From Acidaminococcus intestini DSM 21505 (lineage in GTDB: Bacteria > Bacillota > Negativicutes > Acidaminococcales > Acidaminococcaceae), in the NCBI RefSeq assembly GCF_000425045.1, contig NZ_AULA01000017.1, forward strand, positions 1 through 48,311: a stretch of DNA of 48,311 nucleotides. The letters are read 5' to 3'. The notes beneath the pieces were generated by a model. The model did no database searches. It was not told the origin of the DNA and saw nothing but the letters and a program-made list of their open reading frames with translations. Made by a program: the position numbers and the translations under genes. This document shows, piece by piece, positions 1 through 48,311 of this stretch. Numbering within the stretch: the stretch's first letter is position 1; each line of letters opens with the position of its first letter.

Positions 1-171
1 TCAGAAGGTGTGTGCCGCGAGTCGCAAAGCCGCAGGGCGGCCTTGTTTCCCGAAGGGCTCAAAGGGGAGAAATTCTTCCCTTAAGGCAGAAAATTGGAAT
101 GATGAAATGATCCTTCCGAAAAGCTGCTTCCCAAAGAAACCTGTTTTTCCATTTTGTTGTGGAATTTTTTT
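1..171. other. Leading stretch with no recognised gene
   Basis: I see no protein family in any frame. Open frames on both strands are short and low-complexity. The intrinsic terminator that follows suggests this is the 3' region of a plus-strand transcript whose gene lies mostly or wholly before the window. Confidence 0.4.
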
Positions 172-201
172 GCCGTGTTTCTTTGGGAACACGGCTTTTT
201 T
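172..201 (+). terminator. Intrinsic terminator of an upstream transcript
   Basis: Perfect 8-bp stem GCCGTGTT/AACACGGC (172-179 and 188-195) with an 8-base loop, followed directly by six T. It separates whatever lies upstream from the panC operon. Confidence 0.75.
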
Positions 202-312
202 GTATGCTGCTTCCTATTTTTCGCATTGTCCGCCAGGATCTTGCTTATCATTTCATTTCCTTTTGAAACCTGTCCCCACACTCCACCAATCAGAAAGGAA
301 TGTGATTCATCT

Positions 313-1170
313 ATGTACGTCTGTCACACAACAAAGGAACTTAGAAATGAGGTCAGCCGCGTCAAGAAAGAAAGAAAATCCATTGGTCTTGTGACCACCA
401 TGGGCGCTCTTCATGAAGGACACGCTTCCCTCATCAAGGCAGCCCGGGCAGAAAACGATTTCGTCATCGTCACCGTCTTTGTCAATCCTACACAGTTTGG
501 ACCGACGGAAGACTACGCTGCATATCCCAGGACTTTGGAAAGTGACTGCAAGATGGCGGAACGCGAAGGCGCCGACCTCGTCTTTGCGCCAGCCCCGGGC
601 GAAATGTATCCCCACGAGGATATGACCTGGGTTGAGGTCACGGGTCCTATTACGAAGGTCCTTTGCGGAAGGACACGACCTATTCATTTTCGCGGCGTCG
701 CTACGGTCTGTGCCAAGTTCTTTAACCTCACCCAATGTGACCGCGCCTACTACGGCCTCAAAGACGCTCAGCAGACCCAGGTCCTGCAGCGCATGGTTGA
801 AGATCTCTTCATGAACGTCACCTTGCGCCTCATGCCCATTGTCCGCGAAAAAGACGGCCTTGCCAAAAGTTCCCGCAACGTCTACTTGAGCCCAGAAGAA
901 CATAAAGCCGCCCTTGTCCTTTCCCGCAGCCTCCGTCATGCAAAAGAAGCCTACGGAAAAGGCGAGCGGAGCAAGAAAGCCCTCGTTGACCTTGTGATGA
1001 AAGAAATCAAGGAAGAACCCATGAGCGACATCGACTACGTTGAAATGTATGGCATGCCCGGCCTCTTTGAAGTGGAAGAAACGCTCCATACGCCCGTCCT
1101 CCTTGCGGTTGCCGTCCGCTTTGGCACAACGCGCCTCATTGATAACGTCATTTTGGGGGTGGAAGCATGA
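313..1170 (+). CDS. panC: Pantothenate synthetase (pantoate--beta-alanine ligase)
   Basis: Joins pantoate and beta-alanine with ATP to make pantothenate, the last step of vitamin B5 synthesis, in the cytoplasm. The 285-residue product has the usual PanC length. It shows the nucleotide-binding signature [10 protein letters not shown] at residues 28-37, the FVNPTQFGP segment shortly after, and [12 protein letters not shown] near residue 185, the KMSKS-like loop. The open frame extends 53 codons further upstream, but that part is not PanC-like and crosses a terminator. The ATG at 313 lies 12 bases after AGAAAGGAA, so I place the start there. The last codon overlaps the panD start (ATGA), so the two are translationally coupled. 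panB and panE are not in this window. Confidence 0.96.
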
Positions 1171-1553
1171 TCTACACCATGATGCACGGAAAGCTCCATC
1201 GCGCCACCATTACAGAAGCAAACCTGAACTACATGGGAAGCATCACCATCGATGCCGACCTGCTTGACGCCGCAGGCATCCTTCCCGGCGAACGCGTCCA
1301 GATCTGCAACAATAATAACGGCGCCCGCATTGAAACCTATACCATTGCGGGAAAACGCGGCAGCGGTGTTGTTTGCCTTAATGGTGCAGCCGCCCGTTAC
1401 GCCCAGATAGGAGACATTGTCATCATCATCGCCTATACCCAAATGGACGAAAAAGAAGCCCGCTCCTTTACGCCCAAGGTCGTCATGCTCGGCGAAGGAA
1501 ATCAGCCGCTAAAAAGCCGCGGGACGGAAAAAGAACGGGAGGTGGCAGACTGA
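1167..1553 (+). CDS. panD: Aspartate 1-decarboxylase precursor
   Basis: Decarboxylates L-aspartate to beta-alanine, the second substrate of PanC. The enzyme is made as a proenzyme that cleaves itself between Gly24 and Ser25 to create a pyruvoyl cofactor. The cleavage motif YMGS is at residues 22-25, Lys9 and Tyr22 are present, and the N-terminus [11 protein letters not shown] is characteristic. Length is 128 residues, normal for the family. It overlaps panC by four bases and its stop overlaps the next start by one base (TGATG), so panC-panD-carrier is one transcript. Confidence 0.97.
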
Positions 1554-2524
1554 TGCTCGATAAGCTCATCCGTTGGTCCACACGCTACATGGCCGTCGGC
1601 GTCATGATTGCAGGTTTTTTAGGGATTCTCTTCCCAGCGGCCATGAAACCCTACGCCCGCTTTATCCCCACCCTTTTGGGAATCATCATGTTTGGCATGG
1701 GCATGAGCCTTAAGGCCGAAGACTTTCGAAATGTCTTTCGGGATCCACGCTCTGTTGCCGTCGGGGCCATCCTGCAGTTTACCATCATGCCCCTTTTGGC
1801 CTATGTCCTTGTTACGCTCTTGGCCCTGCCTCCTGAAATTGCCATTGGTGTCGTCCTTGTGGGCTGCTGCCCTGGTGGGACTGCGTCGAACGTCATCTCC
1901 TTCATCGCTCATGCCGATGTAGCCCTTTCTGTATCCATGACCATGGTAAACACTATACTGGCCCCTTTCATCACGCCCCTTCTCATCTACCTGATTGCTG
2001 GGACGTGGATTGAAATCAGCCTTTCTTCCATGATGCTTTCCATCGTCAAGATGGTGCTCCTCCCCCTCATTTTGGGCCTTGCGAGCAACTATTTCTTTCC
2101 CCGCACTGTATCCCGTTTTTCCCGCTTCATGCCCATGTTCTCTTCCTTTGTCATTATGGTGACGGTTCTTTGCGTCGTCTCCCTTTCAGGAAGGACCATT
2201 TTGGACCACGGCCTTGTGATCCTCGTTGCCGTCATTTTGCATAACCTTGGCGGCATGGCCTTGGGCCACCTTGCAGCACGCCGCTTTGGCATGACGCCGC
2301 AAAAAGTGCGTGCCATGACCATCGAAGTAGGCATGCAGAATTCCGGTCTCGCCTCAGCCCTTGCCCTCATGTACTTTACGGCAGCTGGCGGCATTGCCGG
2401 CGCCATCTTCTCCGTGTGGCATAACGTATCCGGGTCCCTCTACGCCTCCTACTGCGTCGGAAAGGACGAGGAAATGGAAGAAAGAGAAGAGACAGTCCCT
2501 CTCCATGTAAAATCCCGCTCCTAA
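1553..2524 (+). CDS. BASS-family (bile acid:sodium symporter fold) membrane carrier, PanS-like by context
   Basis: A 323-residue polytopic inner-membrane protein with about nine to ten hydrophobic segments. It has the BASS features LGIIMFGMGMSL near residue 45, the GCCPGGTASNVISFIA crossover motif near residue 105, and EVGMQNSGLASALA near residue 260, the second sodium-site crossover. Members of this family carry bile acids, pyruvate, or, in the case of Salmonella PanS, ketopantoate. Its place as third gene after panC-panD, with overlapping stop and start and a GGGAGGTGG site just upstream, makes a pantothenate precursor (ketopantoate or pantoate) the best guess. That substrate is inferred from position only. 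The C-terminal 25 residues are highly charged. Confidence 0.85.
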   Translation: MLDKLIRWSTRYMAVGVMIAGFLGILFPAAMKPYARFIPTLLGIIMFGMGMSLKAEDFRNVFRDPRSVAVGAILQFTIMPLLAYVLVTLLALPPEIAIGVVLVGCCPGGTASNVISFIAHADVALSVSMTMVNTILAPFITPLLIYLIAGTWIEISLSSMMLSIVKMVLLPLILGLASNYFFPRTVSRFSRFMPMFSSFVIMVTVLCVVSLSGRTILDHGLVILVAVILHNLGGMALGHLAARRFGMTPQKVRAMTIEVGMQNSGLASALALMYFTAAGGIAGAIFSVWHNVSGSLYASYCVGKDEEMEEREETVPLHVKSRS

Positions 2525-2552
2525 TTCCTAGGAAATCAGCTTCATCATAGAC

Positions 2553-2598
2553 AAAAGCCCCTCTAAAACGCATGACCTGCGCTTTGGAGGGGCTTTTT
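2553..2598. terminator. Bidirectional terminator between panS-like gene and hydroxyacyl-CoA dehydrogenase
   Basis: Stem of AAAAGCCCCTC (from 2553) against GAGGGGCTTTTT (to 2598), extended by a wobble pair and further A/T pairs. The A-tract on one side and T-tract on the other let it stop both converging transcripts; the two genes end 28 and 17 bases away. Confidence 0.85.
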
Positions 2599-2615
2599 GA
2601 TAGGACTATGCTTTT

Positions 2616-3503
2616 TTATAAAGTTTTATAAAGGACGTTGAAGACTTTCAAGAGTTTTTCGTTCCGTCTTTCGGTTGCTTCCTTATCTTTCCCATTCGAG
2701 TAGTCGTAGAAGCCTTTCTTGGTCTTCACACCCAGTTCACCCTTTTCATAATGTTCCTTTAAAAGAGTGGGGATCTCATGGCTGTCATCAAGGTCCTTCA
2801 TGAGGTAACTCGAGACATGGTAGAACGTGTCGATCCCGCCAAAATCCATGGTTTCGAGCGGTCCAATGCAGGCCCAGCGGAAAGCAAGTCCATATTTCAT
2901 AACAGCGTCAATATCTTCAGCAGAAACAACACCTTTTTTCACCAAAGACAGGGCTTCCCGCACGACAGCCAGCTGGATGCGGTTTGCAGCAAAACCCAGG
3001 ACATCCTTATTGACAATGACCGGTTTCTTTCCAATGGTGCGGGCAAGGTCCCGAACGGCCTCAGCCACGTCTTGGCAGGTTTCGTCATTTTTAATGATTT
3101 CAATAAGGAGAATAAGCGTCGGCGGATTGAACCAGTGCATCCCTAAAAAGCGTTCCCTGTGCGTCACAAATTGGGCCAGGGCATTGATGGAAAGACCTGA
3201 TGTATTTGTCGCAAGGATCATGTCCGCATCGGCCATCTTGCAGAAAGATTCATAGAACCCCTCTTTAATGGCCATGTCTTCCGTCACGTTTTCAATGACA
3301 ATATCGAGATGGGCGATGTCCTCCAGATTGGTCGTATAGTGGATCTTGTCGCGGCTCGTTTCACTGATGAGGGTCTTTGCACGCTCAAGCGTAGGCTTTC
3401 TATGGTTCCAAAGGGTCACATCAAAACCATAGGAAGCAAAGATATCCGCCATGGAATAGCCCATCGTACCAGCGCCGGCAATGCCGATTCGTTTGATCTC
3501 CAT
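2616..3503 (-). CDS. 3-hydroxyacyl-CoA dehydrogenase family protein
   Basis: NAD-dependent oxidoreductase of the 3-hydroxyacyl-CoA / 3-hydroxybutyryl-CoA dehydrogenase family, 295 residues. The Rossmann loop GAGTMG is at residues 10-15. MHWFNPP carries the catalytic His, with a conserved Asn in FAANRIQ. The C-terminal stretch GLAFRWACIGPLETMDFGG is typical of the group that also contains lambda-crystallin-like enzymes. The exact acyl substrate cannot be read; in amino-acid fermenters such enzymes serve the crotonyl-CoA/butyrate route. An eight-codon longer frame exists, but AGGAG lies 8 bases before the ATG at 3503, so that start is preferred. A -10-like TATGAT lies at 3539-3544 on the minus strand. 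The gene is monocistronic. Confidence 0.88.
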   Translation of the reverse strand: MEIKRIGIAGAGTMGYSMADIFASYGFDVTLWNHRKPTLERAKTLISETSRDKIHYTTNLEDIAHLDIVIENVTEDMAIKEGFYESFCKMADADMILATNTSGLSINALAQFVTHRERFLGMHWFNPPTLILLIEIIKNDETCQDVAEAVRDLARTIGKKPVIVNKDVLGFAANRIQLAVVREALSLVKKGVVSAEDIDAVMKYGLAFRWACIGPLETMDFGGIDTFYHVSSYLMKDLDDSHEIPTLLKEHYEKGELGVKTKKGFYDYSNGKDKEATERRNEKLLKVFNVLYKTL

Positions 3504-3627
3504 AATCAAGGCTCCTTTCAAGATCATCTCTTAGGTCTATCATAGCACTTTTAAGAAAAAGGCGGTAGTGAGCCGTATCTTTTTAAAGGCCCTTTATCTG
3601 TCGGAGCCGGGCGGTACACCCAAAAAG

Positions 3628-3710
3628 CACCGCATGGATTCTATGTTCCATGCGGTGCCGCCTGAGCCCAAAGCAGGGCTTATTTTCAATTGGTGGAGAT
3701 GAGGGGAGTC
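3628..3710 (-). repeat. Displaced copy of tmRNA 3' end plus terminator (candidate attachment site, left)
   Basis: 83 bases that match 10960-11042 with differences only in the hairpin loop. It contains the last 20 bases of tmRNA including the CCA end, the small GC hairpin behind it and the 11-bp terminator stem CACCGCATGGA/TCCATGCGGTG, followed on the minus strand by a T-run (3622-3626). There is no rest of a tmRNA next to it. The 3' end of ssrA is a classic integration target, so a second 3' fragment in direct orientation is what an integrated element leaves behind. Confidence 0.75.
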
Positions 3711-3743
3711 TCTTAACAAAGTGGCTACGTTTCTAACTATTTA

Positions 3744-3788
3744 TGACTAAAATGATTTTGGTGCGCACTTAGTGCGCAATTTTAGTCA
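3744..3788. repeat. Nested palindrome at the end of the small basic-protein gene
   Basis: Outer arms TGACTAAAAT (3744-3753) and ATTTTAGTCA (3779-3788) are perfect complements. Inside sit TGCGCAC (3762-3768) and GTGCGCA (3772-3778) around a three-base loop. The left side carries eight extra bases (3754-3761). It overlaps the stop codon of the 3782-3991 gene. It may act as a transcription terminator in both directions or as a recombination/transposon end. Confidence 0.6.
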
Positions 3789-3991
3789 ATGCTGCTTTTT
3801 CCAAGCTTTTCTACTGCGACCTTGCAAGCTTTAATTTTCCCGGATTTTATAAGCTTGGCAAATCTGTAGATGAGATCCCATTCATCATCAAAAGCCCTGA
3901 CCTGATGCTGTTTTCTTGTTCCTTCTGGGCTAACAGAACCTTTAGGACGCCCAGCACCTGGGCGCATTCCCCCTCTTTTTGATTGAGTCAT
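3782..3991 (-). CDS. Small basic DNA-binding-like protein, function unknown
   Basis: A 69-residue basic protein. The N-terminus RGGMRPGAGRPKGS (residues 6-19) is an AT-hook-like stretch common in small proteins of phages and mobile elements. The second half, VRAFDDEWDLIYRFAKLIK, looks like a short strand plus helix as in ribbon-helix-helix proteins. It lies just inside the left tmRNA-derived repeat. I cannot assign a function; a role in the mobile segment is inferred from position. The ATG at 3991 follows an AGAAGAG sequence. Confidence 0.5.
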   Translation of the reverse strand: MTQSKRGGMRPGAGRPKGSVSPEGTRKQHQVRAFDDEWDLIYRFAKLIKSGKIKACKVAVEKLGKSSID

Positions 3992-4039
3992 AATTTAGCT
4001 CTTCTGATTTGTATTGCTCGTAAAACTACGTAAACAGCC

Positions 4040-4375
4040 GTGGGAATCTGCTACGCCATGAAGGGAGAAATGAATAAGCTATATGCGATAACAGACTACC
4101 AGAAGGCTGTCGAGAGGTGGAAACGATGGTTTAAGGCGGCCAAGGCGAGCGTGATACCGGCCTTGGTCCGGTTCGCCAAGCTAAAGGAAAAGCGAATCGA
4201 TGGTCTGGCAAATCACGCCAAATGCCCTATTAACACAAGCCGATTGGAAGGGTACAACATGATTAAGGTTGCCAAACGGAATGCATATGGGTACAAGAAC
4301 GACAGATACTTTTTTACCTTGATTCGGTACTTGTCTTTACCTGCGTATGATTTGGCATCCCCCAAAAATACGTGA
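4040..4375 (+). pseudogene. C-terminal fragment of an ISL3-family transposase
   Basis: About 110 residues that align by eye with the tail of ISL3 (IS204/IS1001) DDE transposases: ERWKRWFKAAKAS, then INTSRLEGYNMIKVAKRN carrying the EG-N-IK signature that contains the final catalytic Glu, then YGYKNDRYFFTLIRY. A full-length enzyme is roughly 400 residues and the catalytic N-terminal half is absent, so this is a remnant. The only start codon is a GTG at 4040, and I see no terminal inverted repeats. It sits inside the tmRNA-flanked segment. Confidence 0.75.
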
Positions 4376-4451
4376 AGAATCGTTTTAAAATGGATTTTTA
4401 GTAAAAAGATAGTTACTTTACCAAATCAGGAATTACAATGGACTATGGTCG

Positions 4452-5432
4452 TTATTCGATTTTGAGGATCATTTTTCCCTTTGCCAAACCATTAATGATT
4501 TCGTTATGTGCTTGAGCAGCATCCTTCAAGAGAAGCTGTTTTCCAACTTTTGCACGAACAGCGCCGCTTTGCATAAAAGCACGCAATGCAAACAGGCTTT
4601 CCCGATATTCATTGGCCGGAGCATTCCACAGAGCCATGCCTAGGATAGTAGATTCATTGGCCATGGCCAGGCGCGGATTGATTTCAATCGTGCCACGATT
4701 GCCTACGACTACGATACGGCCATATTTTGCAATCACCTTCAAATCGGTCTGCAGATTGACATTTGCCAGGAATTCAATAATGACGTCCGGGCCTTTCCCC
4801 TTGGTTAATTCCATCAATTCATCCTGATTGTCTGCTTTGAGGTGATAGATTGCATAATCAGCTCCAAAGGAACGGACGATGTCCAAGCCTTCAGGAGTCG
4901 TGCCTGTACCAATGACGATGGCACCTACAGCTTTTGCCATCTGAACAGCTAACGATCCTACACCGCCTTCAGCCCCATGGATCATTACAATTTCGCCGGC
5001 CTTGATGTGAGCACGATGGAACAAAGCGCGGTATGCAGCCATTGCCGGAATACCAAAGGATGCGCCTTCTTCAAAGGAAATGAAATCCGGCAGCTTGTGG
5101 ACCGAATCAGCATCGCAAACGACTTTCTGCGCATAGGTACCAGTATTGCGTTTTGCCAACAGAGCTGCAACGAAAACGCGGTCGCCGACTTTCACATGCG
5201 TGACACCTGCACCTACTTTTTCTATTACTCCAGCGCCGTCATAGCCGGGCGTATAAGGCAGTTCCGGTTTATAGAAATTATATGTGCCTGTACGGACATA
5301 GGTTTCATTTGGATTGACGCCGCAAAATGCAAGCTTAATCAGGACTTCGTTAGCTTCCGGTACCGGGTCAGGTACATCAACATATTTCAGTACTTCCGGT
5401 CCGCCGAATTCTTTCATTACGATAGCTTTCAT
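4452..5432 (-). CDS. NADPH:quinone oxidoreductase-like protein (zinc-independent MDR family)
   Basis: A 326-residue medium-chain dehydrogenase/reductase. The N-terminal GroES-like domain has MKAIVMKEFGGPEVL and GYDGAGVIEKVG near residues 62-75. The nucleotide-binding domain has HGAEGGVGSLAVQMAK near residue 145, the AxxGxxG NADPH loop of quinone reductases. Zinc-ligand cysteines of alcohol dehydrogenases are missing, as in QOR/zeta-crystallin. It probably reduces quinones or other alpha,beta-unsaturated carbonyls. It is the last gene of a minus-strand set PhzF-RidA-QOR, 39 bases after ridA, with AAAAAGGAAG ahead of the ATG. Base composition is visibly AT-richer than the flanking chromosome. 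Confidence 0.87.
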   Translation of the reverse strand: MKAIVMKEFGGPEVLKYVDVPDPVPEANEVLIKLAFCGVNPNETYVRTGTYNFYKPELPYTPGYDGAGVIEKVGAGVTHVKVGDRVFVAALLAKRNTGTYAQKVVCDADSVHKLPDFISFEEGASFGIPAMAAYRALFHRAHIKAGEIVMIHGAEGGVGSLAVQMAKAVGAIVIGTGTTPEGLDIVRSFGADYAIYHLKADNQDELMELTKGKGPDVIIEFLANVNLQTDLKVIAKYGRIVVVGNRGTIEINPRLAMANESTILGMALWNAPANEYRESLFALRAFMQSGAVRAKVGKQLLLKDAAQAHNEIINGLAKGKMILKIE

Positions 5433-5471
5433 GACAGGTTCTTCCTTTTTATACGGGTATTTAAAAGAATC

Positions 5472-5846
5472 TTATTTGATTTCAGCAATGGCTTCAATTT
5501 CACAGAGATAGCCAAGCGGCAACGCTACGACAGCCACGCAGGTGCGAGCCGGATGATGAGGGAAATACTTATTATATACTGTATTGAATTCATCAAAGTA
5601 TGCAATGTCTTTGAGAAAAACAGTGGTTTTCACGACATTTTTGCAGCTTGTGCCAGCCGCCTCAAGAATATTTTGGATATTTTTGCAAGCTTGTTCTGCC
5701 TGTTCCGTTACAGTATCACCGGCAGGTTGCGTACCACCAGGAAGCAGTCCGATCTGGCCTGCTGTAAATACGAGATTCCCCGTTACCATTGCCTGAGAAT
5801 ATGGTGCCTGCGGATCAGCGCCTTTATTTGTATAGATGCATTTCAT
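5472..5846 (-). CDS. ridA: RidA family enamine/imine deaminase
   Basis: A 124-residue RidA/YjgF/UK114 protein. These trimers hydrolyse reactive 2-aminoacrylate and related imines released by PLP enzymes. The hallmark PARTCVAV near residue 100 has the catalytic Arg, and CEIEAIAEI at the C-terminus supplies the conserved Glu. PQAPYSQA near residue 12 is also typical. GAGGAGG precedes the ATG. It lies 48 bases downstream of phzF and 39 bases upstream of the quinone reductase, so probably in one operon. Pairing with a PLP-domain regulator and PhzF suggests handling of amino-acid-derived imines or enamines. Confidence 0.93.
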   Translation of the reverse strand: MKCIYTNKGADPQAPYSQAMVTGNLVFTAGQIGLLPGGTQPAGDTVTEQAEQACKNIQNILEAAGTSCKNVVKTTVFLKDIAYFDEFNTVYNKYFPHHPARTCVAVVALPLGYLCEIEAIAEIK

Positions 5847-5894
5847 AATAGATAGCCTCCTCTGGATATGTTAGATATCGTACAAAATACTTGA

Positions 5895-6680
5895 TTAATG
5901 GATATTTAATTCGGCCGTGCTATAGAGCGTTACATGGCCGCTAATCTTAACTACATTACCTCCGTCACGGCAGTAAATCGTACCGGTGCGAGGCGACAGC
6001 TGATGATTGATTATCTCTTTTTTACCGAGACGCTGAGACCAGAGCGGAATCAACGAGCAGTTAGCAGAACCACAAACCGGATCTTCCGGAATACCGATAT
6101 TGGGGAAGAAAGTGCGGCTGACAAATTCACTGTCACTAGCTTGAGCCGTGATGAGGACACCTAGCTTATCGGTCATATGGGCAATAGCCTGATAATCGGG
6201 CTGGAAATTTTGGACCGTATCTGTATCTTTCGCTAAAATGATGAGATCGCGTGTCTGCCAAGCAGCTTCCGGTTTGAAGCCAAGGGCATCTTCCATTTCT
6301 TTGGTCACTGCAACTTTTTGGGGATGCCAGGATGGGAATTCAATTTCATACAATCCGCCTTCGCGAACGGTAATGACAATATCATCTTGATTGGCACGCA
6401 GATGGAATTCTTTCTTACCCGGTTCCACAAAATTTGCGAGGACAAACCCTGTACCCAATGTAGCATGGCCACACAAATCTACTTCTGATGTAGGTGTGAA
6501 AAAGCGGACACGATAAATGCCATCTACTTTATGCTTTACAAAAGCCGTTTCAGAAAGTCTATTTTCTGCAGCGATATTCGTCATGGTTTCATCTGTAGGG
6601 AATTCATCTACCAGGCAAACCCCTGCCGGATTACCTTTGAATAATTCTTCAGTAAACGCATCAACAACGTAGTACTTCAT
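5895..6680 (-). CDS. PhzF family isomerase/epimerase (island copy)
   Basis: A 261-residue diaminopimelate-epimerase-fold protein of the PhzF family. The signature MKYYVVDAFTEELFKGNPAGV opens the protein in part; ENRLSETAFV carries the catalytic Glu near residue 45, DLCGHATLG follows, and EDPVCGSANCSLIPLW is near residue 210. Members isomerise small cyclic or amino-acid-like metabolites and most are uncharacterised. A longer frame begins 30 codons earlier, but AGGAGG sits next to the ATGs at 6686 and 6680; I chose 6680 because the paralogue at 17202-17990 starts the same way. First gene of the phzF-ridA-QOR set. Confidence 0.9.
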   Translation of the reverse strand: MKYYVVDAFTEELFKGNPAGVCLVDEFPTDETMTNIAAENRLSETAFVKHKVDGIYRVRFFTPTSEVDLCGHATLGTGFVLANFVEPGKKEFHLRANQDDIVITVREGGLYEIEFPSWHPQKVAVTKEMEDALGFKPEAAWQTRDLIILAKDTDTVQNFQPDYQAIAHMTDKLGVLITAQASDSEFVSRTFFPNIGIPEDPVCGSANCSLIPLWSQRLGKKEIINHQLSPRTGTIYCRDGGNVVKISGHVTLYSTAELNIH

Positions 6681-6710
6681 ATTCATCAATCCTCCTTCTA
6701 CTTCGTTTGT

Positions 6711-6724
6711 TTCCCGATTGGGAA
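6711..6724. promoter_or_regulatory. Inverted repeat in the phzF leader
   Basis: TTCCC-GATT-GGGAA, perfect 5-bp arms, between the phzF promoter and its ribosome-binding site. It could be a regulator site or a small leader hairpin. Confidence 0.35.
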
Positions 6725-6745
6725 CCTGTTTATTTGATTTATTCA

Positions 6746-6774
6746 AGTATACTAGAGAGTCAATATTCATTCAA
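6746..6774 (-). promoter_or_regulatory. Promoter of the phzF-ridA-QOR operon
   Basis: Minus-strand -35 TTGAAT (6774-6769), 17-base spacer, -10 TATACT (6751-6746). It lies downstream of the mocR stop, so phzF need not depend on the mocR transcript. Confidence 0.65.
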
Positions 6775-6834
6775 TATTAAAATTGTGTGCAGTACGATTT
6801 AATAAATATATTTCAATTGATTTTTGCTTTTTCA

Positions 6835-8208
6835 TCATAATAGTTGACGCAGAATTTTCAGGCCTTCTCGTAACTCATCATACGTAGAAGGTACACAAAT
6901 ACCCAGTCTAGCCGCATGGACAGGCATATCTTTACCGACAGCAAATCGTTGTGAGCCATAGACATAGACGCCATGTTCCAAAGCAAGGTGCTCAAATTGC
7001 TCTCCGGACATATCTTCTGATAAAATCAACCAGCGATGGAGACATTCTTCCGTGCCACGCACATCATAGCCTTTTAAAATTTCATCAACAATCCCGTTGC
7101 GAATTTTCAACCCCTGGCGCCGTCGTTCAAGCAAGCCTTCAAATTTTTCTGAAACGATCATGCGCGATGCCAATTCCATTAATAACGCAGATGGAGATAA
7201 TTGAATCGCATATAAGGCGTTGCGCAAATTCTTAAAATATTTTTTAGGAGCCTTAATATAGGCTAAACGTAAAGCTGGAATCAGCGTTTTGGATAAACTG
7301 GCAAGAAAGATGGTTTGTTCCGGAGCCATATTGGCAATAGACTGATGAATGTGTGGAGAAAGCAGACAGTTAATGCCATCTTCTATTACCAGAAGATCCA
7401 GATCTCTGGCCAGGCGTGCAATCATTTTTCGGCAGGATAGTGGCATACTATGGGTCGTTGGATTCTGATAATCCGGCATGACATACAGACCGGTGATACC
7501 TTCATTGTGGTAGGCGTACTGAATTGCTTCAGCCGTAAATTCATTATTTTCCTGCCGAATAGGAACGAGATGAATGCCAATAAGCTTGGCAGCACTTTTT
7601 AGCCCTGGATACACAGTAGGTGCTGTACCAATACGATCACCAGGCCTGAAAAGCCCCGCTAGTACAGCATACGTTGCATTTTGGCCGCCGCTGGCGAAAA
7701 GGACATGATCAGCATCAGTATGGCATCCTGCCCGATCAAGTAATTTCACGGCCGCCTCTTTATGAAACAACATAGCAGAGTGATTATATTGCAACAGTCG
7801 TCCAAAATCATCTTCTTGTATCATTTTCTCCAAGAGCGTCACGACTTCATCCTGAGGAATTGTTTCCGGTGTAAGAGAACCCATATCTATCAGATAAGGC
7901 TTTTTTTTTGCAGGTGTATCGAAAATATTAGTCACCACATCGTACGCTACATACGTGCCACTTCCAACAGTACTAGTAAGCAGGCCTTTATTGGAGCAGA
8001 GTTTAAAAGCTCGTACTACTGTACTGACATTAATATCTAAAAAATCAGCTAATTCACGTTGTGGCGGCAGTTTAGTTCCTGGCAGCAAAACACCAGTAGC
8101 AATATCATTTTCAAGTTGTCTGGCTAACGAAATATACAATGGTTGATTGGTGCGGTTCAGTTGAGGCTTCCAGGACATATAATAGTTATCAAACGAATTA
8201 ATGGACAT
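6835..8208 (-). CDS. MocR/PdxR-type transcriptional regulator (GntR domain fused to aminotransferase fold)
   Basis: A 457-residue regulator. Residues about 20-90 form a GntR winged helix (PLYISLARQLENDIATG, then LPPQRELADFLDINVSTVVRAF). The rest is a class I aminotransferase fold that binds PLP as an effector sensor. MPDYQNPTTHSM and the probable PLP-lysine motif SLSKTLIPALRLAYIKAP are visible. The frame is open 31 codons further, but AAGGGGA before the ATG at 8208 fits better. It lies between the phzF operon and a divergent flavin reductase gene and is the obvious regulator of both. A perfect inverted repeat lies just after its own -10 box, which suggests autoregulation. Confidence 0.92.
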   Translation of the reverse strand: MSINSFDNYYMSWKPQLNRTNQPLYISLARQLENDIATGVLLPGTKLPPQRELADFLDINVSTVVRAFKLCSNKGLLTSTVGSGTYVAYDVVTNIFDTPAKKKPYLIDMGSLTPETIPQDEVVTLLEKMIQEDDFGRLLQYNHSAMLFHKEAAVKLLDRAGCHTDADHVLFASGGQNATYAVLAGLFRPGDRIGTAPTVYPGLKSAAKLIGIHLVPIRQENNEFTAEAIQYAYHNEGITGLYVMPDYQNPTTHSMPLSCRKMIARLARDLDLLVIEDGINCLLSPHIHQSIANMAPEQTIFLASLSKTLIPALRLAYIKAPKKYFKNLRNALYAIQLSPSALLMELASRMIVSEKFEGLLERRRQGLKIRNGIVDEILKGYDVRGTEECLHRWLILSEDMSGEQFEHLALEHGVYVYGSQRFAVGKDMPVHAARLGICVPSTYDELREGLKILRQLL

Positions 8209-8257
8209 AGGTATCGGTCCCCTTTCTGTCTGTTTTTTAACGTAAATAGTGAGTAAA

Positions 8258-8271
8258 GTAAATCCATTTAC
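8258..8271. promoter_or_regulatory. Candidate MocR operator
   Basis: GTAAAT-CC-ATTTAC, perfect 6-bp arms, placed immediately downstream of the mocR -10 box. The position would block mocR transcription when occupied. Confidence 0.5.
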
Positions 8272-8301
8272 ATTATATACGCGTAATTGTTTTACATACA
8301 A
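8272..8301 (-). promoter_or_regulatory. mocR promoter
   Basis: Minus strand -35 TTGTAT (8301-8296), 18-base spacer, -10 TATAAT (8277-8272). Confidence 0.6.
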
Positions 8302-8309
8302 TTTTATAA

Positions 8310-8338
8310 TTGAATGCAGTATATATTCATGATATCAT
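8310..8338 (+). promoter_or_regulatory. Promoter of the flavin reductase gene
   Basis: -35 TTGAAT (8310-8315), 17-base spacer, -10 TATCAT (8333-8338). The perfect palindrome ATGATATCAT spans the -10 box. Confidence 0.55.
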
Positions 8339-8386
8339 GAAAAAAATATAAAGAAAATATCCATAAAAAGAGAGGAAGAAAAGAGT

Positions 8387-8935
8387 ATGGGTAAAAAAAT
8401 TGTAGTTATCACATCCAGTTTTCGTAAAGATGGCAATAGTACCGCTCTTGCTGAAGCATTCATTGAAGAGGCTCAAAAAAAAGGTCACTCTGTCAAACGC
8501 TTCGATGCTGCCTATCTAAATATCGGTCCTTGTCATGGATGCGATACCTGCTTCAAGACGGGTAAAGCCTGCACCTTTGACGATGATTTCAATACGGTAG
8601 CACCTTATATTGAAGAAGCAGATGCTGTCATCCTCGCGACACCGACCTATTGGTTTTCCATACCTGGCAAAGTTAAATGCCTGATTGATAAACTCTATAG
8701 CTTCTGTGTTGGCAAAAAAGAAGCCATTGCCGGTAAAAAAGCTGGCCTGCTCTGCACTTGCCGGTCTCAGAGCACAAGCGACATGGAAGGTATCATCATG
8801 CCATACCATAAGGCCATTGACTATCTCGGATGGGAAAACATAGGCGAAATCCTTATTTCCTCTATGGATAAACCTGGCGAACTACAGCAAACTGCCGGAC
8901 CTGAACAAGCTCGAGCTCTGGCTGACCAACTGTAA
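8387..8935 (+). CDS. Flavodoxin-fold NAD(P)H-dependent FMN reductase / iron-sulfur flavoprotein-like
   Basis: A 182-residue flavodoxin-like protein. KIVVITSSFRKDGNSTALAE at the N-terminus is the FMN phosphate-binding loop; ATPTYWFSIPGKVKCLIDKL near residue 85 is the second flavin loop. GPCHGCDTCFKTGKACTFDDDF near residues 47-68 is the compact cysteine motif of iron-sulfur flavoproteins, although the classical arrangement is not complete. It probably transfers electrons from NAD(P)H to flavin or quinone-like substrates. It is transcribed divergently from mocR across 178 bases that hold both promoters. Ribosome-binding site AGAGAGGAAG precedes the ATG. Confidence 0.87.
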   Translation: MGKKIVVITSSFRKDGNSTALAEAFIEEAQKKGHSVKRFDAAYLNIGPCHGCDTCFKTGKACTFDDDFNTVAPYIEEADAVILATPTYWFSIPGKVKCLIDKLYSFCVGKKEAIAGKKAGLLCTCRSQSTSDMEGIIMPYHKAIDYLGWENIGEILISSMDKPGELQQTAGPEQARALADQL

Positions 8936-9058
8936 GGATGTACACACTACACCTTTGATCCTAAAAGATGGAGCTTTTTTAATGCTTAGTTTTGAGGTTA
9001 TTGTATTGATTCGTTCAGACTGCGCCAAAAAGGGAATGTGAAATAACAATCCCCAGAA

Positions 9059-10954
9059 ATACGAGTAGGAGGGATTTCTAAATAGAGATCCCGACCTCTC
9101 ACACCACCGTGCGTACCGTTCGAAGCGCGGCGGTTTCCTCGTTTTCACAAACTTATTTGTAATAGCTCGTCATGGTTATATAACCAGGGCGGGCTATTTC
9201 TTCGTTCGTAAGGAATGAGCTCAGCATAAGCGCCACTCTCCATAGTCCTTTTCGGCAACTTGCCAGTTCATGCACTTTCCATTCTGGAATTGCGTATTGG
9301 CGCATCATGCAGTACCTTGTTCGCACCTTCTTCCACTGTTTCCAGTAGATTGCCCGGATTTTCCGCCGTATCCATGTATCCACTTCCATGAGCAGCTGTT
9401 TCATGTCTATCAGCTTGAAATCATTGACCCATCCGTGGATGAACTGTTTCAGCCTGATGGGCCTTACCGCATTCGGAGTTAGTTTGTTGCGGTCTAAAAT
9501 GGCCCTCACCTTCTCCTTCATCTTTGCTGCGGATTTTGCATGCACACGAAAACGAAGTTTCCCTTTCCTCCTGTAGAATCCATATCCCAGGTATTTTACC
9601 CGGCTAATGTATGGAGCCGGCGTCTTTTCCCGATTCACTTTGAGGAACCGTTTCCTTTCTATGTATCGTGTTATGCTTTCCAAGGTCCTCTCTGCACTTC
9701 TCCTGCTTTTGCACAGTATCATGCATTCGTCGGCGTAACGGACAAATTTATGTTCTCGCCGTTCCAGTTCCTCGTCCAGTTCATTAAGCATCACGTTGCT
9801 TAATAGTGGGCTTAAGGGGCCTCCCTGTACAGCGCCTGTTTCGCTTCTCTCAAATATCCCGTGGTTCATGATTCCTGCATTCAGGTATTTGTGTATCAGT
9901 GAGATGACAGCTCCGTCCTTGATGCTTCTTGACAGGACTTCTACCAATTTACTCTGGTAGACATTGCCGAAGAATTTCTCCAAATCCATGTCCACCACAT
10001 AGACATATCCTGCATCTGCATAGGCCTTACACTGTTTCAGGGCGTCATGCGCTTTGCGTCCCGGCCGGAAGCCGAAACTGCTGTCTGAGAACTGCGGTTC
10101 ATATACCAGCGTCAGCTCTTGCGTAATCGCCTGCTGTATCACCGGTCCACAACCGTCGGGATTCCCAATTTACGGAATTTTCCTTTTTCTTCTTTGGGTA
10201 TTTCTACCCGTCGGACGGGTTTGAATTTATACTTCCCATCCCGTATCTGCTGTAAGAGTTCCAGTCGGTGCTCTCCAAGGTACGGTAGAAGTTCATCTAC
10301 ACTCATCTTGTCGACACCGCCTGATCCTTTGTTGGCCTTTACCCTGTGATACGCGGCATTCAGGTTGTCTCGCCTCAGGACTTGCCCCAACAAAGTGTCC
10401 GCTCACAAGTTTGCAATGATGTCGTTGTGTTCGGCACTCCTCACAGGGATAGGCGTTCCCGCATATCCTTGCCGCTTGGCAGCTGCTTTTCGCGGGCAAC
10501 CTTCTCTATGAAGTTTTCTGCTTTTAATGACCTCTTTTGACTCCCTTCACTAACTGATATTTCCTAAGATTCGGCCCTTCCTGGACGGTCTATAACCCGT
10601 CCAGTACGATGGCCTCTGCTGACTTCCTCACGATAAATCTTGTTTGGGCCACAGCTGCCATTTTCATGGCTCCGGCCCTATCCGTGAGGCCTCCCCGCGT
10701 AAGAACACACTCTTTCTCTCCACCCACCTGCCGCATCTACCCTTGGGGATTCCGAGTCATTATGGGACTTCAGTCTGTTTTACTCCCTTATCCATCCCGA
10801 ATTGGCCTTATGCGGTTTCTGTTCGTCAGGTCAGAGATTTGCCTGCACCTTCCTTCAGATTCCACCTCACGGTGTCGCTTTTGGTGTTCGGCTATGACTT
10901 ACTCGAACAGTCTAAGGACTTGCATCCTTAAGAGTGCCCCTATGCCGGGCGCAC
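9059..10954 (-). mobile_element. Group IIC-type intron inserted behind the tmRNA terminator
   Basis: The minus strand begins GTGCGCCCGGCATAGGG at 10954, the 5' end style of group IIC introns such as that of Oceanobacillus iheyensis. It carries a reverse-transcriptase frame, then a domain V at about 9136-9101 (AACCGCCGCGC, TTCG-like turn, CGGTACGCACGGTGG) and ends in a CTCCTACTCG stretch near 9059. The 5' splice junction lies directly after the 12-bp terminator hairpin and T-run of ssrA, the preferred target type of IIC introns. Length is about 1.9 kb. The encoded protein is broken, so the copy is probably immobile by itself; the RNA may still splice. Confidence 0.85.
9153..10545 (-). pseudogene. 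Group II intron reverse transcriptase/maturase, inactivated
   Basis: Recognisable from the N-terminal SLKAENFIEKVAREKQLPS through GIPTVVDR, FGFRPGRKAHDALKQ, AVQGGPLSPLLSN and the maturase tail. It has several lesions. A TGA at 10441-10443 stands where the family has a Gly codon (MRERLSL then GVPNTT). A frame change follows near 10393. A one-base loss near 10141 gives VVDR-stop instead of VVDRMIQQ. The active-site box reads YADE rather than YADD, and the FFD segment of motif A reads FFG. The two longest surviving pieces are 9153-10142 and 10139-10393. Together these argue for decay, not one sequencing error. Confidence 0.88.
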
Positions 10955-10989
10955 AAAAACACCGCATGGATTGATTCATCCATGCGGTG
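10955..10989 (-). terminator. tmRNA terminator, target of the intron
   Basis: Perfect 12-bp stem CACCGCATGGAT/ATCCATGCGGTG (10960-10971 and 10978-10989) with a six-base loop. On the minus strand it is followed by TTTTT (10959-10955) and then directly by the intron. Confidence 0.85.
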
Positions 10990-11042
10990 CCGCCTGAGCC
11001 CAAAGCAGGGCTTATTTTCAATTGGTGGAGATGAGGGGAGTC
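10960..11042 (-). repeat. tmRNA 3' end plus terminator (candidate attachment site, right)
   Basis: Partner of the repeat at 3628-3710, same orientation and same 83-base length, with five differences clustered in the hairpin loop. It overlaps the 3' 20 bases of the intact tmRNA. The segment between the two copies is about 7.2 kb. Confidence 0.75.
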
Positions 11043-11369
11043 GAACCCCTGTCCGAAAGCATTGCCATGCAACTTTCTCCGAGCGCATCCAACATACTTT
11101 ATTTCGGGGCATCATCGCCTATTGGCGGGCTAATCAGTCCCTATCTCGATGGATTTCCCACGCGACCTCCGAGAATTGGCCCTGTGGTATCCTGCAAGTG
11201 TCGTTCACTTTCCTTCAGCAGGAATGAAGAAAAGGAACGTTAGCAATTAAGCTGCTAAAGCGTAAGAATCTTCTGCGTTTATAACGCGTTTCCACCGTTT
11301 TATGGGGTTGATGGAATCCCAGCTCGCTTATCACACAACATCTACCCCCGTCGAAACCAGTACATCCCC
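11023..11369 (-). ncRNA. ssrA: Transfer-messenger RNA (tmRNA)
   Basis: Rescues stalled ribosomes and tags their product for proteolysis. The 5' end GGGGATGTACTGGTTTCGAC (11369 downward) and the 3' end GTTCGACTCCCCTC followed by ATCTCCACCA (ending 11023) form the tRNA-like acceptor (GGGGATG pairs with CATCTCC) and T arm. The 347-base length is normal. The tag reading frame at 11279-11247 encodes NAEDSYALAA and stop; the exact resume codon is uncertain by one or two codons. CCA is genome-encoded. Confidence 0.97.
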
Positions 11370-11387
11370 AGGGTTTATATGAACTTC

Positions 11388-11416
11388 ATCATAGCACATC
11401 CATCGCCAAAAAGCAA
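11388..11416 (-). promoter_or_regulatory. ssrA promoter
   Basis: Minus strand -35 TTGCTT (11416-11411), 17-base spacer, -10 TATGAT (11393-11388), about 18 bases before the mature 5' end, leaving a short leader for RNase P to remove. Confidence 0.7.
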
Positions 11417-11566
11417 TGAAAGTAAAATGAGTTACACTGAGCCGAGAATGACTGCATGATTATCAGAAATCTTTTCATTAATATTAATAATTTTCATGTT
11501 TTTATTTATTTTCTTCATTTATTGTATAAAATAGCGTTATGTCTTTTCCTATTATAGCTGTAGGAA

Positions 11567-11572
11567 TATAAT
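11567..11572 (+). promoter_or_regulatory. Possible -10 box of the DAACS carrier gene
   Basis: TATAAT 17 bases before AAGGAG (11589-11594), the ribosome-binding site of the next gene. No good -35 box is visible at standard spacing, so an activator may be needed. The rest of 11417-11600 is AT-rich without further features I can name. Confidence 0.4.
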
Positions 11573-11600
11573 AGACTTACTTATTTTTAAGGAGCGTGTT

Positions 11601-12863
11601 ATGATGAGCACAAAAACAAAAACAGCACCCCTCAGCAGTTACCGGGATCCGATCATTCTAATTACAGGATGCGTGATTGGGGCTATATTGGGCCTTGTTT
11701 TTGGGGACAAGGTCTCTTTTCTCAAACCGATTGGACAGATTTTCCTCAATCTCCTCTTCTGCCTGATTGTTCCCCTTATTTTCTTTTCCATTGCGGGCTC
11801 CATTGCTAATACGAAGGATACGGGCAAGGTCGGCAAGATGATTGGACTAACGCTCCTTATTTTTGTAACGACGGCCATCCTTTCTGCCATCTTGATCCTT
11901 GTCGTGACCCATTTTACAGGGGTTCCGACAAATTTTACGGCCGTGACCAAAAATGCAGCGGCAGCAAAGCCCATCAGCGTCAGTGACCAGATTGTCGGGA
12001 CCCTCACGGTCGGCGACCTGCCGCTTCTCATTTCCCGCTACCACGTCCTGCCCCTCATCATCATGACCATATTCTTTGGCATCTGCGTCTCCCGTCTTGG
12101 CGACGAAGCAAAGCCGATTATCGACTGGATGAACGCCATGACCAAGGTCTGCTATAAAATGGTGGCCTATCTCATGAAGCTTGCGCCCCTTGGCCTTGGT
12201 GCCTACTTTGCGGACCTCACCGGAACCTATGGTATTGAGCTCCTAAAAACCTATGGCAATGCCATGCTCGTCTTTTATTCCGTCGTTTTCCTTTATTTTT
12301 TCCTTTTCCTTGGTTTTTATGCTTTCCTAGCCGCAGGTCCCTGGGGCGTACGGAATTTCTTTAAGGTCATTCTCGCTCCGGCCCTGACGGCCCTTGGGAC
12401 ACGTTCGTCAGCAGCAACGATTCCGCTTCAGATGGAAGCCTGTGATAAACTGGGCGTACCGCGTGACATCTCAAGTGTTGTCATTGCCATGGGCGCAACT
12501 TGCCATATGGATGGAGCCTGCATCGCCATGGTCTATGCCGAAGTGCTGGCAACGACGATGTTTGGGGTTCCCCTCGAAGGCTTTGCCTTCCTTCTTGCCA
12601 TTTTTGTAGGTGTAACCTCTTCTGTTGCAACAAGCAGTGTTCCAGGCGGCGGAGCGGCCGGCGAAACCATGATTGTTTCTGTTTTCAGCCTTCCCGAAGC
12701 GGCTTTTCCCATCCTGCTCATGATTGTGGAACTCTTTGATCCAGGCTGCACACTTCTCAATTCCTGCGGCGACACCGTCGTTTCCATGCTCATTACGCGC
12801 ATTTTCCACGGGAAAGACTGGTATAAACAAAACTTGAACCCAAATCAGGAGGCCATAGAATGA
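11601..12863 (+). CDS. Dicarboxylate/amino acid:cation symporter (DAACS family)
   Basis: A 420-residue inner-membrane carrier of the GltP/DctA/GltPh family, which imports glutamate, aspartate or C4-dicarboxylates with sodium or protons. Family landmarks are LGTRSSAATIP near residue 270 (re-entrant loop HP1, with the Arg placed as in GltPh), HMDGACIAM near residue 298 (the NMDGT position), SSVPGGGAAG near residue 345 (HP2), and LLNSCGDTVVSM near residue 387 (transmembrane 8, with the conserved Asp). Departures such as HMDGA for NMDGT suggest a somewhat different ligand. AAGGAG lies 6 bases before the ATG. It overlaps the hydrolase start by four bases, so a transported ester, amide or peptide-like substrate is conceivable. 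Confidence 0.92.
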   Translation: MMSTKTKTAPLSSYRDPIILITGCVIGAILGLVFGDKVSFLKPIGQIFLNLLFCLIVPLIFFSIAGSIANTKDTGKVGKMIGLTLLIFVTTAILSAILILVVTHFTGVPTNFTAVTKNAAAAKPISVSDQIVGTLTVGDLPLLISRYHVLPLIIMTIFFGICVSRLGDEAKPIIDWMNAMTKVCYKMVAYLMKLAPLGLGAYFADLTGTYGIELLKTYGNAMLVFYSVVFLYFFLFLGFYAFLAAGPWGVRNFFKVILAPALTALGTRSSAATIPLQMEACDKLGVPRDISSVVIAMGATCHMDGACIAMVYAEVLATTMFGVPLEGFAFLLAIFVGVTSSVATSSVPGGGAAGETMIVSVFSLPEAAFPILLMIVELFDPGCTLLNSCGDTVVSMLITRIFHGKDWYKQNLNPNQEAIE

Positions 12864-13690
12864 AAATCAATGCCCAATATGTCCTGCAGGAACCGCCTTA
12901 CGGAGATGCCACTCAGCCAGATTCACAGGACTTCATCCTTGAGGTTGCAGGCGACCGCCTGTTAGGCGAAGCGTACCTTCCCAGCGGCCTTTATGATGCG
13001 CCCCATCCAGCCGTTATTGTCTGCCACGGCATTCCCGGCACCAATAACAACGACGACCTATGCCAAAGCCTGCGCCGAATGGGCTGCGTCGTCATCAGGC
13101 TCTATCACCGTGGAGCCTGGGGCAGTGCCGGCACCTACTCGTTTTCTCACTGTCTAGAAGATACGGAAGCGGTCCTTTCCTATCTTGCCACAGGCGGCAC
13201 GGACCGCTATGCCATTGACCCATTGCGTGTCTTTCTCCTTGGACACTCCAACGGGGGCAACACGGTTATCAACGTTGCAAAGCGCCATCCAGAACTGCGC
13301 GGCGTCATCGCCTACTGCCCCTTTGATCACAAGGGGGCGGAAACCCTTCTCGGAAAAGAAGGCCTTGCCTCCATGCTCACAGAAGCGGCCACAGTCCTTC
13401 ATATCGAAAGCCCCGAAGCGTTAGTCAATGACAGTGAAACGCACCGCGACGAATGGGCCTTCCCTCTTGCTGCCTACCCTTTGAAGGATCAGAACATCCT
13501 TATCATCGGCGGTGAAAAAGATACGACAGCCCCACCCCAATACATGATCGATCCCTTCTGGAACCTTCTTACAGACCAGCAGTCTCAGGCTATTCACCAG
13601 CGTGTCGACCTTCTGGGCAACCATTCTCTTGATACGTGCCGACTGAAACTGATTGAAACGGTGGGGACGTTTATTGAAAGCCTTTCATAA
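12860..13690 (+). CDS. Alpha/beta hydrolase (dienelactone hydrolase/peptidase-like)
   Basis: A 276-residue cytoplasmic serine hydrolase without a signal peptide. VIVCHGIPG near residue 55 forms the oxyanion region, LLGHSNGGNT near residue 127 holds the nucleophile Ser in GxSxG, GGEKDTTAPP near residue 215 the acid, and GNHSLD near residue 253 the His, so the triad is complete. The substrate is unknown. Its ATG overlaps the carrier stop (ATGA) behind an AGGAGG site, so it is co-translated with the DAACS carrier and probably acts on the imported compound or its product. Confidence 0.85.
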   Translation: MKINAQYVLQEPPYGDATQPDSQDFILEVAGDRLLGEAYLPSGLYDAPHPAVIVCHGIPGTNNNDDLCQSLRRMGCVVIRLYHRGAWGSAGTYSFSHCLEDTEAVLSYLATGGTDRYAIDPLRVFLLGHSNGGNTVINVAKRHPELRGVIAYCPFDHKGAETLLGKEGLASMLTEAATVLHIESPEALVNDSETHRDEWAFPLAAYPLKDQNILIIGGEKDTTAPPQYMIDPFWNLLTDQQSQAIHQRVDLLGNHSLDTCRLKLIETVGTFIESLS

Positions 13691-13701
13691 GGTAAGTCAA
13701 G

Positions 13702-13731
13702 GAGCCTTTCCTTTCAAGGAAAGGCTCTTTT
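13702..13731 (+). terminator. Terminator of the carrier-hydrolase operon
   Basis: Near-perfect 12-bp arms GAGCCTTTCCTT and AAGGAAAGGCTC (13702-13727) around TC, followed by TTTT. Confidence 0.85.
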
Positions 13732-13745
13732 CTGGTTTGCTATGA

Positions 13746-13779
13746 TATAATTGATGAAAAATAAGAAATCGATTCGATT
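13746..13779 (+). promoter_or_regulatory. LysR gene -10 box and inverted repeat
   Basis: TATAAT at 13746-13751, then AATCG-ATT-CGATT (13767-13779) between it and the ribosome-binding site. LysR-type regulators bind short interrupted dyads of this kind, so autoregulation is possible. Confidence 0.45.
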
Positions 13780-13796
13780 GTTTCTATGGAGGGCTT

Positions 13797-14717
13797 ATGG
13801 ATTTTCGAGAACTGCAATACGTTGTCACGGTAGCGGACTGCCGGAACATCACCCAAGCATCCAAAGAACTTTTCATTTCCCAGCCATCCCTGAGCCATGC
13901 CTTGGCCCAAATTGAAAAGGAAGTGGGTGCCAAACTTTTTGACCGCTCCCATCAGCCGTTAACACTCACGGATGCAGGGCGGATCTACGTTAAGACGGCA
14001 CGCCTCATTCTTCGCGAAAAAACGGATATGAAAAATCGCATCGCTGATCTCAAGATAGGAAGTTCCGGCGATATCATTGTCGGTATCCCATCGGGCCGGG
14101 CCGGTTATATGTTTCGCCCTGTTCTGGGGCGCCTGCGTGAAAAGTACCCGGCCTCCCAGCTCTTTTTTAAAGAAGGCGGCACGAGTGACCTCTTGGAGCT
14201 TCTACAAATGGGAAAGGTCTCCTTTATCATCGTCCCCTATTTTGATGACGAACTGCCTGTAGGAATCCACAAGGAACATATCTACGACGAAGAGATTCCT
14301 CTCATTGCCGCACCGGACTTTTTCAGCGATGCAGATTTTTGGGACAAAGGAGCGCGCCGCATTAACTTCAATAAGATTGCTAAAAAGCCCTTTATTGCCG
14401 TTAAAAAAAGACACTTCATCCGCACCATTGTGGACCGCGTCTTCCAAAAAGAAGGCATCATTCCCAATATTCTCACGGAAGTTGACAGCAGCTACGATGC
14501 CGTCCAGCTTGCAGCCTGCGGGATGGGCTACACCATTGTGCCCCAGCGCACGGTCATCATCCTCGGGGACAAACAAAATGGGACAAGTTTTTCCTACAGT
14601 GACCATCCACCCGTCTTTCCCATCCAAGCCCTTTATAAAAAAGGAACGTATCTTAATAAAGCAGAGAAATATTTGATTGAGCTGTTAAAGAAAGAGTTTG
14701 ATGGGAAGGGAAAATAG
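13797..14717 (+). CDS. LysR-type transcriptional regulator
   Basis: A 306-residue LysR-family regulator. The N-terminal winged helix is clear: FRELQYVVTVADCRNITQASKELFISQPSLSHALAQIEKEVGAKLFDRS lies within residues 3-52, followed by the linker helix and a periplasmic-binding-like effector domain from about residue 90 (GDIIVGIPSG). GGAGG precedes the ATG. It lies 66 bases after the carrier-hydrolase terminator on the same strand and may control that operon. The inducer is unknown. Confidence 0.93.
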   Translation: MDFRELQYVVTVADCRNITQASKELFISQPSLSHALAQIEKEVGAKLFDRSHQPLTLTDAGRIYVKTARLILREKTDMKNRIADLKIGSSGDIIVGIPSGRAGYMFRPVLGRLREKYPASQLFFKEGGTSDLLELLQMGKVSFIIVPYFDDELPVGIHKEHIYDEEIPLIAAPDFFSDADFWDKGARRINFNKIAKKPFIAVKKRHFIRTIVDRVFQKEGIIPNILTEVDSSYDAVQLAACGMGYTIVPQRTVIILGDKQNGTSFSYSDHPPVFPIQALYKKGTYLNKAEKYLIELLKKEFDGKGK

Positions 14718-16007
14718 CGGTCGAGCTGTCTCGAGCCTTCGGCTCTGGCTGTCTCGCGGCCATGTCCGCAGCTGTCAAGCGAAAAGAATACAAGGCTAAG
14801 GCTGCCTCCGGAAGCTGGCTAAGGATATGGAAAAGCCCTAACGCCGGCGCCAAACCGTGTCCCTGCGGGAATGGGCGCCGAATTACATTTGCCCTTAACC
14901 ATGTCCCTGCGTCCTTCCACTTTGCTCCAAAACGGGCTTGGGACTCGGGCGAGTATGCCTCGCTAACGCGAGTGAGGTAACGTCACTGCGCGTCCTCATC
15001 CTCCATCAAAACGGATAAAATTCAGAGGTAACATGTGTTTGGAAATTTCCCCGTTTCGGTTCCCCGCTTTGGCAAGGCGAAAGATCCGACGGTGACGGTT
15101 CGATGCTGGTGCATCGAACCTAAAGAATAAATAAAAAAGAAGGCCTTACCCCGAATCAAGACACCAATTCGGAATAAGACTTTTTGTTTTGAGCACTAGC
15201 TGAAGTCAGATTCTCATTCATTACTGAGTTTAGAAATGAATGTAATCTTCACAGAGACTCGCCTTATGGTCTTTTGTCTTAGAAACGGCGAATGCCGTTC
15301 CACCTGATCAAGACGATTTTAAAAAGGTTCGTCATACTTTTCCTTCCTGTCTTTTTTCCATTGACCTTTTTCGAATATGGCTCCAGATTGGCCCAGATGC
15401 TGAAAAAACACAAAGCAGCCAGACGACGTCGTACATTGATTGTCCGTACTTCTGGGAAGCCTGCCGTGTTTGACGACGCAGATGGACCGAGATGGACTGT
15501 AAGTGAATGAAGTTTCCTACATCATCCGAAAAAAATCCAAATTGCCATCTCATAAATCTTGAACAAGGCAACGAAGTCACCTCGTGCAGAAAATCGGAGT
15601 AATTTTTGCTCCGAGTAAAGATGAAAAAGGGGGCGGTTGTCTCCTTGCGAGCGGGAGCAAGGAATATTTTTGATAGTTCAAAACCGCTACTGGCAAGATT
15701 CCGTCGCGGCGATTCAGCCTCGCACGTGCGCGTTGAGTTGATTACTGTGAATAAGCGTCTCTCAGTAGTACAGTATTAGGGAGCTCCCATCTTCACGCGG
15801 TTGTATCCTGCCATTTTCGCAATTTTGATGATTAAACCGGCAGACGCCCCCCTTAGCGTGGCAGCCTGACAGCCTTTATCCTATCCCCCAACGTGAGACG
15901 GTCGGTCCATTGTGCGATAGGTCATAAGCCTCTTGCCTCAGAATAATCTTTTCTAAAGCAAGGGGCTCACGTCCTACATCAAATCAGCCCGACTATTGGG
16001 TCGTCCC
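14718..16007. other. 1.3-kb gene-free, hairpin-rich stretch
   Basis: No frame on either strand reads as a known protein, and both flanking genes end into it. It contains many stable inverted repeats: GGTTCGATGC/GCATCGAACC (15097-15120), CATTCATT/AATGAATG (15215-15242) with outer pairs, AACGGC/GCCGTT (15284-15299), TCGGAG/CTCCGA (15594-15614), TCCTTGC/GCAAGGA (15642-15663), CCTATC/GATAGG (15880-15921), and AGCCTCTTGC/GCAAGGGGCT (15927-15967). It could be a structured RNA, several small RNAs, or degenerate insertion-element DNA. No riboswitch, 6S, RNase P or tRNA signature was recognised. Confidence 0.5.
15134..15190 (+). terminator. Probable intrinsic terminator inside the gene-free stretch
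   Basis: CCGAAT/ATTCGG (15151-15156 and 15167-15172) extended by imperfect pairs between the A-rich left flank and AATAAGACTTTTT on the right, ending in five T. It would end a transcript coming from the LysR gene or a small RNA just upstream. Confidence 0.5.
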
Positions 16008-17201
16008 CTATTTTTCTCGAATCAGGTAGCTCGCCAAACTCGCCACTAGGCAAAGTATAATGTCAATCAGCCAAATGAGCGTGTAATTGCCAAAAAGCTG
16101 ATAGGAAAGGCCACCCAAATAAGCACTTAGGAACCCACCGATCTGATGGGCAAAAAAGAGCAAGCCCATGAGGGTTGCCACTTGATGAAGCGGAAAATGG
16201 CCGCTCAAGATGCCCGATGTGGGCGATACCGTGGCATCTCCGGTAAGGCCAAGACCCGTTGCAAAAAGGATGGCCGTTGTCATCGTTTTGGGCAGGACAA
16301 AAAGGTAGAATAGCACCCACAGGGCACGGAATCCATAGTAGAAGGAAAGGAGCCCACCTTTTCTCAGACGGGAACTGGCATACCCAGATAGCAGGGCGCC
16401 CGCAATGGTCGCAATGCCATAAAATGAAAAGGCCCAGCTTGCTTCCATCTTAGGAATCCCATAGGAGACGAATTGGGAAAAGAGATGAGATTCAATGATG
16501 ACCATGTGGAACCCACACGTTGAAAACCCGGCGAGGAGGAGCTGGTACGTCCGTTCCCCCAAGGCCGACTGGATTTCCCCAAGGCCCAGTCGGGGAACAT
16601 CCGTCCCGCCCTTTATCGTACTGTCCTTTTTGGTCAGATAGCGGATACAAGGAATGAGGAGCACCATAATAAGAGCAAGTCGGGGCATGGTCGACGGTAC
16701 GCCGCCGTGTTGGAGAGAAAAGTTAAGGAGCGGGGCCAGAAAGAAATTGACCATACCGGCTGATGCGTTAAGGAGTCCCGCAAGAAAAAGAGAGCGCTCC
16801 TGTCCGACAAAAGAGATGGCAGACGACAGGACAAGGCCAAACGCAATGGCTCCCGTTCCAAGCCCCATGAGGACGCCGAGGGTCACGATGAGCATCCCAT
16901 AGCTGGTACATAGTTTGATACCGAGGACGGAAAGGACCATGAAAAAAACACCTGACGTCAGGACGAATCGATTGGACCATCGTGCCGCTAAGAGCCCAAA
17001 TAAAGGCTGGGACGCGCCAAAGACAATCTGCATGACGGCAATGGAAAAACTGACCTCTTCATAGGAAAGGCCTGTCATATCCGCAATGGGTTCTAGCAGA
17101 ATGCCAATACTTGCCCGTAGCCCTGCCCCCAGGCCATAGATGAGGCAGGCAATAAGTCCTAAAAAGAGGGCACTGCGCAAAGAAGTGTTTCCTTGTTTCA
17201 T
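16008..17201 (-). CDS. Major facilitator superfamily carrier
   Basis: A 397-residue protein with about twelve hydrophobic segments. The loop after the second segment reads QPLFGLLAARWSNR, the MFS motif A position; GAGLRASIGILLEP near residue 30 resembles monocarboxylate/oxalate-type carriers. The substrate cannot be read. It starts on the base after the phzF stop codon, with GGAGG lying inside the end of phzF, so the two genes are co-translated. Together with the divergent LysR gene this forms a regulated uptake or export unit. Confidence 0.88.
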   Translation of the reverse strand: MKQGNTSLRSALFLGLIACLIYGLGAGLRASIGILLEPIADMTGLSYEEVSFSIAVMQIVFGASQPLFGLLAARWSNRFVLTSGVFFMVLSVLGIKLCTSYGMLIVTLGVLMGLGTGAIAFGLVLSSAISFVGQERSLFLAGLLNASAGMVNFFLAPLLNFSLQHGGVPSTMPRLALIMVLLIPCIRYLTKKDSTIKGGTDVPRLGLGEIQSALGERTYQLLLAGFSTCGFHMVIIESHLFSQFVSYGIPKMEASWAFSFYGIATIAGALLSGYASSRLRKGGLLSFYYGFRALWVLFYLFVLPKTMTTAILFATGLGLTGDATVSPTSGILSGHFPLHQVATLMGLLFFAHQIGGFLSAYLGGLSYQLFGNYTLIWLIDIILCLVASLASYLIREK

Positions 17202-17990
17202 TTATTTTACCTCCAAGGGAAAGACCAGTTCCCCAATGGAATAAAGAGCGGCTTTACCGGCAAGTTCCACCCGGCTGCCCCTTATTTTGGTATAAAGGAC
17301 GCCGGTCCGTTCCGATGCCTGAAAGGCCTTGATGTCATCCTTTCCTAAAATGGCGGACCAAAGAGGAACGAGATGACAGTGCCCGGACCCACAGACCGGA
17401 TCTTCTGGCACACTGAGTTTTGGCGCAAAACTACGGCTTACACAGTCATAGTCCTTCCCGCGGGCCGTAATGTGAAGGAGCAATCCGTTTAGGTCAAGGG
17501 CTTGCTGTTGATTGATTTTTGCGTTCCTGACCGCGACTTCATCTGAAAGGATACAGACAAGGTCCCGTCCCATATAGGCACGTTCTGGACGCACACCGAT
17601 GGCATCTGCCATGGCATCTGTGACAGGGACAGGCATGAGGGAATAGCTAGGAAAATCCATACAAATGAGATCCCCGTCGCGGCGCACAGTGAGGGGTCCG
17701 CCCAAAGTCTTAAAGCAAATTTTCTCCGCGTCCTTCTGATAAAAATGGAATATGACATAGGCCGCAGCAAGGGTGGCATGACCGCAGAGGTCGATTTCCC
17801 CGCCTGGCGTAAACCAGCGCAGATGGTATGCGCCTCCTTCCTGTACGGCAAAAGCCGTTTCGGAAAACCGGTTTTCCATGGCAATTTTCATCATGATGCC
17901 CTCTGGAATCCACGCATCCAAGATACAGACAGCAGCAGGATTTCCTTTAAAGACGGTATCCGTAAAGGCATCGACAATATATTGTTTCAT
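17202..17990 (-). CDS. PhzF family isomerase (chromosomal copy)
   Basis: A 262-residue PhzF protein. KQYIVDAFTDTVFKGNPAAV, ENRFSETAFAV (catalytic Glu), DLCGHATLAAAY and PEDPVCGSGHCHLVPLW match the family along the full length. It is a clear relative of the island protein at 5895-6680 but far from identical, so not a recent duplicate. It is followed without a gap by an MFS carrier and is divergent from a LysR gene. The reaction is unknown; the family includes trans-2,3-dihydro-3-hydroxyanthranilate isomerase. Confidence 0.92.
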   Translation of the reverse strand: MKQYIVDAFTDTVFKGNPAAVCILDAWIPEGIMMKIAMENRFSETAFAVQEGGAYHLRWFTPGGEIDLCGHATLAAAYVIFHFYQKDAEKICFKTLGGPLTVRRDGDLICMDFPSYSLMPVPVTDAMADAIGVRPERAYMGRDLVCILSDEVAVRNAKINQQQALDLNGLLLHITARGKDYDCVSRSFAPKLSVPEDPVCGSGHCHLVPLWSAILGKDDIKAFQASERTGVLYTKIRGSRVELAGKAALYSIGELVFPLEVK

Positions 17991-18054
17991 TGTAACGTCC
18001 TCCGTTTCTAAAGGAAGGATATCACGGTGACGAGAATTAGTAAAACGACTTTAT

Positions 18055-18070
18055 CTAATGTTTAAATTAG
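18055..18070. promoter_or_regulatory. Candidate LysR operator between phzF and lysR
   Basis: CTAAT-GTTTAA-ATTAG, perfect 5-bp arms with the T-A spacing style of LysR boxes. It overlaps the -35 region of the lysR promoter, whose -10 TATAAT is at 18082-18087, and lies about 65 bases upstream of the divergent phzF start. Confidence 0.55.
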
Positions 18071-18118
18071 AAATAGTGATGTATAATAAAGACAGCAAAA
18101 TGAAAGGTGGTGCCTTTA

Positions 18119-18988
18119 ATGCAGCGTTTCAAAGCCCTTCGGACCGTCCTGCGGCTAGGGAGTTTTACAAAAGCCGCCCACGCATTGGGCTATACCCAAT
18201 CCTCCATCAGTCAAATGATGGCCTCTCTTGAAGAGGAACTGTCCTTTAAGCTCCTGATCCGTTCCAGAAATGGCATTACCCTTACCCAAGAAGGGCAGCA
18301 ACTCTACCCCTTTTTGGAACAGGTCCTCCATAGTTACGAAGCCATGGAAGAAAAGGCCCGTGAAATCAGGGGACTTGAAACGGGAGTGATTCGTGTAGGG
18401 ACCATCTCAAGTATCACCTGCCGCTGGATGCCGCCTCTCATCAAAGGATTCAAAGCCCGCTACCCCAATGTGAAGTTTACCTTTCAGCAAGGCGATTACA
18501 GGCTCATTCCCGAATGGATCGAGTTGGGCATCATCGACTTTGGCTTTGTCTCCCCTGACTCCTGTCCCCACTTAATGACCATTCCCGTTAAGGACGGAGA
18601 ACTTCTAGCGGTGCTCCCCCGTCGCCACCGCTGGGCAAAGGAAAAAGCGATTCCCTTGGAGGGCCTCCTTTCGGACCCCTTTATCCTTCTTGAAGAAGGA
18701 AACTACAGTGAACCAATGGAAGCCTTTCAAAAAAAGGGAATCAAACCCCATGTCGCCTACAGACTCCACGATGATTACGCCATCATGACCATGGTCGAAG
18801 CCGGTCTTGGTGTCAGCATCCTCGCAAAACTCATGACGGACCGAAATCCCTATGATATCGTAACTGTTCCCATAGACCCGCCCCTTTATCGACATCTTGC
18901 CATTTGTTATAAAGACTGGGATCTTTTGCCGCTGGCAAGTAAGCATTTCATCACCTATATCAAGGAGAAGGCGGATGAGTTGCCATAA
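18119..18988 (+). CDS. LysR-type transcriptional regulator
   Basis: A 289-residue LysR protein. The winged helix covers residues 2-60 (FTKAAHALGYTQSSISQMM is the recognition region), and the effector domain begins at GVIRVGTISSITCRWMPPLI near residue 90. An upstream GTG is in frame, but AAAGGTGG lies 8 bases before the ATG at 18119. It is divergent from phzF-MFS and is the likely regulator of that pair. Confidence 0.93.
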   Translation: MQRFKALRTVLRLGSFTKAAHALGYTQSSISQMMASLEEELSFKLLIRSRNGITLTQEGQQLYPFLEQVLHSYEAMEEKAREIRGLETGVIRVGTISSITCRWMPPLIKGFKARYPNVKFTFQQGDYRLIPEWIELGIIDFGFVSPDSCPHLMTIPVKDGELLAVLPRRHRWAKEKAIPLEGLLSDPFILLEEGNYSEPMEAFQKKGIKPHVAYRLHDDYAIMTMVEAGLGVSILAKLMTDRNPYDIVTVPIDPPLYRHLAICYKDWDLLPLASKHFITYIKEKADELP

Positions 18989-19080
18989 GGACGTAAGACA
19001 GTCGTGCCATATACTGGGCTTACGGGCTTGATTCCAGGATTCAAGGACTCCATTTCAAGCCTCTGCCCTAAAGAAAAGCC

Positions 19081-19126
19081 AAAGACCCTAACCAAACCAG
19101 TCTCCTGGGTTCGGTTAAGGTCTTTT
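19081..19126. terminator. Bidirectional terminator between lysR and addA
   Basis: AAAGACC/GGTCTTT outer arms (19081-19087 and 19119-19125) with inner TAACC/GGTTA and AACC/GGGTT pairs, T-rich on the plus side and followed by T/C-rich sequence on the minus side. Confidence 0.75.
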
Positions 19127-19156
19127 GATGATGGTGGCGCAACGATGGATGACCGC

Positions 19157-22100
19157 TTACTTTTTGCAAAAATAGCCATAACCGCAATAAGTGCAGGCGT
19201 CCGTTTTCACGGCAAAGTCTTCTTCTTCGCCAAGGGTTTGGAGTTTTGTAAGGAGCGCTTTAAGTTCTGCCGCTTCCCTGTCCCGGTCAGTAAGTTCCCA
19301 GGTCGAGAGATTGCGCAGAAAATGGAGCGAGGCCTGACTCACTTTCATGTGATAAAGGGCTTCGGCGGCAAGGCTATAGATGGCAAGCTGCCGCGAATAA
19401 GCTTTTCGTTCCATGCCATCAAGGGGCGGATGACCGCTCTTATAGTCGATGATTTCAAGCGTTCCATCTGGCAGATGGACGACTTTATCGATGCTGCCTT
19501 CAAAGTAGACCGACGCATTCCCTACAGTCATGAGAGGCAGTTCAAAATCGACTTCTGCATCTTGGGGAAAGTCCCCATAAGCAGCATAAAGGGGCGACGC
19601 AAGGTAGGCATCGATGAGGGGGCCCCCTTCTTTTCGGAGAACGTTCTTTTCCCCATCGCTGTATGATTCTTCAAGAAGTGCCAGTTCCTTTGCTTTTTCA
19701 GCCGGTGCCGTGCGGCAAAGTTCCAAGACTTTATGGATGTAGGTCCCCAGCGTTGCCGGCGGAATGCGGACACTCCCCGTCCCTACCACATCGGGATCAA
19801 GGCTCGGCATATGGCTCCGATACTGATAGAAGTAGCGGCGCGGGCAAAGGTCATAAGTCCCAAGGGCCGTGGCGCTAAGGATCACTTTCTGTGGAAATTC
19901 CACAGCTTTCAATTTTTCGAAGGCGCCGGCTTCAAGTTCAAGGGGCGGTGCTTCCTGGATACTAAAGGAAAGGGGTAAGGCAAGGATTTCCGACGCTTTC
20001 AGTTCCACCCATTCGACAAGGTCTTTTCCCTCACCATCATGGAAAATACGGCGCAGGCTTTCATACCAATTTTCCCGGCTCTTGACACGTCCTTTAGCCC
20101 GTTTTTCCCGTCTGACAGATTCCTTTTCTTCACTCACAGCAGCCGACAGGAAAAGATATTTTTCAGCCCGCGTCATAGCAACATAAAGCTGGCGTTTCTT
20201 TTCTTCCCACTCGAGGGCGCGATTGTCCTCGCTCAATTCTTCATAAAGGGCGGTCTTTTGCGGTCCTTCATCACCAGGAATCATAATGCCAAGACCAGCG
20301 CCGGGAAGATACTGAAGGCCGAGCCTGTCAGGAGGCGATTTATACTGTTGATCCGGTAAAAAAACAGCGGGAAATTCCAACCCTTTGGACTTGTGGATGG
20401 TCATGATCTGCACGCTTTTGGCGTCCGGTTCCAAGGCAGCGCCGCTTTCCCGAGCCTGCATCCTGCGCATCAGGTTCAATCTGTCCAAAAAGTCTTCGCT
20501 GCCGCCCCCTTCCTGCATGGCAAAGGAAGCAGCCATGGAACGCAGTTTCCACACGTTTGCCATCTTTTCTCGTCCATGAGGCATAGCAAGAAGGAGACTT
20601 TCCACATGGAGCGTCTCCATGATGGCATCAAAAAGTTCTGGCAAAGAACCCAAGCGGCTCACGTGCATGAGGACCGTGAGTTTCTTCCAAAGACTGACAT
20701 GGCTCGGTTCAATAGATTGGGACAGGCTCTCCCACAGGTTCTTTTGGGGATACATGCGCAAAAGGCCAAGGATTTCTTGATCCGTGAGACCGCCGTACGG
20801 AGACCGAAGGACGCCGGCCATGGCCCAATCCACATCAGGCGAAAGAACGGCGGTCATGATGGTGATGATGTCAATGACTTCCTGCTGTTCATAAAAGCCC
20901 TTCCCATCCGTCATGGTATAGGGAATATGGGCCTCTGCAAGAGCTGCGGCATAAGGCTCAGCAAGCCGGATGGCCGGTACGAGAATGGCAATGTCCCCAT
21001 ACCCCAGTTCCTCATGACTTTTTACGATAGCATCAATCTTTTGTGCCACCCACTGAGCTTCGGCCCGCTGTGCGTCGGCAAATGTGCCGTCTTCTTGGTC
21101 AATGATGGCAAGAATGGGTTTTTGCGTCGCTTTCTGATGGGGCACAAGGTCCTGGGCCATGACCGCCTTTTGGGGGTCCGTCCCCAAGAGGTCACGGAAG
21201 AGACAGTTGCAGGACTCGATGATTTCTGGGGCAGAGCGGAAATTATCGGCCATGACAATGTCCGTTCCGCCAGAATGTATGATGTCATCACGGACAACAC
21301 GGAAGACCGTGACATCGGCACCGCGGAATCGGTAGATGGACTGCTTGGCATCACCGACGATAAAAAGGTTCTTCCCCCGCAGCTCACTAGCTGTCGCCCC
21401 TGAAAGCAGGTAAACCAGTTCTTTTTGCTGCTCATTCGTATCCTGGAACTCGTCGACCATGATGTAGTCAAAACGATGCTGGTAGGCCCGGCAGATTTCG
21501 GGATAATTCCGCAAAAGAGAGACCGCCCGTCCTGCAAGGAAAGAGAAACTAAAAATTTCCTGACGCAGGGATTCTTCTTCGAGACGGTCCGCAAGGCGGT
21601 GCAGCAGGCCATTCCACGCTTTGGCATAAGGAATGGCCACTTCATTGCGTGCGTAACCTTGAAGTTTGATTAAGGCCTCTTTCCACTCCTTGATGAGAGG
21701 GGCCGCTTTTCCTGCTGCGCGGATAAGGTTCATAAAGGGAAGAACAGTTTCAAGATCATCTGCAACAAGGGCTTCATGGTAGATTGCCCGTGCATTTTCA
21801 AGCTCCAAGAGGGCGTCTTTCGTCTTTGAAGGTTTTAGGTCTGCCCCAGAGGCGAGCATGGCAAGGAAGGTTTCTTCCGCCCGGATCTTTGCTTCTTCCC
21901 AATCCTCTTGACGTACCACATAAGGGGAAGAAAGATCCCCCAAAGCCATGAGGTCCGGCAGGATTTCAAGAAGACCATAAAGCATGCTGCCAAGCCTCCC
22001 CGGGTGATAAAGGCCCAATAAAAGCTCCAGATCCTCATCTTCTTTTTTGAGCAGATCCCGCAGGAAGGCATCGATAACGGAAGCTTGGAATTCCTTTACT

Positions 22101-22489
22101 TCATATTCTTCCTTCACCGTAAACTGAGGATCCATCCCTGCTTCAACAGGATGATCGCGCAGAATCTGGGAGCAGAAGCCATCGATGGTCGTAATGGGCG
22201 CGCCATCAAGGTGGCGCAACTGTTCTTCGAAATGGGCCCGCAGTTCACCGCTCGTCTTCCCCACTTCTTCCAAGAGGGACTTACGGATGCGTTCCCGCAT
22301 TTCCCGAGCCGCTTTGCGGGTAAAGGTAATGGCAAGGATCCTGTTGGCGCTTTTGTCCGGATCTTTCAAGATGGTCAGGAAACGCTCGACAAGGACCCGC
22401 GTTTTCCCAGATCCCGCACCGGCTGAGACGGAGACATTCCGGTCCAATGTGGTAATGGCAAGGGTTTGTTCTTTAGTGAAATCAGCCAT
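19157..22489 (-). CDS. addA: ATP-dependent helicase/nuclease subunit A
   Basis: The UvrD-like helicase plus nuclease subunit of the AddAB complex, which resects double-strand breaks for RecA-dependent repair. 1110 residues, slightly shorter than Bacillus AddA. Walker A SAGAGSGKT is near residue 22, the DEXX box DEFQDTNEQQ near 380, MTIHKSKGLEFPAVFLP (motif V) near 700, VAMTRAEKYLFLSAA (motif VI) near 785, and a C-terminal RecB-type nuclease with GSIDKVV and IIDYKSG near 1035. The first possible ATG (22495) touches AGGAGG with no spacing; the second (22489) has six bases, so I use it. The start overlaps the end of addB by eight bases. Confidence 0.96.
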   Translation of the reverse strand: MADFTKEQTLAITTLDRNVSVSAGAGSGKTRVLVERFLTILKDPDKSANRILAITFTRKAAREMRERIRKSLLEEVGKTSGELRAHFEEQLRHLDGAPITTIDGFCSQILRDHPVEAGMDPQFTVKEEYEVKEFQASVIDAFLRDLLKKEDEDLELLLGLYHPGRLGSMLYGLLEILPDLMALGDLSSPYVVRQEDWEEAKIRAEETFLAMLASGADLKPSKTKDALLELENARAIYHEALVADDLETVLPFMNLIRAAGKAAPLIKEWKEALIKLQGYARNEVAIPYAKAWNGLLHRLADRLEEESLRQEIFSFSFLAGRAVSLLRNYPEICRAYQHRFDYIMVDEFQDTNEQQKELVYLLSGATASELRGKNLFIVGDAKQSIYRFRGADVTVFRVVRDDIIHSGGTDIVMADNFRSAPEIIESCNCLFRDLLGTDPQKAVMAQDLVPHQKATQKPILAIIDQEDGTFADAQRAEAQWVAQKIDAIVKSHEELGYGDIAILVPAIRLAEPYAAALAEAHIPYTMTDGKGFYEQQEVIDIITIMTAVLSPDVDWAMAGVLRSPYGGLTDQEILGLLRMYPQKNLWESLSQSIEPSHVSLWKKLTVLMHVSRLGSLPELFDAIMETLHVESLLLAMPHGREKMANVWKLRSMAASFAMQEGGGSEDFLDRLNLMRRMQARESGAALEPDAKSVQIMTIHKSKGLEFPAVFLPDQQYKSPPDRLGLQYLPGAGLGIMIPGDEGPQKTALYEELSEDNRALEWEEKKRQLYVAMTRAEKYLFLSAAVSEEKESVRREKRAKGRVKSRENWYESLRRIFHDGEGKDLVEWVELKASEILALPLSFSIQEAPPLELEAGAFEKLKAVEFPQKVILSATALGTYDLCPRRYFYQYRSHMPSLDPDVVGTGSVRIPPATLGTYIHKVLELCRTAPAEKAKELALLEESYSDGEKNVLRKEGGPLIDAYLASPLYAAYGDFPQDAEVDFELPLMTVGNASVYFEGSIDKVVHLPDGTLEIIDYKSGHPPLDGMERKAYSRQLAIYSLAAEALYHMKVSQASLHFLRNLSTWELTDRDREAAELKALLTKLQTLGEEEDFAVKTDACTYCGYGYFCKK

Positions 22490-25400
22490 TTGCATCCTCC
22501 TCAGCGCTCATCATTTCGTGGGTTTGGTTGTCCTTGATGCGGCAAATGTCACGGGCGGGGCAGTAATCCGGGCATTTTCCGTTGTACGGCTCTGCGGCAA
22601 AGTCCCCACTTCTCATGCGCCGAACAGCCGCAGCGATAACGTTTTCGGAAATCTTGAGAACGTCCTCCATATCCTTTCCTCGTACGCTCTTTGGTGCCTC
22701 TTTAGCCGCTTTGCCAACGCTCGACCACATGCCGCCCACGCGGCGTCCCGTTCGGATATCTCCATAAATAGCGCCAAAAATCTGTTGGTCAATAAGACCC
22801 AGATTGCGTTCGAGGACCTTGATGTAAAGGGGCAGCTGGACGGCTTTTCCTTCATCCATACGAGCCGTGGTCGGCCGTCCGCCCGTTTTGTAGTCCATGA
22901 TGAGGTAGCCTGATTCACTTCGGTCAATGCGGTCAATCTGGCCGGAAAGATAGACTTTCTTTCCATCCACCGTAAGGTCATAAGGAGGCCAAGCCGCGCC
23001 TTTTCGGCCGAAGGCCTTTTCTACGGCACAAACCGTGACTCCAGTAGGGCTCTTTTCCTCATAGTCCACTTCCATGCGGAGCCAGCGCTTCAGCCATTCT
23101 TCATAGCTTTTTCGAATGTGGTCCGAGTAGCGGGACCGGGGAATATCCCCGTTCCGTTCCATTTCGGTATAAGCAGCTTGGTACGCCTCACTAAGTTCCT
23201 GCCACAGCATTTCCAGTTCCTTTGTAAAGAGCGCTTCCCCCAAGTGACGCCCCATGAAGCGGGAAAGGGTCAGATGGATCAGGTTTCCCACAACGTCCGG
23301 TGTAGGAAATGCCGTCTTTGCTTCTTTTACGTCAAGCTTCCACACATGAGTAAATAAGTACATAAAGGGACACGTGAGAAAACCGTCAAGCTGGGATGCG
23401 GAAAGATGGAGCGTTTCTTCCTGCGGTCCCAAATAGCCATTATAAAGGCTCTTTGGAGCAAACCGATTCTTTTCGTCCTGGGCCCGCAGCAAAATTTTCG
23501 CGTCCACATGGTCTGCCAGATAGGTGGCTTCCTTTTCGCCCAGATTTTCCGCTTCCATGAGATAGCGTACCATTTGGGGCTCGCTGTAACAGTCATGGAC
23601 ATCTGAATGATACGTCACAAATGGCAGGGCGTGAGGCGTGAAAAAGTGCCGCAGCCGTTCAATATAATAGCTTGCGCCGCCCTCATCGTCAGCAAACCAG
23701 GAAAGATGAACTTCCTTTTCGGCAAGGCTGACAGCCGAAGCAAAGAAAAAGCGATCCCGGGCAAGGCGCCGTGCGGACGTACCCAAGGGGATATCAAGAG
23801 CAGCAAGTTCTGTCCGTTCTTCATCGCTGTAGAGCCAGCTTTCCCGGGAAATAGCCGGAAAGAGCCCATCCCTCACGCCCAGGATATAGACATAAGGATA
23901 AGGAACGCCTTGAATATCGGAGGCTTCCATGACACGGATACCTTCTTCATGACTCGGCGTCAGCGTAATAGTCGTGCCAATGAGGGCCTCCTTCCAATAA
24001 GAAAAGATGTCCCCCAATCCGACGGAGAGGTCCTTGCTGCCGACAGCTTCAAAAAGGGCTTCGAGACGGTCAAAAAAGGCCCTGACGAAGTCTTCGGACT
24101 GAGCCATGATCTTCACTTCCGAAAGGGTCACTTTTCCCTCCTGATGGAGCCTGCCAAAGGTCCGCACAAGGTCCCATTCCGTGAGCCTTTCGTCAAGATA
24201 ATCCCGCCACTGCGTACAGGTCTTTGGCGTCTGGAGCGCTTCAAAAAGAGGCTTCAGGTCCGAAACACCGGAAAGATGGGAAATGCGTTCCAAAAGGAAC
24301 CCTGGCGTCTCGATATAGCTTTCCTCGACAAGGTGACCTACGGCTATCCGGTCCACATGGAAAAGTTCCTGCATGAGCGTTGTCTTCATAAGGGCTAGAA
24401 GGGGCATCGTATCATCCTTCGTTAGCGCTGCTTCCCAGAGTTTTGTAAGGAACAGGGGCAAAGGCTGACCGGCAAGGTCCGTCACATCTGCAAGGGTCGA
24501 CAAGAGACCGTATTCTTCCATGTACCGGCCAAGACCCTGATAGTCATTGAGATTCCGTACAAGAAGGAGAATTTCATGGGGCGCCACGCCGCTTTTGAGC
24601 TTTTTCTTGACGTCTGTAAGGACCATCTTGATTTCGCTGTCAACGCTGGACGCTTCACCAAGATAGATGTGCTGCGCAGCCACGGCATCGCCAGTTGCTT
24701 TGGGAAACGTTTCGGCAAAATAGGCAAGGTCCTCAGGACGGCTCACTTTTTTTGGTGCAATTATCTTTTCATACCCATCTCCCAAGAGATCTTCTTCGAG
24801 TTTTCGCGTTGCTTCCGATAAATCAGGTCGCGACTCATCATAAAAAAGGCCAAAAGAGATGGAAACCCGTTTTCCCAGGGCTTTTACAAGAGCCATCTGA
24901 AGACCTGTCAGTTCGTTGAACTCACTGAAATACAATTTTTCCCATGGGAGAATCGCCCCTGGATCTTGCAGCACGTCAAGGGCCGCGTCATAGAGACCAT
25001 TCAGGTCGCAAAGATGGCGTTCATTCATGAGAGCTTCATAAGCAGAAAGGATGAGGGCAATTTCCTTATCCTTTTCCCCTCCCCGCTTTTCCTCACGGTT
25101 CCAGGAAAGGACGGCGTTCTTGAAATCTTCACCCGTCACATGACACGTTTCAAGTTCTGTCAATAGCTGGACGACACTGTCACAGAACCCCTTTTTATCG
25201 GCAAGGGTCCTAAAATAAGGCAATAGTTCCTTTCCAACAAGATACTCGATGGCTTCTGATGCAATGCGGGCCTGCGTATCCCGGGAAATCAGCATCCGTT
25301 CATTTTCCCGTCCGTTTAAGCGCAGGATTTCCCGCGGCAGGGCATCGATGGTACTCGTCTTGACGACGCCATGGCGACGGACCAGGTTTCTAAAATACAG

Positions 25401-25508
25401 GTTTGGCACAAGAAAAAGGGCTTTTCCATAAGGGTACTGGACCGCTTCTTTCAGGAAATCTGGTCGCATGGTCTCCCCAAGGCCCGTGATCCATAAGGTT
25501 TTTTCCAT
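22482..25508 (-). CDS. addB: ATP-dependent helicase/nuclease subunit B
   Basis: The second subunit of AddAB, 1008 residues, carrying an inactivated helicase fold and the second nuclease. SGQIDRIDR and LIMDYKTGGRP near residue 870 form the RecB nuclease active site. A four-cysteine cluster is visible: one in LTCPFMYLF near residue 735 and three in CPDYCPARDIC near residue 985, the Fe-S ligands known from AddB. A 29-codon longer frame exists, but AAAGGAGG sits before the ATG at 25508. First gene of the addB-addA operon. Confidence 0.95.
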   Translation of the reverse strand: MEKTLWITGLGETMRPDFLKEAVQYPYGKALFLVPNLYFRNLVRRHGVVKTSTIDALPREILRLNGRENERMLISRDTQARIASEAIEYLVGKELLPYFRTLADKKGFCDSVVQLLTELETCHVTGEDFKNAVLSWNREEKRGGEKDKEIALILSAYEALMNERHLCDLNGLYDAALDVLQDPGAILPWEKLYFSEFNELTGLQMALVKALGKRVSISFGLFYDESRPDLSEATRKLEEDLLGDGYEKIIAPKKVSRPEDLAYFAETFPKATGDAVAAQHIYLGEASSVDSEIKMVLTDVKKKLKSGVAPHEILLLVRNLNDYQGLGRYMEEYGLLSTLADVTDLAGQPLPLFLTKLWEAALTKDDTMPLLALMKTTLMQELFHVDRIAVGHLVEESYIETPGFLLERISHLSGVSDLKPLFEALQTPKTCTQWRDYLDERLTEWDLVRTFGRLHQEGKVTLSEVKIMAQSEDFVRAFFDRLEALFEAVGSKDLSVGLGDIFSYWKEALIGTTITLTPSHEEGIRVMEASDIQGVPYPYVYILGVRDGLFPAISRESWLYSDEERTELAALDIPLGTSARRLARDRFFFASAVSLAEKEVHLSWFADDEGGASYYIERLRHFFTPHALPFVTYHSDVHDCYSEPQMVRYLMEAENLGEKEATYLADHVDAKILLRAQDEKNRFAPKSLYNGYLGPQEETLHLSASQLDGFLTCPFMYLFTHVWKLDVKEAKTAFPTPDVVGNLIHLTLSRFMGRHLGEALFTKELEMLWQELSEAYQAAYTEMERNGDIPRSRYSDHIRKSYEEWLKRWLRMEVDYEEKSPTGVTVCAVEKAFGRKGAAWPPYDLTVDGKKVYLSGQIDRIDRSESGYLIMDYKTGGRPTTARMDEGKAVQLPLYIKVLERNLGLIDQQIFGAIYGDIRTGRRVGGMWSSVGKAAKEAPKSVRGKDMEDVLKISENVIAAAVRRMRSGDFAAEPYNGKCPDYCPARDICRIKDNQTHEMMSAEEDANG

Positions 25509-25551
25509 GGTTCCTCCTTTGCCAAGATTCTTTTCTTTGGCTTCTTCTCCT

Positions 25552-25580
25552 ATTATGACGGAAGCAGAACAAAAGTTCAA
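25552..25580 (-). promoter_or_regulatory. addBA promoter
   Basis: Minus strand -35 TTGAAC (25580-25575), 17-base spacer, -10 CATAAT (25557-25552). Confidence 0.65.
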
Positions 25581-25630
25581 TATAGTCCGTATCATAGGGT
25601 GAAAATTAACCCAGCAATCACCTTATCCAT

Positions 25631-25667
25631 AAAACAAAGGACCTTTCCTCGCTAAAGGAAAAGTCCT
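25631..25667 (-). terminator. Terminator after murB
   Basis: AGGAC and inner TTTCC arms (25638-25648) against GGAAA and GTCCT (25658-25667), with the T-rich minus-strand tail at 25638-25631. It lies about 10 bases after the murB stop. Confidence 0.7.
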
Positions 25668-25675
25668 CTATGCTG

Positions 25676-26611
25676 TCAGCTCCCCCGCTTTTCATCCGTG
25701 TCTTCCCCAAAGATCCTGACTTCCGGTTCAAGAAGGACGCCATACTGGCTCCTGACCTTATATTGAATGGTTTTAATGAGGCGCAGCACGTCTCGCGCGG
25801 TTGCCTCCTCACGATTGATGACAAAGCCCGTATGCTTTTTGCTCACTTGAGCGCCGCCCATGACAAGGCCGGCAAGACCTGCCTGCCGGATAAGGGGACC
25901 TGTATAATAACCGGGCGGACGTTTGAAGGTGCTGCCCGCACTGGGGTACTCCAAGGGCTGCTTTTCCTTGCGGCGTTTCGTAAAGTCCGCCATTTCCGCT
26001 TCGATTTCACAGGATGCCTGAGCCCATAGCTCCATGACCGCTTCGACGATGACGCAGCCTGGATGATCCATGAAATAGGAATGACGGTAGCTGTAGGAAA
26101 GGTCCGTAGCCTTTGCGGTTTGAAAGTCCAGGTTTTCATCAAGGAAGGTCACTTCCTTGATGACATCGCTCATTTCCCCGCCATAGGCACCGGCATTCAT
26201 GAGCACGGCACCGCCAAGGCTGCCGGGAATACCGATGGCAAACGTGAGGCCGCCCAGTCCATGGGCAGCCGCCAGTTGGGAAACCTGAGAAAGGGGCACG
26301 CCGCCGCCGGCGCGCAGTTCGTAACCAGTCACGAGCTGCGCGCCCCCTTCATCCAAATGAACAACAAGGCCTCGAATGCCGCCGTCACGGACGAGCATAT
26401 TGGAGCCTTTCCCTAGGATAAGGTAAGGCACATCACAGTCCCGTGCCTTTTTCAAGAGGGCCTGGAGCGCTTTGGCCTCCCGCACCGTCACAAATAGATC
26501 GGCCGGTCCGCCAATAGCAAAGGTCGTATGGTCCTTCATCGGTTCCCCGATGCTGAACGAATTAGGAAAATGCACCTTTACATACGCGCAAAGACCATCA
26601 AAGTCCATCAT
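25676..26611 (-). CDS. murB: UDP-N-acetylenolpyruvoylglucosamine reductase
   Basis: Reduces UDP-GlcNAc-enolpyruvate to UDP-MurNAc in peptidoglycan synthesis, a cytoplasmic flavoenzyme. 311 residues, type II MurB. KDHTTFAIGGPADLFV near residue 27 and ILGKGSNMLVRDGGIRG near residue 65 are FAD-binding; GIPGSLGGAVLMNAGAYGGE near residue 130 and PSAGSTFKRP near residue 225 (catalytic Ser) are clear. The start overlaps the stop of the ylbF-like gene (ATGA), so the two are coupled. Confidence 0.96.
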   Translation of the reverse strand: MMDFDGLCAYVKVHFPNSFSIGEPMKDHTTFAIGGPADLFVTVREAKALQALLKKARDCDVPYLILGKGSNMLVRDGGIRGLVVHLDEGGAQLVTGYELRAGGGVPLSQVSQLAAAHGLGGLTFAIGIPGSLGGAVLMNAGAYGGEMSDVIKEVTFLDENLDFQTAKATDLSYSYRHSYFMDHPGCVIVEAVMELWAQASCEIEAEMADFTKRRKEKQPLEYPSAGSTFKRPPGYYTGPLIRQAGLAGLVMGGAQVSKKHTGFVINREEATARDVLRLIKTIQYKVRSQYGVLLEPEVRIFGEDTDEKRGS

Positions 26612-26943
26612 TCGACAGCTTCCTTGATGGTATCGCTGAAAGCCTTGGACAGGTCGCCCAGCATCATCTGGAAGCGGATGTAGTTTTGGATATATTCGCT
26701 GGCAACGGGATTTAGCTGCAGCACTTCATAAAGTTTCTGCATCTTTTGTACCTGAGCTTCGTCCGGTTTCTTTCCCTGATACTGGGCCAGTTCAATTTCT
26801 GACTTCTGCTTGAGGAAGTCCTTGACCATGGATTCCGCGTCCTTATCGGCCGCGAGTTTCGGTTTGACCTCCTGCATCTTTTTGTATTCGTGGGAATCGC
26901 GGATGGCTTCGCACACCTGATTCATTTGATCATATACGTTCAT
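26608..26943 (-). CDS. YlbF/YmcA family protein
   Basis: A 111-residue, mostly helical protein of the YlbF/YmcA (RicF/RicA) family. In Bacillus these form a complex with YaaT that affects RNase Y processing, competence and biofilm. The motifs NQVCEAIRDSHEYKKMQEVKPKL and LNPVASEYIQNYIRFQMML fit. The frame is open much further upstream, but that part crosses a promoter and terminator; AGGAGGAG lies before the ATG at 26943. Co-translated with murB, which is unusual enough to suggest it is wanted together with wall synthesis. Confidence 0.88.
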   Translation of the reverse strand: MNVYDQMNQVCEAIRDSHEYKKMQEVKPKLAADKDAESMVKDFLKQKSEIELAQYQGKKPDEAQVQKMQKLYEVLQLNPVASEYIQNYIRFQMMLGDLSKAFSDTIKEAVE

Positions 26944-26977
26944 GGGATTTCTCCTCCTTTTTTTGGTTATGCCTCCT

Positions 26978-27007
26978 ATTCTAACATAGAAAAGATTGGA
27001 ATGCCAA
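26978..27007 (-). promoter_or_regulatory. ylbF-murB promoter
   Basis: Minus strand -35 TTGGCA (27007-27002), 18-base spacer, -10 TAGAAT (26983-26978). Confidence 0.65.
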
Positions 27008-27043
27008 TTTTCTGTGATTGTACAGAAACTCCCATGAGGAGCT

Positions 27044-27081
27044 AAAAAAACGCAGGCCTTCTTTGTAAAGAGAAGACCTGC
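27044..27081 (-). terminator. Terminator after the D,D-dipeptidase gene
   Basis: Minus-strand arms GCAGGTCTTCT and AGAAGGCCTGC (one wobble) around an eight-base loop, followed by G and seven T. Confidence 0.85.
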
Positions 27082-27095
27082 TGCAATATGTATGA

Positions 27096-28400
27096 TTATC
27101 CTTTGTATTCGTAGTGCCACCATTCCATGTCGCTGCCGTTAAATCCACTTTGCGTCATGGCATAATCGAGAAGGCCGCGCAAATAGCGCTGGAGATCCGT
27201 ACCACCTGGAAAAGCCCGAAACTGAGCAGGTGACAGTTCATCAAAATCAGAGATCATCTTGATGGGGGTTCCCGTCTCAAGGTCATAGAGACTCACATCA
27301 AGGCTGCGCCCCGTATTATGGGAATAACCTTCACTTAAAGGGGGCAAAAGGCTGTCACGGGAAGGACCCAAGAGCAGCTTTGCCACAGCAAAATCTTCAT
27401 AAGAACGGTAGCCTTCCCAGATAAGGAGCCCATACCCTTTAGAAGCCAGTATTTCTGCCGCCCGGCTCAAAGCTTGTGCGGCCTTACGGTTCAGTTCTGC
27501 CTTTTTGCTTGACACGATAGCTTCTCCAAATAGATTATTCGCCGTACTGTAGCGGAGGTCAAGTTTTGCCGTTGAAACAACATCGCTCACGCTTACAAGA
27601 TCAAGCTTTTCTGCAGCTATTTTTGAAGGGACGGGAAAGGCCTTGGCTTTTTCCCTTGCCTGCGCCAAGGTCATGACCGGTTTGACGCGCCAAGGCCTGT
27701 CATTTTCGCCTCGCGTAAAAATTCGGCTGTAGGAATGATTGCCTATGCGCAGGCTGATTCCCAACCCTGATCCATTTCGGTCAAAACGGACGGGAGAGGA
27801 CGTATCCGTATAGGGGCCCTTTTCCATCAGTGTATAGGCATCATAATGATTCTTTACCAAGGCAAAGCTGTTGCTTTTCGTAAAATCCCGATCATTTTTT
27901 TCAAGCTCATAAAGTAGTTCCAGTTCTCCTTGATGTTCCCGGACAAGGAGCACATCTCCGCCGCCGTGATAGTATCCAATCAAGGCCTCTTCATCAGGGG
28001 CCATCTCGTAGGGAGCTTCCTGAAAGGCTTCATCAGGCGGCTTGCCCGTATAGGTCATGGCAGGGTAGACATAACGGCCTGCAACAAGCTGGGATCCACC
28101 AGGGGACAGACGGACCGTACTGTCAGCTTTGACCGTAGGGCCTTCTTCCCGAAGGGTGTAGCTGTCCTTACGTTCAGGAGACAGATAAAACCAGTTCCAG
28201 CGCGTCCCATTTTCGCCGGGGAGCGCATAGCAGAGGGAAAAACCACTTTTTTGCGGCACCAAGGCAAGGGTTTCATGGGCATTTCCGAAATACCTAAGAG
28301 CAGACGGCTGGGTTGGGGTGACTGGTGCCGTGGCCTGAACAGTACCTGCTCCCCACAGCCCGATGAGGCAAAAACACAGCGTAAGGAGTTCTTTTTTCAT
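27096..28400 (-). CDS. D-alanyl-D-alanine dipeptidase (VanX/DdpX family) with long N-terminal domain
   Basis: A 434-residue exported protein. Residues 1-23 form a signal peptide (MKKELLTLCFCLIGLW, likely cut after VQA). The last 200 residues are a VanX-type zinc dipeptidase: YRSYEDFAVAKLLL, SEGYSHNTGRSLDVSL (zinc His and Asp) and MEWWHYEY (catalytic Glu and zinc His). The middle, about residues 25-235, has no match I know; it includes two similar runs, YTLREEGPTVKADSTVRLSPGG and YTLMEKGPYTDTSSPVRFDRNG, which look like an internal duplication. Family enzymes cleave D-Ala-D-Ala; export implies wall turnover rather than cytoplasmic resistance. The ATG at 28400 overlaps the kinase gene's end region. 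Confidence 0.85.
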   Translation of the reverse strand: MKKELLTLCFCLIGLWGAGTVQATAPVTPTQPSALRYFGNAHETLALVPQKSGFSLCYALPGENGTRWNWFYLSPERKDSYTLREEGPTVKADSTVRLSPGGSQLVAGRYVYPAMTYTGKPPDEAFQEAPYEMAPDEEALIGYYHGGGDVLLVREHQGELELLYELEKNDRDFTKSNSFALVKNHYDAYTLMEKGPYTDTSSPVRFDRNGSGLGISLRIGNHSYSRIFTRGENDRPWRVKPVMTLAQAREKAKAFPVPSKIAAEKLDLVSVSDVVSTAKLDLRYSTANNLFGEAIVSSKKAELNRKAAQALSRAAEILASKGYGLLIWEGYRSYEDFAVAKLLLGPSRDSLLPPLSEGYSHNTGRSLDVSLYDLETGTPIKMISDFDELSPAQFRAFPGGTDLQRYLRGLLDYAMTQSGFNGSDMEWWHYEYKG

Positions 28401-28405
28401 ATGGA

Positions 28406-30043
28406 TCACTTTCCTTCCGGCTCCACTGGATCTTCATCAGGAAGAGGCACAACGGGCTCAACCACTTCTGCCACATGTTCCTTTCCCATTTTGCTTTTGA
28501 CCTTGGCAGGGGGAAACGTGATCATAAAGGTCGTTCCCTTCCCCACTTCGCTCTGGACCTGGACCTTGGCTTTATGGATACGAATAATTTCCTTTGCAAT
28601 GGCGAGGCCTAGGCCAGTTCCCGGGATATGGCGTGAGTGGGACTTATCCACCTTGTAAAAGCGTTCCCAGATATAGGGAAGGTCTTCCTGAGGGATCCCA
28701 TACCCGTGGTCTGTCACCGTTAACACAGCGCCTCCGGTGCGGCTGGGAAGGACTTGGAAGACGATGGATGATGAATCAGGGGAATACTTCATTGCATTAT
28801 CCCCCAAGATCATGACAAGCTGGAAGAGCCGGTCCCCGTTGCCCATGACCATGAGATTGTCATCAAGGTAGCGCTCGAGCCGGATATCCCGCTTTTGGGC
28901 CCGAACTTCCATCATGCTCACGACGTTTTCCGTAATCTCACCCAACGGCACAGGTTCCATTTCCTCATTTTCCTTGCGTTGGAGACGGCTGATTTCAAGA
29001 AGTTCATTGATCAGCCGTTCCAGGCGCTGGGTCTCATTATCAATGAGTTTCCTATATTTTTTTATATCATCCGGATCTGTGACCGTTCCATCGAGGATGG
29101 CCTGATTATATCCTTGGATGATAGTAATGGGCATCCGCAGTTCGTGGGAAACATTGGCTACAAAGTCGCGGCGCAGTTTTTCCATCTTATTGGTCTTAAG
29201 GACAAATTGTTCCAGGTCACGGCCCAAGGAATTCAGGGAGCGGCCCAAATCAGCCACTTCATCCTCCCCGTCTACGACAACCTTCAAGGAGTAATCGCCG
29301 GAAGCAATGGCCTTGGCGCTGTTTTTCATGTCTACAAGGGGACGCACAAGGCGCCGCGTGAGTCCTGACACAATGATGACACTGATGACGAGGGCGGCAA
29401 TGCCGACAATGATCGTGTAGATATAGATATCGCGCAGGACACGGTTTAACCCATCAATGGGGGCAGCCAGCAAAATGGCCCCTGTAATTTCCTGATGTGA
29501 ATCTTCCATGGGAAGCCCTACCAAGAGCACCTGTTCCTTATAGTAGGGATGAAAGAGCCGGGCATTGACACGGTTGCGTTCATAGACGCTCGAGAGAATA
29601 GATTTGACTTTATCATTGAGGGGACCGCCTTCCCGAAGCTGCTGGTCAATGGCTTCAACGGAGCTTCCCTTGCGGCGGGAGGAGGGGTCATTGGCGCCGG
29701 CACTCGGCATGTCGTGGGCTGTACGAAGATCTTTTTCCATATCCCGCATCGTTTCGGAGGCATTGATGAGGCGGTAATTGGAATCAAAGACCCAGATACG
29801 CGCGCCAATCAGTTGATCCACACTTGTAAGGTACTGGCTCAACATGGCGGACGACGCCCCTGACGCGTTGAAATAGCGGACAATGAGGGCTACTTCTCCC
29901 CCTTTTTGGTTCAGTTCCGTCTCCTTTGTACGGAAGAAATAATCCGTAATCAAATAGGAAAGTCCTACGGAAATCCCTACGATGATAATGACAATAAGGC
30001 CCATGTAGCTATACATGAGCCTCGTACTTAATGACTTTTTCAC
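28406..30043 (-). CDS. Sensor histidine kinase
   Basis: A 545-residue membrane kinase. Transmembrane 1 is at about residues 9-31, then a roughly 180-residue extracytoplasmic sensor region, transmembrane 2 near 212-232, a HAMP linker (TRRLVRPLVDMKNSAKAIASGDY), the phosphoacceptor box FVANVSHELRMP near residue 305, and ATPase boxes LGDNAMKYS, DHGYGIP and GTGLGLAI. The C-terminus is a proline/acid-rich tail. The gene overlaps the regulator by four bases and runs into the D,D-dipeptidase, so all three are one operon. The signal is unknown; cell-wall stress is an inference from the third gene. Confidence 0.94.
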   Translation of the reverse strand: MKKSLSTRLMYSYMGLIVIIIVGISVGLSYLITDYFFRTKETELNQKGGEVALIVRYFNASGASSAMLSQYLTSVDQLIGARIWVFDSNYRLINASETMRDMEKDLRTAHDMPSAGANDPSSRRKGSSVEAIDQQLREGGPLNDKVKSILSSVYERNRVNARLFHPYYKEQVLLVGLPMEDSHQEITGAILLAAPIDGLNRVLRDIYIYTIIVGIAALVISVIIVSGLTRRLVRPLVDMKNSAKAIASGDYSLKVVVDGEDEVADLGRSLNSLGRDLEQFVLKTNKMEKLRRDFVANVSHELRMPITIIQGYNQAILDGTVTDPDDIKKYRKLIDNETQRLERLINELLEISRLQRKENEEMEPVPLGEITENVVSMMEVRAQKRDIRLERYLDDNLMVMGNGDRLFQLVMILGDNAMKYSPDSSSIVFQVLPSRTGGAVLTVTDHGYGIPQEDLPYIWERFYKVDKSHSRHIPGTGLGLAIAKEIIRIHKAKVQVQSEVGKGTTFMITFPPAKVKSKMGKEHVAEVVEPVVPLPDEDPVEPEGK

Positions 30044-30738
30044 TTCTTGACCTCAAACTTATAGCCAACGCCCCAAACGGTCACGATATCCCATTTCGCA
30101 TCCTTGGGAATGTCCAATTTGTGGCGAACGCGCTTGATATGCGTATCGACCGTGCGGGTATCCCCGTAATACGTATACCCCCAAATTTTTTCAAGCAGCT
30201 GATTGCGTGAAAAAACAATGCCCGGGTTTGATGCAAGGCACCACAGAAGCTCCATTTCCTTTGCCGTAAAGGTCACTTCCCGGCCAAAGGCAACGACGCG
30301 ATATTCACTTAAGTTGATCATGAGATCGGGATATTCAAGGACTTGCTTGTTCTGGGATTGCAGGAACTGGCTGCTGCGACGCAGGACAGCCTTAACGCGG
30401 GCGACAACTTCGCGGGTATTGAATGGCTTTGCGATGTAATCATCGGCCCCCATCTCCAGACCCAGGATACGGTCATCATCAAAATCCTTGGCGGTCAGCA
30501 TGATGATTGGCACATCAGAAATCTTACGGACCTGTTTGCAGACTTCAAAACCATCGAGGACAGGCATCATGATATCCAGAAGGATGATGTCCGGTTTCCC
30601 CGCCTGGATCTGCACCAGGGCTTCCGCCCCATCGGCCGCTTCAATCACTTTGAAGCCTTCTTTTTTAAAATAAAGGCTCAAGATCTCTCGGATCTGTGCC
30701 TCATCATCAGCAATCAGTACGGTCTGTTGTCTTTCCAT
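30040..30738 (-). CDS. Response regulator, OmpR/PhoB family
   Basis: A 232-residue DNA-binding response regulator. The receiver has the acidic pair in IADDEA, phospho-Asp in ILLDIMMPVLDGFE near residue 55, Thr in MLTAK and Lys in IAKPFN. The C-terminal winged helix contains FTAKEMELLWCLASNPGIVFSR and RTVDTHIKRVRHKL. First gene of the regulator-kinase-dipeptidase operon. Confidence 0.96.
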   Translation of the reverse strand: MERQQTVLIADDEAQIREILSLYFKKEGFKVIEAADGAEALVQIQAGKPDIILLDIMMPVLDGFEVCKQVRKISDVPIIMLTAKDFDDDRILGLEMGADDYIAKPFNTREVVARVKAVLRRSSQFLQSQNKQVLEYPDLMINLSEYRVVAFGREVTFTAKEMELLWCLASNPGIVFSRNQLLEKIWGYTYYGDTRTVDTHIKRVRHKLDIPKDAKWDIVTVWGVGYKFEVKK

Positions 30739-30812
30739 AGTTATAACAACCTTCCTTAACAGAATCCTCCCTCAAAGAAAGACCCATGCAAATTGGATAT
30801 ACCACTTGCTCC

Positions 30813-30841
30813 ATTATACAGCGTAAAAATCGAAAGAACAA
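30813..30841 (-). promoter_or_regulatory. Promoter of the two-component/dipeptidase operon
   Basis: Minus strand -35 TTGTTC (30841-30836), 17-base spacer, -10 TATAAT (30818-30813), about 75 bases before the regulator start. Confidence 0.7.
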
Positions 30842-31475
30842 ATAAAATCTTTATGACAAAAAAAGGAAATGACTGTGAAGTGCAGGATGTCTCCTTATTT
30901 GGCCAGCGAAAAAGACGCTCATAGATTCCTAAGAAAGACGCAACCTGATGATGGGTACGGATCTAAATGAGGCGCTGGATTTCCTGCGATATTTTGTTCT
31001 AGTCTGCCCGTCTTGCGCTTTTCGGAAACGCATGATTATGGAAGAACAAGTTTCCCTTATTTTACAATGAGGGCGCTCGATTTAACAAATTCCCCTGCCA
31101 TCCCTAGCGAAAGGCTCTCTTGTTATCGTGTTTTTTCCATATCCTCACCCCCTGGAAATCGTCCAGTCAAAACGATTTATGGCCCGCAAGATTGAGGTAA
31201 CGCCCAATGATGCAAGCGATGGAACCAGCCATATTCCAATGGATTCACTGAAGGCGATAACAACCTCATTGAGACGGTTAAAAAATAGGCGTAGGAACAC
31301 GTGATTTCGGGAGATTGAGGAACAGGTTTTCTCTCAACTTGACAAAACAAAAAACCAGCAAATGTATTGTCAGCATCCAAACGGGAATTAATCCGTGAAT
31401 CAATCCATTTTTTGATAAAAACAAAACCGTACCTTGAAGCTTGAATCCATTTGCCAAAATTTTGCCACAAGAGAC
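30842..31475. other. Gene-free stretch with a transposase remnant
   Basis: No intact gene is visible. Apart from the ISL3-like remnant at 31220-31329, I see only AT-rich sequence and short non-family frames. It probably marks an old insertion-element site between the two-component operon and rubrerythrin. Confidence 0.5.
31220..31329 (+). pseudogene. Degenerate tail of an ISL3-family transposase
   Basis: In one frame WNQPYSNGFTEGDNNLIETVKK then stop (31288), which matches the NGFTEG-NN-IK core of ISL3 transposases. The continuation RDFGRLRNRF appears in another frame (31300-31329), as in the family's YGFRNF--FRNR. So the piece is frameshifted and very short. It is of a different subtype from the fragment at 4040-4375. 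Confidence 0.65.
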
Positions 31476-31505
31476 AAAAAGCCCGCACCCATGGAGGATG
31501 CGGGC
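31476..31505 (-). terminator. Rubrerythrin terminator
   Basis: Arms GCCCGCA and TGCGGGC (31481-31487 and 31499-31505), with further imperfect pairs, followed on the minus strand by TTTTT. Confidence 0.85.
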
Positions 31506-31515
31506 AGATTTGTGA

Positions 31516-32064
31516 TTATTTGCCGAAATAACGAGCCAGCAGGGCGTCGAAGGAACGGCCATGACGAGCTTCGTCTTTGCACATTTCATGAACAGTATCA
31601 TGGATGGCATCGTAGCCAAGCTGTTTAGCCAAGGTAGCCAGTTCTTTCTTTCCTTTGCAGGCACCCTGTTCAGCAGCAGCTCTCATTTCGAGGTTCTTCT
31701 TGGTGCTGTCGGAAAGAACTTCGCCCAGCATTTCTGCAAACTTGGAAGCATGTTCAGCTTCTTCATGAGCAGCCTTTTCGTAATATAGACCAACTTCAGG
31801 ATAGCCTTCACGGAAAGCAACGCGGCTCATTGCAAGGTACATACCAACTTCGGAGCATTCACCAGTGAAGTTTTGACGCAGGCCTTCGATGACTCTTTCA
31901 TCTACGCCTTTGGCTACGCCAAGAACATGTTCATCGGCATATTCTTTTTTGCCTTCACCCATAACGGTGAACTTATCTTTCGGAGCACCGCACTGAGGGC
32001 ACTTTTCAGGAGCTTCTTCCCCTTCATAAACATAACCACAGACGGAACAAATGAATTTTTTCAT
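31516..32064 (-). CDS. Reverse rubrerythrin (rubredoxin domain first)
   Basis: A 182-residue peroxide-reducing non-haem iron protein. The rubredoxin domain is N-terminal ([10 protein letters not shown] and CPQCGAP, residues 6-27), the opposite of classical rubrerythrin, as in the reverse rubrerythrins of clostridia. The ferritin-like di-iron domain follows, with [20 protein letters not shown] and [10 protein letters not shown] supplying Glu/His ligands. It protects anaerobes from peroxide using NADH-derived electrons. It is monocistronic with its own promoter, leader hairpin and terminator, pointing to strong, regulated expression. Confidence 0.94.
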
Positions 32065-32089
32065 AGTAAAAACCTCCCCTTGAAATTGG

Positions 32090-32111
32090 CTTCTTCCATT
32101 TTTGGAAGAAG
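32090..32111. promoter_or_regulatory. Inverted repeat in the rubrerythrin leader
   Basis: CTTCTTCC-ATTTTT-GGAAGAAG, perfect 8-bp arms, between the promoter and the ribosome-binding site. It may stabilise the mRNA or be an operator. Confidence 0.5.
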
Positions 32112-32144
32112 TATTTATTAATAATTATTTTTGCTTACATCCTT

Positions 32145-32172
32145 ATTATAGCATCAAACTTATAAAATGCAA
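32145..32172 (-). promoter_or_regulatory. Rubrerythrin promoter
   Basis: Minus strand -35 TTGCAT (32172-32167), 16-base spacer, -10 TATAAT (32150-32145). An AT-rich near-palindrome follows it. Confidence 0.65.
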
Positions 32173-32227
32173 GCCCTTTTTACTTATTTTTTAAGAATTT
32201 TTATTTCTTCCGCCCTTCGTCCGCACC

Positions 32228-33151
32228 TTATAGGGACAGTCCTGTCGTTGGATCAAGACCAAGGGCAATATTCATGCTCTCCAAGGCCGCTCCGCTGGCA
32301 CCTTTCCCGAGATTGTCAAACTGAGCCGATACAGTGATCCGGTCCATGTTCCCACAAATATAAAGACGCATGGAATCCTTTCCTGAAAGGGTATTTGATC
32401 CAAGCATGACTGGATTCTCCTCTTCTCCGGCTACGGAGATAAAAGGAGAAGGGCCAAAAAATTCCCGATAGCCTTGACGGATATCCTCCAGCCGCTGATG
32501 GTCCCTATTTTCGATGCCCACGGTGACCAACATGCCCGAATAATACGGTGCCACAATGGGAAGGAAGATGGGAAGCGAAGCAAGGCCCGTATACTTCTTG
32601 ATCTCCGGTAAATGTTTATGGGTTTGCCCCAAGGCATAGATACGGGGGGCATCGACCTCATGATCATGCGGCCCTTCGTATTCAGCAATCATCTTTTTCC
32701 CACCGCCGGAATAACCGGTCAAGGAGGTAATGGTCAGGGTCCTACTAGGTGAGACAAGGCCCATCTGGACCAGCGGCGCGATAACGGCAATGGACCCGCT
32801 GGCGTGACAGCCGGGAACGCTGATGCGGCTGCCATTTCGGATCTTTTCCAGAAAGGAAATCCCAAGTTCCGGAAATCCATAGGCCCACCGATCATCACAG
32901 CGAAAAGCGGTCGATGTATCAATGATCTTTGTATCTACATCTTTGACGGTTTCTACCAGTTCGCGGCTTGCCGCGTCAGGAAGACAAAGAAAGGCGACAT
33001 CCGCCTCAGCGACTTTTTGGGCCCGGGCAGGAAGGGATTTTCTCTCCTCTTCAGAAATTGTAAGGAGTTCAATATCTTTCCGTTCCATGAGCCGATCTTT
33101 CAGACGAAGTCCTGTGGTTCCTTGGGAACCATCAATAAATACCTTGATCAT
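32228..33151 (-). CDS. argC: N-acetyl-gamma-glutamyl-phosphate reductase, type 2
   Basis: Third step of arginine synthesis: NADPH reduction of N-acetylglutamyl phosphate to the semialdehyde. 307 residues, the shorter type 2 form. FIDGSQGTTGLRL at the N-terminus is the nucleotide loop, SVPGCHASGSIAV near residue 115 holds the catalytic Cys, and GKGASGAALESMNIALGL is the C-terminal family signature. No other arg genes are next to it, so it is encoded apart from the rest of the pathway. Confidence 0.95.
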   Translation of the reverse strand: MIKVFIDGSQGTTGLRLKDRLMERKDIELLTISEEERKSLPARAQKVAEADVAFLCLPDAASRELVETVKDVDTKIIDTSTAFRCDDRWAYGFPELGISFLEKIRNGSRISVPGCHASGSIAVIAPLVQMGLVSPSRTLTITSLTGYSGGGKKMIAEYEGPHDHEVDAPRIYALGQTHKHLPEIKKYTGLASLPIFLPIVAPYYSGMLVTVGIENRDHQRLEDIRQGYREFFGPSPFISVAGEEENPVMLGSNTLSGKDSMRLYICGNMDRITVSAQFDNLGKGASGAALESMNIALGLDPTTGLSL

Positions 33152-33185
33152 ACGTTGTTTCTTCCCCTCATTGATAGTTTTTTTG

Positions 33186-33215
33186 GGGAAGACCGACGGT
33201 TTAGTCGCTCTTCCC
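33186..33215. promoter_or_regulatory. Leader hairpin of argC
   Basis: GGGAAGA/TCTTCCC with inner CGAC/GTCG, in the untranslated region between a minus-strand -10 TATAAT (33230-33225) and the argC ATG. It has no T-run on the minus strand, so it is not a plain terminator. Confidence 0.45.
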
Positions 33216-33295
33216 TGTTATTCCATTATATCATCTTTAGTTTGATAAATCGCTTTCTTTTGGGAAGAAACTGTGAAGATTCAAGAAACCGCAGA

Positions 33296-33343
33296 AATAA
33301 AATGGATCTGTGAAGAAATGAAGTTCTCATTTTTCACAGATCC
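33296..33343 (-). terminator. Terminator after the metal ATPase gene
   Basis: Perfect 11-bp arms GGATCTGTGAA (33304-33314) and TTCACAGATCC (33333-33343) with inner AAATGA/TCATTT pairs and a T-rich minus-strand tail (ATTTTATTT). Confidence 0.8.
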
Positions 33344-33359
33344 CTGCAGGATGATAGAA

Positions 33360-35270
33360 TCAGACCTTTTTTACGAACAAAGCCCTCATGGCATTCATGA
33401 CGGCCATGATAAGGACGCCTGTATCGGCAAAAATGGCCATCCACATATTGGCCAGGCCCAACGCCCCCAAGATAAGGACAATCACCTTGATCCCGATGGC
33501 AAAATAAATATTTTGGTGGACAATGGACACGCATTTTTTAGAGATGCGAATGGCTTTCCCGATTTTCAAAGGATCATCATCCATCAAAACGACATCGGCA
33601 GCTTCGATGGCTGCATCGGACCCCATAGCCCCCATGGCAATCCCTACATCGGCTAGGGAAAGGACAGGCGCGTCATTGATGCCATCACCCACGAAAAGGA
33701 CCTTTTCATTGCCATTTTTCTGCTGGGTAATCTTTTCCAGGAGTGTGACTTTATCTTCAGGTAAAAGTTCACTGTAGACACGCGAAATCCCCAGCTCCTG
33801 AGCGACCTTTTCCGCAACCTGTTTCGCATCACCAGTGAGCATAACCGTAGCGATGCCTTGTTTTTTCAGCTCGTCAATGGCCCTTATGGAATGCGGTTTC
33901 ACGACATCAGCAATCAGGATGTGCCCTGCATATGTCCCATCAACGGCCATATGGACGAGAGTTCCCACTTGATGGCAGGGAAGATAGGAAATCCCCGCTT
34001 CTTCCATGAGCTTGGCATTGCCGCACAGTATGCTGCGTCCGTCAACGGTGGCCTGAATACCGCGGCCGCTCAGTTCTTTAATTTCCGTGACACGGCTGCG
34101 GTCCAGCGGTTTCCCGTAGGCTTTTTGAAGGCTTTTACTGATGGGATGGCTGGATGCATTTTCAGCAAGGGCGGCCCATTCAAGAAGGATATGGTCTTCA
34201 ACAGGTGAATGATGGATGCCAACCACTTCAAAAACGCCCTTGGTCAGGGTCCCTGTCTTATCCATGACAACTGTGGCCGCCTGTGACAAGGTTTCCATAT
34301 AGTTGGACCCTTTAATCAAAATGCCTTCGTGGCTTGCTCCGCCAATCCCGGCAAAGAATGTCAAAGGAACACTGAGCACCAAGGCACAGGGACAGCTGAT
34401 GACAAGAAATGTCAGGCTCCGGTAAATCCAGCTTGACCACAAAGGTTCAAGGCCCATGAAGATCCGCACAAAGGGCGGAATAAGGGAAAGGGCCAAGGCA
34501 CTGCAACAAACAATAGGCGTGTAATAGCGAGCGAATTTGGAGATGAAGTTTTCTGACTTAGATTTACGGCTTCCTGCATCTTCAACAAGTTCGAGGATCT
34601 TGCTGACCGTGGAATCACAGAATTCCTTTGACGTGCATATTTTAAGCACACCTTGCTGATTGATGGACCCGCTGACAACGGCCATCCCCGGTTCTACATC
34701 AAGAGGCAGGCTTTCTCCCGTAAGGGCGGCCGTATTAAGGGTAGAATGACCGCTTACGACCGTACCGTCAATCGGCACTTTTTCACCAGGCTGTACGACA
34801 ATGAGGGTTCCTACGGCCACATCATCGGGATCGATGCGGATCAATTTCCCGTTTTCTTCAACATTAGCGTAATCAGGACGGATATCCATAAGTTCGCTGA
34901 TGTTGCGGCGGCTCTTATCGACCGCATAGTCTTCAAATAGTTCCCCAACTTGATAAAAGAGCATAACAGCAATGGCTTCCGTGTATTCCCCATTTTGGAA
35001 GAATCCGAGGAAAAAAGCCCCTAAACTGGCAACGGCCATAAGAAAGTTTTCATCAAAAACCTGGCCGCGGCGAATATTTTTCCAAGCCTTGATCAGGATA
35101 TTCCAGGAAATGACGGCGTAAGCCGCAAAATAAGGCAAGGATTCCCACAGCCTTGTCACGAGGGATTCGCCCGGTTTCATCGGGCCAGCATCCATAAAAA
35201 GATGAGCACCCGCCGTCAAGAGCGCGGCCGTAACGATGCGGATCAGGCTTTCTTTTTGTTCTGCTTCCAT
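33360..35270 (-). CDS. Heavy-metal-translocating P-type ATPase (Zn/Cd/Co type)
   Basis: A 636-residue P1B-type ATPase that exports soft or borderline divalent metals across the inner membrane. It has the actuator TGES loop near residue 190, the membrane metal site SCPCAL near 300, phosphorylation site DKTGTLTKG near 340, SSHPIS near 380, and GDGINDAPVLSLADVG near 550. CPC plus the C-terminal pattern favours the Zn/Cd/Co group over copper. The usual N-terminal metal-binding domain is absent; the gene directly upstream encodes it separately. A strong promoter and a palindromic operator lie upstream of the pair. Confidence 0.93.
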   Translation of the reverse strand: MEAEQKESLIRIVTAALLTAGAHLFMDAGPMKPGESLVTRLWESLPYFAAYAVISWNILIKAWKNIRRGQVFDENFLMAVASLGAFFLGFFQNGEYTEAIAVMLFYQVGELFEDYAVDKSRRNISELMDIRPDYANVEENGKLIRIDPDDVAVGTLIVVQPGEKVPIDGTVVSGHSTLNTAALTGESLPLDVEPGMAVVSGSINQQGVLKICTSKEFCDSTVSKILELVEDAGSRKSKSENFISKFARYYTPIVCCSALALSLIPPFVRIFMGLEPLWSSWIYRSLTFLVISCPCALVLSVPLTFFAGIGGASHEGILIKGSNYMETLSQAATVVMDKTGTLTKGVFEVVGIHHSPVEDHILLEWAALAENASSHPISKSLQKAYGKPLDRSRVTEIKELSGRGIQATVDGRSILCGNAKLMEEAGISYLPCHQVGTLVHMAVDGTYAGHILIADVVKPHSIRAIDELKKQGIATVMLTGDAKQVAEKVAQELGISRVYSELLPEDKVTLLEKITQQKNGNEKVLFVGDGINDAPVLSLADVGIAMGAMGSDAAIEAADVVLMDDDPLKIGKAIRISKKCVSIVHQNIYFAIGIKVIVLILGALGLANMWMAIFADTGVLIMAVMNAMRALFVKKV

Positions 35271-35313
35271 GATCTCTCCTTCTTGATTAAGTCAAATTTT
35301 AATTAAAAAGCAA

Positions 35314-35532
35314 TCAGATCAGGACCTGAGCCTCTGCATCGACTTTTTCGCAGCGTTCCTTGACGGCTTTCATAACGGTTCCCGCATCCGCTCCCGGTTC
35401 AAATTCAATGGCCATCTTTTGGGTCATAAAATTAACAGCGGCCGTCTTGACGCCTGGAGTTTCCTGAGCGAGGCCCTCCATCTTGGCTGCACAGTTGGCA
35501 CAGTCGACAACGATTGCATAACGTTTTTTCAT
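35314..35532 (-). CDS. Free-standing heavy-metal-associated (HMA) domain protein
   Basis: A 72-residue ferredoxin-like metal-binding domain: KRYAIVVDCANCAAKMEG with CxxC at residues 10-13, then PGVKTAAVNFMTQKMAIEFEPG. The DCxxC context, with Asp before the first Cys, is typical of Zn/Cd-type ATPase N-terminal domains rather than copper chaperones. The open frame extends 63 codons upstream across the promoter; the ATG at 35532 with GAGGTGA ahead is the real start. It lies 43 bases upstream of the ATPase gene, so the two may deliver and export metal as partners. Confidence 0.9.
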   Translation of the reverse strand: MKKRYAIVVDCANCAAKMEGLAQETPGVKTAAVNFMTQKMAIEFEPGADAGTVMKAVKERCEKVDAEAQVLI

Positions 35533-35557
35533 CCAACTCACCTCACGATGTATTTTA

Positions 35558-35575
35558 ATTAAATATTTATTTAAT
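35558..35575. promoter_or_regulatory. Candidate metal-repressor operator
   Basis: ATTAAATA-TT-TATTTAAT, perfect 8-bp arms, just downstream of the expected transcription start. The shape resembles ArsR/SmtB-type sites, but no such regulator is encoded in this window. Confidence 0.55.
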
Positions 35576-35586
35576 CGTTTAACTAT

Positions 35587-35615
35587 GTTATACCCATTTT
35601 GAGTGGGTTTGTCAA
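35587..35615 (-). promoter_or_regulatory. Promoter of the HMA-ATPase operon
   Basis: Minus strand -35 TTGACA (35615-35610), 17-base spacer, -10 TATAAC (35592-35587). The spacer itself contains ACCCA/TGGGT. Confidence 0.8.
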
Positions 35616-36156
35616 GAGGATTCAGATGAATATGAAGCAAGGGGTTCATGGCCCAACCAGCACCTTTTCTATTTACTTGGATTAGAAATTGTGCCGATTC
35701 GATACAGTTACGTGTCATCATTGGCTTTAAAAGATTGATTTTATGGCAATGAGGTCATGGCACATAGTAAAATGATGCGATACACAATTTCAAGATAATC
35801 TCGCCCGAAAAAAGCTGTCGGCGGTCGAGCCACCGCTTGGAATGATTTCGTTTGTAGAAGAAGCATGATTCCCTGGGTCCTATATCGGTCAATCTTAAAA
35901 TGACGGAACATGGTGCAGCAGGTTCTCGATCCATCATCATGAAGTAGGCCACAAACTGAACGTCAGCACTGGTTCGGATCGGCACTCTTAGTTTGCAGTT
36001 GAACTTATTAACGGGCTACTCTTTTGATATGGCTGATGCTTCCTCTCAAAATAACGCAAGCAAAACACAAAAGGACATGCGGGTTTCATTGTGCACAAAA
36101 ACAGTTTTCGCAATTTTGCAGCCGCAAGGAATTGTTACTGCACGCCCATAAAGGAC
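35616..36156. other. Gene-free stretch between metal ATPase and feoB
   Basis: No protein family is recognisable in either strand. The longest frames are short and do not have a good start. It holds no obvious tRNA or riboswitch. Confidence 0.45.
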
Positions 36157-36213
36157 AAAAATGCCTCAAGCTGGATCCATTTACAAGTTCAGCTTGAGGC
36201 GTCTTTTATTTTT
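36157..36213. terminator. feoAB terminator (probably bidirectional)
   Basis: Perfect 11-bp arms GCCTCAAGCTG (36163-36173) and CAGCTTGAGGC (36190-36200), with A-run before and T-rich run after. Confidence 0.8.
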
Positions 36214-36283
36214 CGTTGCGTTCCGTAATACCCCGTGTTCTCTTTTGAAGAAAGGGCTCGTACCTTACCTGGGCTGGAGTGAT

Positions 36284-38347
36284 TTACGCTCCGAAGATAA
36301 TCTGAAATCCTTGATAAACAACAAAGGTCACCACCCATGCCGTCACGAGCTGAAACACCGCTTCACCAAGGGTCCAGGCCCAGCTTCCTGATTCTTTCCT
36401 GATAGTCGCAAGGGCTGCCACACAGGGGACATAAAGCAGGCAAAAGACCATGAGGCACAAGGCATTAATGGAAGTAAAACCAATGCTTTCAAGAGCCTGC
36501 TGAAACCGGTCCATGCCCTCTCCGCTTGTTGCATTGGTGATTCCAAAAAGAACGGCACAGCTTGATACAACCACTTCTTTTGCTGAAATTCCTGCAAGAA
36601 GGGCCACCGTAATCTGCCAAAATCCCAGTCCAATAGGAGCAAAAAGAGGCACCAGGGAGTGTCCTAAGAGAGCTCCCAGACTTTGTGTCGGATCTTCCGT
36701 ATACCCTTGGGGTCCAAAGTTCAAGAGCCCCCAGATCACGATTGTCCCTAAGAAGATGATAGTTCCTGCTTTTTGCAGGTAGCCTTTGACTTTATCTGAA
36801 ACATAGATGCCAACTGTACGCATATCCGGCATTTTATATTCAGGAAGCTCAATGAGGAGGTAATCCTCCTTGTCCAGATGACGGGCAACATCGGTCCAAT
36901 GGATCAAGAGGGAAACGCCAATGGCAACAAAAATGCCAATGATGTACATGGAATAAGCAGCCACCATCGCATATTCATTGAAGAAGATTTCCGAAAAGAG
37001 AATATAGATGGTCAGGCGAGCGTTGCAGCTCATGAACGGAGTAACGAGCATGACCTTGTAGCGGTCCCGTTTATTTTCAAGACCTCGGGATGCCATAATG
37101 GCAGGCACGGTACATCCGAAACCAACGAGCATAGGGATAAAGGCACGGCCCGATAACCCAACCTTTCCCATGATATTTTCCATGACATAAGCAACGCGGG
37201 CCATATAGCCACTGTCCTCCAAAAAACCCAGGCTCAGAAAAAGAATCAGGATATTGGGAAGAAACGTGATGATGGTTCCCACCCCCGCAAGGGCCCCATC
37301 AAGGATCAGGGACTGCAGGGGCTTTGCGACCAACTGGGCCGACATGGCGGCAGCCATAAAATCTGTGAGGGCAGAAATACCGTCTTCAAGAAATCCGCTT
37401 AAAAAGTCCCCCACCGTGAAGGTAAGGAAAAAAATGAAGGCCATGATGAGAAGAAAAATAGGAATGCCCCATGTCTTATCCGTAAAGATTCGGTCCAGAC
37501 GATCGGTGAATTCATCCCTTTTTTCCTTGTGGATGACCACTTCCCGAATGATTTCTTCAATAAAGTCATACTTTTGCCGAATGATATCGATTTCATAGCT
37601 CCGGTCCAGCACGTCGGGCAAGTTCACAGGAAGCTTTTCCATCACTTCCTTATCGCGCTCCAAAAGTTTGATGGAGGCCCAGCGGCGATTGGGAACATCC
37701 GTATAATGAGTTTCAAGAAAAGCGGAAATCTGGTCGATTCGGTCTTCGATATCATCGGAATAGACCATGGCATATTCCTGATGATTGAGTTCATGGGTAC
37801 TGGGTTGATCATGGTCGTGAATCAAGGGATCGGTCGTATTCACGTCCTTATGGTGAGCCGCGGCGTGAATGAGCACTTCAAGGCCCCGTCGCTTTCTAGC
37901 TGATACGGGAATGACCGGGATGCCGAGCATTTCTGGCAGCCGGTGCAGGTCAATCTCCAGCCCACGTTTTTCTACAATATCCATCATGTTAAGGGCCATG
38001 ACCACCGGCTTACCCAGTTCAAGGAGCTGAAGCGTCAGATAGAGACTGCGTTCAAGGGCCGATGCGTCAACTACGTTGATGACGACATCCACCTCATCAC
38101 TGAGGATGAATTTCCGGGAAACAATTTCTTCCATGGTGTAACTTGTGAGACTGTAGGTCCCGGGCAGATCGACAAGACGGATATTCATGTTGTGGTGGCG
38201 GATGGCACCCTCTACTTTTTCCACAGTCACGCCCGGCCAGTTCGCGACTTTAAGATTGGCGCCTGTATAGGCGTTGAACAAGGTCGTCTTCCCGCAGTTC
38301 GGGTTCCCAATGAAGCCAATGGTGAGATTTGTCTTTGCGTCAGCCAT
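36284..38347 (-). CDS. feoB: Ferrous iron transport protein B
   Basis: The main Fe(II) importer of anaerobes, an inner-membrane protein with a cytoplasmic G domain. 687 residues. GNPNCGKTTLFN (G1), DLPGTYSLT (G3) and NMMD (G4) lie in the first 125 residues; a helical GDI-like domain follows. The membrane part has gate regions LVGFGCTVPAIMASR and GISAKEVVVSS. The His/Asp-rich stretch DPLIHDHDQPSTHELNH near residue 175 may bind metal. It overlaps feoA by eight bases. No FeoC follows. Confidence 0.96.
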   Translation of the reverse strand: MADAKTNLTIGFIGNPNCGKTTLFNAYTGANLKVANWPGVTVEKVEGAIRHHNMNIRLVDLPGTYSLTSYTMEEIVSRKFILSDEVDVVINVVDASALERSLYLTLQLLELGKPVVMALNMMDIVEKRGLEIDLHRLPEMLGIPVIPVSARKRRGLEVLIHAAAHHKDVNTTDPLIHDHDQPSTHELNHQEYAMVYSDDIEDRIDQISAFLETHYTDVPNRRWASIKLLERDKEVMEKLPVNLPDVLDRSYEIDIIRQKYDFIEEIIREVVIHKEKRDEFTDRLDRIFTDKTWGIPIFLLIMAFIFFLTFTVGDFLSGFLEDGISALTDFMAAAMSAQLVAKPLQSLILDGALAGVGTIITFLPNILILFLSLGFLEDSGYMARVAYVMENIMGKVGLSGRAFIPMLVGFGCTVPAIMASRGLENKRDRYKVMLVTPFMSCNARLTIYILFSEIFFNEYAMVAAYSMYIIGIFVAIGVSLLIHWTDVARHLDKEDYLLIELPEYKMPDMRTVGIYVSDKVKGYLQKAGTIIFLGTIVIWGLLNFGPQGYTEDPTQSLGALLGHSLVPLFAPIGLGFWQITVALLAGISAKEVVVSSCAVLFGITNATSGEGMDRFQQALESIGFTSINALCLMVFCLLYVPCVAALATIRKESGSWAWTLGEAVFQLVTAWVVTFVVYQGFQIIFGA

Positions 38348-38573
38348 GATAGACCTCCCTTGTCACGTCGACATTGCGTGTCAGGTTGTAGCCCATGGCA
38401 AATCGGGTGCCCCGGACGGTCACAATCATGACGCCCTTTCCTTTACGGTCCACAACATCGACCGTTGTCCCCGGCGTCATCCCAAGGGCAAGGAGACGGC
38501 GTTCAATTTCAAAAGGCAAATGGAAAGCATCGATCATGGCGGTCTCCCCTTTGCCAAGTTCATTTAGTTTCAT
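38340..38573 (-). CDS. feoA: Ferrous iron transport protein A
   Basis: A 77-residue SH3-like cytoplasmic protein that assists FeoB. LNELGKGETAMIDAF, ERRLLALGMTPGTTVDVVDR and RGTRFAMGYNLTRNV follow the family. First gene of feoAB. Confidence 0.93.
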   Translation of the reverse strand: MKLNELGKGETAMIDAFHLPFEIERRLLALGMTPGTTVDVVDRKGKGVMIVTVRGTRFAMGYNLTRNVDVTREVYHG

Positions 38574-38606
38574 ATCTCTGACTCCCCCAATTTAACAGCT
38601 CTTCCT

Positions 38607-38635
38607 ATTCTAATTTGTTCTACTCATCTTGTCCA
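38607..38635 (-). promoter_or_regulatory. feoAB promoter
   Basis: Minus strand -35 TGGACA (38635-38630), 17-base spacer, -10 TAGAAT (38612-38607). No clear Fur box is seen. Confidence 0.65.
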
Positions 38636-38750
38636 CTTTATTGAGGAAAAAGACGAAGGAAAATTGCAGATTCTTTCTCGTTGCCTCTTTTCCCCCAACC
38701 GATATATACTATATGAAGAAAGGAATTTGCGTTCGAAAGGAGGCCCGGTC

Positions 38751-39677
38751 ATGATCCTCAATACAGGCAACCGCACGGATATACCCGCTTTTTATACCCC
38801 TTGGTTCATGAACCGAGTAAAAAGCGGTGAAGTCCTAGTCCGCAGTCCTTATGCGGAAAATCAGGTCACGCGCTATCGTCTCGACCCCAGTGTCGTTGAC
38901 CTCCTTGTTTTTTGTACGAAGAACCCCTATCCCATCCTGCCCCATCTAAAATCGCTGAGCATCTTTGATACCTTTTGGCATGTGACGATTACGCCCTATG
39001 GCAGGGACATCGAACCCAACGTGCCTAGCAAAAGGGACATTCTTTCGGCGTTCCAGTACCTGTCCCATCAGATAGGCGCAAATCGCATCGTCTGGCGTTA
39101 CGACCCCATTCTCATCAATCATACCTACACGACGGCATACCATATCGAAGCCTTTCGCTCCATGGCAGAAACGCTTCAAGGCTATACACACCAAGTGGTC
39201 ATTAGCTTCATCGATCTTTATGAAAAAACAAAGCGCAACTTTCCAGAAGCCCGTCCCGTCAGCGCCCATGACCAGGTGCTCCTCGTCAATGCCTTTTCGG
39301 AAATTGCCAAAAAGACAGGGCTCGCCATCCATCTGTGCTGTGAATCGGCCATCTTGGAGCGGGACAATGTCGATGCGAATGGCTGTCTGTCCCAGGCTGT
39401 CCTCGAAGAAGCTCTTGGTGAAAAACTTTCCGTACCACGCCGCAAAGCACCGCGGGAAGGCTGTACCTGTCTTCTTGGAGCCGATATCGGCGCTTATAAT
39501 ACATGCTCTCATTTCTGCCGCTATTGCTATGCCAATTACGATGAAGCCCTGGTGAGGAAAAACTACCAGCGCCACGACCCTGCGTCAGCCCTTCTCATCG
39601 GGCATCTTGAACAGGGGGATATCATCAAGGACGCCCAGCAAAAAAGCTGGAAGAGTCCTGAAATTTCATTATTCTAA
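38751..39677 (+). CDS. DUF1848 family protein with C-terminal CxxxCxxC cluster
   Basis: A 308-residue protein of the uncharacterised DUF1848 family. NTGNRTDIPAFYTPWFMNR opens the protein within residues 3-22; the middle has HVTITPYGRDIEPNVP and IVWRYDPI. Near the C-terminus, NTCSHFCRYCYANYDE has the CxxxCxxC spacing of radical-SAM clusters, with other Cys just before (EGCTCLLG). A radical-SAM-like, possibly nucleic-acid-related role is suspected in the family but not shown. A longer frame exists; GAAAGGAGG precedes the ATG at 38751. TTGCCT/TATACT (38681-38710) may be its promoter. It is 14 bases upstream of bcp. Confidence 0.87.
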   Translation: MILNTGNRTDIPAFYTPWFMNRVKSGEVLVRSPYAENQVTRYRLDPSVVDLLVFCTKNPYPILPHLKSLSIFDTFWHVTITPYGRDIEPNVPSKRDILSAFQYLSHQIGANRIVWRYDPILINHTYTTAYHIEAFRSMAETLQGYTHQVVISFIDLYEKTKRNFPEARPVSAHDQVLLVNAFSEIAKKTGLAIHLCCESAILERDNVDANGCLSQAVLEEALGEKLSVPRRKAPREGCTCLLGADIGAYNTCSHFCRYCYANYDEALVRKNYQRHDPASALLIGHLEQGDIIKDAQQKSWKSPEISLF

Positions 39678-39691
39678 GGAGGATTACACCC

Positions 39692-40147
39692 ATGCTTGAA
39701 GTTGGAACAAAAGCACCTGATTTTACCCTGCAGAACCAAGAAGGAAAGGAAGTCTCCCTATCAGACTTCAAAGGGAAGAAAGTCATCCTCTACTTCTATC
39801 CGAAAGACTTGACAAGCGGCTGCACGAAACAAGCCTGCGGCTTTAAAGAACGCTACCCTCTCATTACGGAAAAAGGCGCCGTTGTGATCGGTATCAGTAA
39901 GGACAGCGTCAAAAAGCACGAGGAATTTGTGACGACCTACGCCCTTCCCTTTACGCTTCTTTCCGATCCAGAACATAAGGTCCAGGAACTTTATGACGTA
40001 TGGAAGGAAAAGAGCCTGTACGGGCGGAAATACATGGGCACGGAACGCTCAACCTACCTCATTGATGAAGAAGGCACCATTGTAAAGGCGCTGCAGAAAG
40101 TACAGCCGGCTAAGAATCCCGAGCAGATGGTAAAGGTTTTAGGATGA
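39692..40147 (+). CDS. bcp: Thioredoxin-dependent peroxiredoxin (BCP/PrxQ)
   Basis: A 151-residue peroxiredoxin that reduces hydroperoxides with thioredoxin. APDFTLQNQEGKEVSLSDFKGK and FYPKDLTSGCTKQACGF carry the peroxidatic Cys and, five residues later, the resolving Cys typical of the BCP/PrxQ class. AAGGAGG is just after the DUF1848 stop, so the two genes are co-transcribed. Confidence 0.95.
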   Translation: MLEVGTKAPDFTLQNQEGKEVSLSDFKGKKVILYFYPKDLTSGCTKQACGFKERYPLITEKGAVVIGISKDSVKKHEEFVTTYALPFTLLSDPEHKVQELYDVWKEKSLYGRKYMGTERSTYLIDEEGTIVKALQKVQPAKNPEQMVKVLG

Positions 40148-40191
40148 TTGTACTCAAAGCAAAAATCGCTCCGATTCTGCATCATGACATA

Positions 40192-40231
40192 CCTCCATTG
40201 CTTAATCCATATTTTATGGATGCAATGGAGG
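40192..40231. repeat. Long interrupted palindrome
   Basis: CCTCCATTGC (40192-40201) pairs with GCAATGGAGG (40222-40231), and inside ATCCATA pairs with TATGGAT around three T; a three-base bulge separates the two stems. There is no T-run on either side, so a plain terminator is unlikely. Confidence 0.6.
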
Positions 40232-40558
40232 AAAAGATTGGAAGGCAAAGGCCCATAACACACGGTGCCAAACCGCCATTTTCATCTACCATCCACTCCC
40301 GTAAGCAAGCATATTTGTTACAATCCTGCTAAGAAAATCTATTCGAAACTTCGTCGTACACGAAAACGATTCCGCTGCTTTTTATATCCGCCTGATACTA
40401 TGCGGATGTAAGGGATAAAAGGGCTCTGCACTCCGCAGTCTTACAATGGAGCGCTCTCTGGATACGTCCCCTGCACGATTTCTCGCTTCGCTGTTTTGAT
40501 CCATTTTATAGCTTTCACGGCCCTGCGGCGAGAATACAAAGACAACCCATCATAAAGC

Positions 40559-40612
40559 TAGCCCTAACTCGACTGTAAGCGCAGAGTCGGGTTAGGGCTC
40601 TTGTTCTTTAAT
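40559..40612 (+). terminator. Probable terminator
   Basis: AGCCCTAACTCGACT against AGTCGGGTTAGGGCT (15 bp, one wobble) with a ten-base loop, then TCTTGTTCTTT on the plus strand. It could stop plus-strand readthrough from bcp and, less well, the converging transcript. Confidence 0.6.
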
Positions 40613-40686
40613 TGAAGTCTTTAATTAACTGATCTTTTGAAATATAGGGATACCAATAGCAGCTGAAACGACCCACCTTCCTCATT

Positions 40687-41649
40687 TTATGCTTTACTTT
40701 GACGGTCCAGGAATTCTTCTCGCGCTTTTGCCACCGCGACGATATGCTCAGATACGGTGGTGCAGCAACCGCCAACGGCACGGGCGCCGGCTTCCATATA
40801 TGTCCGGGCATAGTCCTTGAAGGAATGGCCGTCGCCTTTCCCATTCCAGGTCTTGGTAACCGGATCGTAGGTTTCCCCGCTGTTAGGATACACGACAATC
40901 GGAAGATCCGTTTCTTTTCCAAGTTCCTTGATAAGGCTTTCAAGGTATTCCGGTTTTGTGCAGTTGACGCCGAGGGCCCTTAGACGCGGATAGCCGCTAC
41001 GGAAGGCAGCAGCACAGTCCCGGATGAGGTCGCCTTCGTTGATATGAAGCCCATCCTTACAAGAGAAACTGATCCAGTAATCAGCGCCGAGCCGCTCTGC
41101 AATGGCCGCTTCAATTTTGGCTTCACCAAGGGAAGGCTGGGTCTCAAAAAGGAGGACATCGGCGCCGGCTTCCCACAAAAGCTCAGCCCGTCTTTGATGG
41201 AAGTCATGAAGGGCAGCGTCAGGAATGCCGTAATGGCCTTTATATTCCGAGCCATCAGCCAGATAAGCGCCATAAGGCCCGATGCCAGCTAGACACATGG
41301 GATAGGCGCGGTCCGCGGCCTTGCCTTCTTTTTCCCACCACTCGTTACGGGCTTCCTGGAAGACCTTGACTGAACGGACAATGAGATCCTCGGCTTCTTT
41401 TTCCGAAAGGCCATTTGCCATGAGTCCAGGAATGGTGGCCTGATAGCTGCAGGTAATGCCCGCGTCCGCGCCGGCATGGAAATAATCCAGATGGACCTTT
41501 TTTACTAATTCGGGCTGATCCAAGAGCACACGTGCTGTCCACAGGGAGTTATTGAGATTGGCGCCCAAATGCTCCAGGGCTGTCCCCATGGATCCGTCAA
41601 TGACACAGATCTGTTTTTTTTCAAGAATCTTTGCAAGGGTTTGTCTCAT
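40687..41649 (-). CDS. mmuM: Homocysteine S-methyltransferase (MmuM/YagD type)
   Basis: A 320-residue zinc enzyme that transfers a methyl group from S-methylmethionine or S-adenosylmethionine to homocysteine, making methionine. IDGSMGTALEHLG near residue 18, GVNCTKPEYL near residue 230 and AVGGCCTTVSEHI near residue 295 hold the three zinc cysteines. Cobalamin and folate domains of MetH are absent. It follows the AGCS carrier by six bases, so one operon; an imported methyl donor or amino acid may feed it. Confidence 0.92.
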   Translation of the reverse strand: MRQTLAKILEKKQICVIDGSMGTALEHLGANLNNSLWTARVLLDQPELVKKVHLDYFHAGADAGITCSYQATIPGLMANGLSEKEAEDLIVRSVKVFQEARNEWWEKEGKAADRAYPMCLAGIGPYGAYLADGSEYKGHYGIPDAALHDFHQRRAELLWEAGADVLLFETQPSLGEAKIEAAIAERLGADYWISFSCKDGLHINEGDLIRDCAAAFRSGYPRLRALGVNCTKPEYLESLIKELGKETDLPIVVYPNSGETYDPVTKTWNGKGDGHSFKDYARTYMEAGARAVGGCCTTVSEHIVAVAKAREEFLDRQSKA

Positions 41650-41655
41650 CTTTTC

Positions 41656-43086
41656 TTACTTCCTTTCCTCAATGGTTCCAAAACTGACAACGGGCGGGTG
41701 CTCTCCACGCTCATATGCTTGTAGGTAACGGTCCCAGAAGTCCTTTACAAGCCGCATGATTTCCTTTTGCTGCGTAAAGACAAACAGCAGGGTCATCATG
41801 ACATACACAGCGGACAGGATATCGGTCATAGCCCAAAGGGCATCGGCTTTGATATCATACATGATGACACAAGGAACCATGTAGTACAGCATGTAGATCT
41901 TTACGGCAACCCGATTGCGCTCCGTATCGCCAAAGGCATAGTTGATGGATTTTTCGCAGCTGTAATACATGCCTACAATGGTCGTCCATGCAAAAATCGT
42001 GATGGCAATGGCCATGAACCAAGCCCCAAAAATGCCATAAGCGTCGCGGAAAGCCACAGTCGTCAGGCGGGCACTGTCAACTCCCGGATGGGTCACATAG
42101 ACATTGGTCAGGATGATCGAAAGGGCAGTCACGCTGCAGACCACGATTGTATCGAGAAAGACTTCCCCCCACCCCCATGAAGCCTGCCGCACAGGATGAT
42201 CCGTACGGGCCGAAGCATGGGCAATGATGCCATATCCAGTTCCGGCATCATTGGAATAAAGCCCCCTGGCAATGCCATAGCGCAGGGCGTCTTTCACCGT
42301 GGCCCCGGCAAATCCGCCTACGGCAGCGGTCGGTGTAAACGCGCTTTCAAGGATGAGCCAAAAAGCCTTGGGCACATCGGCCAGATGGATCAAAAGAATC
42401 CCCATCCCTCCAAGAATATAGAGCAGAGCCATAAAAGGAACGATTTTTTCCATGACGGCACTGATTCTCTTGAGGCCGCCAAAGATCGTTGCAAAACAGG
42501 TCACGCCAAGGACAGCCACACTGATCCGCGGATCAAGGCCAAACCCCTCCTGCATTGCACCAACCACGGATTCGGTTTGCACGCAGTCTGTCCAAGGTCC
42601 CAAGGTAAAGCAGGCAATGGCAAGGAGGATGGCGCCTTTTTTCCAGCCCAAGGCATTTTTCATCACAAAGGAGCGGTCGCACATATATTCATCCATGGAT
42701 TTTGAATACTTCACGCGGAAACGCTGCCCCAGGATGATTTCACACGCTTTCGTGGACATCCCCAAAAAGCCTGAGACCCACATCCAAAAAACAGCTCCAG
42801 GACCGCCGGATACAATTGCCGTTGCCACGCCGCCAATATTCCCGACACCGATGGTGTTTGCCATGGCCGTGCAGGCAGCTGCAAAACCTGAAACCGTGCC
42901 CTGCCCTTCCCCATGAGCAAACATACGGCCAAAGGTATTGCGAAAATGAAACGCATAGCTGCGGAAATTATATCGGAACCGAAACCGGATACTCAAATAA
43001 AGTCCCGTTCCCAAAAGAATCACAATCATGGGCGTCCCCCAGAGCGCATCCGACAGAGCGATTAAAGACGATACGATCATCTGCAT
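41656..43086 (-). CDS. Alanine/glycine:cation symporter (AGCS family)
   Basis: A 476-residue sodium-coupled amino-acid carrier with about ten to eleven membrane segments. GEGQGTVSGFAAACTAMANTIGVGN lies near residues 58-82, and GIARGLYSNDAGTGYGIIAHASA near residue 280; both are AGCS signatures. Usual substrates are alanine and glycine. Its tight coupling to mmuM makes a methionine-related substrate worth considering. ATGs at 43086 and 43080 are both close to AAGGAAGGA; I keep the first. A GC-rich hairpin (CCCTC/GAGGG type) near 43118-43142 lies upstream. Confidence 0.93.
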   Translation of the reverse strand: MQMIVSSLIALSDALWGTPMIVILLGTGLYLSIRFRFRYNFRSYAFHFRNTFGRMFAHGEGQGTVSGFAAACTAMANTIGVGNIGGVATAIVSGGPGAVFWMWVSGFLGMSTKACEIILGQRFRVKYSKSMDEYMCDRSFVMKNALGWKKGAILLAIACFTLGPWTDCVQTESVVGAMQEGFGLDPRISVAVLGVTCFATIFGGLKRISAVMEKIVPFMALLYILGGMGILLIHLADVPKAFWLILESAFTPTAAVGGFAGATVKDALRYGIARGLYSNDAGTGYGIIAHASARTDHPVRQASWGWGEVFLDTIVVCSVTALSIILTNVYVTHPGVDSARLTTVAFRDAYGIFGAWFMAIAITIFAWTTIVGMYYSCEKSINYAFGDTERNRVAVKIYMLYYMVPCVIMYDIKADALWAMTDILSAVYVMMTLLFVFTQQKEIMRLVKDFWDRYLQAYERGEHPPVVSFGTIEERK

Positions 43087-43206
43087 TCCTTCCTTTCTTC
43101 CTCTTGCTTTGCTGCGTACCCTCCGGCTACGGCCGAGGGACCCTTTGTACCTTCCTAGCAGCCTTGCTTTCTTTTTTCTTCTTCCCTACAACAATATGGC
43201 ATCTAT

Positions 43207-44241
43207 TTAATCATGACGCACAAGAAGCTCAATGCCTTCCTGCTGATAGACCCGGATGATTTCCTTGATGAACTGGTGACGAATCTTGGTCTCATCAACG
43301 ATGTTGCGGATGCGCAGGACAACCTTCAAGGTAATCCCGTATTCCCCCATTTTATCAAACCGTACAGCCGGCATAAATCCCTTGACGCCATACTGGCTCC
43401 GGTCCAGGATGCTGCGTGCAACCCTGAGGGTAACCCGCTCAACCGCTTCCAGATCATTTCCATAAGTGATGGTCAACGGGATGGCAATCGTGCATTCCGC
43501 CTGTGGCTGCTCATAATTGGTAATGATTGAGGCTGCAATGCTTTTATTAGGGACAATGATCATATTTCCTGTTGACGTCCGAAGGGTCGTATTGCGCCAG
43601 TTCATATCGACAACCCGCCCCGATTCGCCACTGGAAAGGCTGATATAGTCCCCCATATGGACCTGACGGGAAACGATCGTGGTGATACCGGAAAACAAAT
43701 TGCTCAGTGTGTCCTGCAAGGCTAAGGCCGAAGCCAGTCCCCCAGCTCCCAAAGCAGTCAGCAAGGGAGAAATGGAAATTCCGTAAGAACTGAGGATAAT
43801 GAGGAAACCCGCCATGTAGATGGCAAGATCAATGACCGTCGTCAAGATAGACATGGAAGACGATTCGCTTTCCCGCCGCGTCATCCTCGCCTTAATCAGG
43901 GAAGAAGACAGATGGGCAATGAAAAAGGTCACCGTAATGAGGAGCAGACTGCGAAAATGGTTTTCCATCAGCTCCTTGATGAACCAAGGGACATTCAGGA
44001 AATCCTTGGCCATGCGGCTTCCTGCCAGCATCCCTACCAGTGTTGGCATGAAGCGGAAGGTACTTTTCCACGTCTTTTCCTTGATATGGGTGATTTTTAC
44101 CAAGATTACGATCAAAAACCGGAAAACAAAATGAAAAAGGAGGATGCCCAATAAATTAAAGAAAATAAAAGCTAGAAAATGTACATGCGGTCCTCCGTGC
44201 TTTAGCTCATTTTTTGCAATGGCAAGTATTGTCTCATCCAT
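43207..44241 (-). CDS. Small-conductance mechanosensitive channel (MscS family)
   Basis: A 344-residue inner-membrane channel that opens under osmotic downshock. Four or five hydrophobic segments precede the pore helix LLTALGAGGLASALALQDTLSN near residue 160, followed by the beta domain (VHMGDYISLSSGESGRVVDMNWRNTTLRT) and the cytoplasmic alpha/beta domain. It is the last gene of the EamA-CCG-MscS set. Confidence 0.93.
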   Translation of the reverse strand: MDETILAIAKNELKHGGPHVHFLAFIFFNLLGILLFHFVFRFLIVILVKITHIKEKTWKSTFRFMPTLVGMLAGSRMAKDFLNVPWFIKELMENHFRSLLLITVTFFIAHLSSSLIKARMTRRESESSSMSILTTVIDLAIYMAGFLIILSSYGISISPLLTALGAGGLASALALQDTLSNLFSGITTIVSRQVHMGDYISLSSGESGRVVDMNWRNTTLRTSTGNMIIVPNKSIAASIITNYEQPQAECTIAIPLTITYGNDLEAVERVTLRVARSILDRSQYGVKGFMPAVRFDKMGEYGITLKVVLRIRNIVDETKIRHQFIKEIIRVYQQEGIELLVRHD

Positions 44242-44271
44242 GATAGTTGTCTAGATCCTTTCTTGACGGAA

Positions 44272-44973
44272 TCATTTGCGTTCCGTATTATTCAAAGATT
44301 GGCTTTCCAAATAGCGAAAGGCCTTATCATCCTGCCATTTCGCCTTGTCAAGCGCCCTGTGCCATGCCTTAATATCAAGAGAGCCTGGCTTTGTTTGCTC
44401 CCCCATAATAAGGTCCAATAGAAAGACCGGCCGCTTGCCACCCAAGGAAAGCATCTTCATACATGTAAGGCAATAGGTTAGGACATTCTCACAAGGCAGC
44501 TGCAAAACGCAGCGATCAAGCGCGCAAAAAGCACCTGCAGGATCTTTACGTTTAAAAAAGGAATTACCGCAGCACGGGGCATGGTCCCTGTTGTAGGGGG
44601 CCTCCCGTACCGTAATGCTCATTTTTCGGAGCAGGCTGCGCACACTGTCATAAAGGGAATCCCGCCCCCTTACAAGACAGGGATCGTGAATGGTCAACGT
44701 CAGCTGGTCATAGCGCGGCAAAAAAAAGGCGTCCAGGCGATCAATATATTCATACAAAGATAAGGTGCGGATGCCCTCATAACGGGTTCGCCAGTGATTG
44801 TCGCAGGAAGGACAGACATTAATGATGACCGCGCCCTGAGGCAGCTCAGGATTCCTCCGGCAACAGATGCCGTGAGGCTTAAGCGAGGGATCTATGGCAT
44901 GAAGCTTTTCATAGACCCGTTCAGTGAGTTTCGGCTTATAAAGACACAAGCCGCAGCTTGGATTAAAAAACAT
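44272..44973 (-). CDS. CCG-domain (Fe-S) binding protein, HdrB-like
   Basis: A 233-residue cysteine-rich protein. FNPSCGLCLYKPK at the N-terminus, CCRRNPE, NVCPSCDNHW, HDPCLVRG and APCCGNSFF give two CCG-type domains (Cx(n)CCG-x(n)-CxxC), with TYCLTCMKML completing the second. Such domains bind an unusual 4Fe-4S cluster in heterodisulfide reductase B and lactate-utilisation proteins. The electron partner is unknown, and no HdrA or flavoprotein is nearby. AAGGAG before the ATG lies inside the end of the EamA gene, so the two are co-translated. Confidence 0.82.
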   Translation of the reverse strand: MFFNPSCGLCLYKPKLTERVYEKLHAIDPSLKPHGICCRRNPELPQGAVIINVCPSCDNHWRTRYEGIRTLSLYEYIDRLDAFFLPRYDQLTLTIHDPCLVRGRDSLYDSVRSLLRKMSITVREAPYNRDHAPCCGNSFFKRKDPAGAFCALDRCVLQLPCENVLTYCLTCMKMLSLGGKRPVFLLDLIMGEQTKPGSLDIKAWHRALDKAKWQDDKAFRYLESQSLNNTERK

Positions 44974-44976
44974 GGA

Positions 44977-45819
44977 TTATTCTCCTTTCACCTTGTTATG
45001 AAAAGACCGGATTTCCTGTACGGCTGTCGGCAAGAGAATCAAAACCGCACCCAGGAACATGCCAGGCGTGAAGCGTTCATGGAGCAAAAACGTGGAAAGG
45101 AGAACGGCCACAATAGGATCGATATAGGTATAAAGGGCAATGGCAGCCGCCTCCAGTTTGGGCAGGGCGCTGAAGAAAAGAGCGTACGTAAAGCCTATCA
45201 CAAATAGACTCAAAAACAGCAGATAGCCCCATTCGCTACCCGTCAGCACAAGATGGGAGACGTCTTCCGTCCAGAAAACATAGGGTAAAAGGATCAGGGC
45301 GGCCAAAATGACTTCCACAAGGGTCGATTCATAGGGGGTAAGGCCCCCCAAGGTCTTATTGATCATCATGACACAGACATAAAAGAAAGCCGCTAGGAGC
45401 CCATATATCATGCCCTCTGCATTGGCCCCGCTTGATTCCCCAAAGATGCCGGAGACCAGGATCATACCGCAAAAAGCAAAGAGCACGCTGAGTACCTTAC
45501 CTTTCGTCAGTTGTTCCCCAAAACTAAAGGGCGAAAAAAAGAGCACAAAGATAGGCGCCATATAGTAGCAAATGACTGCTGCGGCTACGGTCGTGCTGGC
45601 AAAGGCCTTAAAGAGAAAGATCCAGGTAAACCCCATGGCAAAGCCGCAGGAAAAAAGCTTATACCTGTGTTCCCAGAGTTTTTCCCGCGCGGCCTCTCCT
45701 TTTTGCGCAGGCAAAGATAAAGAGGAAAAAGCGCCCAAAAACGCGCGGCAAAAGGCAATGACGCTTTCGGGAAGTGGAATATGGCGCACAATGAGTCCAA
45801 CCGTAGCAAAGACAAGCAT
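44977..45819 (-). CDS. EamA/DMT-superfamily carrier (start uncertain)
   Basis: A drug/metabolite-type carrier with about ten hydrophobic segments in two EamA repeats (SVIAFCRAFLGA; FTWIFLFKAFASTTVAAAVICYYMAPIF; later IALYTYIDPIVAVLLS). The first canonical ATG is 45819, used here as the conservative start, but it has no ribosome-binding site and cuts into the first membrane helix. In frame, 15 codons earlier, an ATA at 45864 follows AGGAAGG with five bases spacing and a promoter (-35 TTGCTC at 45931-45926, -10 TAAAAT at 45907-45902), giving a complete helix 1 and 295 residues. Substrate unknown. Confidence 0.88.
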   Translation of the reverse strand: MLVFATVGLIVRHIPLPESVIAFCRAFLGAFSSLSLPAQKGEAAREKLWEHRYKLFSCGFAMGFTWIFLFKAFASTTVAAAVICYYMAPIFVLFFSPFSFGEQLTKGKVLSVLFAFCGMILVSGIFGESSGANAEGMIYGLLAAFFYVCVMMINKTLGGLTPYESTLVEVILAALILLPYVFWTEDVSHLVLTGSEWGYLLFLSLFVIGFTYALFFSALPKLEAAAIALYTYIDPIVAVLLSTFLLHERFTPGMFLGAVLILLPTAVQEIRSFHNKVKGE

Positions 45820-45901
45820 GGAGAAGATGATGGATAAACGGGCTTTTGCCGATGAAGAGATTATGGCGGCCTTCCTTTCTATCGAGATTGCGTATTTTTA
45901 T

Positions 45902-45931
45902 ATTTTAATGGGAAAAGATAAAAAAGAGCAA
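45902..45931 (-). promoter_or_regulatory. Promoter of the EamA-CCG-MscS operon
   Basis: Minus strand -35 TTGCTC (45931-45926), 18-base spacer, -10 TAAAAT (45907-45902). Confidence 0.5.
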
Positions 45932-45932
45932 G

Positions 45933-45962
45933 AAAAAACTGGAACAAAATAAATTGCCCCAG
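45933..45962. terminator. Terminator behind the PPC-domain gene
   Basis: Minus-strand arms CTGGGGC and GTTCCAG (two G-T pairs) around ten bases, followed by TTTTTT. The plus side also ends in CTTTTT. Confidence 0.7.
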
Positions 45963-45989
45963 CTTTTTACTATGAAATTGTATCGAAGG

Positions 45990-46423
45990 TTACGCCTTTT
46001 TGGATAGTTTCCACATATTAAAGCCCATGGATTCGTCCTTCTCCCGCATGATGATCGTGTTAAAACAGGTGACGATGATTTTGGCGGTAATTCCGATGAC
46101 GCCCGAGACCATATGGCTGCCCTATGTATTGCCACTTCCCCGCCAAGGGCGATATTAAAATGTCCATAGGGCTTTTTCTGAAACATATCGAGAGTTCCTG
46201 TGAGGGAAATGATTTCCTTGATGCCGTAAAGTTTCGTTTCCCTATATTCTTTCCTGTCAGGGTGAAAAAAGCCCAACGTGACTTCCCGGACGGTGCCAAT
46301 GCCCTGAATCATTCCAAAGGTGATGTGCTCTTTTTCAACAAAGGCAACAAGGCTGTCATGGATTTCATCGCCCCCCTCAAGGCAGACCACAAAATGGGGT
46401 TCATCAATTTTACCATATTCCAT
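45990..46423 (-). pseudogene. PPC/DUF296-domain protein, frameshifted
   Basis: The first part is a normal PPC domain: HFVVCLEGGDEIHDSLVAFV, FGMIQGIGTVREVTLGFF and GHFNIALGGE. The expected continuation (SHMVSGVIGITAKIIVTCF, then MREKDESMGFNMWKLSKKA and stop at 45990) is present but in another frame. One base is missing near 46115-46120; the existing frame instead runs on to 45905 with low-complexity residues. Start ATG at 46423 after AAGGAG, overlapping the end of ribU. Either a recent inactivation or a sequencing error. PPC-domain proteins are small, often DNA-binding-like, of unclear role. Confidence 0.8.
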
Positions 46424-46434
46424 CAATTTTCTCC

Positions 46435-47055
46435 TTACCGATCAAGACGATTCACGATTTCCGTCAAGGCCACACTGGCCTTTTTATAGACAAGATAGGT
46501 AAGAAAACTTACGATTCCGTATTTGATGAGGTTAAAGGGCAGGACCGTAAATAAGAGATAATCTATGAGGGAATCTACAAAAGGATTGACGGCTCGCCCC
46601 ATCTTGAGGATGGTTTCAAGAGGGATCCCGTAGAGCTTCACATACATGGGAATGGCAAAGTAATAGTTTGTCACAACGGCAAAGATACTGGCAATGAGGG
46701 AGCCAGACACAAGGGCATAGAGGGCGCCTTTTTTTGAATGATGGAGATGGTAGAAGATGGTGCTTGGGACGACATAAGCAATGGAACAGAAAAGGTTCAT
46801 GACCTCTCCTACAAGGGCGCTGTTTGTCCCGATAATGACAAGTTTCAAAAGGATCTTGACAAAGGCAGCCAAGGCCCCGGCAATGGGTCCCAGAAAAAAG
46901 CCGCCGAAAAGGGCCGGCATATCAGAGATTTCGAATTTCATGTAGGCAGGTGCAAAAGGCAAGGGAAATTCGAAACTCATGAGAAGAAAGGATAAGGCCC
47001 CCAAAAGGCCGATAAAAACGACGGCACGAGTCGTCAGTGGACGATTGACAAACAT
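46435..47055 (-). CDS. ribU: Riboflavin ECF-transporter S component (RibU-like)
   Basis: A 206-residue membrane protein with about six helices, the substrate-binding subunit that joins a shared EcfAA'T module to import riboflavin. FEFPLPFAPAYMKFEISDMPALFGGFFLGP near residues 27-56 in part matches the riboflavin-specific KxxxxDxP region of RibU. A frame-start TTG exists at 47067, but GGGAGG lies 4 bases before the ATG at 47055. No FMN riboswitch is seen in front of it. The ECF module is not in this window. Confidence 0.87.
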   Translation of the reverse strand: MFVNRPLTTRAVVFIGLLGALSFLLMSFEFPLPFAPAYMKFEISDMPALFGGFFLGPIAGALAAFVKILLKLVIIGTNSALVGEVMNLFCSIAYVVPSTIFYHLHHSKKGALYALVSGSLIASIFAVVTNYYFAIPMYVKLYGIPLETILKMGRAVNPFVDSLIDYLLFTVLPFNLIKYGIVSFLTYLVYKKASVALTEIVNRLDR

Positions 47056-47098
47056 AATGCCTCCCAATGATATAGAAAACTGGCGATTTCGACATAGG

Positions 47099-47123
47099 AA
47101 AAGGGGTGCCGCGAAAGCACCCC
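47099..47123 (-). terminator. Terminator after the CxCxxC protein gene
   Basis: Arms GGGGTGC and GCACCCC (47103-47109 and 47117-47123) followed on the minus strand by TTTT. It lies between this gene and ribU. Confidence 0.8.
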
Positions 47124-47136
47124 CTGGAATCGTTCC

Positions 47137-47493
47137 TTAGAGAAGGACTTCTTTATTTTCCAGGATGAAGAGACAAATCGTGCAGGACGGGCAGAAACAG
47201 TATTTCTTGCCTTCGGCCTTCAGGTCGTGGGCCTTTTTTGCAAGCTGGGCTGCCGTTTCTTCACCGAAGATCTTCTTACCTGCAGCAGATTCAAAGAACG
47301 GAATGACGTCATCAAGGGTGTTGATGTCTTCTCCCACTTCCTTTAAGAGCTTAGTGTTCATTTCCTGCTGACGGTCCGTACCAACAGCTGCGAGCCATTC
47401 CATACAGACGGCTTTCAGTTCAGGACAGGTGGAAGGCAGCGTGCAAAGTTCTTCCACCTTGGATTTGATGGCAGCAAACGTAACGGTTGACAT
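47137..47493 (-). CDS. Small conserved protein with C-terminal CxCxxCxxC, function unknown
   Basis: A 118-residue, largely helical acidic protein. It has Cys in ELCTLPSTCPELKAVCMEWL near the N-terminus and KKYCFCPSCTICLFIL at the C-terminus. I recall similar proteins in anaerobic Firmicutes carrying the label 'molecular chaperone Hsp90', but no GHKL ATPase domain is present, so that label looks wrong. The cysteine cluster suggests metal or Fe-S binding. GGAGGGGA precedes the ATG. It ends in its own terminator. Confidence 0.75.
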   Translation of the reverse strand: MSTVTFAAIKSKVEELCTLPSTCPELKAVCMEWLAAVGTDRQQEMNTKLLKEVGEDINTLDDVIPFFESAAGKKIFGEETAAQLAKKAHDLKAEGKKYCFCPSCTICLFILENKEVLL

Positions 47494-47979
47494 GGGACTC
47501 CCCTCCTTATTGTTGTAGATACACCTTTCATTCTACCATGAAGCGTTGTCAATGACAAGGTGGCGGAAAGTTGGATCCCGATAAAAACTAGACTGATAAT
47601 TATGTAGAACATGCCATTACTTCCAGTGCCCAGCTTATTGAAGCGGAAGAGAAAGACAAAGAGTCTGTCGACCAAAAGACCGTAAGAGGAATCACAATCG
47701 TCCCGGGACGACCTGCGTACGTATTTTTCCTTTGAACTCGACTCGAAGAGCCGATTCGCCTTTGCCAAGGCGGATTTGCTTCCGCCGCCCTGAGGCAATG
47801 ACCCAAGAGCAAAGGACAGTATGGCAAGGTCTTGATGGAAAAGACGGGTAACCGTGACCCTGACGCGCCTTTTTTGAAGGCTTGGTGCGAATTGGTGCGA
47901 TGCGGCAACCACCTTTAAGCAGTTGTGTCTTTTCTCCATAAAAAAGAGACTGTGAAAAAAGGATTTCCCCATTTTGAAA
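47494..47979. other. Gene-free stretch before the insertion element
   Basis: No family is recognised in any frame. The 47415-47972 minus-strand frame overlaps the CxCxxC gene and lacks family features, so I treat it as chance. A strong GGATTTGCTTCC-type repeat of purine/pyrimidine hairpins occurs near 47755-47800. Confidence 0.4.
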
Positions 47980-48311
47980 TGTACCCTCTTTACTGGACAC
48001 CCAGTAAGGAGGGTACATTTTGCGTTATACGACTGAATTTAAGCTGATGTGTGTAGAACTTTATCGTCAAGGTAAGTGGGTAAAAACACCTAAAGGAATT
48101 AAAACAGCAAATTTTCGTAACAAGATTCGTACTTGGAATCGTATCGAACAGGCTGGCGGACCGGAAGCATTGTGTCACAAAGCACATTACAAGGCATGGT
48201 CCCCAGAGGAGAAACTTGAATTGGTTTCACAAGTAAATGCCGGACAGTCAATGATGGCTGTCGCCTGTCAATATGGTATGAGCTATAGTCTTTTGTACCA
48301 ATGGGTTCGTA
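47980..48311 (+). mobile_element. Left end of an IS3-family insertion sequence (cut by window end)
   Basis: Begins TGTACCCTCTTTACTGGACA, a terminal repeat in the style of IS3/IS150 elements. Its first bases form a near-perfect palindrome with 48003-48017 (GTACCCTCTTTACTG against CAGTAAGGAGGGTAC, one mismatch), just before the first reading frame. The rest of the element lies beyond the window. Confidence 0.7.
48020..48311 (+). CDS. IS3-family transposase OrfA, partial
   Basis: About 97 residues are visible. RYTTEFKLMCVELYRQGKW is the first helix-turn-helix entry, WSPEEKLELVSQVNAGQSM and VACQYGMSYSLLYQWVR form the second, the arrangement of IS150-type OrfA DNA-binding proteins. The probable start is a TTG at 48020, directly after the terminal palindrome. 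The frame is open at the window end. Confidence 0.8.
   Translation, partial: MRYTTEFKLMCVELYRQGKWVKTPKGIKTANFRNKIRTWNRIEQAGGPEALCHKAHYKAWSPEEKLELVSQVNAGQSMMAVACQYGMSYSLLYQWVR

Follow-up and report, generated by a model that had tools for sequence, protein, structure and literature searches.

A decayed group IIC intron abutting the ssrA terminator of Acidaminococcus intestini, at the edge of an island segment

Introduction

Group IIC introns insert at terminators (in a passage of PMC4424553), and part of PMC3522654 places both class C introns that were examined in Enterobacteriales behind terminators. The same portion of PMC4424553 describes most bacterial group II copies as truncated or inactive, and an excerpt of PMC7161350 states that lariat splicing of IIC introns needs their protein. 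For genomic islands, a section of PMC4383910 describes the usual sign as a regenerated gene accompanied by a displaced 3' end. A partial literature search returned no title that describes a group II intron in this position behind ssrA.

Here we analyze a window (the whole 48,311-nt stretch of Acidaminococcus intestini DSM 21505 DNA) in which a preliminary description had placed a group IIC intron immediately after the terminator hairpin of ssrA, inside an island attachment repeat. That description called the combination unusual and suggested that, should read-through transcripts be spliced, it could alter termination or 3' processing of tmRNA.

Results

The intron and its junction with the terminator are made up of the following features:

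11369-11023, minus strand: ssrA (tmRNA), tag AEDSYALAA (ARAGORN; Rfam RF00023, 153 bits)
10960-10989, minus strand: 12-bp terminator hairpin 3' of ssrA (fold and sequence)
10955-10959, minus strand: T-run after the hairpin, five T (sequence)
10954-9059, minus strand: decayed group IIC intron (RF02001, RF01998; RF00029 weak; relatives aligned end to end)
10778-10781, minus strand: EBS1 (AAAA), pairing with IBS1 TTTT at 10955-10958 (alignment and pairing analysis)
10139-10393, minus strand: N-terminal piece of the broken intron-encoded protein (TIGR04416 match, tblastn)
9153-10142, minus strand: C-terminal piece, with reverse transcriptase and maturase domains (PF00078, PF08388)
9103-9134, minus strand: domain V, with uncompensated changes compared with relatives (RF00029, alignment)

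The trailer between the mature ssrA end and the intron is 68 nt long and closes with the hairpin and T5. The hairpin is present in both the minimum free energy (-34.5 kcal/mol) and centroid (-33.7 kcal/mol) folds of 11030-10950, and none of 200 shuffles of this 81-nt stretch folded as well. The intron lies in sense orientation to ssrA, both being on the minus strand, and its 5' end (GTGCGCCCGG) directly abuts the T-run, with a first base at 10954 and a terminal GTGCG that conforms to the GUGYG of IIC introns. Two Rfam models of the intron core match on the strand of ssrA and in the correct order: RF02001 at 10876-10704 (131 bits) and RF01998 at 10645-10574 (45 bits). The domain V/VI model RF00029 spans 9135-9059 end to end, scoring 25.8 bits where the gathering score is 40. 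The 3' terminus reads CTCGTAT in the window intron and CTCGAT in five aligned relatives, an extra base that leaves the 3' boundary at 9059 certain to about 1 nt. The placement of a group IIC intron behind the ssrA terminator is thus borne out by the ARAGORN and Rfam tmRNA calls, the two core models and the hairpin fold, and the abutment on the 12-bp hairpin and its T-run holds to the base. The covariance-model check that had been proposed succeeds for the core and falls short of the gathering score for RF00029.

To place this junction within the intron family, we compared the sequences upstream of the readable 5' ends. Of 18 family 5' ends, 17, among them that of the window intron, lie behind a hairpin whose tail is rich in T; the same holds for 80 of 1050 random positions. 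The count leaves aside L071, L073, L077 and L082, which have no readable 5' end, and the truncated C2 copy, and C3 entered it at a point about 3 nt upstream of where it truly starts. The one 5' end that fails (L079) has a strong hairpin and 4 T in its tail, where 5 are required, while L070 counts among the 17 despite a very weak hairpin (-2.5 kcal/mol). The earlier statement that IIC introns choose intrinsic terminator hairpins describes their normal target, both in this family and in the portions of PMC4424553 and PMC3522654 cited above.

The EBS1-IBS1 pairing tells the same story of a IIC insertion at a terminator hairpin. In the window, AAAA faces TTTT and all four positions pair, as retrohoming expects. 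EBS1 and IBS1 covary across introns: pairing is full in L070 (CAAA/TTTG), L072 (CTAA/TTAG) and L078 (TAAA/TTTA), and full with G-U pairs in L074 (TGTA/TGTA); three of four positions pair in L075, L081 and L085, and two of four in the C4 copy of the same genome. Overall, 55 of 60 positions are paired (G-U allowed) in 15 introns of 7 groups, a set that omits L080 (no EBS1), L073 (no 5' end) and L076 (not entered). When EBS1 sequences were reassigned among the sites, 4 of the 5040 arrangements, counting the true one, matched this total.

The intron-encoded protein carries several separate lesions. A frameshift near 10142 puts its N- and C-terminal pieces in different frames, an in-frame TGA lies just upstream of the N-terminal piece, near 10405, and the protein stops a few codons early compared with relatives. 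The catalytic motif YADD is replaced by YADE near 9737, and FFD by FFG near 9968; GsI-IIC RT (6ar1, E 1.2e-84), the nearest PDB structure to the window reverse transcriptase, has YADD and FFD at the corresponding places. The domains found are PF00078 and PF08388 only, with no endonuclease domain, and the nearest solved structure agrees with class C; the C-terminal piece alone scores 278 bits with TIGR04416 (cut-off 300). Sequencing error as the sole cause was rejected, given the number of separate lesions and the TGA, which is also in copy C4. Judged by its reading frames, the intron-encoded protein is dead, and its lesions argue against self-splicing or retrohoming activity of the window copy.

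The ribozyme also shows signs of decay. Domain V folds at -11.4 kcal/mol in the window and at -17.3 kcal/mol in five relatives, and its changes, on the 5' strand, are uncompensated. The same variant is found in C3, and with one further change in C2, while C4 is without it; copies bearing it must once have been mobile, and it is probably older than at least two of the insertions. Among 16 relative loci, RF00029 scores 43.7 to 52.5 bits in eight and gives no match at E 0.05 in the other eight. One of these eight, L072 (a relative with seven copies), was searched again in a focused short stretch and reached 43.7 bits, against 25.8 for the window by the same approach, so that its earlier miss was due to the filter; this re-search covered L072 only. 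The RF02001 core scores 131 bits in the window; the 12 relatives whose core is full-length reach 145 to 151 bits, and two relatives with internal deletions reach 59 and 42 bits. We conclude that the ribozyme core is probably impaired.

A maturase-domain search of the same genome recovered the window copy, a 5'-truncated C2 fragment and one sub-threshold match of another kind; no intact IIC protein was found in this search of an assembly of 55 contigs, in whose gaps an intact copy could lie. The sub-threshold match is a group II intron protein of 599 aa, intact and carrying an HNH domain (L109, 1129-2928; G000:C17 near 16708), adjoining a piece of a phage portal gene.

Used as a query against its own genome, the intron matched seven times, at four loci. 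Besides the window copy, these are C4 (14169-14934), where the copy has no ORF, C3, with a mini-relic behind rplT, and C2, where the copy is truncated at its 5' end. The C4 and C3 copies likewise follow terminators. In the C4 copy (L035, 270-1038; G000:C4) the stem of domain IV forms an almost perfect palindrome, more so than in copies with an ORF, and domain V carries a short duplication. Across the 9 genomes of the genus, matches occur in only one other (G006), as pieces of 43 to 194 bases. At the protein level, a match at E 1e-60 is found in only one other of 59 genomes of the family (42% identity), and matches at E 1e-100 in 10 of 300 genomes of the class including its own, the best other at 75% identity; one genome of the class (G225) holds seven copies with identical match scores. 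Viral contigs gave 0 matches to the junction and 0 to the ssrA-terminator-intron pattern, and among the 5000 plasmid matches listed for the intron-encoded protein all were below 60% identity.

No IIC core motif lies within 600 nt behind ssrA in any of the 8 congeners; in one (L014), two chance GTGCGGCC words occur at 221 and 277 behind ssrA, without the core motif. A genus-wide habit of IIC introns behind ssrA was rejected on this count and on the restriction of DNA matches to G006. Gene order round ssrA mostly differs in the congeners, G002 alone having the SBF transporter gene about 12 kb behind ssrA, and their ssrA trailers differ as well. Because this gene order is mostly not conserved, the ancestral empty site is not readable from congeners, and we reconstructed it from the joined flanks of the intron.

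How rare is the combination? A single pattern search through 84,980 genomes, combining a tRNA- or tmRNA-like 3' end, a T-run and GTGYGNCC, yielded 24 stretches, eight of which have a IIC-like 5' end by eye (L048, L051, L054, L055, L062, L063, L066, L069). An Rfam-supported intron core is present in three of the eight (L062, L063, L066), the contig end cuts the intron after 12 bases in L055, and L048, L051, L054 and L069 are short stumps. Three follow a tmRNA gene or fragment (L055, L051, L062), three a tRNA (L048, L054, L066) and two neither, a count that does not suggest an ssrA preference. The tmRNA cases are Neobacillus dielmonensis (L055), with another IIC 5' end elsewhere in its genome; a deltaproteobacterium (L051), with an intron stump of about 21 nt; and the Salinisphaera MAG GH4 (L062), where an intron scoring 65 bits with RF02001 stands behind a displaced ssrA end. 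The combination is rare yet recurrent, and the count is a lower bound, since the pattern demands an encoded CCA end and limited spacing.

In Salinisphaera the displaced end is a 28-nt copy (RF00023 21.9 bits, gathering score 47), the whole ssrA is on another contig, and a phage-type integrase gene (PF00589, 73 bits) ends beside the displaced end. Integrase gene, displaced ssrA end, terminator and IIC intron together occupy 6523-7825 of L062, an independent ssrA-end case, and a second integrase piece lies at 9-569.

The four stumps (L048, L051, L054, L069) are palindromes of about 20 nt that resemble IIC 5' ends (e.g. GTGCGYCC-RGCAT-GGGCGCAC) directly behind terminators, three of them, by eye, faced by an A-run. 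They could be abortive insertions or deletion products. A 35-nt perfect palindrome of the same kind (L124, G335:C3:157838-157872) occurs in 1 of 398 genomes of the phylum.

The surroundings of the junction include a direct repeat (88 nt, 93% identity) and the segment that it bounds:

10955-11042, minus strand: proximal repeat copy, made up of the final 20 nt of ssrA with its trailer and terminator (repeat search)
3623-3710, minus strand: distal repeat copy, a displaced ssrA 3' end with its own terminator (repeat search)
3711-9058, no strand: island segment (ORFs by Pfam/NCBIfam, congener comparison)

The segment carries an ISL3 transposase remnant, an alcohol dehydrogenase, a PhzF-like protein, a GntR/aminotransferase regulator and an FMN reductase. 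The ISL3-like remnant (4169-4379) has 88-91% copies at G000:C2, C23 and C8. None of the 8 congeners holds the block between the repeats: matches to the segment reach at most about 340 bases in four and are absent in the other four, and the distal repeat copy marks the far end of what is missing as a block. The locus thus has the regenerated gene, the displaced 3' fragment and the absence from relatives that are expected of an ssrA island. No integrase was detected among the six ORFs scanned (four main ORFs with Pfam, the ISL3 remnant with NCBIfam and Pfam, and one 69-aa ORF with NCBIfam), so that the label "attachment repeat" depends on the displaced ssrA end. On the usual reading of such islands (a section of PMC4383910), the repeat copy beside the whole ssrA would be the island-derived one. 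The intron is on the island side of this proximal repeat, at its edge. The description of the intron as lying inside the repeat holds only for the association with the repeat and island edge: a position within the repeat was rejected, since the repeat stops at 10955, where the intron starts.

Any effect on tmRNA appears unlikely, because the 5' splice site is 68 nt beyond the mature tmRNA end, behind an intact hairpin. The joined flanks give a T7 tract, of which the intron leaves T5; splicing of read-through RNA would restore the longer U-run (T5 to T7) and would not alter tmRNA. The remaining effect on tmRNA is predicted to be nil or slight, the T-run being shortened from 7 to 5. A simple terminator scan listed the distal terminator and not the proximal one, which fits the shortened T tract and is the only hint of any effect. 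The functional oddity that had been suspected is not upheld: terminators are the normal IIC target, other genomes have IIC sequence behind ssrA or a displaced ssrA end, the protein is broken and domain V weakened, and the splice site is 68 nt off.

Discussion

Taking together the architecture, the exact terminator junction, the EBS1-IBS1 match, the repeat and the lesions, all directly observed, we consider it highly probable that a IIC intron entered the T-run of the ssrA terminator by retrohoming, at the island-side repeat, and then decayed, with little effect on tmRNA. The intron would come from a family that is also present in other members of the same class. It would have reverse-spliced into the T-run, guided by the hairpin and IBS1; the target would have been the terminator copy on the island side of the 88-nt ssrA-end repeat, and decay would have followed insertion.

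Other histories can be weighed against the same observations. The intron might still splice, alone or with a protein from elsewhere, and so modulate tmRNA read-through or 3' processing. Its D1-D4 core is fairly well preserved by comparison with full-length relatives, it is in sense to ssrA, and its domain V variant is common to C2 and C3, whose bearers once moved. However, the uncompensated changes that weaken domain V, the additional base at the 3' end and the failure to find an intact IIC protein in the genome all speak against splicing, and the position of the splice site, beyond both the mature 3' end and a strong hairpin, speaks against an effect on tmRNA; we regard continued activity of this kind as very improbable. 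Arrival with the island, already behind the terminator of its ssrA-end copy and so delivered behind the host ssrA, is a more serious alternative, if still somewhat unlikely. It accords with an intron on the island side of the proximal repeat, with a 3' flank of low-GC island DNA unlike the sequence behind the distal terminator, and with the Salinisphaera intron, likewise behind a displaced ssrA end beside an integrase gene. But three other diverged relics at other loci of the same genome make local insertion equally likely, no integrase was found in the window island, and the Salinisphaera copy is behind the displaced ssrA end, not the regenerated one.

The repeat itself might be a product of duplication or recombination rather than of an integrase, a reading favored by the failure to find an integrase among the ORFs scanned in the interval and by the extension of the repeat 68 nt beyond the gene end. 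We judge this unlikely, since the interval is absent as a block from all 8 congeners, islands are typically marked by a regenerated gene together with a displaced 3' end (part of PMC4383910), and the interval is low in GC (39-47%, compared with 44-55% in flank windows, a weak contrast because the ranges overlap). A broader and quite improbable proposal is that island ssrA-end repeats, which duplicate a strong terminator, act as repeated IIC landing pads, with introns travelling at the island edge to the ssrA of new hosts. On that view, the process would have taken place independently in the window and in Salinisphaera.

Retrohoming into the terminator followed by decay makes the window intron mainly a further case of the known IIC insertion at terminators, neat but ordinary. 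It suggests that the IIC terminator preference extends to the tmRNA gene, where landing behind the RNA should do little harm, and that, where an island duplicates the end of a gene, an intron target can be duplicated along with it. A single decayed copy leaves the general picture unchanged.

It is instructive to set the locus beside the systems that it most resembles. The window intron is like group IIC (bacterial class C) introns in its GUGYG 5' end, D1-D4 models, terminator target, EBS1-IBS1 pairing and a reverse transcriptase nearest to GsI-IIC RT (6ar1); it differs from typical members in its frameshifted protein, changed catalytic motifs and weak domain V, and in a target that is the ssrA terminator at an island edge. 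As in Islander-type ssrA islands, the block missing from congeners is bounded by a regenerated ssrA and a displaced 3' fragment; unlike them, the window has no detected integrase, and its repeat continues through the terminator. In the Salinisphaera MAG GH4, the intron lies behind the displaced copy, beside a PF00589 integrase, and has a lower core score (RF02001, 65 bits) than the window intron, but the two loci share the same order: an ssrA 3' end, a terminator, then a IIC 5' end.
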